A DNA stretch of 64,000 bases from Effusibacillus pohliae DSM 22757 (GTDB lineage Bacteria > Bacillota > Bacilli > Tumebacillales > Effusibacillaceae), in contig NZ_AQXL01000120.1 in the NCBI RefSeq assembly GCF_000376225.1, positions 1 through 64,000 on the forward strand. The letters are read 5' to 3'. The translations under genes were made by a program, and so were the position numbers. Of the stretch, positions 1-64,000 are shown in pieces. The number at the start of each line of letters is the position of its first letter. Within the stretch, counting starts at the first letter, position 1. The notes under the pieces are model-generated. The model worked only from the letters and a program-made list of their open reading frames with translations. It was not told the origin of the DNA and ran no database searches.

Positions 1-518
1 AGTCAATACCGTCGAATCGCCGCCCGTCGGGGAGCCAATCGAGCTGCGGTTGCAGTTGCCCACAGCACTTGACGATCGTTTACCATCTCCTGAAGCGCAA
101 GCAAACGTATCCGGAAATTACAATCATCTTTTTACATCTTTTTAGGCCTCGGGGTCGATCCCCCATAAAAAACACAACCTTCCTGTCCTGCTTGGTTTCA
201 TATTCGCTTATGGACGCCGAAAAGTAAATCGCTTTGGAGGACATTTTCATAATCATGTTGTGCCCCGCCAGGGGCATGGGGGTTTAAACTTTGAATAAAA
301 ATCGAGTTTTTTACAATCTCATGGTCATTTGTATCCAGATCAGCTATTACAAAAATAATTGTACAGCAACTTATGCCCCCGGCGGATCAGCCGCCAGCCA
401 CGTCTACCGCTTTTTGGCCTGCGAACCAAGGTAGCCTTCACATGCTTCACATGCCCAAGGGTGGTGGCTTAAGCTTTTCGTTTCGCTTGACTTACTGCAC
501 CCTCCGGGTCCAAATGCC
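1..518. other. Left-edge stretch without a supported gene
   Basis: No open frame here has both a ribosome binding site and a recognisable product. A 65-codon minus-strand frame (80-277) has no Shine-Dalgarno sequence and no familiar motif. The first 80 bases may be the edge of a gene outside the window. The stretch at 280-360 is AT-rich. Confidence 0.4.
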
Positions 519-551
519 AAAACCCCGCTCGCGTTGTGTGAGCGGGGTTTT
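519..551 (-). terminator. Terminator after ppdK
   Basis: A hairpin with 12-bp arms (AAAACCCCGCTC and its complement) around a short loop lies 25 bases past the ppdK stop. The arms end in T runs on both strands, so it should end the ccpN-ppsR-ppdK transcript and could work in both directions. Confidence 0.8.
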
Positions 552-575
552 GCAATATCGCCTGATTGCGGCCTG

Positions 576-3224
576 CTATTTGCGATGTTTGATCGTCGCC
601 TGGGCGGCTGCCAGTCTGGCGATGGGCACGCGGAACGGGGAACAGGATACATAGTTCAAACCGGTCTTGTAACAAAACTCGATCGAGCTTTTCTCTCCCC
701 CGTGCTCGCCGCAAATGCCCAGTTTCAAATCGGGCTTCACACTGCGGCCGAGCTGCTCGGCCATCTGGATCAGTTTGCCGACCCCGGTTTGGTCGAGCAC
801 GGCGAACGGGTTGTCGGGCAACACTTTGTGCTGCACGTACTGATGCAGGAATTTGCCTTCCGCATCGTCGCGTGAGAAACCGAACGTCGTCTGCGTCAGG
901 TCATTTGTGCCGAACGAGAAGAAGTCCGCCTCGGTCGCAATTTCGTCGGCCGTCAGGGCGGCGCGCGGAATTTCGATCATCGTGCCGATCGTATACTCGA
1001 ACCGCTGGCCGGTTTCTTCCATCACCTGGTTCGCTTTTTCCACCACGAGCTCGCGCATGATCCGCAATTCGTTGACATGGCCGACCAGCGGAATCATCAC
1101 TTCCGGCCGGGCGTCAATCCCTTCCTGCCGCAATTTGGCGGTCGCCCGGAAAATCGCCACCACCTGCATCTCGTAGATTTCCGGGAAGGTCATGCCCAGA
1201 CGGCAGCCGCGGTGTCCGAGCATCGGGTTGAACTCATGCAGGGCGCGCACTTTCCGCAGCAAATTTTCTTTTTCGCGAATCTGTTCACGGTCTGCATCTT
1301 CCTGCATGCGCAGTTTGGTCAATTCGACCAGCAACTCCTCCAGGTTGGGCAAAAACTCGTGCAGCGGCGGGTCCAGCAGGCGAATCGTCACCGGCAGACC
1401 TTCCATCGCCCGCAGGATGCCTTCAAAATCCCCCTGCTGCATCGGCAGCAGCTTGTCGAGCGCTCGTCGGCGTTCTTCATCCGTTTCCGCCAAAATCATC
1501 TCCTGCACGATCGGCACCCGGTCGATCGCCATGAACATGTGCTCCGTCCGGCACAACCCGATTCCCTGTGCGCCAAACTCGCGCGCCTTCAAAGCGTCCT
1601 CCGGATTGTCCGCGTTGGCCCGCACGTCGATCTGCCGGACTTCATCCGCCCATTCCAACAACTGCTTGAACTCAGGCGACAGCACCGGATCGATCAGCGG
1701 CACTTCCCCCAGCAGGACACGGCCGGTGGCGCCGTCAATCGAGATCCAGTCGCCTTCCTTCACCACGTGGTCGTCAACGGCAAACTGTTTCGCGCGCAGG
1801 TCGATGCGCAGCGATTCGCAGCCGCAGATGCACGGCTTGCCCATACCGCGGGCGACTACTGCCGCATGCGAAGTCATCCCGCCGCGCGATGTGACGATCC
1901 CTTGCGCCGCCACCATGCCGTGAATGTCTTCCGGCGTGGTTTCCGGCCGCACCAGGATCACTTTTTTGCCTTCGCCCGCCAATTTATCGGCCAGGTCGGC
2001 GTCAAACACCACCTGCCCGGACGCCGCCCCGGGCGAGGCGGGCAGCCCTTTGGCGATCACCTGCAATTTTGCATCCGGATCGATTCGCCGGTGCAACAGC
2101 TGGTCCAATCCGTCCGGATCGACCCGCAGCAGTGCCTCTTCCTTGCTGATCAGTCCTTCCGCCACCAGGTCGACCGCGATTTTTACGGCTGCCGGTGCTG
2201 TCCGTTTGCCGCTCCGCGTCTGCAGCATGTACAATTTTCCCCGTTCGACGGTAAACTCGATGTCCTGCATGTCCTTGTAGTGTGCTTCCAAACGGGCGGC
2301 AATCTCTTGAAACTGCTGGAAAATCTCGGGCATGATCTCTTTCAGCGCGGAGATCGGCTGCGGCGTGCGGATTCCCGCCACCACATCTTCCCCTTGCGCA
2401 TTCACCAGAAACTCCCCGTACAGCTCTTTTTCACCCGTGGAAGGATTGCGCGTGAACGCCACGCCGGTGCCCGAATCGTCCCCCATGTTGCCGAATACCA
2501 TCATCTGGACGTTGACGGCCGTTCCGAGATCGTCCGGAATCTTGTTGATCCGCCGGTAGACGAACGCGCGCTGGTTGTTCCACGACAGGAACACGGCTCG
2601 GATGGCCCGGTCCAATTGCACAGACGGATCTTGCGGAAAATCGTCCTTCGTTTCTTTCCGCACCAGTTCCTTGTAACGTGCGATCACATCCTGCCAGTCT
2701 TCCGCCGTCAATTCGGTGTCATGCCGAACCACTCTCGTCTCTTTCACCTGATCGAGAATCTGTTCAAAATGATAATGATCGACCCCCAGCACCACATCGC
2801 TGAACATCTGGATGAAGCGGCGGTAACAGTCATAGGCGAAGCGAGGATTGCCGGTCAGTTCGGCCAGCCCCTTGACCGTTTCGTCATTCAATCCGAGATT
2901 GAGGATCGTGTCCATCATGCCGGGCATCGAAAAAACGGCCCCCGACCGAACCGACACCAGCAGCGGATTGGCGGGGTCGCCCAATTTTTTGCCGACCCTT
3001 TTTTCCAGTTCCGCCAGCGCGGCGTCGATCTGTTGCTGAATCTCCGGCGAAATCGTCCGGCCGGCACTGTAGAACGCGTTGCACGCTTCCGTCGTGATCG
3101 TGAACCCTGGCGGGACCGGCAGTCCGGCCCGCGTCATCTCCGCCAGGTTCGCTCCTTTTCCGCCGAGCAGCGATTTCATGTCGGCACGTCCTTCATCGAA
3201 CAGGTACACGAATTTTTGGTTCAT
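576..3224 (-). CDS. ppdK: Pyruvate, phosphate dikinase
   Basis: This enzyme interconverts pyruvate, ATP and phosphate with PEP, AMP and pyrophosphate in the cytoplasm, and can feed gluconeogenesis. The 882-residue product has full family length. An ATP-grasp half opens with LLGGKGANLAEM and PPGFTITTEAC. The central swivel domain carries the phospho-histidine motif GGMTSHAAVVARGMG near residue 450. A C-terminal TIM barrel has FGTNDLTQTTFGFSRDD and the active-site cysteine in GICGEHGG. The ATG at 3224 overlaps the ppsR stop (TGATG) behind a GGAGG site; a TTG one codon upstream is less likely. Overlap with ppsR, its regulator, supports the assignment and means the two are translated together. 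Confidence 0.97.
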   Translation of the reverse strand: MNQKFVYLFDEGRADMKSLLGGKGANLAEMTRAGLPVPPGFTITTEACNAFYSAGRTISPEIQQQIDAALAELEKRVGKKLGDPANPLLVSVRSGAVFSMPGMMDTILNLGLNDETVKGLAELTGNPRFAYDCYRRFIQMFSDVVLGVDHYHFEQILDQVKETRVVRHDTELTAEDWQDVIARYKELVRKETKDDFPQDPSVQLDRAIRAVFLSWNNQRAFVYRRINKIPDDLGTAVNVQMMVFGNMGDDSGTGVAFTRNPSTGEKELYGEFLVNAQGEDVVAGIRTPQPISALKEIMPEIFQQFQEIAARLEAHYKDMQDIEFTVERGKLYMLQTRSGKRTAPAAVKIAVDLVAEGLISKEEALLRVDPDGLDQLLHRRIDPDAKLQVIAKGLPASPGAASGQVVFDADLADKLAGEGKKVILVRPETTPEDIHGMVAAQGIVTSRGGMTSHAAVVARGMGKPCICGCESLRIDLRAKQFAVDDHVVKEGDWISIDGATGRVLLGEVPLIDPVLSPEFKQLLEWADEVRQIDVRANADNPEDALKAREFGAQGIGLCRTEHMFMAIDRVPIVQEMILAETDEERRRALDKLLPMQQGDFEGILRAMEGLPVTIRLLDPPLHEFLPNLEELLVELTKLRMQEDADREQIREKENLLRKVRALHEFNPMLGHRGCRLGMTFPEIYEMQVVAIFRATAKLRQEGIDARPEVMIPLVGHVNELRIMRELVVEKANQVMEETGQRFEYTIGTMIEIPRAALTADEIATEADFFSFGTNDLTQTTFGFSRDDAEGKFLHQYVQHKVLPDNPFAVLDQTGVGKLIQMAEQLGRSVKPDLKLGICGEHGGEKSSIEFCYKTGLNYVSCSPFRVPIARLAAAQATIKHRK

Positions 3225-4045
3225 CAACCTCTTCCTCCCCCGCGTTTCAGAATGTCCATCACAATGTTGGCCGTCTCTTCCACCGCTTTGTTCGACACGT
3301 TAATAACGGGACAGCCGATCTTGCGCATCAATTTTTCCGCGTAATCCAACTCTTGCAAAATCCGGTCGAGATTGGCATAGTTCGCCTGCGCCTTCAAACC
3401 GAGCGCCTTCAGCCTCTCTTGCCGGATGAGGTTCAGTTCGTTCGGCGAGATCGTCAGGCCGATGATTTTTTTCGGAGAAATCTGGAACAGTTCTTCCGGC
3501 GGCTCCACCTCCGGGACCAGCGGGACGTTGGCGCATTTGATCCGCTTGTGGGCCAGATACATGGACAGCGGCGTTTTCGATGTGCGGGACACCCCGATCA
3601 GCACCAAATCGGCCCGCAACAGACCGCGCGGGTCTTTGCCATCGTCATATTTGACCGCGAATTCGATCGCTTCCACCCTGCGGAAATAGTCGTCGTCCAT
3701 TTGGTGAACAAGCCCCGGGCGGCGCTTGGGTTCGAGTTGAAACACATTCTGAAACGCATCGAGCATCGGCCCCATAATGTCCACCAAATAGACGTTTTGC
3801 CGTGCCGCCTCTTCCAGGATAAACTCCCGCAGGTGTGGCAGCACAAGAGTGAACGCGACAAATCCGTTCACTTCCTTCGCCGCTTGGATCACTTCTTTGA
3901 TCGGTTCTTTGTCGTCCACATACGAGACGCGGCGGATTTCCACCCGCCCCCCGTCAAACTGGCTGGCGGCAGCTCGCACCACAAATTCGGCCGTTTCGCC
4001 GATCGAATCGGATACCACGTACACGATCGGTAATTGTTCCTTCAC
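3224..4045 (-). CDS. ppsR: PPDK regulatory protein (bifunctional kinase/phosphotransferase, DUF299 family)
   Basis: Members of this family phosphorylate a threonine next to the catalytic histidine of PPDK using ADP, and remove it using phosphate, switching PPDK off and on. The 273-residue protein begins [17 protein letters not shown] and has the nucleotide-binding loop in [13 protein letters not shown], followed by [10 protein letters not shown], as expected for the family. The chosen GTG start at 4045 lies behind a GGAGGGGG site; an ATG at 4078 would add 11 residues. It sits between ccpN and ppdK in one operon, the same pairing as ccpN-yqfL in Bacillus subtilis, but here the target enzyme gene follows directly. 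Confidence 0.95.
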
Positions 4046-4190
4046 GCTTCCATTCCCCCTCCAACACACTCCCATCAAAGTGACACGATTCTACTCCCAC
4101 AAAAGCGACGCGGATTCTCCGCAGCATCTTCCGAATCCTTGCGCCAAGTCGTGCTTTGATGGAGCAGCGAATCAAGTTATTGAGATCTTG

Positions 4191-4838
4191 TCAGATTTCC
4201 CGGTTGCTTCCGAGTTCCACGAAGATTTTGGTGACGGTTGTTTTGGTAAAGCGCCCGATCACTTCGTACTCCTTCCTGTCCGCATTCAGGACTTTCACCA
4301 CAGGCAGCGAATCGATCGCGTTGTCCACCAGTTTTCTGGCCGCTTCGTAGACGTTGTCCTCGCCTGTGACGGTGATTACGTTCGGCATCCGGGTCATCAC
4401 GAGTGATACGGGTATCGCGTGGGTCTCCTGTTTACCGATCGCCACTTTCAACAGATCCTTGCGGGAAATCACGCCGGCCAGAATCCCATGCTCCTTGACC
4501 ACGGCCAAATTCCCGACATCCTCCACGAACATCGTGACAATCGCGTCATACACGGTCGCGCTCTCCGGGATCACGACCGGCACTGCCTTGTGGTCCTTGA
4601 CCAGCATTTTGCGCAGTTGTTCGCCAAAGATTTCGCTCGATTTTTTTCCCGCATAAAAATATCCGACCCGCGGCCTCGCTTCCAAAAAGCCGGCCATCGT
4701 CAGAATCGCCAAATCAGGGCGCAACGTGGCTCGCGTCAAATTCAGCTTTTCCGCGATCTGCTCGCCGGTGATCGGCCCTTCACGGCGCACGATCTCCAAA
4801 ATCTGCTGCTGTCTTGCTGACAATTCGATGGTCAACAC
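4191..4838 (-). CDS. ccpN: CcpN-type repressor of gluconeogenic genes
   Basis: CcpN represses gluconeogenic genes such as gapB and pckA on glycolytic carbon in Bacillus. The N-terminus holds a helix-turn-helix (EIVRREGPITGEQIAEKLN) followed by the characteristic LTRATLRPDLAILTMAGF and ARPRVGYFY. Residues from about 75 to the end form two CBS domains (PVSLVMTRMPNVITV in the second), which sense nucleotides. The start is uncertain: GTG at 4838 aligns best with relatives (M-x-TIEL), but there is no clean Shine-Dalgarno spacing, and a GTG at 4859 is also open. It leads the ppsR-ppdK operon, so it may control PEP synthesis directly. A candidate CcpN site lies just upstream. Confidence 0.93.
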   Translation of the reverse strand: MLTIELSARQQQILEIVRREGPITGEQIAEKLNLTRATLRPDLAILTMAGFLEARPRVGYFYAGKKSSEIFGEQLRKMLVKDHKAVPVVIPESATVYDAIVTMFVEDVGNLAVVKEHGILAGVISRKDLLKVAIGKQETHAIPVSLVMTRMPNVITVTGEDNVYEAARKLVDNAIDSLPVVKVLNADRKEYEVIGRFTKTTVTKIFVELGSNREI

Positions 4839-4864
4839 CACCTTTGAAAAATGTAACACAGAAA

Positions 4865-4875
4865 TGTGACATACT
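4865..4875 (+). promoter_or_regulatory. Candidate CcpN box
   Basis: The 11-mer TGTGACATACT fits the B. subtilis CcpN consensus TRTGHYATAYW as I recall it, at every position. It lies just upstream of ccpN, which suggests autoregulation of the ccpN-ppsR-ppdK operon. Confidence 0.45.
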
Positions 4876-4892
4876 TTATGTTGATGTTAGCT

Positions 4893-4910
4893 ATATAGTA
4901 TATACTATAT
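4893..4910. promoter_or_regulatory. Perfect 18-bp AT palindrome upstream of ccpN
   Basis: ATATAGTATATACTATAT is its own reverse complement. It lies between ccpN and the ECF sigma remnant and contains TATAGT and TATACT hexamers that could serve as -10 elements on either strand. It could be an operator, a -10 region or both. Confidence 0.45.
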
Positions 4911-4938
4911 CATTGCCCCATTTTCTGCTAGACCTAAA

Positions 4939-4968
4939 TTGCATGAAAATGCAGATTCCTGCTACACT
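4939..4968 (+). promoter_or_regulatory. Promoter of the ECF sigma factor remnant
   Basis: TTGCAT and TACACT are separated by 18 bases and lie about 40 bases before the remnant start. The GGAGG site at 4996-5000 is also intact. Confidence 0.5.
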
Positions 4969-5009
4969 GGCCATACGAAAACGCTCGTGTAGATCGGAGG
5001 CAGACACTG

Positions 5010-5072
5010 ATGGAAATCGAAACGATTTATCAAACCTATAAGCCGCTTCTGTTCTCAGTCGCCTATCGCCAA
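5010..5072 (+). pseudogene. 5' remnant of an ECF sigma-70 factor gene
   Basis: The first 21 codons read METIYQTYKPLLF-like sequence (MEIETIYQTYKPLLFSVAY), typical of the start of SigJ-type ECF sigma factors. The promoter, GGAGG site and ATG are intact. After this point the reading frame leaves the family and runs into the 3' end of ptsI on the other strand, so regions 2 to 4 of the sigma factor are missing. I infer a deletion, probably linked to arrival of the fructose PTS operon. Confidence 0.55.
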
Positions 5073-5111
5073 CCCGGAAGCTTTTCAAACGTTGCTGAAG
5101 CTGGAATGCCA

Positions 5112-5149
5112 GAAGACGCCCAATGCCGCTCTGCGGCAAGGGCGTCTTC
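5112..5149 (-). terminator. Hairpin after ptsI
   Basis: GAAGACGCCC and its complement flank an inner TGCCG/CGGCA stem. It lies directly after the ptsI stop and probably ends the fructose operon, although the T tract on the minus strand is weak. Confidence 0.6.
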
Positions 5150-5155
5150 CGTCTA

Positions 5156-6907
5156 TCAATTCGGTTGTCCGGAGTTTGCATGCAAAAACCGCTGCAATTC
5201 GCCGCGGATAGCCTCCGCCGTGTCCAGTTCCAGCACTTGGGCGGCCAGTTGCTTGCACTCCGCCTGCCGTAACCGGGCGATCTGACGCTTGATCCTGCTG
5301 ATCGAACCAGCATCCATGCTCCATTCATCCAACCCGAATCCCAGCAGTAGCGGAACCGCCAGCGGATCGCCCGCCATACCTCCACACATGCCGACCCATT
5401 TTTCCGCTTGGTGGGCGGCTGCAATCACCGATTGGATCAGCCGGAGCACGGCGGGGTGAAAAGGATCATACAAGTAGGCCACATGTTCATTCATCCGGTC
5501 AACCGCCAGCGTATACTGTACCAGATCATTCGTTCCGATGCTGAAAAAATCGACCTCCCGGGCAAACCGGTCGGCCAGCAGAGCGGCCGAGGGAACTTCG
5601 ATCATGATGCCCACTTCCAGCGACCGGTCGTAGGCGATGCCCGCTTCCTCCAACTGTTGGCGAGCCTTTTCATAAATCGCCTTTGCCCGGTGCCACTCCT
5701 CCAGGCCGGAAATCATCGGAAACATGATTTTCAGTTTGCCATACGCGCTCGCCCGCAAAATCGCCCGGATTTGGGTCAACAGCAGCGTCTCGTTCCCAAG
5801 GCAAAGGCGGATCGCCCGGTAGCCGAGGAACGGATTCATCTCTTGCGGCAGCGAGAGGTATGGCAGCTGCTTGTCCCCTCCGATGTCGAGCGTGCGGATC
5901 ACAACCGGGCGCTCGCCCATGGTCTCTGCCACTTGTTTGTATGCCCGGTACTGCTCCTCCTCGTCCGGCATCCGGTCGCTGTGCATAAACAGAAATTCCG
6001 TTCTGTATAGCCCGATCCCCTCTGCGCCTTGTTCCAGCGCGACCCGCGCCTCTTCCGGCGTACCGATGTTCGCAGCGATCTCGACCCGTATGCCATCCTG
6101 CGTGACGGCCGGGTTGCCCGCATCGCGTTTCAGTTGATCCTGCTGCTCCTGCTCCAGCCGCATTTTTTCCTGATACTGCGAGAGGGTCGCTGCATCCGGT
6201 TCGACGATGCAGACGCCGGACGCGCCGTCGATCACCAGCAGGCTGCCATTGCGAATCTTGTCCAACTGTTCACCGACCCCGACCACCGCCGGGATCCCCA
6301 CCGAGCGGGATAAAATCGCCGTATGCGAGGTTTTCCCCCCTTTGCGGATGACAAACCCGAGAATATAGCGTTTGTCCAACTGGACCGTCTCGGAAGGCGT
6401 CAGGTCATCGGCCACAAGGATCACCGGTTCGCCGATGTCTGACAGGGAGGTCTGGTGGCCACCCTGCAGATTGGCCAGCAGGCGGTTGCCGACATCCTTC
6501 ACGTCCACCGCTCGTTCGCGCAAATACTCAGACTCCATCGCCGCAAACAATCCGCTGATCCGTTCGACCACCTGGAGCACCGCCCGTTCGGCTGAGTAGC
6601 GCTCTGTGACGATCCATTTTTCGATCTCCGGATAAAACGCGGGATCGTCCAATATGCTTTGCTGTCCGGCCAAAATGACCGCCTTTTCCTCCCCCGCCAT
6701 GCGCCTGGTGCGTTCGACCAGTTCGCCCAGTTGACGGATACTTGTCTCCTTGGCATGCCGCAGCCGTTCCAGCTCATTCTCAATCTCCGCTTCGGCGATC
6801 GATTGCCGCACCGCTTCCCGCCTCACGGTGGAGGGATCCAGGACGAACGCTTTCCCTACCCGGATCCCATCCGATACGCCGATTCCCTGCAATTTGGTTT
6901 CCGCCAT
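5156..6907 (-). CDS. ptsI: PTS Enzyme I (phosphoenolpyruvate-protein phosphotransferase)
   Basis: Enzyme I takes phosphate from PEP and passes it to the histidine of HPr, the first step of PTS sugar uptake. The 583-residue length is normal. The phospho-histidine lies in GGKTSHTAILSRSVG near residue 190. The PEP-binding barrel has GIGLYRTEFLFM, IRTLDIGGDKQLPYL and FFSIGTNDLVQYTLAVDR, and ends with VGMCGGMAGD. The start overlaps the ptsH stop by one base (TAATG), so translation is coupled. It is the last gene of the fructose operon. Whether it is the general Enzyme I or a dedicated one cannot be told from this window. Confidence 0.97.
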   Translation of the reverse strand: MAETKLQGIGVSDGIRVGKAFVLDPSTVRREAVRQSIAEAEIENELERLRHAKETSIRQLGELVERTRRMAGEEKAVILAGQQSILDDPAFYPEIEKWIVTERYSAERAVLQVVERISGLFAAMESEYLRERAVDVKDVGNRLLANLQGGHQTSLSDIGEPVILVADDLTPSETVQLDKRYILGFVIRKGGKTSHTAILSRSVGIPAVVGVGEQLDKIRNGSLLVIDGASGVCIVEPDAATLSQYQEKMRLEQEQQDQLKRDAGNPAVTQDGIRVEIAANIGTPEEARVALEQGAEGIGLYRTEFLFMHSDRMPDEEEQYRAYKQVAETMGERPVVIRTLDIGGDKQLPYLSLPQEMNPFLGYRAIRLCLGNETLLLTQIRAILRASAYGKLKIMFPMISGLEEWHRAKAIYEKARQQLEEAGIAYDRSLEVGIMIEVPSAALLADRFAREVDFFSIGTNDLVQYTLAVDRMNEHVAYLYDPFHPAVLRLIQSVIAAAHQAEKWVGMCGGMAGDPLAVPLLLGFGLDEWSMDAGSISRIKRQIARLRQAECKQLAAQVLELDTAEAIRGELQRFLHANSGQPN

Positions 6908-7176
6908 TATTCTTCACCAAACTTGCTTTCCACCAATTGCGTCAAGGCTTCCAGCGCTTCCCGCTCGTCCGCCCCGTCCGCCTGAATCGTCATTTTCGCA
7001 CCCTTGGCCAGTCCCAAGGTCATCAAGCCCAAGATGCTTTTGCCGTCCACTTTCACGCCTTTTTCGTTGATCACGTAAATCGTGGCGGCAAATCGCCCGG
7101 CTGTGTGCACAAACTGCTGGGCGGGGCGAACATGAAACCCCTCCGCATTCTCGATGGTCACTTCTCTTGTCAGCAT
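6907..7176 (-). CDS. ptsH: HPr phosphocarrier protein
   Basis: HPr carries phosphate from Enzyme I to the IIA domains. The 89-residue protein has the active histidine at residue 15 (GFHVRPAQQF) and a serine at residue 47 in DGKSILGLMTLGLAKG, equivalent to Ser46, the site used by HPr kinase in catabolite repression. It could therefore act both as a carrier and as a CcpA corepressor. The AQQF stretch differs from the ARPATxLV form of typical Bacillus HPr, and with its place in the fructose operon hints at a specialised HPr. Confidence 0.96.
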   Translation of the reverse strand: MLTREVTIENAEGFHVRPAQQFVHTAGRFAATIYVINEKGVKVDGKSILGLMTLGLAKGAKMTIQADGADEREALEALTQLVESKFGEE

Positions 7177-7193
7177 ACCGATTCCTCCTGCTT

Positions 7194-7646
7194 TTAAAGT
7201 GCCTCTAATGCTGCGATCACGTCGTTGGCAGATGCGGCTTCCGCCAACCGGTTGCGGAACGATTCATGCATCAGTTTGCGGGAAATGGCCGCCAGCACTT
7301 GCAGATGTTCATTGTCGGCATGCGCCTGCGGAACGGCGATCAAAAACACCATCGACACCGGTTTTCCATCAAGCGAATTCCAGTCGACCGGTTCGCTCAA
7401 TTTGGCGAACGCAAGCCCTGGACGCGCCACCCCTTCCGACTTGCCGTGCGGAATCGCCACGCCAAATCCGACGCCGGTAGAGCCGGTTTGTTCACGTTTC
7501 ATGACGGCTTCCACAAACGCGGCCGCATCTGTGACATAGCCAGCGTCCCGCATGGCGGCCGCCAATTTTTCGATACATTGCGGTTTGCTTTCTGCATCCA
7601 GCGGCAACAGGACCGTTTCCGGCCTGATCAAAGCAGTTAGATTCAA
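7194..7646 (-). CDS. PTS fructose-type EIIA component
   Basis: This free-standing IIA domain of the fructose/mannitol class (PTS_EIIA_2) accepts phosphate from HPr and passes it to IIB. The 150-residue product has the active histidine in VGFGVAIPHGKSEGV near residue 67 and the usual VMKREQTGSTGVG lead-in. It lies between ptsH and fruA on the same strand. In many Bacillota this domain is fused to FruA; here it is separate. Since fruA is damaged, the present partner of this IIA is unclear. Confidence 0.95.
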   Translation of the reverse strand: MNLTALIRPETVLLPLDAESKPQCIEKLAAAMRDAGYVTDAAAFVEAVMKREQTGSTGVGFGVAIPHGKSEGVARPGLAFAKLSEPVDWNSLDGKPVSMVFLIAVPQAHADNEHLQVLAAISRKLMHESFRNRLAEAASANDVIAALEAL

Positions 7647-7692
7647 GTTGGTTTCCTCCCCACTGTGACATTTCTGGTTGCTTCTTTGTACA

Positions 7693-8768
7693 TTACATTG
7701 GCTTGCTTCGCTTCAACGCATTCACCAGGAGCGCCGTGATAACCGTACCGATCACGATCGCCAGCGCATACAAGCCGAGCTTACCGACCGTATTCGGAAT
7801 CAGCAGTACGAAAATACCGCCATGCGGAGCACGCAGCGTCGCGCCAAACAGCATCGACAACGCGCCTGTCACAGCAGAACCGACCATGATCGAAGGAATC
7901 ACGCGGAACGGATCGGCCGCCGCGAACGGAATCGCTCCCTCTGTAATAAACGAAATCCCCAGCACTCCGGCCGCTTTTCCGGCTTCCCGCTCCTCAGGCG
8001 TGTATTTGCTGCGTCCGATCAGCGTCGCCAGCCACAGGCCCAACGGCGGTGTCATACCAGCTGCCATGACGGCCGCCATCGGCTCATATACATTGCTGCC
8101 CAGCAGACCGACGGCAAACGTATACGCCGCCTTGTTTACCGGACCTCCCATGTCGAACGCCATCATCGCCCCTAGCAGCAGGCCCAAAAAGACCGCATTG
8201 GTCGAACTGAGCCCCTTCAGCCAGTCGGTCAGTCCGGTCATAATCGCCGTCACTGGCTTCCCGATCACATACGTCATGAGAAGCCCGACCGCAAGCGTCG
8301 CCACAAACGGGATGATCAAAACCGGTTTCAAGCCTTCCAGATTTTTCGGCAGCTGAATCCTATCCCGCAGCCATTTTGCAATATACCCCGCCAAAAATCC
8401 GGCGATGATCCCGCCCAGGAAACCCGCGCCGATCTTGGAAGCCAGCATGCCCCCGACCAACCCGGGCGCCAGGCCAGGCTTGTCGGCGATCGAGAAAGCG
8501 ATAAATCCAGCGAGAATCGGCACCATCAGGGCAAACGCCGCGCCTCCCCCGATGTCCATCAATATAGCCGCCAGTGTTCCTTTTTCCTTGAACGCCTCAA
8601 TTCCGAATACAAACGAGATCGCGATGATCAGTCCACCCCCATCGCCCCGCGGGTTTCCACTTTCAGCTCGACGTTTTTTTCGCTCGCCGCCTGCTGCAGA
8701 GCTTCTGCAGCCATGTAGGTGTGGGCAATTCCTGTCGGACAAGCGGTAACAGCCAAAATTTTTTTCAT
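7693..8768 (-). pseudogene. fruA: Fructose PTS EIIBC (fruA) with an internal deletion and frameshift
   Basis: The gene would encode the fructose-specific IIB and membrane IIC domains. The start is clear: ATG at 8768, then [20 protein letters not shown] with the IIB phospho-cysteine. The frame stops at 8628 after only 46 codons ([10 protein letters not shown]). A second frame continues with IIC sequence ([48 protein letters not shown]) to 7693. The second half of IIB, the linker and the first IIC helix are missing. The join falls at GGGGGTGGA, which would match both the end of the IIB motif and the start of the IIC helix, as expected for a deletion between short direct repeats. Either the gene is dead or the assembly collapsed here. 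Confidence 0.8.
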
Positions 8769-8805
8769 TCTCTTTGCCCCTTTCGTTTTGTTTGCGTTGC
8801 AGGTC

Positions 8806-9744
8806 TTATAAGTGAACGACATGCACCCTTGCAATGCTGTTTTCGACTTCCTCCAGCGTGCACACCTGGGTGCCAAATTTGGAAGCAGTCACCGTTCCCG
8901 CTGCCGTCCCCCAAATCGCCGTTTCGCGCAACGATTTGCCGGTCAGCAACGAATACACGAGCGCCGCCACCATCGAATCGCCCGCTCCGACGGTGCTTTG
9001 CGGGGTAATCGAAAACGGGAACACGCGGTACGCCGCATCCGCGTCCATCACCAACGACCCGTCGCCGCCCATGGAAATCGCCACCAGCGAGACACCCTGC
9101 TGCAACAATTCCCGGCCGGCCGCCACGATCTCCGCTTCACTGTCCAATTTTCGCCCCATCCATTGCTGCAATTCGAACAAATTGGGTTTGACGGCGAACG
9201 GCTTCGCCAGGATCCCTTGCCGCAGCGGGGTGCCGTCCGCATCAAGGACAGTGCGGACCCCCCGTTCATTGGCCATCTCAATGTAGTCCCGGTAAATGTG
9301 ATCCGGAGCCCCCGGCGGCAGGCTGCCGCCCACCACCAGCACCGCGGCGTGCTGCAACAAATCAGCCAACTTTTCGCGGAAACGGTGTAAATCATCGGCG
9401 TGTACCGTAAAACCGGGGTCGTTGATTTCGGTGGTGATGCGCGTTTGCTCATCGTAAATCTTCAGGTTGGTGCGGGTTTCGCCCGACACCTCCAAAAAAT
9501 CGACGGAAATCCCCTGTTCCTCCAACTGTTTCACCAGCCACCTTCCCTGCGCGCCGGCCATCAGCCCGGTAGCCTTCACATCCACCCCGAACTGGTTCAA
9601 TACCTTCGCTACATTGATGCCTTTGCCGCCCGGATCTTGGCGCATTTGCCGTACTCGGTTCAGGCCGCCGATCTGCAACCGCGGCAAAATCACCGTTTTG
9701 TCGAGTGCCGGGTTGAGAGTGACGGTGACGACAAATCGGTTCAT
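8806..9744 (-). CDS. fruK: 1-phosphofructokinase
   Basis: FruK phosphorylates the fructose 1-phosphate made by the fructose PTS to fructose 1,6-bisphosphate. The 312-residue PfkB-family protein starts [14 protein letters not shown], has [13 protein letters not shown] near residue 38, [11 protein letters not shown] in the middle and the catalytic [15 protein letters not shown] near residue 245. The ATG at 9744 has a GGGAGG site eight bases upstream. It follows fruR by 13 bases and precedes fruA, the classical fruRKA order. Confidence 0.96.
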
Positions 9745-9757
9745 CGGCTGTTCCTCC

Positions 9758-10525
9758 CTACGCATGTACAAGATGGACGTCCACCCCCAATCTCTCCAAC
9801 TGGTCGACGACACCGGCGGGCACAGCATCATCAATGACAATCTTGTCGATTTCTTGCAAATCGGCCACTTTGGCAAACGCCACTTTCCCGATCTTGCTGT
9901 GATCCGTAAGCAAAATCACCGTTTTGGCCGCTTCAATCATCTTCCGTTTGACCGCCGCCTCCAACAGGTTCGGTGTGGTCAGTCCCTCCGCCGGATGCAA
10001 GGCGTTCGTCCCCACAAACGCTTTGTCCACCCGGATCCGGATAAGGGATTGCTCGGCGAACGGCCCCACCATCGCCAGGGTTTCCCGGCGCAGGCTGCCA
10101 CCGGTGAGGATCACCTCGATACCTGCTGCATCCCGCAGTTCCTGCCCGATCATCAAGGAGTTGGTCACCACCGTCAGCCGGCTAAACGTTTTCAACTCTT
10201 TTGCCAGATGATAAGTGGTGGTACCCGAATCGAGCAGAATGGTGTCGCCCGCTTCAATCATCTCCGCCGCCCGCCGGGCGATCGCCTGCTTCTCCTTGAG
10301 AAACTGGTCCTCTTTTTCCCCATAAGTCGGCTCAAAATTGACGCTTTGCAGAGAAATAGCTCCACCGTGCGCCCGGCGCAGCAGTTTCGCCTCTTCCAGC
10401 TCTTTCAAATCCCGCCGGATGGTGGCCTCGGATACCTCAAACAGTTGGCTCAGCTCCTGCACGGAAGCCCGCGAATGCGCTTGCACATACTCGACGATTT
10501 TCGTTTTTCGCTCTTCTCCGTACAT
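9758..10525 (-). CDS. fruR: DeoR-family fructose operon repressor
   Basis: This 255-residue regulator has a DeoR-type winged helix (ASVQELSQLFEVSEATIRRD, residues 19-38) and the sugar-phosphate sensor domain of the family (DTILLDSGTTTYHLAKEL, VILTGGSLRR, DKAFVGTNALHP). FruR proteins usually repress their own operon until fructose 1-phosphate binds. It is the first gene of the operon. Direct repeats of TGATYGTTT between its start and the promoter are the likely operators. Confidence 0.93.
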   Translation of the reverse strand: MYGEERKTKIVEYVQAHSRASVQELSQLFEVSEATIRRDLKELEEAKLLRRAHGGAISLQSVNFEPTYGEKEDQFLKEKQAIARRAAEMIEAGDTILLDSGTTTYHLAKELKTFSRLTVVTNSLMIGQELRDAAGIEVILTGGSLRRETLAMVGPFAEQSLIRIRVDKAFVGTNALHPAEGLTTPNLLEAAVKRKMIEAAKTVILLTDHSKIGKVAFAKVADLQEIDKIVIDDAVPAGVVDQLERLGVDVHLVHA

Positions 10526-10542
10526 CTGCCCACAACCTCATC

Positions 10543-10583
10543 TGATTGTTTGCTTGCATAAATTTGATCGTTTATGATCGTTT
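10543..10583. promoter_or_regulatory. Candidate FruR operators
   Basis: TGATTGTTT occurs at 10543 and TGATCGTTT at 10565 and 10575. The last two are spaced by exactly 10 bp. They lie between the -10 element and fruR, where a DeoR-type repressor would block transcription. Confidence 0.55.
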
Positions 10584-10596
10584 GTGTTCATTTATG

Positions 10597-10625
10597 ATTA
10601 TAGTCGATATTTTTCTTCGATTCAA
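10597..10625 (-). promoter_or_regulatory. Promoter of the fructose operon
   Basis: On the minus strand TTGAAT (10625-10620) and TATAAT (10602-10597) are separated by 17 bases, a near-consensus vegetative promoter, directly followed by the FruR repeats. Confidence 0.75.
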
Positions 10626-10689
10626 CAAAAAAATCGGAAGGGCAGAGAATGGCCACAAGCAGCCTGCTGCAACCCACGCCCGGCAGCCG

Positions 10690-10729
10690 AAAAAAAAAAA
10701 AAAGAGGGCTGCGTTTCGACGCAACCCCC
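10690..10729 (-). terminator. Terminator after the symporter gene
   Basis: A GGGTTGCGT/ACGCAGCCC stem with a CGAA loop is followed on the minus strand by TC and a run of 14 T. Confidence 0.9.
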
Positions 10730-10771
10730 AGTCGATCACCCGAGGTGAAGGCGGGCCATCCGACAAATATT

Positions 10772-12247
10772 TTACTTCGCCTCGGCAGTTACCTTGTTTT
10801 GAACCCCGAGGCTGCGTGTTACGAGGCTTACGGCCAGCAGCACGGCCACATTGACAAGCATGGCCACGATTCCGACGTTCAGGTCCTGCACCGCCTGCGG
10901 CAGGGACGGAAATAATGTGCCGATTGTGGTGTTGCTCAGCGTAATATACGCTACGGTTGCCACACCCACCATGATTCCGGCGAACGCTCCCTGTTTGGTG
11001 ACAAAGCGCCTTTTGAACAGGCTGAAGAGCAGCGCCGGGAACAACTGTGTCACCAGGCTGTAGCCCATCAGGAGCAGTGTGACGATCGCACTGCCGCCCT
11101 GCAGAGTAAAGTATACGGAAATCAGCGCCACGACCGGCACCAGATACTTGGCCAATTTTGCAACCTGTTGGTCGGATGCGGACGGAACAAGCACTTGATA
11201 GACGTTTTTTGCAAGCAGGGTGGAGGCGGCCATCAAAATCATCGAACCGGGCACGAGGGCGGTCAGCAAGCCGGCTGCCCCGATCAATCCGACCAGCCAC
11301 GGGTCAAATGTATGTTTCGAGATTTTCAGCAATGCAAGGTCGGCGTTTGCTCCTTTCAGACCGGGAACCTGCAGGATCGCCGCAAAACCGACAAAAAACA
11401 CAAACAGCAATACAAGTTGGTAGAGCGGCATGACGATCGCATTCTTGCGAAACACTTTTTCGTTTGTCGCCGAATAGACAGAGCCGAACGTGTGGGGCCA
11501 CATATAGAAGCCAAGTGCTGTCAGGAGAACAGTCGAGACAAACCAGGAAACGCTTTGCCCTTTTTCCGGAAGCGTCAGAAATCCGGGCTTGGCGGCATCA
11601 ATCGCTTGAAACATCGGCTGGATTCCGCCATAGTAATGAATCGGCAGATAGATGCCAAGAAACAATACGATTCCCAGAATCATGATGTCTTTGACAACGG
11701 CTGTCCAGGCGGACCCGTGAATGCCGGAGATCATCACGTAAGCCGTGACGGCAATCGCGCCAATCCAGATCGCGGCTGTCGGCGTGATGGAACCGTACGA
11801 TGCCTCGGATACAATGATGCCCAACCCCTTCAATTGCAACACCAGGTAAGGCACCAGCGCCACGATGCCAACCAGCGAAACCAGAACCCCAAGCGACCGG
11901 CTTTTGTACTTGCTTGCGAAAAAATCCGATTGCGACATCAGTTTGTGCTCTTTCCCGTACTTCCAGATGGCAGGAAGCAACCAGTAGGAGATGATATACG
12001 CCAAGCAGCCATACGCGATTATATAGAAGGCCGGACCACCTTTTCCATACGCCCAGCCGCTTCCGCCAAGAAACGTGAAGGTTGTGTAAATTTCGCCGGC
12101 CATTAACAGAAACACAAACAGTGTACCAAACCCCCGGCCGCCGACAGCCCATTGTTCCAGGTTCATATCCTTGCCTTTTCGCGCACGAATCCCAAGGTAC
12201 AAAGAAAGCAGCAGAAAACCGAAAATCAGAATCAATGCGCCATTCAT
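10772..12247 (-). CDS. Sodium:solute symporter (SSS family)
   Basis: The 491-residue protein has about 13 hydrophobic helices and the general SSS layout, starting at ILIFGFLLLSLYLGIRARKG with the WAVGGRGFGTLFVF segment typical of the family. It is closest in type to the B. subtilis YhjB permease group. The substrate is not readable from sequence. Its ATG overlaps the stop of the DUF3311 gene (ATGA), so the two are probably made together as a transporter with an accessory subunit. The neighbouring amidohydrolase suggests uptake of an acylated amino acid or a similar carboxylate. Confidence 0.9.
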   Translation of the reverse strand: MNGALILIFGFLLLSLYLGIRARKGKDMNLEQWAVGGRGFGTLFVFLLMAGEIYTTFTFLGGSGWAYGKGGPAFYIIAYGCLAYIISYWLLPAIWKYGKEHKLMSQSDFFASKYKSRSLGVLVSLVGIVALVPYLVLQLKGLGIIVSEASYGSITPTAAIWIGAIAVTAYVMISGIHGSAWTAVVKDIMILGIVLFLGIYLPIHYYGGIQPMFQAIDAAKPGFLTLPEKGQSVSWFVSTVLLTALGFYMWPHTFGSVYSATNEKVFRKNAIVMPLYQLVLLFVFFVGFAAILQVPGLKGANADLALLKISKHTFDPWLVGLIGAAGLLTALVPGSMILMAASTLLAKNVYQVLVPSASDQQVAKLAKYLVPVVALISVYFTLQGGSAIVTLLLMGYSLVTQLFPALLFSLFKRRFVTKQGAFAGIMVGVATVAYITLSNTTIGTLFPSLPQAVQDLNVGIVAMLVNVAVLLAVSLVTRSLGVQNKVTAEAK

Positions 12248-12444
12248 CGAGTCTCACCTTCCTTGTTTGCCGGATCCAGTTTGAACACGATCGCCATGAT
12301 GACAGATGTAAGAACCACCCACATGACGATCCAGAAAAGGAGAAACGGCATGCCAAGCACATAGGGAGCCGTTTGATTGACAAATGATACGCCACCCAGA
12401 ATCGCGAGGAACGGAAGCAATGCCAGCACATGATAGATTTTCAT
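12244..12444 (-). CDS. DUF3311 small membrane protein, symporter partner
   Basis: This 66-residue protein has two hydrophobic helices (HVLALLPFLAILGGVSFVN and LGMPFLLFWIVMWVVLTSVIM) and matches the DUF3311 family, which regularly precedes SSS permeases, as in yhjC-yhjB. The start has a GGAGG site, and the stop overlaps the symporter start. Confidence 0.88.
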   Translation of the reverse strand: MKIYHVLALLPFLAILGGVSFVNQTAPYVLGMPFLLFWIVMWVVLTSVIMAIVFKLDPANKEGETR

Positions 12445-12479
12445 CTTGGTTCACCTCCGGTTTCGATTACAACAACGAT

Positions 12480-13655
12480 TTACGACAACAATTTGAACGT
12501 TGCGTTCACAAACATCTTGACTCCATTTTCCAGAGCATCCTCATCGATTGTAAAGCGGGGATGATGGTGTGGATACACGATGCCTTTTTCCCGATTGCCT
12601 GCCCCCGTATAGAAGTAGGTGCCGGGAGCTTTTTGCTGGAAAGCGGAAAAATCTTCTCCTCCCATGTTGGGGCGCATCATGTCAAGCGCCTCCTCGCCAA
12701 ATACTTCACGAACGGTCTCTTCAATGACGCGAGTCACATCCTCATCGTTCACGACAGGCCGATACCCGAACTCATATTTGAACTGGTAGGAAGCCCCGTG
12801 AGCCTCCGTGATCCCTTTGACAATCCGCTCCATGAGACTCGGTACCGACTGCCTGATGCCGGCGTCAAAACTGCGGACCGTTCCACAGATTTCAACCGAA
12901 CCCGGGATCACGTTATGTGTAGTGCCGCCAACAAATTTGGTGACGGAGACCACCAGATTGTCCAATGGATCGGTATTGCGGGAAACGATGTGCTGCAGAT
13001 TGGTCACCACCTGGGCAGCGATCGCGATCGAATCGACCGTTTGGTGCGGCAGAGCGGCATGCCCTCCCTTTCCAACAATGGTGATCCAGAACGTATCCGG
13101 AGCAGCCATCATCGGACCGTAAACGACTCCGATCTTTCCGGTTTCCAGCGGTGTCCAGAGGTGTGTCCCGATCACCAGGTCCACACCGTCCATCACGCCC
13201 GCTTGCACCATTTGTTCCGCCCCGCCGGGGAAGAGCTCCTCCGCATGCTGGAACAGGAAGCGCACTTCACCCCTGATCTGATCCTGCAGACCGGACAAAA
13301 TTTTGGCGGTTCCCAACAGCATGGCGGTATGGCCGTCATGTCCGCAGGCATGCATTACCCCCGGGTTTTGAGAAGCGAATTCAAATGTGTTTTCTTCCTG
13401 AATCGGCAGTGCATCCATGTCTGCGCGAATCGCCAGCACCTTGCCGGGTTGTGCCCCGATCAGGCGGGCCATTACACTCGTTTTTGTCGGTCGGGAAAGT
13501 TCCAGGTTGCCGAACGACTGCAGTGTTTCGTAGACGAATTGGGCCGTTTTTTCCTCCTGAAAAGACAATTCCGGATGCTGGTGCAAGTACCGCCGCCACT
13601 TGACAACGTCCTCTTTCACCGTTTCGACCAAGCTGTTCAGATCGCCGCTTGTCAT
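12480..13655 (-). CDS. M20 family amidohydrolase (hippurate hydrolase-like)
   Basis: The family removes acyl groups from N-acyl amino acids. The 391-residue product has the metal-binding motifs ADMDALPIQEE and MHACGHDGHTAMLLG, with QHAEELFPGGA carrying the bridging glutamates and MGGEDFSAF near the C-terminus, plus a dimerisation lid (GKGGHAALPHQTVD). The ATG at 13655 follows a GGGGGG site; an upstream ATG at 13700 lacks one. It has its own promoter and is followed at 35 bases by the DUF3311-symporter pair, so it probably hydrolyses what the symporter imports. The substrate is unknown. Confidence 0.92.
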   Translation of the reverse strand: MTSGDLNSLVETVKEDVVKWRRYLHQHPELSFQEEKTAQFVYETLQSFGNLELSRPTKTSVMARLIGAQPGKVLAIRADMDALPIQEENTFEFASQNPGVMHACGHDGHTAMLLGTAKILSGLQDQIRGEVRFLFQHAEELFPGGAEQMVQAGVMDGVDLVIGTHLWTPLETGKIGVVYGPMMAAPDTFWITIVGKGGHAALPHQTVDSIAIAAQVVTNLQHIVSRNTDPLDNLVVSVTKFVGGTTHNVIPGSVEICGTVRSFDAGIRQSVPSLMERIVKGITEAHGASYQFKYEFGYRPVVNDEDVTRVIEETVREVFGEEALDMMRPNMGGEDFSAFQQKAPGTYFYTGAGNREKGIVYPHHHPRFTIDEDALENGVKMFVNATFKLLS

Positions 13656-13735
13656 GCGAATCCCCCCAAAAAGCGATGGTTGTTTCGATCCAATCGCCAA
13701 ATTCTTGCATTAAAGGTCCATTTACGGTCGTGTCC

Positions 13736-13764
13736 ATTATATAGCAATTCCGTTTTTTATGGAA
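13736..13764 (-). promoter_or_regulatory. Promoter of the amidohydrolase-symporter operon
   Basis: TATAAT (13741-13736) has TTCCAT 17 bases upstream. The -10 is perfect and the -35 poor, which suits an activated promoter; the adjacent regulator gene may supply the activator. Confidence 0.5.
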
Positions 13765-13808
13765 GTGGTGATTTTTCAGACAATGAAAAACGAAAGACAG
13801 GATATTTC

Positions 13809-15119
13809 TCATGTATCCTGTCCGAGCGAGATCCGGTACAGTTTTCTAGGGCGTCCCCGGGGATGCGGGTTTTCTTCGCCAACGACCTGCGCCAATCCTT
13901 TTGCCTCCAACTCCATTAAAATCCGGCGGGCGCTTCTCGGCAAAATCTGCATATATTGCGCCAATTCGTACGCATTGATTTCCTGCTTGCCCATTTTCTT
14001 CATAATCGATGCCAGTTTGCTCAATGTGGCGACGCTTAGGGATGTCTGGCGGCTGATCGACTGCAATTTTTCCGATACATAGGAATAGCTGATTTGCTCC
14101 TGCTTTCCCAACGGGCCGGCGATCATTTTATCGTCAAACACGACCATCCATGAACCTTTTCCCGCCTGTTTGGCGTGCAGCAACGCTTTCCCCGCGTTGA
14201 TTTCAGCTTCGTATGCCGTTTGCCCGATTCCGATCCCGCACGTTACGATTTCCTGATTGATTTTATAGATGTCGTCGAGCTCCGGAGCAACGGTAAAGTT
14301 TCCCGTAATGTCCCGCAGCAGACCACGCGTGGTAAAAATCACATACCGGCCGGGTCCCGCCGCTTTCAGGGAACCCTGCACTTTTTTCGTGTATTTGAGA
14401 AGTTTCTCGGTCATTTTGATTTCAATCTGGTGTATTTCGTCGGTGGAGAACGCCTCTGCGGCCAACCCGCCAAAGGAATCGATCTCAATCATCTGCACCG
14501 CGATCTGACTGTCCATAAAGCGAAACACTTCATTCGTGCGCAGCATCAGGTTCAAGATCGAATGGACGGCTGACCGGGTCGGAAGCACCCGAAATACCGG
14601 CACTCCCATCCGCTGCAACGCAAGATGGGCCGATCGCAAAAATGTCACCGCCGCTTTTGTCTGGCCGGCTTTCCATAGATCATAATGGTACTTGGCCAAC
14701 ACGTCCGCCTGAATTTCTCCCGGGTAATGTTTCAAAAATACCGGTTTTGTATTGATCTCCACTTCATCAAAAATCCGATTCAGTTCTGATGGATGAAACG
14801 TATCAAAACTCAGTTCGTCAATTTTGATTTTATGTTCATATGTGATATGCAGCAACGTTCGATACAGGCCTGAGCCGGTATGCGGCACGTAGAACATGGG
14901 ACGGGCAATGCCTCCCCATTCTTTTGCGATCGAATAGGGAACCTGCCCGGAGAACAGCCACATGTCAACGTCATGGATATGGGGTTTCAGTCTTTCGATG
15001 ACCTCTTCCTCTTTCCAGTAGACAATCGGCAGGCAATCGAACTCTACATGCTCGCTGACTACAGTTTGAATGATTTCAATCGAGTCGTCGGCGCCGAACA
15101 AACCCAGTCGAATTTTCAT
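13809..15119 (-). CDS. Large cytoplasmic regulator with GGDEF-like middle and C-terminal winged helix
   Basis: I do not know a named homologue. The 436-residue protein starts MKIRLGLFGADDSIEIIQ, a Rossmann-like strand-loop, and its first 170 residues resemble a response- or ligand-binding domain (VDMWLFSGQVPYSIA). Residues about 230-350 read like a degenerate GGDEF or GTP cyclohydrolase III fold (RYVIFTTRGLLRDITG, CGIGIGQTAYEAEINAGKAL). The last 80 residues form a winged helix (LSVATLSKLASIMKKMGK, INAYELAQYMQILPRSARRI). The ATG at 15119 follows GAGAGGTG. Lying beside the amidohydrolase-symporter operon, it probably controls that operon, perhaps by sensing a nucleotide or the substrate. Confidence 0.7.
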   Translation of the reverse strand: MKIRLGLFGADDSIEIIQTVVSEHVEFDCLPIVYWKEEEVIERLKPHIHDVDMWLFSGQVPYSIAKEWGGIARPMFYVPHTGSGLYRTLLHITYEHKIKIDELSFDTFHPSELNRIFDEVEINTKPVFLKHYPGEIQADVLAKYHYDLWKAGQTKAAVTFLRSAHLALQRMGVPVFRVLPTRSAVHSILNLMLRTNEVFRFMDSQIAVQMIEIDSFGGLAAEAFSTDEIHQIEIKMTEKLLKYTKKVQGSLKAAGPGRYVIFTTRGLLRDITGNFTVAPELDDIYKINQEIVTCGIGIGQTAYEAEINAGKALLHAKQAGKGSWMVVFDDKMIAGPLGKQEQISYSYVSEKLQSISRQTSLSVATLSKLASIMKKMGKQEINAYELAQYMQILPRSARRILMELEAKGLAQVVGEENPHPRGRPRKLYRISLGQDT

Positions 15120-15223
15120 GCATGACACCTCTCTCTGTTCGCATTTAGTATAAAGGATTTCCAACAAACCGGTAAACTCGAGGCAGACAACGGAGACATG
15201 GATAGGGCTGTTGACAACGAGCA

Positions 15224-15251
15224 GGGCTGTCCCAAAGGTTTGGGACAGCCC
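15224..15251. terminator. 13-bp perfect inverted repeat between the MFS and regulator genes
   Basis: GGGCTGTCCCAAA and its exact complement are separated by GG. There is no T tract, so it could be a weak terminator after the MFS gene or a structural repeat. The GGGCTGTCC core recurs in the glyS terminator. Confidence 0.45.
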
Positions 15252-15315
15252 CATGTGCCGCCGCTCTTTGCTTCGCGCGGAAGACCCAGCAACAGTCCGC
15301 ACGCAAAGTTCGATG

Positions 15316-16587
15316 CTACAATTCAACCATATCGTTGGCACCGGTCGCTTTCCGGAAACCGGATTTCCATTTTCCATAAAAATAGAGAGTATACCCGAGA
15401 GCCATTACCATCGGAATCCCATGCAGCAGCCCCACCACGACAATCGGTTCAAATTTGTCAAACAACAGCGAGGAGATCACCATGCCCACCCCGAAACCGA
15501 TTGTCAGCAGAGCGGTGGATACGCCAATTACGCGTCCACGTTTTTCATCCGTAACCATCTGCAACCGGGAATTGAAACAAATGCTTGAAACGCCATCGGA
15601 AATTCCGGCCAGGCAGGCAAACAGTAAAATCAGATAATAGGAAAAAACATCCACAAACACCAATATAAAGAAGAGGGACATCAAAAACGTCGAAATTCCG
15701 AACAGAAATTCGTTCTGCGCTTCACTTTTGGGTTTGAACCATTTGGCCATTCCCCGGGAGGCGATCAAATAACCGATTGCCCAACAGGTCCAGATCAAGC
15801 CCATATACAACGAAGGATGATCCGGATCAAGCCGGGTGGAATAGACAGGAATGCCGACATTATGGGATCCGGAACCGAATGTATCCATCATGCGGATGAA
15901 CATCACAGCCAGCAATACCGGCAGCGCGCGAAGAAATAGGTAAGTGGTTCCCACTTCTTTGAATAACGATGCTTTTGCGTGCGCCGCATGGCGGTTTTCG
16001 CTGGTTCGGATAGGCAGCCACAACAGGTTGGCTGCCGACACGAGATAGCTGATGGCATCAACCGCAAATATCGTTTGATAACTGAAAAAACTAAGCATGA
16101 TGCCAGCAGTCAGCGTTCCGATCAAAAGGGAAACCGATTGGAGAGAGTTGATCAGCGCGTTGGCTTTGATCAACGATTCATCTTTCGCGATTACAGGTAT
16201 GCTCGATTGCAGAGCAACGTTAAACATGCTCCCGAATACGCCGGTCACGGCAGCGACCATGTACAGCAGTGGAAGCTGCCAATCGGCAGGACTGAGGACA
16301 AGAGCGAGCAACGCGATGCTTCGTACCACATCCGAGAGAATCATTAAAGATTTGCGGTTCATTCGATCGGCCAGGACACCGGAATAAAAGCCCGCCAAAA
16401 AACCGCCCAGCAGGCGAACGGCCATAAAGATCCCCATCTGAAAAGCGCTTCCGGTCAATATGTATACATACAAATTGAGTGCCACCATGTCGAGAGAGCT
16501 GCCGATGTCGGAGATGGTCTTGCCTGCAACCAATAGATGAAAATGGTTCAATTTCCCTATGCAGAACGACTGTTTTTCCTCTGTCAA
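15316..16587 (-). CDS. MFS transporter (DHA3/EntS-like exporter)
   Basis: The 423-residue protein has 12 predicted helices. The loop after helix 2 carries SGVLADRMNRKSLMILSD, the MFS signature in the form common in macrolide or siderophore exporters of the DHA3 group. The start is TTG at 16587, behind AAGGAGG. It has its own strong promoter and sits between the regulator and glyS. The substrate is unknown; drug or siderophore export is typical of the group. Confidence 0.85.
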   Translation of the reverse strand: MTEEKQSFCIGKLNHFHLLVAGKTISDIGSSLDMVALNLYVYILTGSAFQMGIFMAVRLLGGFLAGFYSGVLADRMNRKSLMILSDVVRSIALLALVLSPADWQLPLLYMVAAVTGVFGSMFNVALQSSIPVIAKDESLIKANALINSLQSVSLLIGTLTAGIMLSFFSYQTIFAVDAISYLVSAANLLWLPIRTSENRHAAHAKASLFKEVGTTYLFLRALPVLLAVMFIRMMDTFGSGSHNVGIPVYSTRLDPDHPSLYMGLIWTCWAIGYLIASRGMAKWFKPKSEAQNEFLFGISTFLMSLFFILVFVDVFSYYLILLFACLAGISDGVSSICFNSRLQMVTDEKRGRVIGVSTALLTIGFGVGMVISSLLFDKFEPIVVVGLLHGIPMVMALGYTLYFYGKWKSGFRKATGANDMVEL

Positions 16588-16649
16588 TTGCTTGTTACCT
16601 CCTTATTGTTATCAAACTATTCAATTTTTATTATATTTTCTTAATCATG

Positions 16650-16678
16650 ATTATAGTTTGTTTTTCCAGGAAAGTCAA
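16650..16678 (-). promoter_or_regulatory. Promoter of the MFS gene
   Basis: TTGACT and TATAAT are spaced by 17 bases on the minus strand, 60 bases before the start codon. Confidence 0.75.
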
Positions 16679-16832
16679 GTTCTCGTCAAAGCACTTGATA
16701 GATAATAACTTTATCTGTTTTTATAAATAGATACAAATCTATTCGTTTGAACCTTTTTGTACCTAACACCCGGCAGATCAAGGTCTGATGCTTCAGTTAA
16801 ACAATTCATGTATCAGCCGGAGGTATGCAGGC

Positions 16833-16870
16833 AAAAATAAAAGGAGCTGCCCGCCGCTTTGGACAGCCCC
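16833..16870 (-). terminator. Terminator after glyS
   Basis: GGGGCTGTCC pairs with GGGCAGCTCC (two G-T pairs) around GC-rich bases, and is followed on the minus strand by TTTTATTTTT. Confidence 0.8.
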
Positions 16871-16891
16871 ATGGTGCATCGCCTCGTTACG

Positions 16892-18283
16892 CTAAAACTT
16901 CACTTTTTCCGCCAAATACTCCTTCAGCTCGCGGATCGGCATGCGGACCTGTTCCATCGAATCGCGTTCGCGGACAGTGACCTGGCCGTCTGTTTGCGAG
17001 TCAAAGTCGTAAGTGATGCAGAACGGGGTGCCGATCTCGTCCTGCCGGCGGTAGCGTTTGCCGATCGAGCCCGTTTCATCAAAATCGCAGTTGAACTCGG
17101 CCGACAGCACTTCATAAATCTTGTACGCTTCCTCTGAAAGCTTCTTCGACAGCGGCAAAATGGCCGCTTTCACCGGAGCGAGCGCCGGATGGAAGCGGAG
17201 CACCGTCCGCTTGTCGCCTTCGCCGAGCTCTTCCTCATCGTACGCGTCGATCAGGAACGCCAGTGTCACGCGGTCCGCCCCCAAGGAAGGTTCGATACAA
17301 TAGGGAATAAATTTCTCGTTGGTTTCCGGATCGAGATAGTGAAAATCCTCGCCAGAATGCTCCATGTGACGCCGCAGATCAAAGTCGGTCCGGTCGGCGA
17401 TCCCCCACAGCTCACCCCATCCGAACGGGAACTTGTATTCGATGTCGGTCGTCGCGTTGCTGTAGTGCGACAATTCCTCCGGCGAATGGTCGCGCAGGCG
17501 CAGATTTTTCTCCGTCATGCCGAGGCCGAGCAACCACTTGTAGCAAAACTCACGCCAGTATTCGAACCATTTCAGGTCATCGCCCGGCTTGCAGAAAAAT
17601 TCCAGCTCCATCTGCTCGAATTCGCGGGTGCGGAACGTAAAGTTGCCGGGCGTAATCTCGTTGCGGAAGCTCTTGCCGATCTGCCCGATGCCGAACGGCA
17701 GCTTTTTGCGCATCGTCCGCTGCACGTTTTTGAAGTTGACAAAAATGCCCTGCGCCGTCTCCGGCCGCAAATAGATTTGATTGGCGGACGTCTCGGTCAC
17801 GCCCTGGAACGTTTTGAACATCAGGTTAAACTGGCGGATGTCGGTAAAATCCTTCGCGCCGCAGTCCGGGCAGGCGATGTCATGCTCCTTGATCAACCGC
17901 TGCATCTCTTCGAACGACAGTCCGTCCACCACCATCTCAATGCCTTTTTCGGCCAGCGCATTTTCGATCAGTTTATCCGCCCGGTGGCGGGCTTTGCAGT
18001 TTCTGCAGTCGATCATCGGATCATTAAAGTTGCCGACGTGACCGGATGCCACCCAGGTTTGCGGGTTCATCAGAATCGCCGAATCAAGCCCCACATTGTA
18101 GGGACACTCCTGGATGAACTTTTTCCACCAGGCCTTTTTCACATTGTTTTTCAACTCAACGCCCAGCGGTCCGTAATCCCACGTGTTGGCCAGCCCCCCG
18201 TAAATCTCCGAACCGGGAAAAATAAACCCCCGATGCTTCGCCAACGCAACGATTTGATCCATCGTCACTTTCTGTTCGCTCAT
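16892..18283 (-). CDS. glyS: Glycyl-tRNA synthetase, single-chain (alpha2) type
   Basis: The enzyme charges tRNA-Gly. The 463-residue product is the dimeric eukaryote/archaeal-like class II form, not the alpha2-beta2 form of B. subtilis. Visible motifs are [52 protein letters not shown] (motif 2 region), [10 protein letters not shown] (motif 3) and the anticodon-binding domain from about residue 350. Zinc-binding cysteines appear as CRNCKARH and CPDCGAK. The ATG at 18283 follows AGGAGGGG. A T-box leader precedes it, so expression answers to uncharged tRNA-Gly. It keeps the usual position between recO and ccpN. Confidence 0.97.
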
Positions 18284-18330
18284 TGCTTCACACCCCTCCT
18301 GCAAAAGATACCCGGCCGCTTCCGTGCGGG

Positions 18331-18551
18331 CAAAAAAATCACTCCCGCCCCCCGCATCCGAGATGCAGGGACGAGAGCGATCTCCCGCGGTTCCACCCTA
18401 CTTGGCGCTCCATTCGCGCCCGCCTTCATTCCCATTCGGCTCCGGACCGCCGTTCATAAACCGTCCATACCAGGCTCCCACCATCCCCGGCTCGCTGTCA
18501 TGGCAATCGTTTACTACTCCTGTCCTTCACAGCCGACATATGTAACTGTTG
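18331..18551 (-). promoter_or_regulatory. T-box riboswitch (glycine) of glyS
   Basis: The conserved T-box sequence AGGGTGGAACCGCGGG lies at 18399-18384 on the minus strand. It is followed by a GC-rich terminator stem (18377-18340) ending in seven T. Uncharged tRNA-Gly should stabilise the antiterminator and allow glyS transcription. The amino acid is assigned from the gene; I could not place the specifier codon safely. Confidence 0.93.
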
Positions 18552-18557
18552 GCATGA

Positions 18558-18586
18558 ATCATACCAAACGAAACGAGCAAAGTCAA
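18558..18586 (-). promoter_or_regulatory. Promoter of glyS
   Basis: TTGACT (18586-18581) and TATGAT (18563-18558) are spaced by 17 bases on the minus strand. The -35 overlaps the last codons of recO, so glyS has its own start point inside the cluster. Confidence 0.8.
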
Positions 18587-19338
18587 TGGTGCAGCCCGTA
18601 TTTGTTGAGTTGATCGAGGAATTGCCGGGACTTTAGAGAAATGCCGCCCTGTTCCTCGAGATATTGCCGGTGGATTTTATCCAATTGCAGTTTTACGTCT
18701 TCCCCCACCTTCACCTGGCCCAGCCGCGCAATATCGACGATCTGGAACAACCGGAGCAATTTGTGTGTCGCCGGTTTCATCCAGATCGCAATGGGATCCG
18801 CCTCGTGACATGGTTGACAGAGCGGTCCGGCCAGCCGAATCGAGAAGCGAACGGCTACATCCAACCGGTTTCCGCAATGGGCGCATTCCGTCAAGTTGGG
18901 TTGAATGCCCGCGGCAAACCACATTTTGCTTTCAAAAATCCGCAACAGAATGTCCGGATCTTTGCCCGCCACCAGGTGACGAAACATGTGCAGCAAAAGC
19001 GGAAACGAGCCCGGGATCGGCTCGCGCTCGACGAAAATCAGATCCGCCAACTCGGCCATGCAGACGGCATAGGCAGACAGATACAAGTCTTCGCGGATCG
19101 CTCGAAACGAATCGAGCACCTCCGCCTGCGATGCGGAAAACATGCCGGAATTTCCGCCATACACCAGCCATTGTCCATGCACAAACGGCTGGCAAACGGA
19201 AAAGAACCGCGATTGCGGTTTGTTGGCTCCTTTTGCCAGAACAGCGATTTTGCCGTATTTCGCTGTCAGCAGCGTGACGATTTTGTTGGTTTCCCCGTAG
19301 TCGATCGCCCGAAGCACAATGCCTTCCGTCTTTTCCAA
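18583..19338 (-). CDS. recO: DNA repair protein RecO
   Basis: RecO mediates RecA loading with RecF and RecR and anneals SSB-coated single strands. The protein begins EKTEGIVLRAIDYGETNKIV, the OB-fold start of the family, and has the zinc motif CAHCGNRLD...CQPCHE near residues 155-185. The TTG at 19338 aligns with the B. subtilis start and has GAGG eight bases upstream, giving 251 residues; an ATG at 19395 would add 19 poorly conserved residues. It follows era and yqzL, the order conserved in Bacillus. Confidence 0.95.
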   Translation of the reverse strand: MEKTEGIVLRAIDYGETNKIVTLLTAKYGKIAVLAKGANKPQSRFFSVCQPFVHGQWLVYGGNSGMFSASQAEVLDSFRAIREDLYLSAYAVCMAELADLIFVEREPIPGSFPLLLHMFRHLVAGKDPDILLRIFESKMWFAAGIQPNLTECAHCGNRLDVAVRFSIRLAGPLCQPCHEADPIAIWMKPATHKLLRLFQIVDIARLGQVKVGEDVKLQLDKIHRQYLEEQGGISLKSRQFLDQLNKYGLHH

Positions 19339-19418
19339 CCCGTACGCCTCATTTCTTTCCCATCTGTCTTCGAAAAGTTGTATTCGGGATTCCACGGGGA
19401 AAATCCTTTATTCTCCGT

Positions 19419-19568
19419 CTATTCTTCGTCGGCCGGATCCTCTTCACTGGATGTCGCTGAGACTTCGTTGTGACTGCCTACAGTTTCGCATGCCTTGTAC
19501 AGCAGATACGCGTCGATCTCACCGGTTGCACAGAAATAGCGCCACGAAAAGTCTCGCACGTCGCTCAT
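19419..19568 (-). CDS. yqzL: YqzL-family small protein
   Basis: A 49-codon frame between era and recO reads MSDVRDFSWRYFCATGEIDA followed by YLLYKACE and an acidic tail. The W-x-YF-x-x-TG-x-ID-x-YLLYK pattern is that of the YqzL family, which sits at this very place in Bacillus. Its function is unknown. The AAAGG before the ATG is very close to the start, so translation may be weak. Confidence 0.85.
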   Translation of the reverse strand: MSDVRDFSWRYFCATGEIDAYLLYKACETVGSHNEVSATSSEEDPADEE

Positions 19569-19669
19569 CCTTTCTGGGGCGGGTTTTGCGAGGTCGTTCG
19601 TAACGTTAGAGTCTACGGAACCGGCAGGGTCTATGCAAAGGAAATCTTCCCAGAAAAGGAACCCCGCTG

Positions 19670-21438
<1,769 letters not shown>

Positions 21439-21442
21439 ACGT

Positions 21443-21943
21443 TCACCCTCTTGCCAGACCGATGTTCTCCAGGATCGCCTCCTGCCGGCTGAACATTTTC
21501 TGCTCATCCGCTTCTGTCAGATGGTCATATCCGATCAGATGCAGGAAGCCGTGAACCGTCAGAAACGCCAATTCCCGTTCGACGCTGTGGCCGTATTCCT
21601 CCGCCTGCCGGATCGCGGTCGGCACCGAGATCACGATGTCGCCAAGCGGTTCCGCTTCCACCTCTTCTTCCTCCCCAAACAAAATGTCCGGCTCCTCTTC
21701 ATACGATTCCAGCAACGCGAATGAGAGCACGTCGGTCGGAGCGTCTTTTTGCCGGTAGGTGCGATTCAGGTCGCGGATCGTCTCGTCGTCGACCAGCGAC
21801 ACGACCACTTCACCCGCTTCGATCTGCTCGTAAGCGGCCGCCGCCCGTACCGCTTTTGTCAGCAGCTCCGCTACATCAAACGAAAAAGCGGCGTTCACTT
21901 CATCGACAATTTCCACGATCACGCGTGTATCTTGTATGTTCAT
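21443..21943 (-). CDS. ybeY: Endoribonuclease YbeY
   Basis: YbeY is a metal-dependent RNase in rRNA maturation and ribosome quality control. The 166-residue product has the signature HGFLHLIGYDH (H-x3-H-x5-H) near residue 130, and RTYRQKDAPTDVLSFALLE. The ATG at 21943 follows GGAGG. An acidic stretch (GEEEEVEAE) is a local feature. Confidence 0.96.
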   Translation of the reverse strand: MNIQDTRVIVEIVDEVNAAFSFDVAELLTKAVRAAAAYEQIEAGEVVVSLVDDETIRDLNRTYRQKDAPTDVLSFALLESYEEEPDILFGEEEEVEAEPLGDIVISVPTAIRQAEEYGHSVERELAFLTVHGFLHLIGYDHLTEADEQKMFSRQEAILENIGLARG

Positions 21944-21960
21944 CGAATCCTCCTGTTTTC

Positions 21961-24057
21961 CTAAGACTTGGCAGCAGGCGGATCGGGATACTCGATCCGC
22001 GCGTGATAGATCCCGTTCAACGCCTTCATCAGAGCACTCGCAATTTTGTCCAAGTCTTTCAAAGTCAGATCGCATTCGTCCAGCTGCCCGTCGTTCAGTC
22101 GGTCCTTGATGATTTTCCGGATCACCGCTTCAATCCGGTTCGGATTGGGCCGGCTCATCGAACGGACGGCCGCTTCCACCGAGTCGCAGAGCATGATGAT
22201 CGCCGCTTCCTTCGTCTGCGGCTTCGGCCCCGGATAGCGATAGTCGTCGATGTTGACGCTCTGGTTTTTCTCCTGTTCCAACGCCTTGTTGTAAAAATAC
22301 CACAAGACGGTGGTGCCGTGGTGCTGTTCGCAAATATCGCGAATCGGTTTCGGCAGCCGGTATTCTTCCTGCATTTCCACCCCGTCCCGCACATGCGACG
22401 TGATGATCAGGTGGGACAGGCTCGGCGCCACCTTGTCATGCGGATTTTCCCGGCCGTTCTGATTTTCGATAAAGAACATCGGCCGCTTCGCTTTCCCCAC
22501 ATCGTGAAAATAGCCGCCCACCCGGCACAACAGCGGGTCGCCGCCGACCATTTCCGCCGCCGTTTCCGCCAGGTTGCCGACGATCAGGCTGTGATGGTAG
22601 GTGCCGGGCGCTTCCATCAGCAATTTTTTCAGCAGCGGATGGTTCGGGTTGGACAGTTCCAGCAGGCTGATCGGCGTCAGAATCCCGAACAGGCTTTCCA
22701 GAAACGGCAGTGTCCCGATCGTCAGAATGCCGGACAGCAAACCGTTGGCCAACCCGAACAGAAGCGCCTGCAGCAACCCCTGCCAGGTAAAATTGACCGA
22801 CGACAGCAGCGACTGTACAGTAGCGATCGCCAGCAGGTTGACGCCGGCGATGATAAAGGCGGCCCGCATCAGCACCAGCCGGTGTTTAACCCGGGCGACC
22901 GCAAACACGCCGGTCAGCGCGGAGACGATGCCGACAAACAGATACTCAAACCGGAAATCGAACAACAGCGCCGTAAACAAAGAAAAAATGATACTGCCGA
23001 TGATTGCCAGCGGCGCGTCAAACAGGATCGTCAATAACATGGTACCCATCGCAAGCGGCGCCAGATACCCGATCGCCTGCAGGTTGAGCGGGGCTGCAAG
23101 CGATACGATTTTCATGACGGTCGCCGTCAGCAGGATCACCAGACTGAGCAGCAGCAGCAGGTGGTTGTTGGCCGCCAGTCTGGATCGCGCGATCCGCATG
23201 TACACTTCCAGAAGCGCCAGCGAGAACAGCAGAAGCAAGGCCAGTCCGACGTAGATCTTGTAATTCGGTTGTTCCGCGAGCAGTTTCAGGTCGCGCAGCA
23301 GGCCCAATTTTTCCTGGGTGATCAGCTCGCCCTTGCGAACGATCAGGTCGCCTTTGAAAATCCGGACTTCCTGCACTTCCCGCTTCGCCTTTTCCCGCAA
23401 TTCTTCCGTTTGTTTCTGGTCGTACACCATGTTCGGCCGCAGCGAGGTCAGCACCAGATCGCGGATCACCATGCGGGCGTCCGCCGGCAGGTCGATGCCT
23501 ACCAGCTTGCTGTCAAGTACGGCGGGAGCGGTCGCCAGCGATTCTTCCGGAAAGCTTTTACCCAGAAAGAAGCTGATCAGGCTGTCCGTTTCGTTTTTCA
23601 CCCGCGCCAGCTGGTTCGGCGACATCGCCAACAGCTTGTCCAGAATCTGGTCCCTGACGGCGATCGGTACTTTTTGCAGCTCCGCCTTTTTTTGCTGTTG
23701 CGCCAGGTTCGGATCGGCGATCACCCGCTGCGCCACATCGAACAGGTTGTTGACGGTGGCCAGCGCCTTCTGCTCGACGGTCGGATCCAGATTGTAGACT
23801 TTTTGCACGTTGTCAGCGGCCTCCCGCCGCTTCTGTTCGGTTGCTTGCGTGTTGATGGCGTCCGTCGGCGCCTTGATGTCCTCTTGCGCAATATCGCCGA
23901 CCTGATAATTGTAGCGGGTCGGTGTCACATTCCCATAGAACAGAAAGAACAGGCACAAAAACAAAACCGCATAGATCGCGGCGCGCATCCCGTTGCTGCG
24001 GACCAGTTCCGGTGTCAACGTAATCTGGCGGATGTTTTTCTCCAGCTTCAAAGCCAT
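21961..24057 (-). CDS. pgpH: Cyclic-di-AMP phosphodiesterase PgpH-type (7TM HD protein)
   Basis: The family breaks down c-di-AMP, a messenger for potassium and wall balance. The 698-residue protein has one N-terminal helix (AAIYAVLFLCLFFLFYG), an extracellular 7TMR-HDED domain (about 55-290), seven helices and a cytoplasmic HD domain with TYHHSLIVGNLAE, GYFHDVGKAKRP and CEQHHGTTVLWYF. The ATG at 24057 follows AAGGAGT. It lies between phoH and ybeY, as yqfF does in B. subtilis. Confidence 0.95.
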   Translation of the reverse strand: MALKLEKNIRQITLTPELVRSNGMRAAIYAVLFLCLFFLFYGNVTPTRYNYQVGDIAQEDIKAPTDAINTQATEQKRREAADNVQKVYNLDPTVEQKALATVNNLFDVAQRVIADPNLAQQQKKAELQKVPIAVRDQILDKLLAMSPNQLARVKNETDSLISFFLGKSFPEESLATAPAVLDSKLVGIDLPADARMVIRDLVLTSLRPNMVYDQKQTEELREKAKREVQEVRIFKGDLIVRKGELITQEKLGLLRDLKLLAEQPNYKIYVGLALLLLFSLALLEVYMRIARSRLAANNHLLLLLSLVILLTATVMKIVSLAAPLNLQAIGYLAPLAMGTMLLTILFDAPLAIIGSIIFSLFTALLFDFRFEYLFVGIVSALTGVFAVARVKHRLVLMRAAFIIAGVNLLAIATVQSLLSSVNFTWQGLLQALLFGLANGLLSGILTIGTLPFLESLFGILTPISLLELSNPNHPLLKKLLMEAPGTYHHSLIVGNLAETAAEMVGGDPLLCRVGGYFHDVGKAKRPMFFIENQNGRENPHDKVAPSLSHLIITSHVRDGVEMQEEYRLPKPIRDICEQHHGTTVLWYFYNKALEQEKNQSVNIDDYRYPGPKPQTKEAAIIMLCDSVEAAVRSMSRPNPNRIEAVIRKIIKDRLNDGQLDECDLTLKDLDKIASALMKALNGIYHARIEYPDPPAAKS

Positions 24058-24070
24058 TTCACTCGACTCC

Positions 24071-25057
24071 TTACTTCCCGCTGCTGGTTTTTGCGACAGG
24101 CTGTTCGTCCGCTTTCGCGTAAGCGGCGATGATTTTTTGCACCAGATGGTGCCGCACGACATCCTGTTCGGTCAGGAAGACAAAGGAGATCTCCTTGATC
24201 TCCCGCAAAATTCGCAAGGCCTCGTTGAGACCCGACAGTTTGCCGCGCGGCAGATCGATCTGCGTGATGTCACCCGTGATCACCATTTTCGAACCGAATC
24301 CCAGCCGGGTGAGGAACATTTTCATTTGTTCGGGAGTGGTGTTTTGCGCTTCGTCCAGGATGACAAACGAATCCTCCAGCGTCCGCCCCCGCATGTATGC
24401 CAAAGGCGCCACTTCGATGATTCCGCGCTCCATGGCTTTCTGCACGTTTTCCGTCCCCATCACGTCATACAACGCATCGTACAAAGGACGCAGGTAGGGA
24501 TCGACTTTCTCCTGCAGGTCGCCGGGCAGGAACCCCAGGTTTTCTCCCGCTTCCACCGCCGGTCGGGTGAGCACGATTTTGTTGACCTGACCTTTCTTTA
24601 AGGCCATGACCGCCATCACGACCGCCAGGTACGTTTTGCCGGTGCCCGCCGGTCCGATGCCGAAGACGATGTCCTGTTTGCGAATCGCCTGGATATAGAA
24701 CCGCTGTCCCAACGTTTTGACGCGAATCGGTTTGCCTTTGCTGGTCGTAGCGATCTGTTCGCTGAACAGTTCCAACAGTTCCTCGGCCGCACCCTGTTTG
24801 GCCATTTCAATCGCGTAGCCGATCTCCCGTTCCCCGACCGCGGTTCCTTTTCGCACCAGTTGCGCAAGAACGTCGAACAAATGCTCTAGCGTATCCACTT
24901 CATCCTGCGTGCCGCTGACCGTAATCTCTCCGCCCCGGACTACGATTTTGGCGGAAAAATCAGCCTCAATCCGCTTCAGGTTGGCATCGTTCGGACCAAA
25001 GATCTGGATCGCCTCCTGGTTGGATTGCAGGGAAATTTTACGGGTCGCTGTATCCAA
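24071..25057 (-). CDS. phoH: PhoH-like ATPase
   Basis: This 328-residue P-loop ATPase has an N-terminal KH-like region (GPNDANLKRIEADFSAKIVV), Walker A GIGPAGTGKTYLA near residue 140 and Walker B FVILDEAQNTTPEQMKMFLT, with GDITQIDLP as sensor. PhoH proteins are linked to RNA metabolism, and its partners YbeY and Era act on ribosomal RNA. The start is TTG at 25057, behind GAAGGAG. Confidence 0.95.
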   Translation of the reverse strand: MDTATRKISLQSNQEAIQIFGPNDANLKRIEADFSAKIVVRGGEITVSGTQDEVDTLEHLFDVLAQLVRKGTAVGEREIGYAIEMAKQGAAEELLELFSEQIATTSKGKPIRVKTLGQRFYIQAIRKQDIVFGIGPAGTGKTYLAVVMAVMALKKGQVNKIVLTRPAVEAGENLGFLPGDLQEKVDPYLRPLYDALYDVMGTENVQKAMERGIIEVAPLAYMRGRTLEDSFVILDEAQNTTPEQMKMFLTRLGFGSKMVITGDITQIDLPRGKLSGLNEALRILREIKEISFVFLTEQDVVRHHLVQKIIAAYAKADEQPVAKTSSGK

Positions 25058-25085
25058 TCGTTTCTCTCCTTCTCCAAGCGGTAAA

Positions 25086-26258
25086 CTAGAAAGGTTGAGG
25101 TTTGCCTATATCCTCTATGACTTCGCTTAAAACTGTTGTATATAGATTACCATGCTCGATTCTCGAATGTAAAATGATTTGCCGGTCGATTCGCCCTTTT
25201 CCTCCGATTTTCGCCATCACATCTTCCGCCGCGCGATGTTTCGCTTCCGCTTCCGCTTGTTCCTTGCTCAGCGAGATTGTTTCTTCCTGCGCTTCCTTGA
25301 CGGTGACTTCCCGGAACCGGATGGGCAGTGTAAACGAACCGACATGAAATTCCCGGTCGATCGCCTGTTCCTCGAAACGTCTGTACGGCGTATGGCCATA
25401 CCCCCATACCTGGACGGGAAACGACCCGAACATCACAAAATTTTTTTTGAAAGAATGCCCCGTATAGACCTGCCGCACCAGTTCCAGCGGGACACGCATC
25501 TCGGTTCTCTCCCATACCCTCGCCTCGACCGTTCCTTTCGCATGGACAAACGTCTTGCCGTCTTCCAGACTGCCGGAGATCAGAATTTCCCCCGGCTTGA
25601 CCGTTTGCCCCGGCCGCACCTGGGCAATCCCTTTTTCCGGCAGAATCTTTTCGATCACACCCGGCTTTGCCGCCACGATGTGCTGCGGTTTGCTCGGCTG
25701 CGGGTCGGGAGGGGACACTTTTTCCATCACCTGAATGCGGACCTTCGTGCCGTGAATGCTGACACCCACCCAGGACAGCTCGGGAACTTTGTCCAAAATT
25801 TCGGCTTGCAAAACATCCGCAGCAGGCAGCCGGCCGATCCACGCCCCTTTCCGGATCCCGGTCGCTTCGGCGGCCGCAAGGATCGTTTCCGGCGACAGTT
25901 TTTTCGCACCTTCCACTTCCACCGACCAGATCACCGACGTTAACGTATACAACAGCGCCACAAACACCAGGCAGCCGGCGACGAATGATTTTCTGCGGCG
26001 GGCCCGCTGCAGCAGGAACGGAAAGCCCGTCCGTTTTCCGAAGTGAATTTTGCAGCCGGTCTGCCGCAACAACGGGCGAAGCCGGCGAACATCGGTGCGC
26101 AGGATCGTCATCTGCAGGCTGCCGTTCGCCCCGTACAGAATGTCGCGAATCCAGATCCCTTCCCGACTGGCCAAATTCACCAGCGTCGCAAGCTGTTTCC
26201 CGCTGACCGTCACGATCACGTACCCTTTATAATAATCCAACAAAATCCGGTTTAACAT
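25086..26258 (-). CDS. yqfD: Sporulation protein YqfD
   Basis: YqfD is a membrane protein needed for sporulation, made in the mother cell under SigmaE in B. subtilis. The 390-residue product has one helix near residue 92 (SFVAGCLVFVALLYTLTSVI) followed by an extracytoplasmic POTRA-like region (ELSWVGVSIHGTKVRIQVMEK). It follows yqfC by 12 bases. Its presence supports a spore-forming host. Confidence 0.93.
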   Translation of the reverse strand: MLNRILLDYYKGYVIVTVSGKQLATLVNLASREGIWIRDILYGANGSLQMTILRTDVRRLRPLLRQTGCKIHFGKRTGFPFLLQRARRRKSFVAGCLVFVALLYTLTSVIWSVEVEGAKKLSPETILAAAEATGIRKGAWIGRLPAADVLQAEILDKVPELSWVGVSIHGTKVRIQVMEKVSPPDPQPSKPQHIVAAKPGVIEKILPEKGIAQVRPGQTVKPGEILISGSLEDGKTFVHAKGTVEARVWERTEMRVPLELVRQVYTGHSFKKNFVMFGSFPVQVWGYGHTPYRRFEEQAIDREFHVGSFTLPIRFREVTVKEAQEETISLSKEQAEAEAKHRAAEDVMAKIGGKGRIDRQIILHSRIEHGNLYTTVLSEVIEDIGKPQPF

Positions 26259-26270
26259 CCCCCGGCCCCC

Positions 26271-26543
26271 TTATACCCACTTGATTTCGCTGATATCCCC
26301 TTCGACCAGCATTTCACGGGGCTGAATGTAGCGGATCAGCAGGCGTTTTCCCAGAATCTGCAGTTCTCCGCCGGAATGGGCGAGCCGAATGCGAGATTCG
26401 CTGAACTCGAGAATGCCCGCGTGATTTTCCACAAACAATTGCAAGCCGCCCACGAGGGTGACGCGCGGCACATCATGGATTGCATCTTTCGGCAGTTCTA
26501 GCAGATCGGCCGCCGCGTTCTTCAATTTGTCAAACGCCCGCAC
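26271..26543 (-). CDS. yqfC: Sporulation protein YqfC
   Basis: The 90-residue protein has the family core LPKDAIHDVPRVTLVGGLQL and VENHAGILEFSESRIRL. The GTG at 26543 follows GGAGGGGG. YqfC and YqfD form a SigmaE-regulated pair in B. subtilis. In this genome the pair is separated from floA by an inserted block, so it needs its own promoter, which I could not identify with confidence. Confidence 0.9.
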   Translation of the reverse strand: MRAFDKLKNAAADLLELPKDAIHDVPRVTLVGGLQLFVENHAGILEFSESRIRLAHSGGELQILGKRLLIRYIQPREMLVEGDISEIKWV

Positions 26544-26690
26544 GCAGTTCCCCCTCCTTGTCCCGTGACGGAAACGCAATCTTCTCTTAGAACCATATGC
26601 AGCAACCGGGGAGGGTAGTACGCGGCGGAAGCAGGGCCCTTGCCGATGAAAAAAGACAGTGCGGTTGCCGTATCGAGGTTGCCAAAACGG

Positions 26691-26729
26691 GAAGCCGCTC
26701 AACTCCAGTAGAAGTGAGCGGCTTCTTTT
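26691..26729. terminator. Hairpin between yqfC and the C39-like gene
   Basis: GAAGCCGCTC and its complement are separated by 15 bases. A T-rich tail (TTCTTTTG) follows on the plus strand and CCCGTTTT on the minus strand. It probably ends the C39-like gene transcript. Confidence 0.6.
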
Positions 26730-26771
26730 GTGATTAATTCACGAATGTTTTGTGTTTCTTTGAATAGGGGC

Positions 26772-27701
26772 CTACCAGATGATCCCTCGTCCATTAACAA
26801 TCGTTGCCACCGTCGACGTGCTCATTGTCGAATACTTGGGCACATTATTGCCCCATGACAATGCAGAACAACCGGATGCGGGATCCGCATAATGGGTCGA
26901 ATCCCCATTATTGGAGTACCCGTCTATCGCAAACCAATGGTAAATCGTTTGGCTGACGGGGTGACCCACCAAATGCGGACCGTTCGGCACTTCATACGCA
27001 TCACCGGCAACGCCATAATCAAAATCAACGTCAAAGGTTATATGATCTTTGAACGTGGTCGTGGTGACACTTTCCGGCAGTCCGTAGGGTACATACCAAC
27101 TGGTATTGAGTTTGTAGTTGAGTGCGTCTCTCATGGGGTATGATGGGCTGGTTGATGGTCCAACCGACCACGGCGTCTCTTTATAACTCTCCGTCCCCAG
27201 CAGCGATGCAGTTTCCGACTGACTGGTAGATACCTGTTTCGATTTGATGATCATGGCCGCAGTGGCCGGACCGCAATAGTAACCGTTCCATTGGGTTTCC
27301 TGGTACAAATCGTACACATAGTTGGAACTGTAGTTCGGTGTCCGTTGTGCGCTCACGCTACCTGGCGAGGTTCCGGTTTGCACTGTTTTGGGGTCGTCAG
27401 GCTTGGACGGGTGGGAAGAAAACTTACTGGTTGCAAGGGGACGTTTCGGATCGATTTTATGTTTTTTCTCAAAGTTTTGAACCGCTTTTTCCACCTCCTC
27501 CATCGACCGCTTGCCCTGTTTTGCTTCCACGTACATTTCGACCAGTCTTTCTTTTTCCAAAAGCACTGCTTTGGTTGCTTCGTCAATCGAAGCTTCCTGA
27601 TAATACATGCTGTAGCCGGGTTCCGCCGCCTGCACTGTACCCGCGAAAAGGGCCGCAAGCTGGATTGTCAGAACACCTCCAAGGATTTTGCGATTACCCA
27701 T
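26772..27701 (-). CDS. Secreted C39-like peptidase family protein
   Basis: The 309-residue protein has a signal peptide (MGNRKILGGVLTIQLAALFA, cleavage after VQA). A helical, charged segment (about 35-85) and a Ser/Pro-rich linker come next. The C-terminal 190 residues hold WNGYYCGPATAAMII, the cysteine motif of the C39 papain-like fold, with HWFAIDGYSNNG carrying the histidine and a DPASG segment. Related proteins in spore formers are secreted, and their substrates are unknown. The ATG at 27701 follows GGGGAGGG. It is divergent from the lipoprotein gene. Confidence 0.8.
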   Translation of the reverse strand: MGNRKILGGVLTIQLAALFAGTVQAAEPGYSMYYQEASIDEATKAVLLEKERLVEMYVEAKQGKRSMEEVEKAVQNFEKKHKIDPKRPLATSKFSSHPSKPDDPKTVQTGTSPGSVSAQRTPNYSSNYVYDLYQETQWNGYYCGPATAAMIIKSKQVSTSQSETASLLGTESYKETPWSVGPSTSPSYPMRDALNYKLNTSWYVPYGLPESVTTTTFKDHITFDVDFDYGVAGDAYEVPNGPHLVGHPVSQTIYHWFAIDGYSNNGDSTHYADPASGCSALSWGNNVPKYSTMSTSTVATIVNGRGIIW

Positions 27702-27910
27702 TCTTTGATACCCTCCCCATGATCGTTTTTTAACAGATCGTAAGCGTAAAACATCCAATCATAAATTTTTCTAAAACCAGAAACAAGACCTATGTGCGAT
27801 AAAAATTTTAACTAAATTATTTTTTAACTATCTATCATAGAAAAGGTATTTCCGTAAAAATATCGAATAGGATACTACATGATTTTTCTATCCAAATGGA
27901 GGTGCAATTG
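27702..27910. promoter_or_regulatory. AT-rich divergent intergenic region
   Basis: This 209-bp gap separates the divergent C39-like and lipoprotein genes and must hold both promoters. A GATACT at 27871 could be a -10 for the lipoprotein; I see no convincing -35. No operator stands out. Confidence 0.35.
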
Positions 27911-29113
27911 ATGCAAAACAGACGATTTCTGGTTGCCACCCTCGCCAGCATCTTGCTGACGGCCACAGCCTGCGAGCAAGGTACCACCCATCCGCCAGCC
28001 GGACAGAACGTGAATTCGCAACCGAACCCCAGCAATCCGGCCGTTTCTTCCCAGAAAAACAACGGAACTTTTACTCCCCCAAAAACACTATCCATCAAGG
28101 AAGCCTGGAAAGATGTAAAAGTCACTACCTTCGACGCCATTTTGCCGGATGGTCGGGCATGGGGTCCCCTAGCTATCGGTGAGGCGGGAGAAATCGTAGG
28201 GGGGGTGCCCGTTCAGAAGCCGGTTACAAAGGCCTATGAACTGATTTTGTACAATACGAAAACCGGAAATCACGAATCCATCGCCACACTTGGCAAAGAC
28301 TCGCAGGCAATCTGGGCTTCGTTGAACGATAGATGGATCGTATGGAGCGAGTCTTTGGACCAAACCTTTGTCAATTGGAAAATGCACGCGTATGATCGCA
28401 TCAACAAAAAAGATTCGATCGTTGCCACATCCGCTTCCGAAAAAAACGGCCGCGGCTTCGATGGCCCGATCTGGATGCCCAGTCTATATGGAGATGAGTT
28501 TGTGTGGAGCCCGAGTGAGGGACCGATAGATGAAAAAGGTATGCAAGTCGTTGTGAAAAAATACAATCTGAAAACGGGAGAACTGACGGAACTCGCCAAG
28601 CGGGCCGGCAACCCGGTTCTCACACAAAACTTTGCACTGTGGATCGGGCGTGATGACGAAACAAACGACGGAGCTCTATTTTGGAACAAAGGCAACCGGA
28701 TTCAGCAGCTTACAAAGGGAAAGACGGTCGGATACGTCGCAAGCGACGGGGAGTCGATCGTCTGGTCGGGCCTGCAGAACTCGCAACGTTGGGAATTGTG
28801 GATGATCACACCCAACGGAGAACATCGGCAGTTACTAGCCAAGGAACCAGAAAACGCCATAGAATTCCTGTCAATCGGCTCGCGTGTCATCGCCTTGAGA
28901 ACGTACGACAAAATCCAGGTGTACGACCGAAAACTCGACAGTATTGTGATTCTGCAAGACGAAGATGCAGCCTACAGCCAGCCGATCGCCAACAATCACT
29001 ATTTGATCTGGAACACGCCAATCCCCAAAACAGAAGAAGAACGAAAACAAGCCAAACAAAACGGGATTTATCCTTCCAGAATACACCTAATCGATTTGAA
29101 CAGTCTCCCATAA
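27911..29113 (+). CDS. Lipoprotein with TolB-like beta-propeller repeats
   Basis: The 400-residue protein has a lipoprotein signal (MQNRRFLVATLASILLTATA then Cys) and a Pro/Asn-rich linker of about 40 residues. The rest shows repeats of strand-turn type (WASLNDRWIVWSESLD, LYGDEFVWSPSEG, NFALWIGRDDE, ASDGESIVWSGLQNSQRWEL, NHYLIWNTP) spaced 45-60 residues apart, like blades of a TolB-type propeller. It probably sits on the outer face of the membrane as a binding or scaffold protein. The ATG at 27911 follows GGAGGTG. No named homologue is recognised. Confidence 0.75.
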   Translation: MQNRRFLVATLASILLTATACEQGTTHPPAGQNVNSQPNPSNPAVSSQKNNGTFTPPKTLSIKEAWKDVKVTTFDAILPDGRAWGPLAIGEAGEIVGGVPVQKPVTKAYELILYNTKTGNHESIATLGKDSQAIWASLNDRWIVWSESLDQTFVNWKMHAYDRINKKDSIVATSASEKNGRGFDGPIWMPSLYGDEFVWSPSEGPIDEKGMQVVVKKYNLKTGELTELAKRAGNPVLTQNFALWIGRDDETNDGALFWNKGNRIQQLTKGKTVGYVASDGESIVWSGLQNSQRWELWMITPNGEHRQLLAKEPENAIEFLSIGSRVIALRTYDKIQVYDRKLDSIVILQDEDAAYSQPIANNHYLIWNTPIPKTEEERKQAKQNGIYPSRIHLIDLNSLP

Positions 29114-29236
29114 ATTTGTTGTCTTAAGAAAGTCGGGCCTGCCACCCGGCATTCTACCCACCACCTATTCTAACAACTCCCGTGAATATCCATTGGGTTC
29201 CTGTAGGATATGTCACTATGAACCCGAATTAGAGTA

Positions 29237-29278
29237 AAATAACCAACAAGCGATCATCAATCGTTTGTTGGTTATTTT
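29237..29278 (+). terminator. Terminator after the lipoprotein gene
   Basis: AATAACCAACAA-GCGAT and its near-perfect complement form an 18-bp stem with a T-rich tail. Confidence 0.8.
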
Positions 29279-29307
29279 ATCCAACATTACAAGAGGGAGG
29301 AATGTTT

Positions 29308-29394
29308 ATGTCCCCTGTTCTTTGGGCTGCTCTGGTGAATTTGAGTATTGGCCTCTTTGCTCTGGCTGTCGGCTTGCTTATCCTATTTGTTTAA
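29308..29394 (+). CDS. 28-residue hydrophobic peptide
   Basis: An ATG seven bases after a strong GGGAGG site opens a 28-codon frame beginning MSPVLWAALVNLSIGLFALA and ending VGLLILFV, a single membrane helix with almost no polar residues. A second in-frame ATG at 29302 is too close to the GGGAGG. It lies after the lipoprotein terminator and so needs its own promoter. Such size and composition fit small membrane regulators or type I toxins; neither can be shown here. Confidence 0.55.
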   Translation: MSPVLWAALVNLSIGLFALAVGLLILFV

Positions 29395-29494
29395 ACAACT
29401 GCCGCAGCATCGCTTGCCTGTTTTCCAGAAACCGCCGGGTGATCAGGTAGTGGGTCGTGTCTGGCTTCTGAGGAACATGGTCGATTCCTCCCAA
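29378..29494 (-). CDS. Possible small protein after the inositol-phosphatase gene
   Basis: In the frame of the preceding gene, past its stop, a 38-codon frame with a TTG start reads PDTTHYLITRRFLENRQAML then RQLFKQIG, a protein-like amphipathic sequence. No ribosome binding site lies at the right place; the GGGAGG at 29486-29491 instead serves an 11-codon ATG frame. It overlaps the 28-residue peptide gene on the opposite strand. Confidence 0.25.
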   Translation of the reverse strand: MGGIDHVPQKPDTTHYLITRRFLENRQAMLRQLFKQIG

Positions 29495-29530
29495 CTGAAA
29501 GCGGCGTGACGGCAGCGAAACGCAAAATCT

Positions 29531-30328
29531 CTACGCAAGCCCCGTCCGCACAATCTGCAAAAACGTTTCGCCCCGGTCCGGGTGGCAAGCAATGATATAG
29601 GGTTCCGCATTGATCCCCGAGAACGGCTTCCCGTCAAAATCGATCACAGCGGCTCCCGCTTCCCGGGCCATCAGAATTCCGGCGTACAAATCATCCCCTT
29701 CGGAGTTGTAAAGCACAATGCCGTCCAAATCTCCACGGGCCAACATGCACCAAAGCAAAGAGGGAGCCCACAACCGCAGCACCCGCTTGAATTGTCCGTC
29801 CAGATGCTGCTTGAGGCGCATCGCTTCAGAATGCTTTTGCACGCCGTGCCCCTGGATCCAGCCTACCGTCATCTTGCGGACATCATCCTTCGCTCGAACT
29901 CGAAGCGGCAGGCCGTTGCAAACCGCTCCTTTGTCCTTCTCCGCGATGTACAATTTTTCCAGATGGGAATCATAAATCACGCCCAAGATCGGCTGTTGGC
30001 GGTAAAGCAGAGTAATCGACACACCGTAGAGCGGAATGCCCAATGCGTAATTATTGGTTCCATCCAACGGATCGACCAGCCACAGCCAGTCTCCCTCCAC
30101 TCCCGACCATCCCGTTTCCTCGCTGCGAATCTGATGATCGGGAAAATGAGCCCGGATCATCCGCAAAATCTCCCGTTCGGCAAGGTGATCCACTTCCGTC
30201 ACCAGGTCGCCGAATTCCCCTTTCTCCGACATAGCAAAACTGCCGCCAAACCGCTCTTTCGTTATTTTTCCAGCCACAATCGCCGCTTCCATTGCGATGT
30301 CTCTTACCGATATCAGAATCGATTCCAT
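29531..30328 (-). CDS. Inositol monophosphatase family protein
   Basis: This metal-dependent sugar-phosphatase fold protein of 265 residues has DLVTEVDHLAEREI (metal-binding Glu/Asp), IRSEETGW and LWLVDPLDGTNNYALG near residue 85, the family signature. The C-terminal motif is EGDDLYAGILMAREAGA, in which WD-x-x-AG is altered to DDLYAG. Substrates may be inositol phosphates, 3'-phosphoadenosine phosphates or others. The ATG at 30328 follows AAAAGGAG. Confidence 0.92.
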   Translation of the reverse strand: MESILISVRDIAMEAAIVAGKITKERFGGSFAMSEKGEFGDLVTEVDHLAEREILRMIRAHFPDHQIRSEETGWSGVEGDWLWLVDPLDGTNNYALGIPLYGVSITLLYRQQPILGVIYDSHLEKLYIAEKDKGAVCNGLPLRVRAKDDVRKMTVGWIQGHGVQKHSEAMRLKQHLDGQFKRVLRLWAPSLLWCMLARGDLDGIVLYNSEGDDLYAGILMAREAGAAVIDFDGKPFSGINAEPYIIACHPDRGETFLQIVRTGLA

Positions 30329-30403
30329 CTCGTCAGCTCCTTTTCCCCTCTAGACACACCTTGATCAACTTCTGCAACAAAGCCAGGTTGTCCTCTTTTG
30401 TAG

Positions 30404-30436
30404 AAAAAATGGACTCTGACCGGCGAGTCCATTTTT
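30404..30436 (-). terminator. Terminator after the proline-rich membrane protein gene
   Basis: AAATGGACTC and its complement with T runs on both strands. It overlaps the stop codon of the gene at 30436. Confidence 0.8.
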
Positions 30437-31083
30437 CAAAACTTCATCGTTTTTCTCCAAATTAGCATGGCGCGATGCGGCTTGCGAGCACGCGGTGGCC
30501 TGAGGATTTCAGACAAGACGGCAGCCCGCAGAAAATCGGCTTTTTCGATGTTGAGCGGCGCTCTTCGCCTGGCCATCCTGCCGACGGGATCCAAACCAAT
30601 CCGGTCATAGGAGCTTTCCCCCGCAAACACCCGTTCCGTATCAGACGCGGGCTGTTTTGGCTGCGGGTTGCGGTAGTCAGGGGCTGGCCGAACACGGGTC
30701 GAGACATGCACCGACTCGTGTACCGTCTCATGCGGTTCCAGCAATGTGGGATGCACCGTTTCGTGCGGTTCCCGCAACGTGGGTGCGACCGGCACTCCAC
30801 CCTCCTCCGGCCGAACGTCGGCCAGCCCACCGATTGGCACCTGCTGACTGCCGCGCCCGGCGTACGTACCCTGACCGGCTTCTACCACCGGCGGTCTACT
30901 TGACGTAACGGGCTGCTCCACAACTGGCGGTCTGCGTGACGCCTGCGGCTGCCCTGGCCGGTCTCCCGGCCCCACCGGCCAATGACGCCTCCCTGGCGCA
31001 TTGCGCGGACCTTGCAGGCCTGTAGCAAAGCCGCGCAACCACCAGATAACAGCCGCCGCGATCACCAGCAAAATCGATTCCAT
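30436..31083 (-). CDS. Membrane-anchored proline-rich hypothetical protein
   Basis: The 215-residue product begins with one helix (MESILLVIAAAVIWWLRGF). A long Pro/Arg-rich linker follows, with two copies of PPVVE and a tandem LxEPHETVHPTLLEPHETVH repeat (residues about 112-135). The last 60 residues look folded (SYDRIGLDPVGRMARRR, NIEKADFLRAAVLSEILRPP). A similar tail, F-x-x-A/G-x-x-x-x-EIL-x-PPRA-x-KP, occurs in small proteins of spore formers, as I recall it. The function is unknown. The start is chosen by the membrane helix; the upstream site is weak. Confidence 0.6.
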   Translation of the reverse strand: MESILLVIAAAVIWWLRGFATGLQGPRNAPGRRHWPVGPGDRPGQPQASRRPPVVEQPVTSSRPPVVEAGQGTYAGRGSQQVPIGGLADVRPEEGGVPVAPTLREPHETVHPTLLEPHETVHESVHVSTRVRPAPDYRNPQPKQPASDTERVFAGESSYDRIGLDPVGRMARRRAPLNIEKADFLRAAVLSEILRPPRARKPHRAMLIWRKTMKF

Positions 31084-31137
31084 CCGTGTCACCAACTTTC
31101 CGGCGCAGTAGCCCCTACCTTCAGGCATGAGGAGCAA

Positions 31138-31485
31138 ACGCCAATCTTTTCTTTATCCTATTGCCAGCCGTTATTCCGCTGTAGAATGCGACAATACTTG
31201 TGTGAGATTCCTTGTGCTATGCGCCTGTTCTGATTCGACAAATCAAACGATCCGCCCTTACGGGACTTGTGACGCTTCCTTGCGGAAGTTTCTCCTCGTC
31301 CATGTTGGGAAGGGGTTGGTTGCAACAGACACACCGCCGACTCCCCTGCCGGCTTTAAATGCCTGCCCCATAGTGCCAAGAGCTGGAGAAGCACCCTTGG
31401 GTATGCACCCAACCAACGTAGCTTTCGCTTAGACTGGTCATTGAGGGATTTTACAAGCCACCACTTGCAGGCGTGGGGTCTAGAC
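31138..31485. mobile_element. Possible IS200/IS605-type end remnant
   Basis: No gene is supported in this 348-bp gap. The stretch at 31440-31485, directly after the floA stop, has the form TTACAAGCCACCACTTGCAG followed by GCGTGGGGTC, reminiscent of the imperfect hairpins at IS200/IS605 ends. No TnpA or TnpB coding sequence is left. Confidence 0.25.
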
Positions 31486-32478
31486 CTACTTCTTGCCGTC
31501 CTTGCCGGGCTCATCTCCCATTTTGGCGATCGCGTCCCGCATATCGGTGTCGGCCATAATGTTTTGCAGGTTCATATAATCCATCACGCCAAGCTTCCCT
31601 TGCCGCAGCGCTTCCGCCATCGCTTTCGGCACTTCCGACTCGGCCTCGACCACTTTTGCCCGCATCTCTTCCACATACGCCCGCATTTCCTGTTCCCGCG
31701 CCACCGCCATCGCCCGCCGTTCCTCCGCTTTCGCCTGGGCGATCCGCTTGTCTGCCTCCGCCTGGTCGGTCTGCAGTTGGGCGCCGATATTTTTGCCAAC
31801 GTCCACATCCGCGATGTCGATCGAGAGAATTTCGAATGCCGTGCCGGCATCCAATCCTTTTGCCAACACCGTTTTCGAAATCGAATCGGGGTTCTCCAAC
31901 ACATCCTTGTGATTGTTGGAGCTGCCGATCGTGCTCACCACTCCCTCGCCGACACGGGCGAGGATCGTTTCTTCGCCGGCGCCCCCCACCAGCCGATCAA
32001 TATTGGCGCGGACGGTCACCCGTGCCCGGACACGCACCTCGATCCCGTCTTTGGCCACGGCCGATACGATCGGCGTCTCAATCACGCGCGGGTTGACGCT
32101 CATCTGCACCGCCTGCAGCACGTCGCGGCCCGCGAGGTCGATGGCCGCCGCCCGTTCAAAGCCCAACTGGATATTGGCGCGCTCCGCCGCGATCAGCGCA
32201 TTCACCACGCGATCCACGTTCCCGCCCGCCAGATAATGGCTTTCCAACTGGTTCGTCGTAATATTCAGCCCCGCTTTCGTCGCCTTGATCAGCGGTTCCA
32301 CAATCCGCGCCGGTATCACCCGCCGCAGCCGCATCCCGATCAGCGTGAAAATCGAAATGCGCACACCCGCCGCCCAGGCGGAAATCCACAGTGCCACCGG
32401 AATGAACGTAAACAAAACAGCCAACACGATAATGCCGAGCCCCACCAGCACTAACAGTGCGATAAAAGCTTGATCCAT
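31486..32478 (-). CDS. floA: Flotillin-like protein FloA
   Basis: FloA scaffolds fluid membrane microdomains. The 330-residue protein has a membrane hairpin at residues 6-45 ([18 protein letters not shown]), an SPFH domain ([43 protein letters not shown]) and C-terminal EA-rich coils ([20 protein letters not shown]). The ATG at 32478 follows GGGAGGGG. It is paired with the NfeD gene as yqeZ-yqfA is in B. subtilis. Confidence 0.97.
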
Positions 32479-32511
32479 TCGAACCCCTCCCGTTTCGTTC
32501 GCAACTGGTTT

Positions 32512-33882
32512 CTATTCGGTTGTTTCCGATTTGTGGCGGACAACCCGCCCTGCTTCTCCCAGTGTGTCCGCTTTGCGGCGGACGACAATCCGCACGCCTT
32601 CCACATGCACCACCGTAACCGGTTCTCCCGCGTTGATAAAACCGCCTTCCGTCACCACGTCAAACCGCTGCCCGTTGATCACCGCCGTACCGGCCGGCCG
32701 CAGCGGGGTCAACGCCGCTCCTTCCTGGTACAGCAGGTAATTGTAACTTTTCACCGGCACATACCCCGCTTCCTTAGTAAAGCGGTCCTGCAAAATCAGT
32801 CGGTTCCAGACGCCTCTCCGCCCGAAATATCGGACCGCAATCCAGGCGGCGACAGCAGCCGCCAACAGCGCGACCAGAAACGATTGAATGCCGTATTTGG
32901 CGTCATAGACGGCGATGCCGACGCCTACCCCAACCGCGGCGATGCCCGAAACGCCGAGCAACCCGAACGACGGCACAAACATTTCGATCACCAGCAACAC
33001 AGCGCCCAGCAGGAATAACAGCAACGATTCCCAGCCGGCAAATCCGGCGATTATATGTCCGAAGAAAAAGAGGACTAACGCCGTCCCGCCGATGATCCCC
33101 GGCAACATCACTCCCGGAATCAGCAGTTCCACAACCAGCCCGACGATGCCGACGATCAACAGGATCGGAATCACGTATGGATGGGTGACAATGCGGGCCA
33201 ATTTTTCGGCGAACGACATTTTGTGTTCGACCGCCAACTGCGGATGATACCCGTAATGGGTGATCACATCCTCCTGTGTGGCAAAGATTCCGTCGGCGAT
33301 CTTTTCCCGCACCGCCTGTTCGGCCGTCAGCGAGAGCAGTTCTCCCTTCGCCTTCAGACCGGGAATCTCCAGATTCACATCGACCATTCCTTCGGCGATT
33401 CGCGAGCTACGGCCGGTCGCTTCCGCCGCTGCCGCCATTTCCGACTTCCAGACGGCAACTGTTTTCGGATCGGCCGTTTTCCCGTCGACCGTTCGCGGTT
33501 CCGCTGCCCCGATCGTACTGCCTGGCGCCATCGCAAGATGCTTCGCGTTCAGCGCGATATACGCCCCCGCCGAAATCGCATGCCGCTCCACATACGCGAT
33601 CACCGGAATCTTCGACTGCCGGATCAGCTTGCCGATGTCCATGGCGGCTCCGATGTTGCCGCCGAGCGTATCGATCCGCAGCAGGATCGCATGCGGGTGT
33701 ACCGCTTCCGCCGCCTGAAACGCCCGCTGCAGGGATTCGGCCAAGCCGGTCTCGATCGTATTTTCGACAGGCACCACATAGACTTCGGTATTTGGCTGCG
33801 ATTCGGCCGCCGCCGCAATCGGCCAAACCAGCGGCGGCAGGATTGCGGCAAGCAACACCAAGATTCGCATGAGCTTCGCCAT
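32512..33882 (-). CDS. NfeD-type membrane serine protease (long form)
   Basis: The 456-residue protein has a signal peptide (to about residue 26), then a ClpP-like domain with LRIDTLGGNIGAAMDIGKLI and the SAGAYIALNAKHLAM motif carrying the catalytic serine near residue 104. Four to five helices follow (240-350), then a soluble NfeD beta-barrel (GTAVINGQRFDVVTEGGFI, VVHVEGVRIVVRR). It corresponds to B. subtilis YqeZ. Such proteins work with flotillin-like partners, and floA is 33 bases downstream. Confidence 0.93.
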   Translation of the reverse strand: MAKLMRILVLLAAILPPLVWPIAAAAESQPNTEVYVVPVENTIETGLAESLQRAFQAAEAVHPHAILLRIDTLGGNIGAAMDIGKLIRQSKIPVIAYVERHAISAGAYIALNAKHLAMAPGSTIGAAEPRTVDGKTADPKTVAVWKSEMAAAAEATGRSSRIAEGMVDVNLEIPGLKAKGELLSLTAEQAVREKIADGIFATQEDVITHYGYHPQLAVEHKMSFAEKLARIVTHPYVIPILLIVGIVGLVVELLIPGVMLPGIIGGTALVLFFFGHIIAGFAGWESLLLFLLGAVLLVIEMFVPSFGLLGVSGIAAVGVGVGIAVYDAKYGIQSFLVALLAAAVAAWIAVRYFGRRGVWNRLILQDRFTKEAGYVPVKSYNYLLYQEGAALTPLRPAGTAVINGQRFDVVTEGGFINAGEPVTVVHVEGVRIVVRRKADTLGEAGRVVRHKSETTE

Positions 33883-34011
33883 TTGCTGCCTCCTTTCGCT
33901 GCTCCCGGAGCCCGCAGATGTACAGGTTCACGCCAGGTCAGTTTCGAAAGTTTCGACCATTCCATTTGTATTTACGGATGTCGCGCCAAAAAGTTGCATT
34001 CAGGGGACGCA

Positions 34012-34044
34012 TAACAAACAAGCCATGTGCGTCTGCACATGGCT
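34012..34044 (-). terminator. Terminator after yqeY
   Basis: AGCCATGTGC and its complement with a GTCT loop are followed on the minus strand by TTGTTTGTT. It separates the rpsU-yqeY transcript from nfeD-floA. Confidence 0.85.
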
Positions 34045-34051
34045 TTATCCT

Positions 34052-34495
34052 TTACGACAAGTACGATTGCACGATTTGATTGACGAGCTTTCCGTCCGCC
34101 CGTCCTTGCACTTTCGGCATCAGCGCGCCCATCACCTTGCCCATGTCCTTTTTGGACAGAGCGCCGACCTCGGCAATCGTCGCCTGCACCAGCTCGCGGA
34201 TTTCGTCCTCGTTCAACTGGGCGGGCAAATATTCCTGCAAAACAGCGATTTCCCGCTGCACTTGATCAACCAAATCAGCACGTCCGGCGTCTTGAAATGC
34301 TTGGAGGGAATCGCGCCGTTGCTTCAATTCACGATTCAGGACAGCGAGAATGTCCTCGTCCGTCAACGTTTTTTGCTGATCAATTTCCGCATTCTTGATG
34401 GCTGTGCGAATCAGGCGGATGGTCGACAGGCGGATTTTGTCCTTGTCTTTCATCGCCTGCTTCATATCGGCATCCAAACGTTCAGCCAAGCCCAC
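34052..34495 (-). CDS. yqeY: GatB/YqeY domain protein
   Basis: The 147-residue protein matches the free-standing YqeY family, related to the tail domain of the GatB amidotransferase subunit (IRLIRTAIKNAEID, LPAQLNEDEIRELVQATIAE, KKDMGKVMGALMPKVQGRAD). A role in tRNA-dependent amidation is possible but unproven. The GTG at 34495 follows AAGGAGG, 15 bases after rpsU. Confidence 0.93.
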   Translation of the reverse strand: MGLAERLDADMKQAMKDKDKIRLSTIRLIRTAIKNAEIDQQKTLTDEDILAVLNRELKQRRDSLQAFQDAGRADLVDQVQREIAVLQEYLPAQLNEDEIRELVQATIAEVGALSKKDMGKVMGALMPKVQGRADGKLVNQIVQSYLS

Positions 34496-34510
34496 GAGAT
34501 GACTGCCTCC

Positions 34511-34687
34511 TTAGTATTTCTTCTTCTTGCGTGCAGCCTCAGCCTTTTTCTTCCGAGCCACACTGGGTTTCTCGTAGTGCTTGCGTTTTTTGATTTCCGC
34601 AAGGATGCCGTCTTTAGCCGTAGCACGCTTGAAGCGACGAAGTGCGCTGTCCAACGATTCATTCTTGCGAACCCGAACTTCTGACAC
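34511..34687 (-). CDS. rpsU: 30S ribosomal protein S21
   Basis: The 58-residue basic protein reads [20 protein letters not shown] and [20 protein letters not shown], matching S21. The GTG at 34687 follows GGAGGGA. It is cotranscribed with yqeY, as in Bacillus. Confidence 0.97.
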
Positions 34688-34891
34688 TGAATTTCCCTCC
34701 CTCCGACTTGCCAGACACATGCCGGAACCAGCATGATGAACGTCAAGAAAGTTTATCATGCCAAATTATACTGGATTCAGGGAGCCCAGTCAACTTGCCT
34801 CCCCGGGCGAACGGCGAATTTGGGAGTACCCCTTCCGGCCAAGAGATGATAAAATAGATATAACCTCACCATGGTACAGGAGGTGGTTGAC

Positions 34892-35266
34892 ATGCTGCAA
34901 CTGGGCCAAAAGATCATCATCGTCAAAGACTCGTTCGAGCAAAATCTGCCCATCGGGGAGTATGGATATATCATCGGCCGCGAACGCAGCTCCGACAGCG
35001 CGTTTGATTTCATCATCCGGGTTCCTTCAAAAGACCGCCACTACTATGTGCCGGCGGCCGACATCGAAGCGGAGGAAGTGTTGATCAAGCGGCAAGCGGA
35101 AGAAATCGAACGGCAGGCGTTGATCGATTACGCGCTGGCCACCGGCAACAAGCAGTTGTTTGAACAGCTGGTCGGCAAAAAACCGGCTGACGGCGAAACG
35201 GCCAAAATCGACTATGTGAAACCGGAAGAGTTTATCCGCAAAGTCAACGTAAACGCCTGGATTTGA
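34892..35266 (+). CDS. Conserved hypothetical protein
   Basis: I do not recognise this 124-residue soluble protein. It starts MLQLGQKIIIVKDSFEQNLP and has an SH3-like beta segment (GEYGYIIGRERSS, FDFIIRVPSKDRHYYVPAAD), then a helical part (ADIEAEEVLIKRQAEEIERQ, YALATGNKQLFEQLVG). The ATG at 34892 follows AGGAGG, and codon use matches the neighbours. It is the only plus-strand gene between rpsU and the methyltransferase, and ends at a hairpin shared with it. Confidence 0.75.
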   Translation: MLQLGQKIIIVKDSFEQNLPIGEYGYIIGRERSSDSAFDFIIRVPSKDRHYYVPAADIEAEEVLIKRQAEEIERQALIDYALATGNKQLFEQLVGKKPADGETAKIDYVKPEEFIRKVNVNAWI

Positions 35267-35290
35267 CAAGCCCTCGAGTTCGAGGGCTTG
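35267..35290. terminator. Shared hairpin between convergent genes
   Basis: CAAGCCCTCG and its exact complement enclose AGTT. It lies between the stops of the hypothetical gene (+) and the methyltransferase (-). The T tract is short on both sides. Confidence 0.65.
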
Positions 35291-35298
35291 CGGTTTCT

Positions 35299-36603
35299 CT
35301 ACGCTCTGCTCCGCACTTCAAAAATCGCAAATTTCAAATAATGTCCCTCTTCCACCCCAAGGATTTCCGGGTGATCCTTGCCAGCCCCGCTCCAATGGAC
35401 AAGCCGCAAAATTTTCTTCGCATCGAGAGCGGCATCCTGGATCACCTCCCGGAACAACTCCGGTTTCATATGAAACGAACAGCTGGCCGTCACCAAAAAT
35501 CCGCCGTCCCGCACCAGCTTCATCCCGTTCAAATTGATGTCCTTGTATCCCCTGCAGGCTCCCGGCACAGCCGCTTTCGTCTTGGCGAAAGCGGGCGGGT
35601 CGAGAATCACCACGTCCCAATGGCTGCCCCTCCTGACCTGTTCGCGCAGATAATCGAACGCGTTGGCCACCACAAAATCGACCCGGTGCAAAAACCCGTT
35701 CAACGTCACATTGCGTTTCGCCGTCTCAATCGCATGCTCCGATATGTCGAGGCACGTCACCTTCTTCGCCCCGTATTTGCACGCGTTTAACGTAAAGGAA
35801 CCGATGTGGGAGAAACATTCCAGCACTTCCGCCCCGTCCCAGAACGGGTTTTTGATAATTTTGCCCGTTTTGTCGACCGGCTTGTACACGACCTTTCCCT
35901 GCTCGTCCAGTTCGCCGGTCGGCTGCAGGGTGATGCCGCGGTCGGCTCCCCAACCGGTCATCAGCGGGCCGATCGCCGCCCGGTTTTCCCGTTGGTCAAA
36001 AAAGTAGCCGGTCTTCTGCCCCTCGACGATGTCGACGATATAACGCAGCCCATTTTCCACAATCTCCACTTCCCGCGGCGCCTCTCCCCACACCAATCCG
36101 GTCCGTTGTTCCAGCCCCTCCAGTTCCCGAACGGGGACATCGCTGCGTTCGTAGATCCCTCTCGGCCGGATCACGTTTACCAAAGCCTGGATCAGTTCGT
36201 TCCGGCGAACCTCCATGGCAAGCGACAGGATCTGGATCACCAGCACGTCGGCAAACTTGTCCACCACCACGCCCGGCAGAAAATCCGCCTCACCATAGAT
36301 GACCCGGCATGCATTCGTATCTTCCAACATCCGTTGGCGGAACACCCACGCTTCCCGGATGCGGCGCTCAAAGAACGACTGATCGATCGTCTCATCCCGA
36401 TTGTACGTGAGCACCCGGACAGCGATCTGCGAATTCGGGTTGATCGCGCCTTTCGCCAAAAAATGGCCGGCGTGGTTGACGATCTCGACCGCATCGCCCG
36501 GTTGGGGATCGCCCTCGATTCGCTCGATTTCCGTTTGATAGACCCATGGATGGCCTTGCTCCAGCCGTTTTTTCCGGTTCTTCCGCAAAAAAACCTTTGT
36601 CAT
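35299..36603 (-). CDS. PUA-domain SAM-dependent rRNA cytosine methyltransferase (RlmI-like)
   Basis: The 434-residue protein starts with a PUA domain (VFLRKNRKKRLEQGHPWVYQ, VEIVNHAGHFLAKGAINP), then an EEHEE-like linker domain and a Rossmann methyltransferase (VLECFSHIGSFTLNACKYGA, CLDISEHAIETAKRN, VVILDPPAFAKTK). The family makes 5-methylcytosine in 23S rRNA. Between TGYFFDQRENRAAIGPL and the SAM motif lies an insert of about 45 residues (TGWGADRGITLQPTGELDEQ through IIKNPFWDGAE) that typical family members replace with a few residues. The ATG at 36603 follows GGAGG. Confidence 0.9.
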   Translation of the reverse strand: MTKVFLRKNRKKRLEQGHPWVYQTEIERIEGDPQPGDAVEIVNHAGHFLAKGAINPNSQIAVRVLTYNRDETIDQSFFERRIREAWVFRQRMLEDTNACRVIYGEADFLPGVVVDKFADVLVIQILSLAMEVRRNELIQALVNVIRPRGIYERSDVPVRELEGLEQRTGLVWGEAPREVEIVENGLRYIVDIVEGQKTGYFFDQRENRAAIGPLMTGWGADRGITLQPTGELDEQGKVVYKPVDKTGKIIKNPFWDGAEVLECFSHIGSFTLNACKYGAKKVTCLDISEHAIETAKRNVTLNGFLHRVDFVVANAFDYLREQVRRGSHWDVVILDPPAFAKTKAAVPGACRGYKDINLNGMKLVRDGGFLVTASCSFHMKPELFREVIQDAALDAKKILRLVHWSGAGKDHPEILGVEEGHYLKFAIFEVRSRA

Positions 36604-36725
36604 GGCACTAAACCTCCTCGCCTCAACCGCCAAGCAACTTTGCAAAATGGATGTCTGCCAGCGGACATGCACGCATAGGTATGTACAGATTTCGCAAAAC
36701 CTAGTCTACCCTATGGAGGATCGGT

Positions 36726-37664
36726 ATGTATACACCCGCTTTTTTGCTTGCGGCCGGATTGGCCGGTTTTCTCGGCGGAATCTGGGTGTTGCGGCACGGG
36801 CTTGAGCAAATGGCGATGGAGCGATTGCCGCAAATTTTGCAACGGTTTGTCAAAACCCCGACGCGCGGCCTGATCACGGGAACGGTGGTGTCCGCTCTGC
36901 TGCACAGCTCGGCTGCCGTGACCGTGATCACGATCGGATTCGTATCGGCCGGCACGATGACGTTTGCCGATTCGCTCGGTGTCATTCTCGGCTCGAACAT
37001 CGGCACCACCGTCACCACCCAGATCGTCGCTTGGAACCCGGACGATCTGATTTTTCCCTGTACAGTGCTCGGCGTGTTGATGTGGTTTGCTCTAAAAGGA
37101 AAAAAGAGGTATCTGGGACTGGCGGTGTTCGGGTTTGGGGCCACGCTGTTTGCGCTCAACATGATGACGCGGGCGCTCGCCCCGTTGGGGGATACCGATT
37201 GGTTCCCGGATGTACTGCAAGCGTCCTCGCAGAATCCAATTTACGGGGTGTTGGCGGGAGCGGGGCTGACCGCACTGGTGCAAAGCTCCACTGCCACCAC
37301 CGCGTTGACGATCGCGATGGCGGGGCAAGGGCTGATCGACCTGCCGGGCGCGATCGCGATCGTGTTCGGCAACAATGTCGGAACCTGTATCACCGCCGTG
37401 CTCGCCGCAATCGGCAGCCCCCTGCCCGCAAAACGGGTGGCGGCGGCGCATGTGTTGTTAAACGTGGCGGGCGTGCTGGCCTTTTTGCCGATCCTGGATC
37501 TGTTCTCCCGGGCGGTTCAACTGTTCAGTTCCTCCCTGCCGGTTCAGGTGGCCACCGCCCACACGCTGTTTAACATCGCTTCCTCGCTGGCTGTCTGGCC
37601 TTTCACCGGGGTGTTCGCCCGGTTGATCGAATGGATGGTCCCTGGGAGGGGGAAAGCGGAGTGA
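36726..37664 (+). CDS. Na/Pi cotransporter family protein (YqeW-like)
   Basis: The 312-residue membrane protein carries the two inverted PNaS repeats: TGTVVSALLHSSAAVTVITI with GVILGSNIGTTVTTQI, and AGLTALVQSSTATTALTIAM with AIVFGNNVGTCITAVL. The QSS and GxNxGTT motifs bind phosphate and sodium. It is shorter than full cotransporters because it lacks the PhoU tail. B. subtilis yqeW lies at the equivalent place between mtaB and rpsU; here the gene is on the opposite strand. The ATG follows GGAGG. Confidence 0.9.
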   Translation: MYTPAFLLAAGLAGFLGGIWVLRHGLEQMAMERLPQILQRFVKTPTRGLITGTVVSALLHSSAAVTVITIGFVSAGTMTFADSLGVILGSNIGTTVTTQIVAWNPDDLIFPCTVLGVLMWFALKGKKRYLGLAVFGFGATLFALNMMTRALAPLGDTDWFPDVLQASSQNPIYGVLAGAGLTALVQSSTATTALTIAMAGQGLIDLPGAIAIVFGNNVGTCITAVLAAIGSPLPAKRVAAAHVLLNVAGVLAFLPILDLFSRAVQLFSSSLPVQVATAHTLFNIASSLAVWPFTGVFARLIEWMVPGRGKAE

Positions 37665-37698
37665 AGCGCTCCCGTCTTCCACACCCATTTTTCTCCGT

Positions 37699-38346
37699 TT
37701 AGTGGGTCTGTCCGCCGACCGATTTGATGTCTTCCGACTGCGTAACAGACGTATGAATGGCAATTTCAAGCGCTCGCACAATGTGATCCAGGCTCATGCT
37801 GGGAGCCCCGGCATGGCGAACCGCCTGCTCCGGCAGAAACGGAATATGAATGAAGCCGCCCCGGACGGACGGGAACTCGGTGGCAATCAAATGGGCCAAG
37901 CCATAAAAAAGATGGTTGCAGACGAACGTGCCGGCTGTCTGCGAGACGGACGCCGGGATGCCCGCTTCTCTGATATTGTGGACAATCGCTTTGATCGGCA
38001 GCGTCGACCAATACGCAGCCGGACCATCCGGCACGATCGGAACGTCAATCGGCTGGTTTCCTTCATTGTCAGGAATCCGGGCGTCATCCACATTGATCGC
38101 TACCCGTTCGACCGTGATGTCACTGCGTCCGCCGGCCTGACCCACACAGATCACGATGTTCGGCTGAACCTCCCGAATGGCCCGTTTCAAGACTTCAATC
38201 GATTTATGAAAAACGGTCGGAATTTGTTGTGTGACCACTTCGGTATCGTCAAATTTTTTGCCGCTCAGCCGCTTGATCGCTTCCGCTGCCGGATTGACAG
38301 ATTCACCTCCGAATGGATCGAACCCTGTGAGCAACACTTTCTGCAC
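37699..38346 (-). CDS. pcp: Pyroglutamyl-peptidase I
   Basis: Pcp removes N-terminal pyroglutamate (5-oxoproline) from peptides in the cytoplasm. The 215-residue protein has [19 protein letters not shown], the [19 protein letters not shown] core with the catalytic glutamate, the cysteine in [16 protein letters not shown] near residue 142 and the histidine in [12 protein letters not shown]. The GTG at 38346 follows GGGAGGG. It sits directly downstream of the permease and pxp genes that would import and open 5-oxoproline, so the cluster forms one pathway. Confidence 0.95.
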
Positions 38347-38363
38347 GTAAATCCCTCCCGAAA

Positions 38364-38392
38364 AAGTGCCAATCGACACGCGATTGGCACTT
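38364..38392 (-). terminator. Terminator between the DUF979 gene and pcp
   Basis: AAGTGCCAATCG and its complement are followed on the minus strand by TTTTTCGG. Readthrough or a promoter inside this short gap must feed pcp. Confidence 0.8.
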
Positions 38393-38403
38393 CCTAAAAT
38401 CGA

Positions 38404-39357
38404 TTAGAATACCAGGAAATACATCAAGAAGATGTTGACGGTCAGCAGCAGCAACGCAGTCGGCACTTGAGCCTTGATAACCGCGTTTTTGTCGGGCAGA
38501 TCAAGCAGTGCCGCCGGCACAATATTGAAGTTCGCAGCCATCGGAGTCATCAGTGTTCCGCAGTAACCCGAAAACATGCCAATCGCCGCCATAACAGCAG
38601 GATTTCCCCCATGCATTTGAACGATTAACGGTAAACCGATGCCTGCCGTCATCACCGGAAAAGCGGCAAACGCGTTTCCCATAATCATGGTAAACAGAGC
38701 CATTCCCACGGCGTAGGCCGCAACGACAAAGAAACGGTTATCTACCGGAATCGCTGCGCTTACCAGATCGGCCACCACTTTCCCAACACCTGCCGCAGCA
38801 AACAAACCGCCCAAGGTAGCGAGCATCTGGGGAAGCACGGCGGCCCAACCGATCGCGTCCAACAACCGGCGCGATTCCTCAATCGGCTGCAGGCCTTTTT
38901 CCCGAGTTAGCGCCATGGCCGAGATCAAAGCGATGACGCATGCAACCCCGAGACTAACGAGTGTGACATTCCCTGGGTCGAGCAGAGGTAGACCGCCGAT
39001 TTTCACATTCTTTACCCACATTGTCCCAACAACAGTAATGAATGGGATAAGCAGGGCAGGAAGAAACAGTTTGTTTCCGAACTTTCTCGCGCTTGCTGCT
39101 CGCTGTTCATCTGTGGTTTGTTTGTAGGATCCCATCCGGACTCCTCCAAAACCGGCAATCAGCGCCATGATAATCACGAGGACCCCCATATACTTGGACG
39201 GGATCACCTTTCCAAACAGAAACGATACGGCAAACAGGCCCCAGAACAAAGCGGTCAACCCCCGCTTCGGGTTGCCTTTGTCTCGCAGCGTCAAAAGCGA
39301 AATAATAGCGAGAAAGATACCCGCGATATAGTAAATATACTCAAGATTGATAATCAT
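38404..39357 (-). CDS. DUF979 membrane permease subunit
   Basis: The 317-residue protein has about nine helices and matches the DUF979 family (GMFSGYCGTLMTPMAANFNI, MGNAFAAFPVMTAGIGLPLI). DUF979 and DUF969 genes usually occur as an adjacent pair and are thought to form a transporter. The start overlaps the DUF969 stop by four bases (ATGA). Place between pcp and pxpABC suggests import of 5-oxoproline or a pyroglutamyl compound; that is inference. Confidence 0.88.
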   Translation of the reverse strand: MIINLEYIYYIAGIFLAIISLLTLRDKGNPKRGLTALFWGLFAVSFLFGKVIPSKYMGVLVIIMALIAGFGGVRMGSYKQTTDEQRAASARKFGNKLFLPALLIPFITVVGTMWVKNVKIGGLPLLDPGNVTLVSLGVACVIALISAMALTREKGLQPIEESRRLLDAIGWAAVLPQMLATLGGLFAAAGVGKVVADLVSAAIPVDNRFFVVAAYAVGMALFTMIMGNAFAAFPVMTAGIGLPLIVQMHGGNPAVMAAIGMFSGYCGTLMTPMAANFNIVPAALLDLPDKNAVIKAQVPTALLLLTVNIFLMYFLVF

Positions 39358-40076
39358 GCTTGCGTCTCCCCTCGCAATTCAGGATTCTTAATCGATTCGT
39401 TGATTTGCGACTTTTCTGCTTCCGCCTTTATTTTTCGCTCCAACAGCAAGAGTCGCGCGCCGTGGATCAGGAAAGCGGCGATCGCGGTGGGAATCCCCCA
39501 GACCGCAATATGCAGCGGTTCCACCTGAATCCCGTTTTGTTCGAAGAATCCTTTCATCAACAAGATCGCGCCGAACGCAATAAAGATATCTTCGCCAAAA
39601 AAGAGTCCGACATTATCGGCGGACGCCGAATATGCCTTAATCCGGTTACGTACTTTTTCTGGGAGAGTTCCATATCGGTTTTCCGCTGCCGCTTCCGCCA
39701 TCGGTGCAACCAGCGGACGAACCATTTGCGCGTGGCCGCCGAGGCTTGTCAAACCTACAGTTGCGGCAAGTTCCCGCACAAACAGATACAAGATGAGCAG
39801 CCGTCCGGTCGTGGCAGCCTTCACTTTGCTGATCAACGCTTGCGCTTGTTCCTTCAGGCCGTAGCGTTCCAACAGGCCTATCACCGGCAAGGTCAGAATG
39901 AACAAGGAGAGATAGCGATTTTTTACAAACGCCTCTCCGAATGCCGTCAGGATCTTGTCGAACGGAAGATGTCCGGCTAAACCGGTGGCAATTCCCGCAA
40001 CCGTTACGACAAGCAACGGATTAAAGCGCATTGCAAAACCGACAATCACAATGGCAATTCCAATCAGTGTGAGCAT
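39354..40076 (-). CDS. DUF969 membrane permease subunit
   Basis: The 240-residue protein has about six helices (IGIAIVIVGFAMRFNPLLVV, LSLFILTLPVIGLLERYGL) and the DUF969 motif TVGLTSLGGHAQMVRPLVAP. It is coupled to the DUF979 gene and follows pxpA by 16 bases. The pair resembles a split member of the GntP/CitMHS-like permease type. The ATG at 40076 has a GGAGG site. Confidence 0.88.
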   Translation of the reverse strand: MLTLIGIAIVIVGFAMRFNPLLVVTVAGIATGLAGHLPFDKILTAFGEAFVKNRYLSLFILTLPVIGLLERYGLKEQAQALISKVKAATTGRLLILYLFVRELAATVGLTSLGGHAQMVRPLVAPMAEAAAENRYGTLPEKVRNRIKAYSASADNVGLFFGEDIFIAFGAILLMKGFFEQNGIQVEPLHIAVWGIPTAIAAFLIHGARLLLLERKIKAEAEKSQINESIKNPELRGETQA

Positions 40077-40092
40077 TCTTTTTCCTCCTTCG

Positions 40093-40857
40093 TTATCGAT
40101 TTCCAACCGCCCGCACGGCAACTCCCGCAGCTTGCAGAAGTTCCCGGATCTGGCGGGCGAAGGTCAGCGCATGCGGTCCGTCGCCGTGGAGACAGACGGT
40201 ATCCGCTTTGATCGGAACATCGACTCCTTGTTGCGATGCCACCTTGCCTTCCTTGACCATGCGGATCACCTGTTGCACCGCTTGCGCCGGATCGGTGATC
40301 AGCGCGTCCGGCTGGCGGCGCGAAGTTAATGAACCATCCGCTTGGTAGGTGCGGTCGGCGAATACTTCGCTGGCAGTACGCAAGCCGATCGACTGACCTG
40401 CTTTCACCAGCTCGCTGCCGGACAGGCCGAACAGGATCAATTCCGGATCCACCTTGTACACCGCCTCCGCGATCGCTTTTGACAGCGCCGGATTTTTCGC
40501 AGCCATGTTGTAGAGAGCGCCGTGCGGCTTCACATGCTGCATCGTTCCGCCTTCCGCCTTGACAAATCCATACAGGGCGCCGATCTGATACACCACGATG
40601 TCGTATGCTTCTTGCGGTGAAATGTCCATGTTCCGGCGGCCGAAGCCTACCAGATCCGGCAGGCCGGGATGCGCTCCGATGGCGACCCCTTTTTCCAGGG
40701 CGAGTTTCACCGTTTTCCGCATGGTTGCCGGATCCCCCGCATGAAATCCGCAGGCGATGTTGGCCGATGTGACAAAGTTCAGGATCTCCTCGTCGTTTCC
40801 CAGTTTGTAAGCGCCGAAACTTTCGCCCATGTCACAGTTCAAATCGACTCGAAACAT
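40093..40857 (-). CDS. pxpA: 5-oxoprolinase subunit A (LamB/YcsF family)
   Basis: PxpA, PxpB and PxpC together hydrolyse 5-oxoproline to glutamate with ATP. The 254-residue protein has the family motifs [46 protein letters not shown] and [10 protein letters not shown]. The ATG at 40857 follows GGGAGGGAG. Confidence 0.96.
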
Positions 40858-40873
40858 CGCTTCTCCCTCCCCG

Positions 40874-41872
40874 TTACTTCAATGCGATCCCCTGTTTCAA
40901 CAACTCGATCTCCCGTTCCCGCCTGCGATACAGCGCCTGTGCTTCCTCCAGCGTGATTTCCTGAAAGCGGACAGTCTCGCCCGGCTTGACCTGTGCGATC
41001 ACCGGCAGATCGACTGACGCCACCTGGGCGATTTTCGGATAGCCGCCAGTTGTCTGGCGGTCGGCCAGCAACACGATCGGCTGGCCCCCGGCCGGCACCT
41101 GGACGGTGCCTGCGGCCACCGCTTCCGAAATCAGTTCGCGCGGTTCCGCCAACCGGAGCCGTGCCCCCGACAACCGGTAGCCCATCCGATCCGATTGCGG
41201 CGTGACCTGAAACGGTTCCGTAAAAAATCGCTCCTGGCTGTCCACGGTAAACCAGTCAAACTGACCGCCGCGCATTGCCCGGATGACCGGATTCTTGCCG
41301 TACGCCGGCAGCAAATCGGAAGTCACCGCCCAGTCAGTGGCGGCAAACGGGCAGGAATCCATCCCCTTCGCCAGCTTTCGCATGCGATGCAAGCTTCGCC
41401 GGGAAGCGGGCCGTACCCGCAGCACATCTCCTTCTTTCAAAGCGCGTCCCTGAAAGCCGCCGATCCCGGCGCGCAAATAGGTGCTGCGGCTCCCCATCAC
41501 GACCGGAACGTCGAATCCGCCGGCCACCGCCAGGTAGGCGCGGCAGCCTGCAATCGCCATCCCGAATTGCAACACGCTTCCCCCTTTAACCAGCACAGGT
41601 CGCCATTCCGGAACGGACCGGCCGTCGATCTTGGGGGACAATGCGGCTCCACATATGGCGATCAGCGCATCTCTTTCAAACAGCAGCGTCGGTCCCTGTA
41701 TCGTCATTTCCAGCGCCGCTTCCGCTTCTTCATTGCCCACCAGCAGATTCGCCAGCCGCAGCGCAAACGGGTCCATCGCGCCGCTGGCGACCACCCCGTA
41801 TTTTTGCACCCCGTGCCTGCCGAGATCCTGAAGGGAAGTCAGCAGCCCCGGCCGCATCACCCTGATGCTCAT
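40874..41872 (-). CDS. pxpC: 5-oxoprolinase subunit C
   Basis: PxpC belongs to the biotin-dependent carboxylase-like domain family (AHS2). The 332-residue product shows [35 protein letters not shown] and [13 protein letters not shown], and ends with [19 protein letters not shown]. It overlaps pxpB by four bases and precedes pxpA by 16, so B-C-A are expressed together. Confidence 0.96.
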
Positions 41873-42567
41873 CGCCCGCCCTCCTTCCACGCGTCATATT
41901 CCTCGCGGGAAATCGGCCGAAACCGAACCCGGTCACCCGCTTGCAACAAACTCGGCGGATCGTCGTTCGGGCGAAACAGGGCCAATGGCGTCCGCCCGAT
42001 CAACTGCCATCCCCCCGGCGTGTCAATCGAATACACACCGGTTTGCATACCGGCGATTCCGACTGTGCCGGCCGGAATCTGCAAACGGGGTGACGGACGC
42101 CGCGGCGCCGCAATCCGCTCCGACATCCCGCCCAGATAGGGGAAGCCGGGGGCAAACCCGATCATGTACACCAGATAGTCACCGCTTGCGTGAATCTCAA
42201 TCACTTGCTCCGTCGTCAGTCCGTTATGCTCCGCCACAAACTTCAAATCGGGGCCGAACTCTCCCCCATAGCAGACGGGAATTTCGACGATCCGCGGAGG
42301 CGAATCAGGTGTTTCGGGCAGCAGAGAGATGATGTTTTCAAGCGTCGAACATACATCCGCATACGACAATCGCAACGGATCGTAAAATACGGTTACCGTT
42401 GTAAACGCCGGAATATACTCGACCATTCCGGGAAACGGACATTCATCCAAATACCCGGCCAACGCTTTTACCTTGCGGTGGGTTACGAGATCAATTGTGT
42501 TCGCGAATTCGACGACCACCGCGGAGTCGCCCAGCGGAACGAATTGAAGCGCTGCTTTGGCCGTCAC
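41869..42567 (-). CDS. pxpB: 5-oxoprolinase subunit B
   Basis: PxpB carries the AHS1 (KipI-like) domain. The 232-residue product has FVPLGDSAVVVEFANTID and the C-terminal core YMIGFAPGFPYLGGM, SPRLQIPAGTVGIAG and YSIDTPGGWQLIGRTPLALF. The GTG at 42567 follows GGGGGTGAG and starts inside the end of the IclR gene, so the regulator and enzymes share a transcript. Confidence 0.96.
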   Translation of the reverse strand: MTAKAALQFVPLGDSAVVVEFANTIDLVTHRKVKALAGYLDECPFPGMVEYIPAFTTVTVFYDPLRLSYADVCSTLENIISLLPETPDSPPRIVEIPVCYGGEFGPDLKFVAEHNGLTTEQVIEIHASGDYLVYMIGFAPGFPYLGGMSERIAAPRRPSPRLQIPAGTVGIAGMQTGVYSIDTPGGWQLIGRTPLALFRPNDDPPSLLQAGDRVRFRPISREEYDAWKEGGR

Positions 42568-42607
42568 TGTCTCACCCCCTGTTTTGACTGGATGGCTTCC
42601 CGGCGCG

Positions 42608-43393
42608 TCAGAACGTCTGGCCTGTGCCTGTCCAGCCCAATTTGCGCGAGATTTCATGCGCCGCCCCCATCACTTTTTTGGTCAGAGCGGGCAAATGTTC
42701 TGGTTGAAAGCGGGTGGTCGGACCGGCGATGCTAAGGCCAGCCGCCACCCGGCCGCGGTGATCAAAAATCGGCGCCGCCACGGCGGACGAATCGTTTTCC
42801 AGTTCGGAGTGACTGACCGAAAATCCGGTTTTCCGCGATTCCTCCAAAACGGATCGCAGCGACTCCCGATCGGTGATCGTTCCCGCTCCGATCGGTTTCA
42901 GTTCAATCTGATTGAGGTATCGTTCCCGCTCCGCATCGGGCAGAAAAGCGAGCAAAATCCGCGGGCAGGCCCCCGCATACAACGGAGCTCTCCGGCCGAT
43001 CGCGGTATACACTCGTACGGGCTGGTGGGTGTCCACTTTTTCGATATAAATCGCTTCGTTGCCGTCCCGTACGATCAAGTTGACAGCCTCGGCCACCTCG
43101 TCCCGCAACCGCCGCATCACCGGCAGTGCGACATGCCGGATGTCCAGCCGCTCAGCCACCAACTGGCCAAATTGCAGAAACTTCAGCCCGAGTGTGTATT
43201 TTCCCGCCTGGTCCCTCGTCAGAAAGCCCATCTCTTCAAGTGAACCGACCATCCGGTGGACGGAGGTTTTTGGGAGATTCGACAATTCCGCCATTTCGTG
43301 CAGGGTTAACCGGTCATTGGCGAGGAACAGGTTGAGGAGTTCCATCGATTTAATGACCGTTTTGTTTTTGTGCTGTTTGTTTTGGGACTGCAT
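42608..43393 (-). CDS. IclR-family regulator of the pyroglutamate cluster
   Basis: The 261-residue regulator has an N-terminal helix-turn-helix (LTLHEMAELSNLPKTSVHRM, residues 29-48) and a C-terminal effector domain (IGRRAPLYAGACPRILLAF, GFSVSHSELENDSSAVAAPI, AAGLSIAGPTTRF). It is the first gene of the pxpB-pxpC-pxpA-DUF969-DUF979 operon, so it probably senses 5-oxoproline or glutamate and controls its own operon. Three TTCCG half-sites lie directly upstream. Confidence 0.92.
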   Translation of the reverse strand: MQSQNKQHKNKTVIKSMELLNLFLANDRLTLHEMAELSNLPKTSVHRMVGSLEEMGFLTRDQAGKYTLGLKFLQFGQLVAERLDIRHVALPVMRRLRDEVAEAVNLIVRDGNEAIYIEKVDTHQPVRVYTAIGRRAPLYAGACPRILLAFLPDAERERYLNQIELKPIGAGTITDRESLRSVLEESRKTGFSVSHSELENDSSAVAAPIFDHRGRVAAGLSIAGPTTRFQPEHLPALTKKVMGAAHEISRKLGWTGTGQTF

Positions 43394-43405
43394 GCCGATC
43401 CCTCG

Positions 43406-43434
43406 TTCCGAAATTCGGAATTTTGATTCCGAAT
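43406..43434. promoter_or_regulatory. IclR-type operator
   Basis: TTCCGAAATTCGGAA (43406-43420) is a perfect palindrome. It overlaps a second palindrome, ATTCGGAA-6-TTCCGAAT (43413-43434). Three TTCCG half-sites in this spacing suit IclR-family dimers, and the site lies 13 bases before the regulator start. Confidence 0.65.
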
Positions 43435-43471
43435 TTTATATCCTTTACAAAAATAGTACGACTCTTGGCGC

Positions 43472-43519
43472 AAAAAAACAAGAGGAGAATTTCCCCTTTT
43501 CCAAGAGAAACTCTCCTCG
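43472..43519 (-). terminator. Terminator after deoC
   Basis: GAGGAGAGTTTC pairs with GGAAATTCTCCTC on the minus strand and is followed by TTGTTTTTTT. Confidence 0.8.
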
Positions 43520-43573
43520 GAAGAATACTTTCCTCTTCATTATGGACGGTTTTCCTAATTTATATGGACCGGC

Positions 43574-44335
43574 TCAATAGCCCGCGCCGGCCGACCGGTT
43601 TCCTTGCACGATCGCAACCGACGCGCTGGCTCCGATGCGGGTGGCGCCGGCTGCCAACATGGCCAATGCAGCTTCCCGCGTCCGGATGCCGCCGGATGCT
43701 TTGACTCCCATCCGCGGTCCGACTGCCGCCCGCATCAGTGCAATATCCTCTTTGGTTGCCCCGCCGCTGCTGAACCCGGTCGAAGTTTTCACATAATCGG
43801 CGCCCGCCTGCTTCGCCAGCAAGCATGCGGCAATCTTCTCTTTCTCTGTCAAGAGGCTGGTCTCAATAATCACTTTCACCAGTGCTTGTCCGTTTGCCGC
43901 CCGGACAACCGCCCGGATGTCTTCCAGGACGGCCCGGTAATCGCCCGCTTTCAGCAGGCCTACCGGAATCACCATATCCACTTCGGTGGCGCCGTTTGCG
44001 ATCGCATTTTCCGTTTCAAACGCTTTCACGGGCGATCCGGTCGCTCCCAGCGGAAAACCGATCACCGTGCACACTTTCACCCCGCTTCCGGTCAGTTCGT
44101 CAGCCGCAAGCGGCACATACACCGGATTTACGCAGACGGACGCAAACTGGAATTGTTTTGCCTCCCGGCAGAGCTGCTTCACCTGATCCGGGGTTGCATC
44201 CGGTTTCAACAAGGTATGGTCGATTGCAGAGGCCAATTTTTCTGGCGGAAGCGGAACAAATTCTCCTGTTTCCGATTGGATCGGCCCGATAACCGATTCC
44301 AGCTTGCTGCGAATTTCCTCAATCTGTTGCTTCAT
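43574..44335 (-). CDS. deoC: Deoxyribose-phosphate aldolase
   Basis: DeoC cleaves 2-deoxyribose 5-phosphate to glyceraldehyde 3-phosphate and acetaldehyde. The 253-residue product has [47 protein letters not shown], the Schiff-base lysine in [16 protein letters not shown] near residue 185 and VKASGGIRT. It overlaps the Nudix gene by four bases. About 30 residues precede the usual start of the family, so the protein has a short N-terminal extension. Confidence 0.96.
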
Positions 44336-44763
44336 GACACGTCTCCCTCCAGCCTTTTGATCGCCCGTTCCAGAATCACGTTATTGTTTTCGTATCCCCG
44401 TTCCGCATGAACTTGCAGGGCCTCGTCAACGGGAAACCAGAACACGTCTCGGATCTCTTCCTCCTGCGCTTTGGTTTCGCCGGAAACGGCTTGCATCAGG
44501 TAATAGGTGACCTCTTTCGTAACGGTTCCTTTACCCGGCACATCAAAATCAAACGAAATCACGCCGAGCGGATCGCCGACAATTTTCGCCTGAATCCCTG
44601 TTTCTTCCGCCACTTCCCGCAGGGCCGCCTGTTTTTGCGTCTCCCCTTCTTCCAAATGGCCCTTGGGCAAAGTCATTTTTCCAAACCGGTCATGGATTAG
44701 GAGCAGCTCGATCCGGCCGTCGATTTCCCGATAAACCACTCCTCCTGCCGAATACTCTTTCAT
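44332..44763 (-). CDS. Nudix hydrolase
   Basis: The 143-residue protein contains the Nudix box [20 protein letters not shown] followed by TGI (residues about 35-57), which binds magnesium for cleavage of nucleoside-diphosphate-linked substrates. The N-terminus [20 protein letters not shown] is like MutT/ApaH-type Nudix enzymes. The substrate is unknown. The ATG follows CGGAGG, and the gene forms a two-gene operon with deoC. Confidence 0.9.
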
Positions 44764-45014
44764 TCCGCCACCTCCGCTTCAAACATTATAAGTGAGCTGC
44801 ATCAGATTGACAACGAACGAGTACTTCCCTTCTCAAGTACGTTTTCCGTTGCCGCTTGCGGCAATTCCAGCAACCAATGGAGCGGGCGCATCGAAAATCA
44901 TGGCTAAGTAAAAGAGAAAACCCCGCTCCACTCGACGCCGTCGGTGCACCACCAAAGCGACGAGCAGCTTTGATGAGGCCCCGAAACAGCGTCCGGGCGG
45001 GGGAAAAAATAGAC
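44764..45014. other. Intergenic region after mtaB
   Basis: This gap of 251 bp has no gene. On the minus strand GCGGGGTTTTCTCTTTT (44938-44922) is terminator-like and could pair with CCCCGC near 45000, but the loop would be about 60 bases, so the end of the prmA-rsmE-mtaB transcript is unclear. Confidence 0.4.
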
Positions 45015-46388
45015 TTACGCTTGCACCATGTCCAGCGGAATCAGACCGGTCGGCACGCTTTCCGTCGCCGCGGCAGGCTGAAACGTCACTTGTTCGACAA
45101 AGGTCCCCTGCGAAACGTCCGCTTTCGCCTCGTCCAGCCGCACGGACACGATTTGTCCGAGCATGTCCGGGTGTCCGCGGAATGCGATTTTGATATAGTT
45201 GTCCGAATAGCCTTCGAGCATCCCTTCCGCATTGATCTCTTCCGGAATCACTTCCAGAACCTGCCCGACATACCTCGCCGAATACTCGACCTGCAGCCGG
45301 TTGGCCAGCTCGATCAATTTCGCGACGCGGGCTTCCTTTACCGCTTCCGGCACCTGGTCTTTGTATTTGGCAGCCGGCGTCCCTTTCCGCTTCGAATACG
45401 GGAAGACGTGCAGGTCGGCAAACCGCTGATCCTTGACGAAGTTGTACGTTTCTGCAAAATGGTCGTCCGTTTCGCCCGGGAAGCCGACGATCACGTCGCT
45501 GGTGATCGCCAGATCCGGCAGCGCTTTCCGCAGTTCCACCAGTTTCGCGGCAAACTCCTCGACCGTGTATTTCCGGTTCATCCGGTCGAGCACATAGTTG
45601 GAACCGGACTGCAGCGGAATGTGCAGATGGCGGCAGACTTTTTCCGAACGGGTGAGGACTTCCAGCATTTTGCCGTCGATTTCGCTCGCTTCGATCGAAG
45701 AAATCCGAATCCGGCGCAGGCCCTCCACTTTCTCAAGGTCGACCAGCAAATCGGCCAGTGTGTAGCCGTCCAGGTCATCCCCGTAACCGCCGGTGTGTAT
45801 GCCGGACAGGACGATTTCGCGATAGCCCGCTGCCACCAGTTTTTCCGCTTGTTTGATCACGTTCTCCGGCTTCCGGCTGCGGATAAATCCGCGCGAGTAC
45901 GGAATGATGCAGAACGTGCAGAAGTTATTGCAGCCTTCCTGGATTTTCAGAAATGCGCGAGTGTGCCCCTGGAACTCCGGCACGTCCAGCTCTTCAAATT
46001 CCCGCTGCGAGCGGACGGAAGACACGAATTTGAGCGGTTTCTTTTCTTCCTGCACTTTCTCGACCAGGTCGACGATCTGCTCCCGGTGTTGTGTTCCGAT
46101 CACCAAATCGACACCGGGAATCGCCAAAATCTCATCGGGCGCCATTTGCGCATAGCAGCCGGTGACGACCACCGTCGCGTGTTCGTTGCGGCGGATCGCG
46201 CGGCGGATCATCTGCCGCGATTTTTTGTCGCCCGTATCGGTCACGGTGCACGTATTGATCACGTACACGTCGGCGATGTCGTGAAAATCGACCTGCGTGT
46301 ACCCGCGCCGCTTGAACAGCTGCCAGATCGCTTCCGTGTCGTACGAATTCACCTTGCAGCCCAGCGTGTGAAATGCCACTGTTGACAT
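45015..46388 (-). CDS. mtaB: tRNA t6A37 methylthiotransferase
   Basis: MtaB converts t6A37 to ms2t6A in tRNAs reading ANN codons. The 457-residue radical-SAM protein has an N-terminal UPF0004 domain (FHTLGCKVNSYDTEAIWQLF, CTVTDTGDKKSRQMIRRA), the radical-SAM cluster CNNFCTFCIIPYSRG near residue 152 and a C-terminal TRAM-like domain. The ATG at 46388 follows GGGAGGG and lies five bases past the rsmE stop. Confidence 0.96.
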   Translation of the reverse strand: MSTVAFHTLGCKVNSYDTEAIWQLFKRRGYTQVDFHDIADVYVINTCTVTDTGDKKSRQMIRRAIRRNEHATVVVTGCYAQMAPDEILAIPGVDLVIGTQHREQIVDLVEKVQEEKKPLKFVSSVRSQREFEELDVPEFQGHTRAFLKIQEGCNNFCTFCIIPYSRGFIRSRKPENVIKQAEKLVAAGYREIVLSGIHTGGYGDDLDGYTLADLLVDLEKVEGLRRIRISSIEASEIDGKMLEVLTRSEKVCRHLHIPLQSGSNYVLDRMNRKYTVEEFAAKLVELRKALPDLAITSDVIVGFPGETDDHFAETYNFVKDQRFADLHVFPYSKRKGTPAAKYKDQVPEAVKEARVAKLIELANRLQVEYSARYVGQVLEVIPEEINAEGMLEGYSDNYIKIAFRGHPDMLGQIVSVRLDEAKADVSQGTFVEQVTFQPAAATESVPTGLIPLDMVQA

Positions 46389-46393
46389 CCGTT

Positions 46394-47206
46394 TCACCCT
46401 CCCATCTGTCCAAAATGGTATAAAATGATCGCGGCAGCCACCAGCCCCGCGGTTTCAGTCCGTAATATGCGAGGGCCCAATGTGATAATGCGGGCCCCGT
46501 GTTCTTCCGCAAGCGCAACTTCCTGCGGCGCAAAGCCGCCCTCCGGCCCGATCAGAAGCGCGACCGACCGGGGCAATCGGGGGGTGTCGCCGCCGATCAC
46601 TCGCCGGTCATCGACGTCCTGCTGTTCGGATGCACCGCCAGCTGTAAACGTGTTCAGCGCCGACCGCAAACCAACGCCGGACTGCCCTTCGTACGCCAGC
46701 AAAATCAGATCGTGCGAAGCAGCCTGTTCGGCCAGCCACTGCCGCAGGGAAACCACGTCCGCGATGTGCGGAATCACAAGGCGATGCGCCTGTTCCGCTG
46801 CTTCTTTGGCAATCCGCTGCCAGCGTTCGCGGCGCTTGCTCTCTTTTTTTGCATCATACTGAACGATTGTGCGTTCCGTTTCGACTGGCACAAAACAGGC
46901 GATGCCCAGTTCCGTCCCTTTTTGCACAATCAGATCCATTTTATCACTTTTCGGCAGTCCCTGGACCAGCGTAAGTTTTACCTCCGGTTCCACTTTTTCG
47001 GCGAGCGTTTCGACGATCTCACCGACCACCTGGCCGGAAGCGAATTCGGTCAATCGCACGCGATACGACCGGCCCAAACCATCGGCGCAAATCACCTCTG
47101 CGCCAGGCTGCAGCCGCAACACGCGCGTGATATGTTTCACATCGTCGCCCGTGATCCGCACCTGCCCGGCTTCGATCGCTTCCGGCGAAACAAAATATCG
47201 CTGCAT
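46394..47206 (-). CDS. rsmE: 16S rRNA m3U1498 methyltransferase
   Basis: The 270-residue SPOUT enzyme has an N-terminal PUA-like part (ITGDDVKHITRVLRLQPGAE) and the knot with VQKGTELGIACFVPV, RWQRIAKEAAEQAHR and ALLIGPEGGFAPQEVALAEE followed by LGPRILRTETA. An insert of about 20 residues (TFTAGGASEQQDVDDRRVIG) before the last knot strand is unusual. It lies between prmA and mtaB, the Bacillus order. Confidence 0.96.
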   Translation of the reverse strand: MQRYFVSPEAIEAGQVRITGDDVKHITRVLRLQPGAEVICADGLGRSYRVRLTEFASGQVVGEIVETLAEKVEPEVKLTLVQGLPKSDKMDLIVQKGTELGIACFVPVETERTIVQYDAKKESKRRERWQRIAKEAAEQAHRLVIPHIADVVSLRQWLAEQAASHDLILLAYEGQSGVGLRSALNTFTAGGASEQQDVDDRRVIGGDTPRLPRSVALLIGPEGGFAPQEVALAEEHGARIITLGPRILRTETAGLVAAAIILYHFGQMGG

Positions 47207-47233
47207 GTCGGCCTCCCGCTCTTTTTCCGAATC

Positions 47234-48193
47234 CTACAGGCCGTTTTTCCCGCCAAGGGGCGTTTTTTCCGCCACCAGCACGGTCCAATCCTGCTCGGTG
47301 AGCATTTCCCTGACGGCAAACCCTTGTTGTTCCATCTGCCCGCGCACCCAGTCCGCTTTTTCCTGGATAATGCCGGACGCGATGAACAGCCCGCCCGGCT
47401 CGAGCACCCTGCAGGCGTCCGGGATCATGCGGACCACGATGTCCGCCAGAATGTTCGCGACCACGAGAGAAAATGGACCGTCGATCCCCCGCAGCAAATC
47501 GTTTGCCCGCACGGCCACACGGTCGTCGACATGGTTCTGCGCCACATTTTCCCGCGCCACCTTGACGGCGACCGGGTCCAAATCGAGCGCCAGCACCTGC
47601 TCGGCGCCCAATTTTGCACAAGCGATCGAGAGAATCGCGGTGCCGGTTCCGACATCCACCACGCGCGCGTTGGCAGGGAGCCATTTTTCCAGCATCCGCA
47701 GGCACAAAACGGTGGTCGGATGGGTGCCGGTGCCAAATGCCATGCCGGGATCAAGCTCGATGATGATTTCTCCGGGAGCGGCCTCATACGGCTCCCACGT
47801 GGGTTTAATCGTCAGCCGGTCAGTCACCCGCACCGGTTTGAAAAATTGTTTCCACGCGTTGGCCCAGTCTTCTTCGTCCACTTCGCGGGTCGCGACTTCA
47901 CCGCGCCCGGGATCAAGCCCATACCCGGTGAAGGCAGCCAGCTCCTGTTTGATTTTATTGACCAAAGAAGCGACATCGACCAGTTCCGGGAAGTACGCAG
48001 ACACGCGGGCACCCTCCGCCGGAACCAGATCATCCGTCACTTCATACCAGTTTCCATAAGGATTGTTGCGAACCACGTCCAGATCATTGCGGTCTTCAAT
48101 CGCCACGCCGGCGGCGCCAAGCCGCGTCAGCAGTTCCGACACCGCTTCGCTCGCCTCGTGACTGGTCCAAACTGTCACTTCCGTCCACTTCAC
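47234..48193 (-). CDS. prmA: Ribosomal protein L11 methyltransferase
   Basis: PrmA methylates L11. The 319-residue product has the substrate-binding N-terminal domain (WTEVTVWTSHEASEAVSELL) and a methyltransferase core with FGTGTHPTTVLCLRMLEKWL, VVDVGTGTAILSIACAKLGA and VVANILADIVVRMIPD. The GTG at 48193 follows GGAGG. In Bacillus it follows dnaJ; here the Wadjet operon lies upstream instead. Confidence 0.96.
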   Translation of the reverse strand: MKWTEVTVWTSHEASEAVSELLTRLGAAGVAIEDRNDLDVVRNNPYGNWYEVTDDLVPAEGARVSAYFPELVDVASLVNKIKQELAAFTGYGLDPGRGEVATREVDEEDWANAWKQFFKPVRVTDRLTIKPTWEPYEAAPGEIIIELDPGMAFGTGTHPTTVLCLRMLEKWLPANARVVDVGTGTAILSIACAKLGAEQVLALDLDPVAVKVARENVAQNHVDDRVAVRANDLLRGIDGPFSLVVANILADIVVRMIPDACRVLEPGGLFIASGIIQEKADWVRGQMEQQGFAVREMLTEQDWTVLVAEKTPLGGKNGL

Positions 48194-48333
48194 ATGAAAT
48201 CCTCCATTGCGCATCGCAGCTCGGCTCCATTCCGCGCCGCGGCGCAGGTTTAAGCTGTCTGAGTCACGCTTTGACAGCCCGGCGGCCGAAAAGCCACATT
48301 TCATCATACATCAAGTGGCGGGGAAAATCAATT

Positions 48334-49611
48334 TTATTGAACAGGAACGTCGCTCACGCTCTCCTGCTCAATCCGTATTCGGTATCGTTCCATCAAACGG
48401 AGCACTTCGCGCCAATCCGCATACCGCGGATCTTCCAGCATCGTCTTTATTTTCGATAAATAGGCGGGATCCGTGGGAACCGCCCCGTCTTTGTATTTCA
48501 TCAACGTTGCGCCGTCCATCAATATCGGCCGCAGTTGCGGGAAATAATTCGTCTTCAGATATTCAAAGATGCGAATGCCGCCCAAATCGATGTCACCCCA
48601 GTGGCAAACCGACATGTCCGGTTGATGGCGCTGCAAATAACCGGCCAATTTTTCAAGAAAAATTTGCAAGGTACGGTGCGGAAACCCGCCGATATACACG
48701 ACCAACTCCTGCCGGTCGGCCCGCCGCTGCACCCATTGATGGTAACTGGTCAGATTCTCGATCGTCACAACTCGTTCCGCGCGCACCGAGAAGATCTCCA
48801 TCCCCTTGACAGTTTCAGCCGACAGCCCTACTCCGCCGAAAAATCCCTCTGTGGCCACAGTCCGTCCCTGCACCTGACAGTCCAGCGCACCAGAAAGCCA
48901 AACGCTTTTTGGATTGTCGACGATGCCGATGCTGTCAAGATACTCCTCATCCGTCTCCAATTCCGTATCGCCGTATTTTTTGAGCAGTGACAGGAGGCGT
49001 TTCTGGACATGCCGTTCAAAATATTTGCTGTCCCGGAACAACTCCTGGCTGAGCAACCGCTTTGGCTTTCCTGTATTTTCAATCCCGGTCAGCGCGAGCA
49101 GCACTTTCACCAAACCTTCATATCCTTCCGGATCGTCCAAATCCAAGCCGCCGCTGCTGCGTTCCGCCAACTTTTGATCCGCTTCCTGCCACCATCGCTT
49201 CACCCATTCCCAGGGGTGGCATGACAGCGGCTTGAGAATCTCCCGCATTCGCTCCATTTTTGCCAGTTTTGGTTTGATTCCCGCCAGGGAGTACGCTTTT
49301 GGCATCGAATCCGTTTCCAGATAGACTTTCGCAAGCTCAGATCCTTCCTGAAATTTCGCCCACGCCAACGAAACGAGCCCTTGCCGCTCCAGTTCCAACA
49401 GTACATCGTTCATCCACACTCGCTTCCGGAAGTCCATTTCGTCAAAATAATCTTTTTGAAACGGGCTTCCTTTTAATGCGAACTGCGGCCTCTGCGAAGA
49501 CGGCTGCCCGGTTCGGAACGCCTGGCTTCGTTCATATTTTTCCAGAAGGAACGAGAGAACCTGTTTTTGAAATTTTGTTTTAAATTGCTGTTCACCAGGA
49601 GACTGCGCCAT
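48334..49611 (-). CDS. jetD: Wadjet nuclease subunit JetD
   Basis: JetD is the Toprim-type nuclease that cuts circular DNA recognised by the Jet complex. The 425-residue protein has an N-terminal arm (DUF3322-like, WVKRWWQEADQKLAERSSGG) and a C-terminal Toprim fold: VVTIENLTSYHQW carries the catalytic glutamate and CHWGDIDLGGIRIFEYLKTN the DxD metal site. The ATG at 49611 follows GAGG; GTG at 49617 is an alternative. It closes the jetABCD operon, 17 bases after jetC. Confidence 0.93.
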   Translation of the reverse strand: MAQSPGEQQFKTKFQKQVLSFLLEKYERSQAFRTGQPSSQRPQFALKGSPFQKDYFDEMDFRKRVWMNDVLLELERQGLVSLAWAKFQEGSELAKVYLETDSMPKAYSLAGIKPKLAKMERMREILKPLSCHPWEWVKRWWQEADQKLAERSSGGLDLDDPEGYEGLVKVLLALTGIENTGKPKRLLSQELFRDSKYFERHVQKRLLSLLKKYGDTELETDEEYLDSIGIVDNPKSVWLSGALDCQVQGRTVATEGFFGGVGLSAETVKGMEIFSVRAERVVTIENLTSYHQWVQRRADRQELVVYIGGFPHRTLQIFLEKLAGYLQRHQPDMSVCHWGDIDLGGIRIFEYLKTNYFPQLRPILMDGATLMKYKDGAVPTDPAYLSKIKTMLEDPRYADWREVLRLMERYRIRIEQESVSDVPVQ

Positions 49612-49628
49612 GATCACACCTCAGGCAC

Positions 49629-52600
49629 TCAGAATAACGTCTGCTGTTGCAAATCGGGGGATTCCTCAGCCTGACCGCCTGCCGTTGCCGCTTCCTGTTC
49701 GCCGTCCTCCCAGCGGTCAATCAGATCAACAAAGCATTGGTATTCGTGCCTGTTCACGATCAGCGTCGTGGTCACTTCCGGCGCCATATGCTGCATTTTC
49801 TCGTCCGGTACAGCGGCGATCAGCTGCAGGTTCATCTGCTTGATGAGACGCAGGCTGGATTGAATCCGTTGTTCGTCCATTTTGTTGAACGCTTCGTCAA
49901 ACACCACCAGCCGCATCGTTTTGCCGGAACGATACAGGTGATGAAAGGACGCCAAAATCGCGATGTAAAACGGGGTCTGTGTCTCCCCGCCCGATTTTTC
50001 CCGCAAAACCTGCGAGAACCTGTAGCGTGAATCGCGGGTGGTTACAATGATGTCAAAATCGAGATAGCGCCTGTAATCGGTGAATTCCTCCAGATCCCCC
50101 GCTTCCCCCCGCACCAGCAGTTCAAAAAGTTCATGCAGCACGGCGACCCGTTCGTCATCCGGCATCTCAAACAACGAGCCTCTTTCTAGCAGCAGCGGGT
50201 CCATCACGGCATCGTAAAATTTTTTGTACTTTTCGCTGGCCGTCACTTCAAAGTGATACCTGTCCTCGGAAAAAGGAAAGTTTCGAAGCGCGTAATTCAA
50301 CTCGTCGAATTCGCGCCGTGCCATCTGGATGGCCTCCCGCAGCTTGAAAACAAAATGCGACTTGAACTCCTCTTCCGACTCTTTCAGCGCCGTTTCCACC
50401 TTCTTCTGGTATTCCGGAATATCGAGATGTTCAATATCATGCAGAAGTTTTTCATAGACTTCGTTGTCTTCCCCGGCGACAGGTCCGTTGAATGAGTAGA
50501 CAAAGTTGAACTGCTGCCGCAGTTTTTGCAGATCCAGAAATTCCTGGTCGCGGCGGGTCTGGTTCCCTTTCCAGTTGTTTTCCCAGTTCTCGATTTTCTT
50601 CGCCGTGGGAAGATTCTGCCGGGTGGCATCTTCCCAACGCACCAGCGCTCGCTGCTCCGCTTCCGGACCGTGTTCCTCCCGCCATTGCTGCCAGTGCTCT
50701 TCCGCTTCCCGCACTTTCCTCCGTTGAATGAATAACTGTGTATCTTTTTGCATCTGCTCCGTTTCCAATTTTGTTTTCTCTTTTTCCAGCCGGACATACC
50801 GGTTTGCCCAATCTTGTTCCGCTTTCCGCCATTCCTCGTAGGCTGCTTTCAGCCGTTCGACCTCATTGAAGTCATCCGATTGGAGAAGCGTTTCCAATTG
50901 CTCGCGGGCAGTCTCCAACTCGCGGCGGCGTGTATCAAGTTCCGTCGGCAGGGCGAGATGTTCACTGAGAGAAGCATACTGCGACTGCTTCTCGGCGAGC
51001 CGGCTCGTCCAATCGGTCAGCTCCCGGTTGGTCGCGAGCAGACGATCCCGTTGGCTTTTGAGCTCGGTCAGTTCCCGCCGCCTGATTTCCAATTGCCGGA
51101 CGATCGCTTTCGCCCCGATGAAAGGAACTTCATACTGCCGTTTCGGAATCTGTCTGGCGACCAGATTGTGGTACACCATGCAGGTGCGGGTGACGGCTGT
51201 CCGATACTTGCGGAGTTCCTGCTCGTTTTCCGCTTTTATCACTTTGCCCAGCAAATGTTCCAGATGGGCGCGGATGACGGGATGATTGGCCGTCAGCTCT
51301 TCCGCCAGCGAGTTGCGCTCCGCGGTCCCCAGATACTTGCGTTCTTTTTCCGTGTCGACCAGTCCGACACCCTCCAGCTTCCAGGTCCATTTTTCCCGCT
51401 CGTACACCGCCAGCGCTTCCGCAAACACATGCGGTTCCACTAATAAATCGTACCTTTGCGTGTTCAGGTACCCCTCGATCGCATCCCGCCAGGATTCGTC
51501 CCGCACTTCCATTTCCTCGCAAAAAATCCACACTTTCGACCTGTCGCCCAGCCGCTGTTCCAACAGCGATTTCAGTTTATGCACCGAAGGTGGGTAGGTT
51601 CGCTTCTGATTTTCAAGATCTCGAATGATCTCTTCCAGTTCCGCAATTTTCGTTTCAGTTTCTTGCAGTTGATCGGCGGCGCGGGATGCAGCGATCAATG
51701 TGCGCTGATAAAGCGCGGCAAGCAACGCACCTGCTTCCTGGAATGCCTGTCTCACATCCGCTTCCGCCTGCACTATTTGTTCCTGTTCGATTTGGGCGAG
51801 TGCGTAGGCGAGCGTTTCCCGCAACCGCTCCAGATTTTCACGCTCGCGTGCTTCCCACTGCCACAGTTCGTTGCCGGGCCACTGCGACAGGGAATCGAGC
51901 AGTTGCAACTCCTGCCGCAAACGTTTCGCGAATAAAGCGAGCGTACGCCGCAACTGCTCCTGTTCGATTGTCAACTGTGCGATTCGTTCTTCCAATTCTT
52001 TCTTCTGCCGCTCCACTTGATGATTCTGCCAGCGCTGATAGGCCGCTTGCATTTGCTGCTTCGCTTCATCCACCTTGTGAAGCGCCAATTCGATGTCCGC
52101 TTCCATCTGCTGCAGCTTCTGTTGGTAGTGATCCAGATCCTTTTGCAATTGCTCCTGGATTTCCTGTTCCAGGACAAACTTCAGCCTGCGGATCACATAG
52201 TCCTGTTCCTTCACCGTTTCGCGCAGCCTCGCATACTGATTGAACCGTTCCCGGATGGCGTGCAAACTTTCTTTTCGTTTCTGAAGTTCCTCCAGTTCCT
52301 GTCTGTATCGCTCATGGATCTCAAAATTTTGTTTCATCAGGTCAAGCTGCAGTTCCTTTTTGTCCAGGATATAGTCATAGACGAACGCCCGGATGTCCTG
52401 GATCGGCTTGAATGACAAAGCTTTCGTGAAAACGGAAAAAAACCGTTCGTGAACTTGTCCCATGCGAGCCAGCAGCGCTTTCTGGTAGTTCGCTTTGTTG
52501 CGCTCAAAAATCACGCGGCTGCGCATTCCGCCCCCGTAGAAACGCCGGAATTCCTCACGGTTGCGGAGTTGCCCGGACGATTTCAGGAACTCGACTTCTG

Positions 52601-52997
52601 CAAGCCGCCGGTCTGCCAGGATAAAATATTCCTCTTCATAGGACTGGTCCCGAAAAACGTCGATCACCACACCGACCACGAACGATTCCTTTTTCTCGTC
52701 GTCCCGAAATTCGGCGGCTATGTAAGAGGTAAAATCGCCATCCCGCAAGAACGTTCGCTCGTCATTGCCAATCTTGCCCCTTAAATAGTTGATCATCGAG
52801 CGCTTGGCCTCATCATGTGCGGCCGCATTGAAACGGATTTGCCTCTGATCGGCGACAAACAGCACCTGCATCGCGTCGATGATCGTCGATTTGCCGGCCG
52901 CATTTTTTCCCGTGATCAAGGTTTGCTTGCCGAATTCCAGCGTTTCGTCCACAAAATAGTGCCAGTTAATCAACCGCAGTTTCTTCATCCATTTCAT
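49629..52997 (-). CDS. jetC: Wadjet SMC-like ATPase JetC
   Basis: JetC is the MukB/SMC-like motor that extrudes DNA loops in the Wadjet anti-plasmid system. The 1122-residue protein has Walker A ITGKNAAGKSTIIDAMQ near residue 35, a long antiparallel coiled coil rich in Glu, Gln and Arg, the ABC signature EKSGGETQTPFYIA near residue 1000 and Walker B RLVVFDEAFNKMDEQR about 30 residues later. The ATG at 52997 follows GGAGG by eight bases and lies inside the end of jetB; a longer upstream frame overlaps jetB coding sequence and was not used. Confidence 0.94.
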   Translation of the reverse strand: MKWMKKLRLINWHYFVDETLEFGKQTLITGKNAAGKSTIIDAMQVLFVADQRQIRFNAAAHDEAKRSMINYLRGKIGNDERTFLRDGDFTSYIAAEFRDDEKKESFVVGVVIDVFRDQSYEEEYFILADRRLAEVEFLKSSGQLRNREEFRRFYGGGMRSRVIFERNKANYQKALLARMGQVHERFFSVFTKALSFKPIQDIRAFVYDYILDKKELQLDLMKQNFEIHERYRQELEELQKRKESLHAIRERFNQYARLRETVKEQDYVIRRLKFVLEQEIQEQLQKDLDHYQQKLQQMEADIELALHKVDEAKQQMQAAYQRWQNHQVERQKKELEERIAQLTIEQEQLRRTLALFAKRLRQELQLLDSLSQWPGNELWQWEARERENLERLRETLAYALAQIEQEQIVQAEADVRQAFQEAGALLAALYQRTLIAASRAADQLQETETKIAELEEIIRDLENQKRTYPPSVHKLKSLLEQRLGDRSKVWIFCEEMEVRDESWRDAIEGYLNTQRYDLLVEPHVFAEALAVYEREKWTWKLEGVGLVDTEKERKYLGTAERNSLAEELTANHPVIRAHLEHLLGKVIKAENEQELRKYRTAVTRTCMVYHNLVARQIPKRQYEVPFIGAKAIVRQLEIRRRELTELKSQRDRLLATNRELTDWTSRLAEKQSQYASLSEHLALPTELDTRRRELETAREQLETLLQSDDFNEVERLKAAYEEWRKAEQDWANRYVRLEKEKTKLETEQMQKDTQLFIQRRKVREAEEHWQQWREEHGPEAEQRALVRWEDATRQNLPTAKKIENWENNWKGNQTRRDQEFLDLQKLRQQFNFVYSFNGPVAGEDNEVYEKLLHDIEHLDIPEYQKKVETALKESEEEFKSHFVFKLREAIQMARREFDELNYALRNFPFSEDRYHFEVTASEKYKKFYDAVMDPLLLERGSLFEMPDDERVAVLHELFELLVRGEAGDLEEFTDYRRYLDFDIIVTTRDSRYRFSQVLREKSGGETQTPFYIAILASFHHLYRSGKTMRLVVFDEAFNKMDEQRIQSSLRLIKQMNLQLIAAVPDEKMQHMAPEVTTTLIVNRHEYQCFVDLIDRWEDGEQEAATAGGQAEESPDLQQQTLF

Positions 52998-53583
52998 CCA
53001 GCAAACCTCCTTCCTGGCCCGCCTCGTACCGTTCAATTTTCCCGCGGATCGTCTGCAGCTCATCGGTATCCACCACATAGATCCAGGTGTGGAACAGCCG
53101 GAACCGGCATTCGTCCGACCGGATGTCGCTGTCCAGGGGCTCCAGCAGATGGTAACGCGTGCACAACTGGACCATTTTTTCAAGCTGGGTTCGGTTCAGC
53201 CACGGAATCCGGAATGTTTCGTATTTACCGCGGATCTCATGGGTGGTCGTCATCGGAAATTCGCTGAGAGACAAACTCTGCCTTTTTTCCTCGTAAATGA
53301 GACGCAGGGTCAACAGCCAGATGCTTTGGTCCCGATTCAAGCCGCGTCGCAGCCGGCTGTCCGGTGCATGCAGGAAAACACATTCATGCCGTTCATCCAC
53401 GACCAGATCCCAGCCCAGAAACTGAAAAAAACGCTCCAACTCCGCTCGATGCCGGCGAATCGTCAAATACGTTTCCCGTTCTCTCTCTTTGACCAGAAAA
53501 TTGACTGCGATTAAGCGGTTGATCACGGAGCGGACGCGCTCTTGTTCCAGTTCGCTCAATTCGGTTAGGATCAAGGCTGACAC
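52966..53583 (-). CDS. jetB: Wadjet kite-like subunit JetB
   Basis: JetB (DUF4194) is the MukE/kite-like partner of JetC. The 205-residue protein begins ILTELSELEQERVRSVINRL and shows winged-helix-like stretches (IRRHRAELERFFQFLGWDLV, RLNRDQSIWLLTLRLIYEEK-like). The start is ambiguous: GTG at 53583 sits in the Shine-Dalgarno-like GAGGTG, while TTG at 53574 has that site six bases upstream and may be the real start. The first codons belong to a 30-bp repeat array that continues upstream towards jetA. Confidence 0.92.
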   Translation of the reverse strand: MSALILTELSELEQERVRSVINRLIAVNFLVKERERETYLTIRRHRAELERFFQFLGWDLVVDERHECVFLHAPDSRLRRGLNRDQSIWLLTLRLIYEEKRQSLSLSEFPMTTTHEIRGKYETFRIPWLNRTQLEKMVQLCTRYHLLEPLDSDIRSDECRFRLFHTWIYVVDTDELQTIRGKIERYEAGQEGGLLDEMDEETAVD

Positions 53584-53711
53584 CTCTTTTTTCGGATAGA
53601 TTCAACGCGAACGCCGATTTTTTGGGCAGGTTCAATGTTGGTGCCCCATTTTCGGATAGGCTCAATGCTGGCGCCCCTTTTTTCGGATGGGCTCAATGCT
53701 GGCGTCTCCTC
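53560..53711. repeat. 30-bp tandem repeats across the jetA-jetB junction
   Basis: Five imperfect 30-bp units begin near 53560, 53591, 53621, 53651 and 53681. On the minus strand each contains a form of GGCGCCAGCATTGAGCCTA followed by TCCGAAAAA. The leftmost unit is the jetB ribosome site and first codons, and the rightmost reaches into the last codons of jetA. A period of 30 keeps the frame, so an open frame runs through the array encoding LNLSEK/LSLSEN-like repeats. Confidence 0.8.
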
Positions 53712-55141
53712 TTTCGGACAATGCGGTGGTTGGTAAAACGGTATTGTCCGATATGCAAAATACGCCGTTCGCTGGAACGCCTCAACTCAAAAGCGGAAGC
53801 GCCATCCTGTCCGAACAGGTAAACATACGTGAGAAGCAAAAATTCCTCCAGATTCGTCGGTGCCAACTCTTCTAGTTCCATCTCTTGCCGCTCTCCCAGC
53901 CTGTCAAATACATAGCTCTCCACTTTTTTGCGTGTGATCGCATGCCGCATGCGCTCCAGGTTCTCCTGGCGCAATTGTTTTTTCAATTCGTCCGGAATCG
54001 GCTGCACCACATGAACAGCCGGCTGGTGGGGCAATTTTTTGCGGCGAGGAGAAAAAAGAGAGCCTTCATTCAGAACCTCCACTTGTTGCAAGCGGAACAA
54101 TTCCGGCCAAGGACACTCATCCGGCGACATGTTGTTGCACAAACCGGAGAGCCGTTCCAAAACATACGCCAATTGTTGAACCAACCCATGGTGCTGTTGG
54201 CTCAAGTAACGCGCCCGATCATAGGATGAACGCAAATATTGGTTATGTTTGAGATCGATTTGATAAAAAATCTCGTCCAATCCGCTATACGTCTCTTCGA
54301 TCCGGTACAATGCGTCGCGGATGTCCGCCTCCGCCTCCTCCCGGGATTGATAAAACTCGCTTCGCAGCCCGTCTTCGATCGTTTCCTCAAGCAGATCCTT
54401 GTCCAACAGCCAATTCTGCACAGTCTGCAATATCTGGAACCGATAGCGCGACACGTGGTCGGAGGTTTTCAAGCGATGGTAACTCTTGTCAACAATTTGC
54501 GATTTGTATTTTTCAAAGTGGTGATCCAAAACTTCCTGGATGGTCGTTTTTTGCACCATCTGTTCCATGTGATGTTTCATATCATTGTAGAGCGTGATCA
54601 ATTCCTGCTCAAACTGGAGCGTGTACTGCCTGGCCTCCCGCACGGCAAAACAGGGGCGGCGTTTCGCCTCCTGTCCGGTGAGGATTTCATACGTGACAAA
54701 GGCAAACCGCTGGTATTCCACCGTTCTCGCTTCGCAAAGCTCCTGAAACAAAGACAAAATCCGGCTGGTGTAGTGCGGCAGCACAATATACTGTTGGAAC
54801 TGATCCCGTACTTCCAGATAAATCCACTTCAATCTTTCCATCCGGCGAATCAACGCGTTCGCCTGCGCCCGCGACAATTCCTCCAGCGAAATTTGCAAAT
54901 CGCCATGTCCACCGTCAGAACCGACCGATTCCTCTTCAACATCCAGTTGGATCTCCAGCCCCAATTCCCTGTGTGTTTCGATCAGCTCCTGCAACAAGTC
55001 CCGCATGACATCCAAACGGATGCCGAACCGTTCCCTGCGGGACTGTTCAAACAACAGAAGCAAAGCTTCCGCGTACAGATGTTTGTTTGGACCGGTCAAC
55101 AAATAAAAGAAACGCTCCGGAAAAACGTCAAACAGTTTCAT
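53693..55141 (-). CDS. jetA: Wadjet kleisin-like subunit JetA
   Basis: JetA (DUF5716 type) is the kleisin-like subunit bridging the JetC heads. The 482-residue protein starts MKLFDVFPERFFYLLTGPNK, the conserved N-terminus of the family, and is largely helical (RIEETYSGLDEIFYQIDLKH, YLSQQHHGLVQQLAYVLERL) with a winged-helix-like C-terminus (LEELAPTNLEEFLLLTYVYL). Its last codons (RKRRRQH) lie within the repeat array. A GGAGG lies 14 bases before the ATG. It is the first gene of the operon; no strong promoter is visible. Confidence 0.93.
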   Translation of the reverse strand: MKLFDVFPERFFYLLTGPNKHLYAEALLLLFEQSRRERFGIRLDVMRDLLQELIETHRELGLEIQLDVEEESVGSDGGHGDLQISLEELSRAQANALIRRMERLKWIYLEVRDQFQQYIVLPHYTSRILSLFQELCEARTVEYQRFAFVTYEILTGQEAKRRPCFAVREARQYTLQFEQELITLYNDMKHHMEQMVQKTTIQEVLDHHFEKYKSQIVDKSYHRLKTSDHVSRYRFQILQTVQNWLLDKDLLEETIEDGLRSEFYQSREEAEADIRDALYRIEETYSGLDEIFYQIDLKHNQYLRSSYDRARYLSQQHHGLVQQLAYVLERLSGLCNNMSPDECPWPELFRLQQVEVLNEGSLFSPRRKKLPHQPAVHVVQPIPDELKKQLRQENLERMRHAITRKKVESYVFDRLGERQEMELEELAPTNLEEFLLLTYVYLFGQDGASAFELRRSSERRILHIGQYRFTNHRIVRKRRRQH

Positions 55142-55274
55142 TTTTGAAGGCTAATCCTCCGTTAGAGAAGTATGGCCATTTTTGTGGGATTACTTACCAC
55201 TTATTCATAATTGTATAGTATAGCAAACGATACCACGAGTTCCAGAGTGGTAAGATAATTCATTCTTTTCATCA

Positions 55275-55455
55275 GTGCTCAACGCTTCTCAGCATCACAG
55301 CAGTTACCAGGCGGGGGACTCTGAAAAAATGATGGATGTTGTCATTGGTGCTCAACGCTTCTCAGCATCACAGCAGTTATCAGCGCCCACAAAGACGATG
55401 CCAGCACAAACCTGTTCAAGTGCTCAACGCTTCTCAGCATCACAGCAGTTATCAG
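55275..55455 (-). CRISPR. Orphan CRISPR mini-array, three repeats, type V-B-like
   Basis: Three 36-bp repeats start at 55275, 55348 and 55420, with unrelated spacers of 37 bp (55311-55347) and 36 bp (55384-55419). The repeats are identical except for one base at position 33 of the first. On the minus strand the repeat ends TGCTGAGAAGCGTTGAGCAC. Recalled Cas12b repeats, such as that of Alicyclobacillus acidoterrestris, share CTGAGAAG and the final GCAC, which sets the crRNA strand as minus and would make the divergent repeat the leader-distal one. No cas gene or tracrRNA is in the window. Confidence 0.8.
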
Positions 55456-55503
55456 TGGATTGTCTGTCTTCCCCAAAAGCCAATCGGTTGTTACATGTTG
55501 TTG

Positions 55504-55541
55504 CCGCTCAGTTTCCTTGTCTGGAAACGAGCGGTTTTTTC
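55504..55541 (+). terminator. Terminator between the CRISPR array and the transposon
   Basis: CCGCTC-A-GTTTCC and GGAAAC-GAGCGG form a stem with a TTGTCT loop, followed by six T on the plus strand. No plus-strand gene precedes it, so it may be a relic of a lost gene. Confidence 0.65.
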
Positions 55542-55640
55542 TTGCCAAGAATGACGGAGATGAGAGACAATGAATGACATATGCAGCCGGAGGCTGTAAC
55601 GCCAATCACTGTCTAAGGAGCGGCGAAAGCAAAAAATAAA

Positions 55641-55679
55641 AAGGAAGACGGTTAAGGATTAGCAGCCCCCGTCTTCCTT
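55641..55679 (-). terminator. Inverted repeat at the left of the transposon
   Basis: AAGGAAGACGG and its exact complement are separated by 17 bases. On the minus strand TTTATTTTTT follows, which makes a good terminator that could stop minus-strand transcripts leaving the element. Confidence 0.6.
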
Positions 55680-55709
55680 CGCACCAAGCTTTCGCTCACA
55701 ACAATTGTA

Positions 55710-56525
55710 GTGGAAAAGAAGACAAAAGTAAAGCCCTTTATCGTCATCGAAGAGGCGGTAAAGGTGTCGCATCCGTCCGACTGTATCCATCGTGATCCGA
55801 TGTGGCGCCACGGCGGCCTGATTCGAGACCAAAGCGATACCATTCGTATACGCAGGGGAGGTTACCGCCACCCCCCTTGCAGCCTGCCGCTGTCTGCCTG
55901 TTCGCCGACCGCGCAACAGGCGCTACCGCCTTGGCATTCGGACTTGGAAGCGTATCTCAGGCTGGTCGGCACGCACGGCCTTCCGGAAGAAGATCGCCCC
56001 AAACGCTGTCCGGCAGGGTGCCCCTGCGAGCGGATGCCTCATCGGCATAGCCATTACTGGCGCGCGGTTTTTACGTCTTCCTCATGCCAACGAATCTGCA
56101 TCTTCCGTTTTCGTTGCCCCGGTTGTGGCTATGTTCACTCCGTCATCCCCGCTTTCCTCGAACCGTACCAGCGTCTGGCGCTAGATCTGCAAGAAGATCT
56201 GGTGGACGCCGTCCAGCAAGGGGGCACCGTCGAGGCGGTAGCGGAGGCGTCCCAATCCCTGCCGGGCGGCGGTTTTGGCGAGCGTACCATCGCAAGTCTC
56301 GTCCGGGCATGGAACGAACGGCTGACCCAGTTGGAGTCCGGTTTATGGACCTGGCTGCTCGCGCGGGTTCCTCATTTGACGCTCTCACGCTCCCCATCGC
56401 TGTGGAGTACGCTACAGAGCGCATGGCAAGCGGTTCAAGAGCGAATCCCGGCCTTTCGAAACATCCGATTTCTTCACGGCTTGAATCGTCTCTGCTTCTC
56501 CCTGGCGGTGACGGTACACGGCTAA
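55710..56525 (+). CDS. Transposon-borne zinc-binding protein (DUF6431-like)
   Basis: The 271-residue protein has a cysteine/histidine cluster (CPAGCPCERMPHRHSHYW, then CIFRFRCPGCGY) typical of the DUF6431 zinc ribbon found in transposons of Bacillota. The C-terminal half has a helix-turn-helix-like stretch (GTVEAVAEASQSLPGGGFGE). It may bind element ends or help choose targets. The GTG at 55710 is the furthest start; later in-frame starts are possible. Confidence 0.6.
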   Translation: MEKKTKVKPFIVIEEAVKVSHPSDCIHRDPMWRHGGLIRDQSDTIRIRRGGYRHPPCSLPLSACSPTAQQALPPWHSDLEAYLRLVGTHGLPEEDRPKRCPAGCPCERMPHRHSHYWRAVFTSSSCQRICIFRFRCPGCGYVHSVIPAFLEPYQRLALDLQEDLVDAVQQGGTVEAVAEASQSLPGGGFGERTIASLVRAWNERLTQLESGLWTWLLARVPHLTLSRSPSLWSTLQSAWQAVQERIPAFRNIRFLHGLNRLCFSLAVTVHG

Positions 56526-56628
56526 AATACCACAGAGCCTGTCCTGTTGATTTCACTCGCGGCGTCTCACAATGGAGCCAAGGGGATACACGTCCCCATT
56601 TCATCTCCCAAAGGAGGCATTTACCGCG

Positions 56629-58011
56629 ATGGATTCATCCATGCAGGAACAAATGGCCGCTTTTCGCTACAGCCTCATCGCACCCGTAGTCAGCCGGCAG
56701 ACGCCGCTGGCACCCGGGGAACTGAAGGCTTATTTGGCGCAGGCGGCCGAAAAGGTGTACCACATTCCCGGCAGCACCAAACGGACCGTGAGCGTGCGAA
56801 CGCTCGAACGCTGGCTCAGCCAGTACCGAAAAGGCGAGTGGGACGGCCTAAAACCGCGAGGCCGCACCCGCAAAACGAATCTGAAGATCCCGCCGGCGGT
56901 GTTGCAGGAGGCGATTCGCCTGCGAAAGCAGCGCCCCGAGCGAAGTGTCGAGCAACTGATCTTCATGCTGGAAGAGGGCGGTGTAGCCGAAGCCGGGACG
57001 CTTGCCGCAAGCACCCTCTCCCGTCATCTGCGAAAGGCGGGTGCGAGCCGCAAAGACGTGCTTGCCGCCGAGGCCGACAAGGGATTTCGGCGATTCGAAG
57101 CCGAGGAGCCGCATCTGTGCTGGCAGTTCGACTTTCAGCACACGCTCTACCTGCCCGATCCGAAAGATCCGAAGAAACGAAAGAAAGCGATCCTGTTCGC
57201 CATCCTCGACGATTTCAGCCGGTACATCGTCCATGCCGAGTTCTACTGGGACGAGAAACTGCCGCGGATGGAGGACGGCCTGAAGAAGGCGATTTTGAAG
57301 CATGGCATTCCAGAGCAATTCTATTGCGATCATGGTGCGGCGTTCTCCTCCCCACATCTGGTGCGCATCTGCGGCAAGCTGGGGATCCGACTTTCCCATT
57401 CTGCCGTGAGACGGCCTCAGGGACGCGGCAAGATCGAACGCTGGTTCCGTTTCGTCGATACCAGCTTTAAACCGGAAGCCTACGCACAGATCGAACAGGG
57501 ACGGCTCACGACACTCGCCGAACTGAACGCCGCGCTAGCCGCATGGCTCGACGGCTACTACCATACCCGGGAGCACGGTTCCACCAAACAGTCCCCTCGC
57601 GACCGGCTTGCCGCAAGGGCCCGGCCGATGCGACGCAAGACGCTGGCGGAACTGACCGAAATCTTTCTCTGGGAAGAGACACGCACGGTGGATAAGACCG
57701 GCTGTGTCAGCCTGAATGGCAACACGTATGAAGTCGACCTGGAACTATGCAAAAAACGTGTACAGTTGCGCTATGACCCGTTCGATCTCACAACGATGCA
57801 AGTCTGGTACGACGGCGTCAGGTACGCCGATGCAACGGTTGTTGATCTATCCCGTCCGTATGATCGTCGGGTGACGCCTGAACCGACGGCGCTTACCGTG
57901 GAGCCGGACGGGCAAGTGGCCTTCCTGGACCTGGCCGAGCAGAAACGGCAAGCCCAGTGGACAAACGAAGAAATCTCTTATGCCAAAGCGAAAGGCGATG
58001 ATGCGAAATGA
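56629..58011 (+). CDS. DDE transposase (rve/Mu-type)
   Basis: The 460-residue protein has N-terminal helix-turn-helix segments (VSVRTLERWLSQYRKGEWDG, AASTLSRHLRKAGAS), an rve catalytic core with WQFDFQHTLYLPD, EQFYCDHGAAFSSPH and GRGKIERWFRF supplying the D, D and E residues, and a Mu-C-like beta domain. The ATG at 56629 follows AAAGGAGG. Its stop overlaps the ATG of the ATPase gene. The frame is intact, so it may be active, though its ATPase partner is broken. Confidence 0.88.
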   Translation: MDSSMQEQMAAFRYSLIAPVVSRQTPLAPGELKAYLAQAAEKVYHIPGSTKRTVSVRTLERWLSQYRKGEWDGLKPRGRTRKTNLKIPPAVLQEAIRLRKQRPERSVEQLIFMLEEGGVAEAGTLAASTLSRHLRKAGASRKDVLAAEADKGFRRFEAEEPHLCWQFDFQHTLYLPDPKDPKKRKKAILFAILDDFSRYIVHAEFYWDEKLPRMEDGLKKAILKHGIPEQFYCDHGAAFSSPHLVRICGKLGIRLSHSAVRRPQGRGKIERWFRFVDTSFKPEAYAQIEQGRLTTLAELNAALAAWLDGYYHTREHGSTKQSPRDRLAARARPMRRKTLAELTEIFLWEETRTVDKTGCVSLNGNTYEVDLELCKKRVQLRYDPFDLTTMQVWYDGVRYADATVVDLSRPYDRRVTPEPTALTVEPDGQVAFLDLAEQKRQAQWTNEEISYAKAKGDDAK

Positions 58012-58829
58012 ATGCCACCCTGCTGCAGAGCCCGGCCCCTAAACCGTTCAGCAAGGAACTGGATCCCGCACTTTGCTATGAATCCCGTGGAACCGCGAAG
58101 CGTCTGCCCGTCTGGATCTGATGATTCAGCATCGGACGCTGGGCGTTCTCACCGGTGAAATGGGCGGCGGCAAGTCGACCTTAATCCGGCGGCTGTTCGC
58201 CTCCCTTGATCCCATGGCCTATCTGCCGATCTACCTGTGCTATGCGTCACTCAAGCCACGAGAATTCTATGGAGGCCTGCTGGAGGCGGTCGGCGTAGAA
58301 CCGGTCTACACCGTCTCCAGGGCGCGTAAACTCTGGCAGGAAGTCGTCCGCAGCCGCTCCGCACCTGGTGAGCGTACCATGGTCGTCGTCATCGATGAGG
58401 CGCACGAGATGAGTGAAGCGATGCTGCTTGAATTACGGCTTCGCGCTCAATTACAACATCGATTCCGCCTCGTTGTTTCCCTTGATTCTCGTCGGCCAGC
58501 CGGAGCTTCGCAAGCTGCTCCGGCTGAAGAAGTACGAAGCCACCGTCCAGCGCATTGGCATGCAGTACCACTTGAGCGGCATGAACAAGGAGGAAACGAG
58601 CGCCTATATTCGGCACCACATGACCGTAAGCCGGACAGAGAAGCCCGTGTTTGCCGAAAGCGCGCTCAGCCGAATCTTTGCCGCCAGCCAGGGGCTTCCG
58701 CGCGTGGTGAACCAGATCTGCACGCAGATTCTGCTCGACGCCGCCGCCCGGAATCTGGAGGTCATTGAAGAAGCCGATGTCGTTCGTGTGCTTGCCGATA
58801 TGGACCGGCAGCGCGGCGTTACGAGTTGA
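58008..58829 (+). pseudogene. ExeA/TnsC-like AAA ATPase with two compensating frameshifts
   Basis: The ATG at 58008 overlaps the transposase stop and opens PKPFSKELDPALCYES, the usual ExeA-like start, but stops at 58119. Between about 58085 and 58098 the family sequence moves to another frame: ASARLDLMIQHRTLGVLTGE, with Walker A GEMGGGKSTL and Walker B VVVIDEAHEMSEAMLLELR. At about 58440 one extra base moves it back to the first frame (FALNYNIDSASLFPLILVGQ, LPRVVNQICTQILLDAAARN) up to 58829. The N-terminus and C-terminus share a frame. No slippery heptamer is seen at either site. Confidence 0.75.
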
Positions 58830-60454
58830 TTTTACGTTGTCCCCACAACTCACATCGATTGGCACATGCCGCTTCTATTCACAACGAGCAGCGTGTGCCT
58901 TTCGTTTTGAGCGGCGTTACACTTCTCATTGATTTGGCAGGTTGGCGTTCCCCTTCTCCCGTCATTGTCGGTGAGATTTACGCCGTCATTTTACGTGAGT
59001 GGCAACACGAAGTGAAAAAGATCAAACTGAAACAAGGTACAGAAGTGGAGGCCTGGACGTATAACGGAACCGCTCCGGGTCCGCAGATTCGGGTAACTCA
59101 AGGCGACAAATTGCGTGTCATTTTGAAAAATGATCTGCCTGAACCGACCAGCATCCATTGGCACGGTTATCCCGTTCCAAACGACATGGATGGAATCCCC
59201 GGGGTTACCCAGAACGCCGTGAAGCCAGGCGAGTCTTTCACCTATGAATTTACTGCCACAGTGCCCGGAACATACTGGTACCATTCACACCAGAACAGTG
59301 TGGAGCAGGAGGACAAAGGGCTGTACGGTTCCCTGGTGGTCGAACCGAAAAGCCCTACTGCCCGATATGATAAGGATGTCACCCTTGTTCTTGACGAATG
59401 GATGACAGGGATGGATCACAGCAAGATGGGCATGGGTAACGGAAACATGTCTGGGATGGACCATGGCAACATGAACATGGGCGGTGGAAACATGTCTGGC
59501 ATGAACCACGGCAACATGAGTATGGGCGGAAACATGTCTGGTAACAGCGGTGGTTCGGGTCAAACCGGTTCGGAAATGTCGCACGATGCGATGATGAAAC
59601 AAATGTACAACGTGTTTACAGTAAACGGAGCTGCCGGAAAAATGATTCAACCGATTGAAGTAAAACCGGGTGAACGAGTCAAACTCCGGTTTGTGAATGC
59701 CGGGTTCCAGACTCACCTGATCCATTTGCACGATCAATCTTTTACCATTACCGATACCGACGGCCAACCGATTCAAGACCCGGCACCCGTCACCAATCAG
59801 TTGCTGGCGATTGCCCCGGGTGAACGCTATGATCTGGAGTTTACCGCTTCCGACAAAGGGTTCTGGATCGATGACCATGCGGATTCTCCAGCCGCGGCGG
59901 ACATTCAAATACCGGTTAAAATTGCGGGCGGAGACAATCAGTCGTCGTTGTCATCCGCGAAGGATGCAAAACTGCCGGTGATCGACATGACCGCTTATGG
60001 AAAGAAAACCAACGCAGACGGGCGCAAGTACAACAAAGCATTCACGATGGAACTGAATAACGTGAAAACCCAGTCCGGCGAGGAAGTCTATACGATTAAC
60101 GGAAAAACCTTCCCGGATACCGCGCCGCTTTCCGTCGAAAAAGGCGACTGGGTGAAGGTTACATTCGTTAACCGCGGGACTGTGGATCACCCGATGCATT
60201 TGCACGGTCATTTCTTCCGGGTGGTGACGAAAAACGGCCAACCGGTGCAAGGATCACCGCTGCTTAAGGATACGTTGAACGTACGGCCCGGCGAAAAATA
60301 CGAGGTGGAATTTTTGGCCGATAATCCCGGCCAATGGATGTTCCACTGCCACGACCTGCACCACGCTTCCGCCGGGATGGTAACGGAAGTGAAGTATCAG
60401 GGATTCAAACCTTCGTTCACTCTGGATCCAACAGTCGGAAACAAACCGGAATAA
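58826..60454 (+). CDS. Multicopper oxidase, 5'-truncated
   Basis: The enzyme family oxidises Cu(I) or organic substrates with four copper ions. All copper motifs are present: IHWHGYPVP, YWYHSHQNS, HPMHLHGHFF and HCHDLHHASAGM. A Met/His/Gly-rich stretch (MSGMDHGNMNMGGGNMSGMN region) resembles the CueO copper-binding insert. Oxidase homology starts near 58990 (EWQHEVKKIKLKQGTEVEAW). The first 55 codons, from a TTG at 58826, are transposon sequence. A GTG at 59012 is the first start inside the oxidase but has no ribosome site. The signal peptide expected for this exported enzyme is missing, so the protein may not be made or may stay in the cytoplasm. Confidence 0.8.
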   Translation: MILRCPHNSHRLAHAASIHNEQRVPFVLSGVTLLIDLAGWRSPSPVIVGEIYAVILREWQHEVKKIKLKQGTEVEAWTYNGTAPGPQIRVTQGDKLRVILKNDLPEPTSIHWHGYPVPNDMDGIPGVTQNAVKPGESFTYEFTATVPGTYWYHSHQNSVEQEDKGLYGSLVVEPKSPTARYDKDVTLVLDEWMTGMDHSKMGMGNGNMSGMDHGNMNMGGGNMSGMNHGNMSMGGNMSGNSGGSGQTGSEMSHDAMMKQMYNVFTVNGAAGKMIQPIEVKPGERVKLRFVNAGFQTHLIHLHDQSFTITDTDGQPIQDPAPVTNQLLAIAPGERYDLEFTASDKGFWIDDHADSPAAADIQIPVKIAGGDNQSSLSSAKDAKLPVIDMTAYGKKTNADGRKYNKAFTMELNNVKTQSGEEVYTINGKTFPDTAPLSVEKGDWVKVTFVNRGTVDHPMHLHGHFFRVVTKNGQPVQGSPLLKDTLNVRPGEKYEVEFLADNPGQWMFHCHDLHHASAGMVTEVKYQGFKPSFTLDPTVGNKPE

Positions 60455-60530
60455 CCGAAAACAGGAAACTCGGCTAAAAGCGCCTGCGTCCGTGCAGGCC
60501 AACGCCAAGTTGATCGTCCTGATCAAAGAC

Positions 60531-60557
60531 AGCCAGAGGACCCCCTCTCCTCTGGCT
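60531..60557 (+). terminator. Terminator after the multicopper oxidase
   Basis: AGCCAGAGGA and its complement enclose CCCCCTC, followed by TGATTTCT. Confidence 0.7.
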
Positions 60558-60635
60558 TGATTTCTGTCAGTTAATTGGGGCGTATAACCATCGGTGATTC
60601 CTCGCCTCGCCATAAACTTGCCATTAACCCAAAGG

Positions 60636-60800
60636 CTAACCTTCGTCCGTTCCGACCCGTTTTTTAAAACGAACGTACAAATACACCGCCCGTACAAACA
60701 AATCGATCGCGATTGCGAGCCGAACGCCCGCGATTCCCAACCCCGTTCACTTCCAGAATCCGAAAATCAGCACATAACCTACATCACCCAGCTCAGTGAC
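60636..60800 (-). pseudogene. C-terminal remnant of a MATE efflux transporter
   Basis: The minus strand reads GYVLIFGFWK, a stop, then TGLGIAGVRLAIAIDLFVRA and VYLYVRFKKR before the final stop at 60636. This is the pattern of the last helices of MATE exporters (G-x-GIAGVW-x-AIA-x-D-x-x-x-RA). The internal TGA at 60749 and the lack of any upstream part mark it as decayed. Confidence 0.5.
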
Positions 60801-60880
60801 GCTTCGCTTCGCGGCTTACTCCGAGTACTTCGCTTGGGCCCAAACCCCCGGGCAACCAGGTAGTCCCAAGCGTTTTCGAA

Positions 60881-63322
<2,442 letters not shown>

Positions 63323-63462
63323 ATAGAAATCCCTCCATAAGGGTGATCTTTGATAAGCAATGTATTGTGTTGTATTCACATGCTTTGCATCGCTGCAGGA
63401 TCGATCATCAAAGGTGAATGATATCGGGGGACGGAACCGGCAAACACCGGTTCCATCGATCG

Positions 63463-63675
63463 CTACGCCACCTCGTATCCAACGTCTTCAATCGTTTCCT
63501 TTATTTTGTCCAAACCGACTGTTGCATCATCGAACGACACGGTGACCTTGTTGCCATTGAGATCGACGTAGACTGCAGATACCCCCTGCAGTTCCCCCAG
63601 GGCTTTCTCGATCGTCTGCACGCAATGGCTGCAGGACATCCCTTTCACATCCAACGTGGTGGTGGTTGTCGCCAT
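63463..63675 (-). CDS. copZ: Copper chaperone CopZ
   Basis: The 70-residue heavy-metal-associated domain has the Cu(I) site [18 protein letters not shown] near residues 12-29 and a ferredoxin-like fold. CopZ hands Cu(I) to CopA and to the CsoR repressor. An AGGAGGTG site precedes the ATG. It is the first gene of the copZA operon. Confidence 0.96.
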
Positions 63676-63802
63676 AATCCAATCACCTCCTTTATTTGGT
63701 AAAATCCGGATGATCTCTATCAGCTCTTTTATATGGTGTCCTCCCCGTCAGCCTGATTCTGAATCGCTTTCTTCACGGAGCCGCGGGTAGGTCCCACCCA
63801 AT

Positions 63803-63826
63803 TACTATACCCCCCTATGGTAATAG
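63803..63826 (-). promoter_or_regulatory. CsoR-like operator of copZA
   Basis: TACCATAGGGGGGTATAG on the minus strand matches the shape of CsoR sites (a G/C-rich centre between TACC and GGTA arms) seen before copZA operons. It lies about 130 bases before copZ and includes TATAGT, a possible -10. No csoR gene is in the window. Confidence 0.5.
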
Positions 63827-63936
63827 GATGACATAGAGGAAGCGCAGTGTCAAGACAGCCCAAACCGGCTTGCCCAGCTCCGGTGATTAAAACCTCCCTT
63901 TTCATGACATCTCACAGATACCCCTGTGCAGAACCA

Positions 63937-63977
63937 AAGAAAATTTTTTAAAGCCCTTGCGAATACCCCGCAAGGGC
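63937..63977 (-). terminator. Terminator of a minus-strand gene beyond the window
   Basis: GCCCTTGC and its complement with a nine-base loop are followed on the minus strand by TTTAAAAAATTTTCTTT. The gene it serves starts to the right of the window. Confidence 0.7.
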
Positions 63978-64000
63978 ATGAAGAATGTTATTCAGATTTC

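Follow-up and report, generated by a model that had tools for sequence, protein, structure and literature searches.

A three-repeat array next to a Wadjet operon

The window, by which we mean the whole 64,000-nucleotide stretch of DNA that was analyzed, contains three 36-bp repeats at positions 55275-55310, 55348-55383, and 55420-55455 (spacing of 73 and 72 bp). They are separated by two different spacers of 37 bp (55311-55347) and 36 bp (55384-55419), and all of these positions are exactly those given in the original prediction. Three 36-mers so nearly alike at CRISPR spacing are far above chance expectation. The crRNA sense of this mini-array is the minus strand, on which the middle repeat reads CTGATAACTGCTGTGATGCTGAGAAGCGTTGAGCAC. 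The copy at the leader-side end of the array (55420-55455) has the same sequence, and the distal copy (55275-55310) differs by a single T-to-C change (ACCAG instead of ATCAG on the plus strand); with one base change among three copies, the repeats are indeed nearly perfect. The variant copy sits at the left end of the array, as expected of the trailer end if the leader lies to the right.

Genome-wide, the 36-bp repeat occurs only in these three copies (3.36-Mb draft, 135 contigs, 99.85% complete). A 31-nt repeat search of the host genome, allowing ≤3 mismatches, likewise returned the array itself only, with no tracrRNA anti-repeat of that length, and the exact repeat was absent from viral contigs. 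Neither spacer has a convincing match: as the original prediction had suggested, both were compared with phage and plasmid sequences, and also with viral collections and their own genome, and viral contigs were scanned four times with 20-mers; only chance-level matches were obtained.

The first repeat lies 133 bp upstream of the start of jetA at 55141, close to the ∼130 bp originally estimated. Four Wadjet genes are found here on the minus strand: jetA (53693-55141; JetA, PF18982, E value of 4.6e-113), jetB (52966-53583), jetC (49629-53183), and jetD (48334-49617). PADLOC recognizes all four, and Pfam names jetA and jetD. The operon is a neighbor of the array, an unrelated anti-plasmid defense that stands outside the CRISPR system. 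We found no such array within 1.5 kb on either side of the jetA homologues taken from 26 further genomes of this class, and the vicinity of Wadjet and array is therefore not a conserved association. In another genome, a 130-aa jetA fragment (L121, G008:C60) adjoins CRISPR-like repeats of a different type (CTTTCAGTCCCCTGTTAC).

On the leader side, transposon genes occupy positions 55710 to 58829 of the plus strand. They encode a DUF6431 protein (55710-56525), an rve/Mu-C transposase (56572-58011), and an AAA ATPase apparently split over two frames (58121-58768 and 58413-58829). A transposon had been predicted to start within about 100 bp on this side; its presence was borne out, and its first open reading frame (ORF), that of the DUF6431 protein, begins ∼255 bp from the last repeat. 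An inverted-repeat search and a plasmid comparison located no transposon ends. Elsewhere in the window, positions 31284 to 31485 of the minus strand match HEARO (the IscB omega-RNA; 88.6 bits), and the ORF list has no obvious IscB directly downstream.

Repeat family and predicted hairpin

Judged by sequence, the repeat belongs to a widespread family, GTGATGCYGARARGCGTTGAGCAC, whose arrays reach ∼100 repeats and are found in Brevibacillus, Alicyclobacillus, Myxococcus, Thiocapsa, and Planctomycetes. Over a core of 24 nt, 21 to 23 positions are the same as in 19 family consensus repeats. When 399 Bacilli genomes were searched with this core (≤3 mismatches), arrays were found in 5 further genomes, which contain 74 (G126), 19 (G136), 40 (G271), 7 (G333), and 104 (G342) copies. 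Cmx1 was present in four of the five (G126, G136, G271, and G342), always on the array-bearing contig. In G333, whose genome is 99% complete, the seven family repeats lie at a contig end (L052, G333:C12) without Cmx1; this array may be another orphan or may be served by a type III-B system.

No exact 19-mer of the repeat was found in GTDB contigs, which were then searched with a degenerate version of the core. This search yielded 48 stretches, including sequences from Brevibacillus invocatus, Alicyclobacillus cellulosilyticus, Myxococcus, Thiocapsa, Comamonas, and many Planctomycetes. Their repeats have GTGCTCAACGCYTYTCRGCATCAC in common, followed by 12 variable bases, with a spacing of mostly 70 to 77 bp. 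Adjacent to the B. invocatus array (L048) is an operon that encodes Cmx6, Cas3, Cas8a1/Cmx1, DevR, DevS, Cas4-Cas1, and Cas2, for which the NCBIfam assignments are type I-MYXAN or compatible with it, and the Cas4-Cas1 protein matches TIGR03983 (cas1_MYXAN) with an E value of 4.6e-143. Spacer lengths in the family have a mode of 35 to 37 bp (n = 778 family spacers), which the 36- and 37-bp spacers of the mini-array fit; they also fall within the 34 to 38 bp expected of type I-MYXAN arrays.

As read from these relatives, the repeat family is that of type I-MYXAN, and the type assignment is corrected from class 2 (V-B) to class 1 (I-MYXAN). Myxan has been placed inside type I-B (Nat. Commun. 2024, PMC11096372). 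In myxobacteria, the repeats of the MxI-B and III-B systems are both 36 bp long, end in -TTGAGCAC, are nearly alike, and are probably used by both systems (PMC11237760); the mini-array repeat has the same end. The core of the dev-type I-MYXAN repeat is conserved across Bacillota, Planctomycetes, and Myxococcota.

The predicted minus-strand fold of the repeat is a 6-bp stem capped by a GAGA loop, with a GAGCAC tail; a consensus built from 20 family repeats forms this stem as well. Where the family has GCC-GAAA-GGC, Brevibacillus has GCT-GAAA-AGC and the mini-array GCT-GAGA-AGC, so that the GNRA loop is kept and a compensatory C-G to U-A change is common to the mini-array and Brevibacillus. The octamer CTGAGAAG is part of this predicted GAGA-capped, Cas6-type stem-loop, which accounts for the string that had suggested Cas12b repeats in the original prediction. 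There, the octamer had been described as followed by GCAC on the minus strand; both elements are present, but they are not directly joined, six bases (CTGAGAAGCGTTGAGCAC) lying between them.

In an intact system, each repeat of a minus-strand transcript would form a 6-bp stem closed by a GNRA loop. By analogy with the family, Cas6/Cmx6 would cut at the 3' base of the hairpin and produce crRNAs with the 8-nt 5' handle TTGAGCAC, which, to go by the repeat, a Cas8/Cmx1-DevR-DevS Cascade and Cas3 would then use. Processing by Cas6 followed by the use of crRNAs by Cascade and Cas3 is a known pathway.

Leader region and cas genes of the host genome

Where enough leader sequence is available, related cas-linked arrays carry the motif RTGCTTGAA at position −56 from the first repeat (in Bacillota and in a Gemmataceae array) or −55 (in Myxococcus), and those of Bacillota have motif partners near −156 and −250. 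RTGCTTGAA-like motifs were seen at −55/−56 in the leaders of L047, L048, L050, L051, L053, L077, L060, L083, and L091; in several of these the motif recurs near −156, and its inverted form, TTCAAG, lies near −250. The motif looks like a regulatory or integration site of the leader, and its position at about −56 could help to type stray arrays. It is not universal, as some family arrays in other phyla also lack it. RTGCTTGAA was absent from the 320 bp examined on the leader side of the mini-array, and the flank itself (55456-55710, minus strand) has neither the motif nor the partners near −156 and −250. The missing family leader points to the loss or the capture of a fragment, in which the neighboring transposon may have had a part. 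We found no convincing promoter on the array strand, the one weak minus-strand match (9/12) being ∼250 bp away at 55732-55704.

Searches of the host genome found no Cmx1 (positive controls gave matches), no Cmx6, even at an E value of 10, and no MYXAN-type Cas1; a complete type I-MYXAN system (Cmx1/Cas8, Cmx6, and MYXAN-type Cas1) was thus not found, in a draft assembly (135 contigs, 99.85% complete) that may have missed a short stretch of cas sequence. For cas1, cas12b, cmx1, and cmx6, each of which was sought across the whole genome, the original prediction that the window contains no cas gene holds, and the array is, as proposed, an orphan beside Wadjet.

The host genome has two cas1 genes, one in a type II-C locus on contig C54 (L011; cas9-cas1-cas2) and one in a different type I-B locus on contig C82 (L010; cas6-cas8b-cas7-cas5-cas3-cas4-cas1-cas2, with 48 repeats). 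The repeats of the I-B and II-C loci, GGATTATCTGAACGTAGTGGGATTTAAAG and GTCATAGTTCCCCTGAAATTATCGCTGTGGTATAAT, are unrelated to that of the mini-array. The latter is a clear case of an orphan array that has no leader and persists in a genome with two other, unrelated CRISPR-Cas systems. On C54, an anti-repeat-like stretch, TCATAGTAACCCTGAGATCACTGCTGTGGTATGATC, lies near positions 4770 to 4805, upstream of cas9, and is probably part of a tracrRNA. Upstream of the I-B cas6 on C82 (505-605), AGTGCTCAACGC is the sole other copy in the genome of the conserved end of the MYXAN repeat; it adjoins a different hairpin, and a GTGATGCC-TTCG-GGCG hairpin lies 65 bp off. A degenerate MYXAN repeat pair in this region was rejected as not significant: its score was reached in 2.8% of simulations, yet in 7 of 79 window chunks.

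Origin and state of the mini-array

We propose, with a probability of roughly 0.78, that the mini-array derives, as a stranded fragment, from a type I-MYXAN (subtype I-B, "dev-type") array, its cas operon lost or the fragment horizontally acquired. The array would have been left over after the loss of the cas operon and leader, or else an array piece would have come in with defense-island DNA. Since neither the cognate Cas6 nor the cognate Cas8 was found, MYXAN-type cas1 is absent, and the leader is missing, the mini-array is most likely inactive, a silent array that would neither grow nor interfere. The near-perfect repeats tell against a stranded fragment, unless decay is recent or masked by the small size of the array.

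Such repeats would also suit an active array on which a type III-B (Cmr) module encoded at another locus of the genome acts in trans, a reading that we regard as unlikely. Myxococcus III-B systems use repeats with the same -TTGAGCAC end (PMC11237760), and G333 likewise has such an array without Cmx1, but the mini-array has only two spacers, it lacks the MYXAN leader as well as a good promoter on its strand, and the genome has no Cmx6-type processing enzyme. Less probable still, the leaderless array might be transcribed nonetheless, perhaps into the same-strand Wadjet operon, and then be used in trans (by III-B or another Cas6) or couple crRNA and Wadjet expression. We give slightly less credence again to processing by the host's own I-B Cas6 or use by its II-C Cas9; the genome does have both systems, but their repeats differ from that of the mini-array in handle and structure.

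That the array is of type V-B and has lost its Cas12b effector, as originally assigned, is very improbable. Its octamer and GCAC end, likened in that prediction to Cas12b repeats, have to be set against the placement of the octamer in a Cas6-type hairpin and against the closest repeats (≤3 mismatches in 24 nt), which adjoin type I-MYXAN cas operons, a match to another CRISPR type of the kind that the original prediction had itself named as refuting it. The search for cas12b that it had called for gave no match in the host genome (NF033949), and none was above the cut-off among 14 genomes of the host's order. Just as improbable is a dispersed repeat or a regulatory repeat of the Wadjet promoter, a reading suggested by the short distance to jetA, upstream of it and on its strand, and already refuted, since the repeat has no copies elsewhere in the genome, none occurs at the jetA homologues taken from the 26 other genomes, and in relatives it builds long arrays that have diverse spacers and are accompanied by cas genes.

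As a stranded type I-MYXAN fragment, the mini-array is an orphan array of an already known class 1 subtype and fairly ordinary in kind. With type I-MYXAN (I-B, Cas8a1/Cmx1; the MxI-B/dev operon of Myxococcus xanthus), it shares the 36-bp repeat, the GTGATGCYGARARGCGTTGAGCAC core, the GNRA-loop hairpin, the -TTGAGCAC end, and spacers of ∼36 bp; it differs in having no cognate cas genes found in the genome, no leader motif, and three repeats only. Its likeness to the Myxococcus type III-B system with B-type repeats lies in repeat length and the terminal -TTGAGCAC (PMC11237760). The likeness to type V-B arrays is confined to the CTGAGAAG string and GCAC end named in the original prediction, in a host without Cas12b and with every typable near match of the repeat being type I. 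Isolated (orphan) arrays that have no cas genes beside them, and whose repeat is unlike those of the genome's other CRISPR systems, are known, as in Streptococcus pyogenes (PMC5294841), and the mini-array resembles them in both respects.
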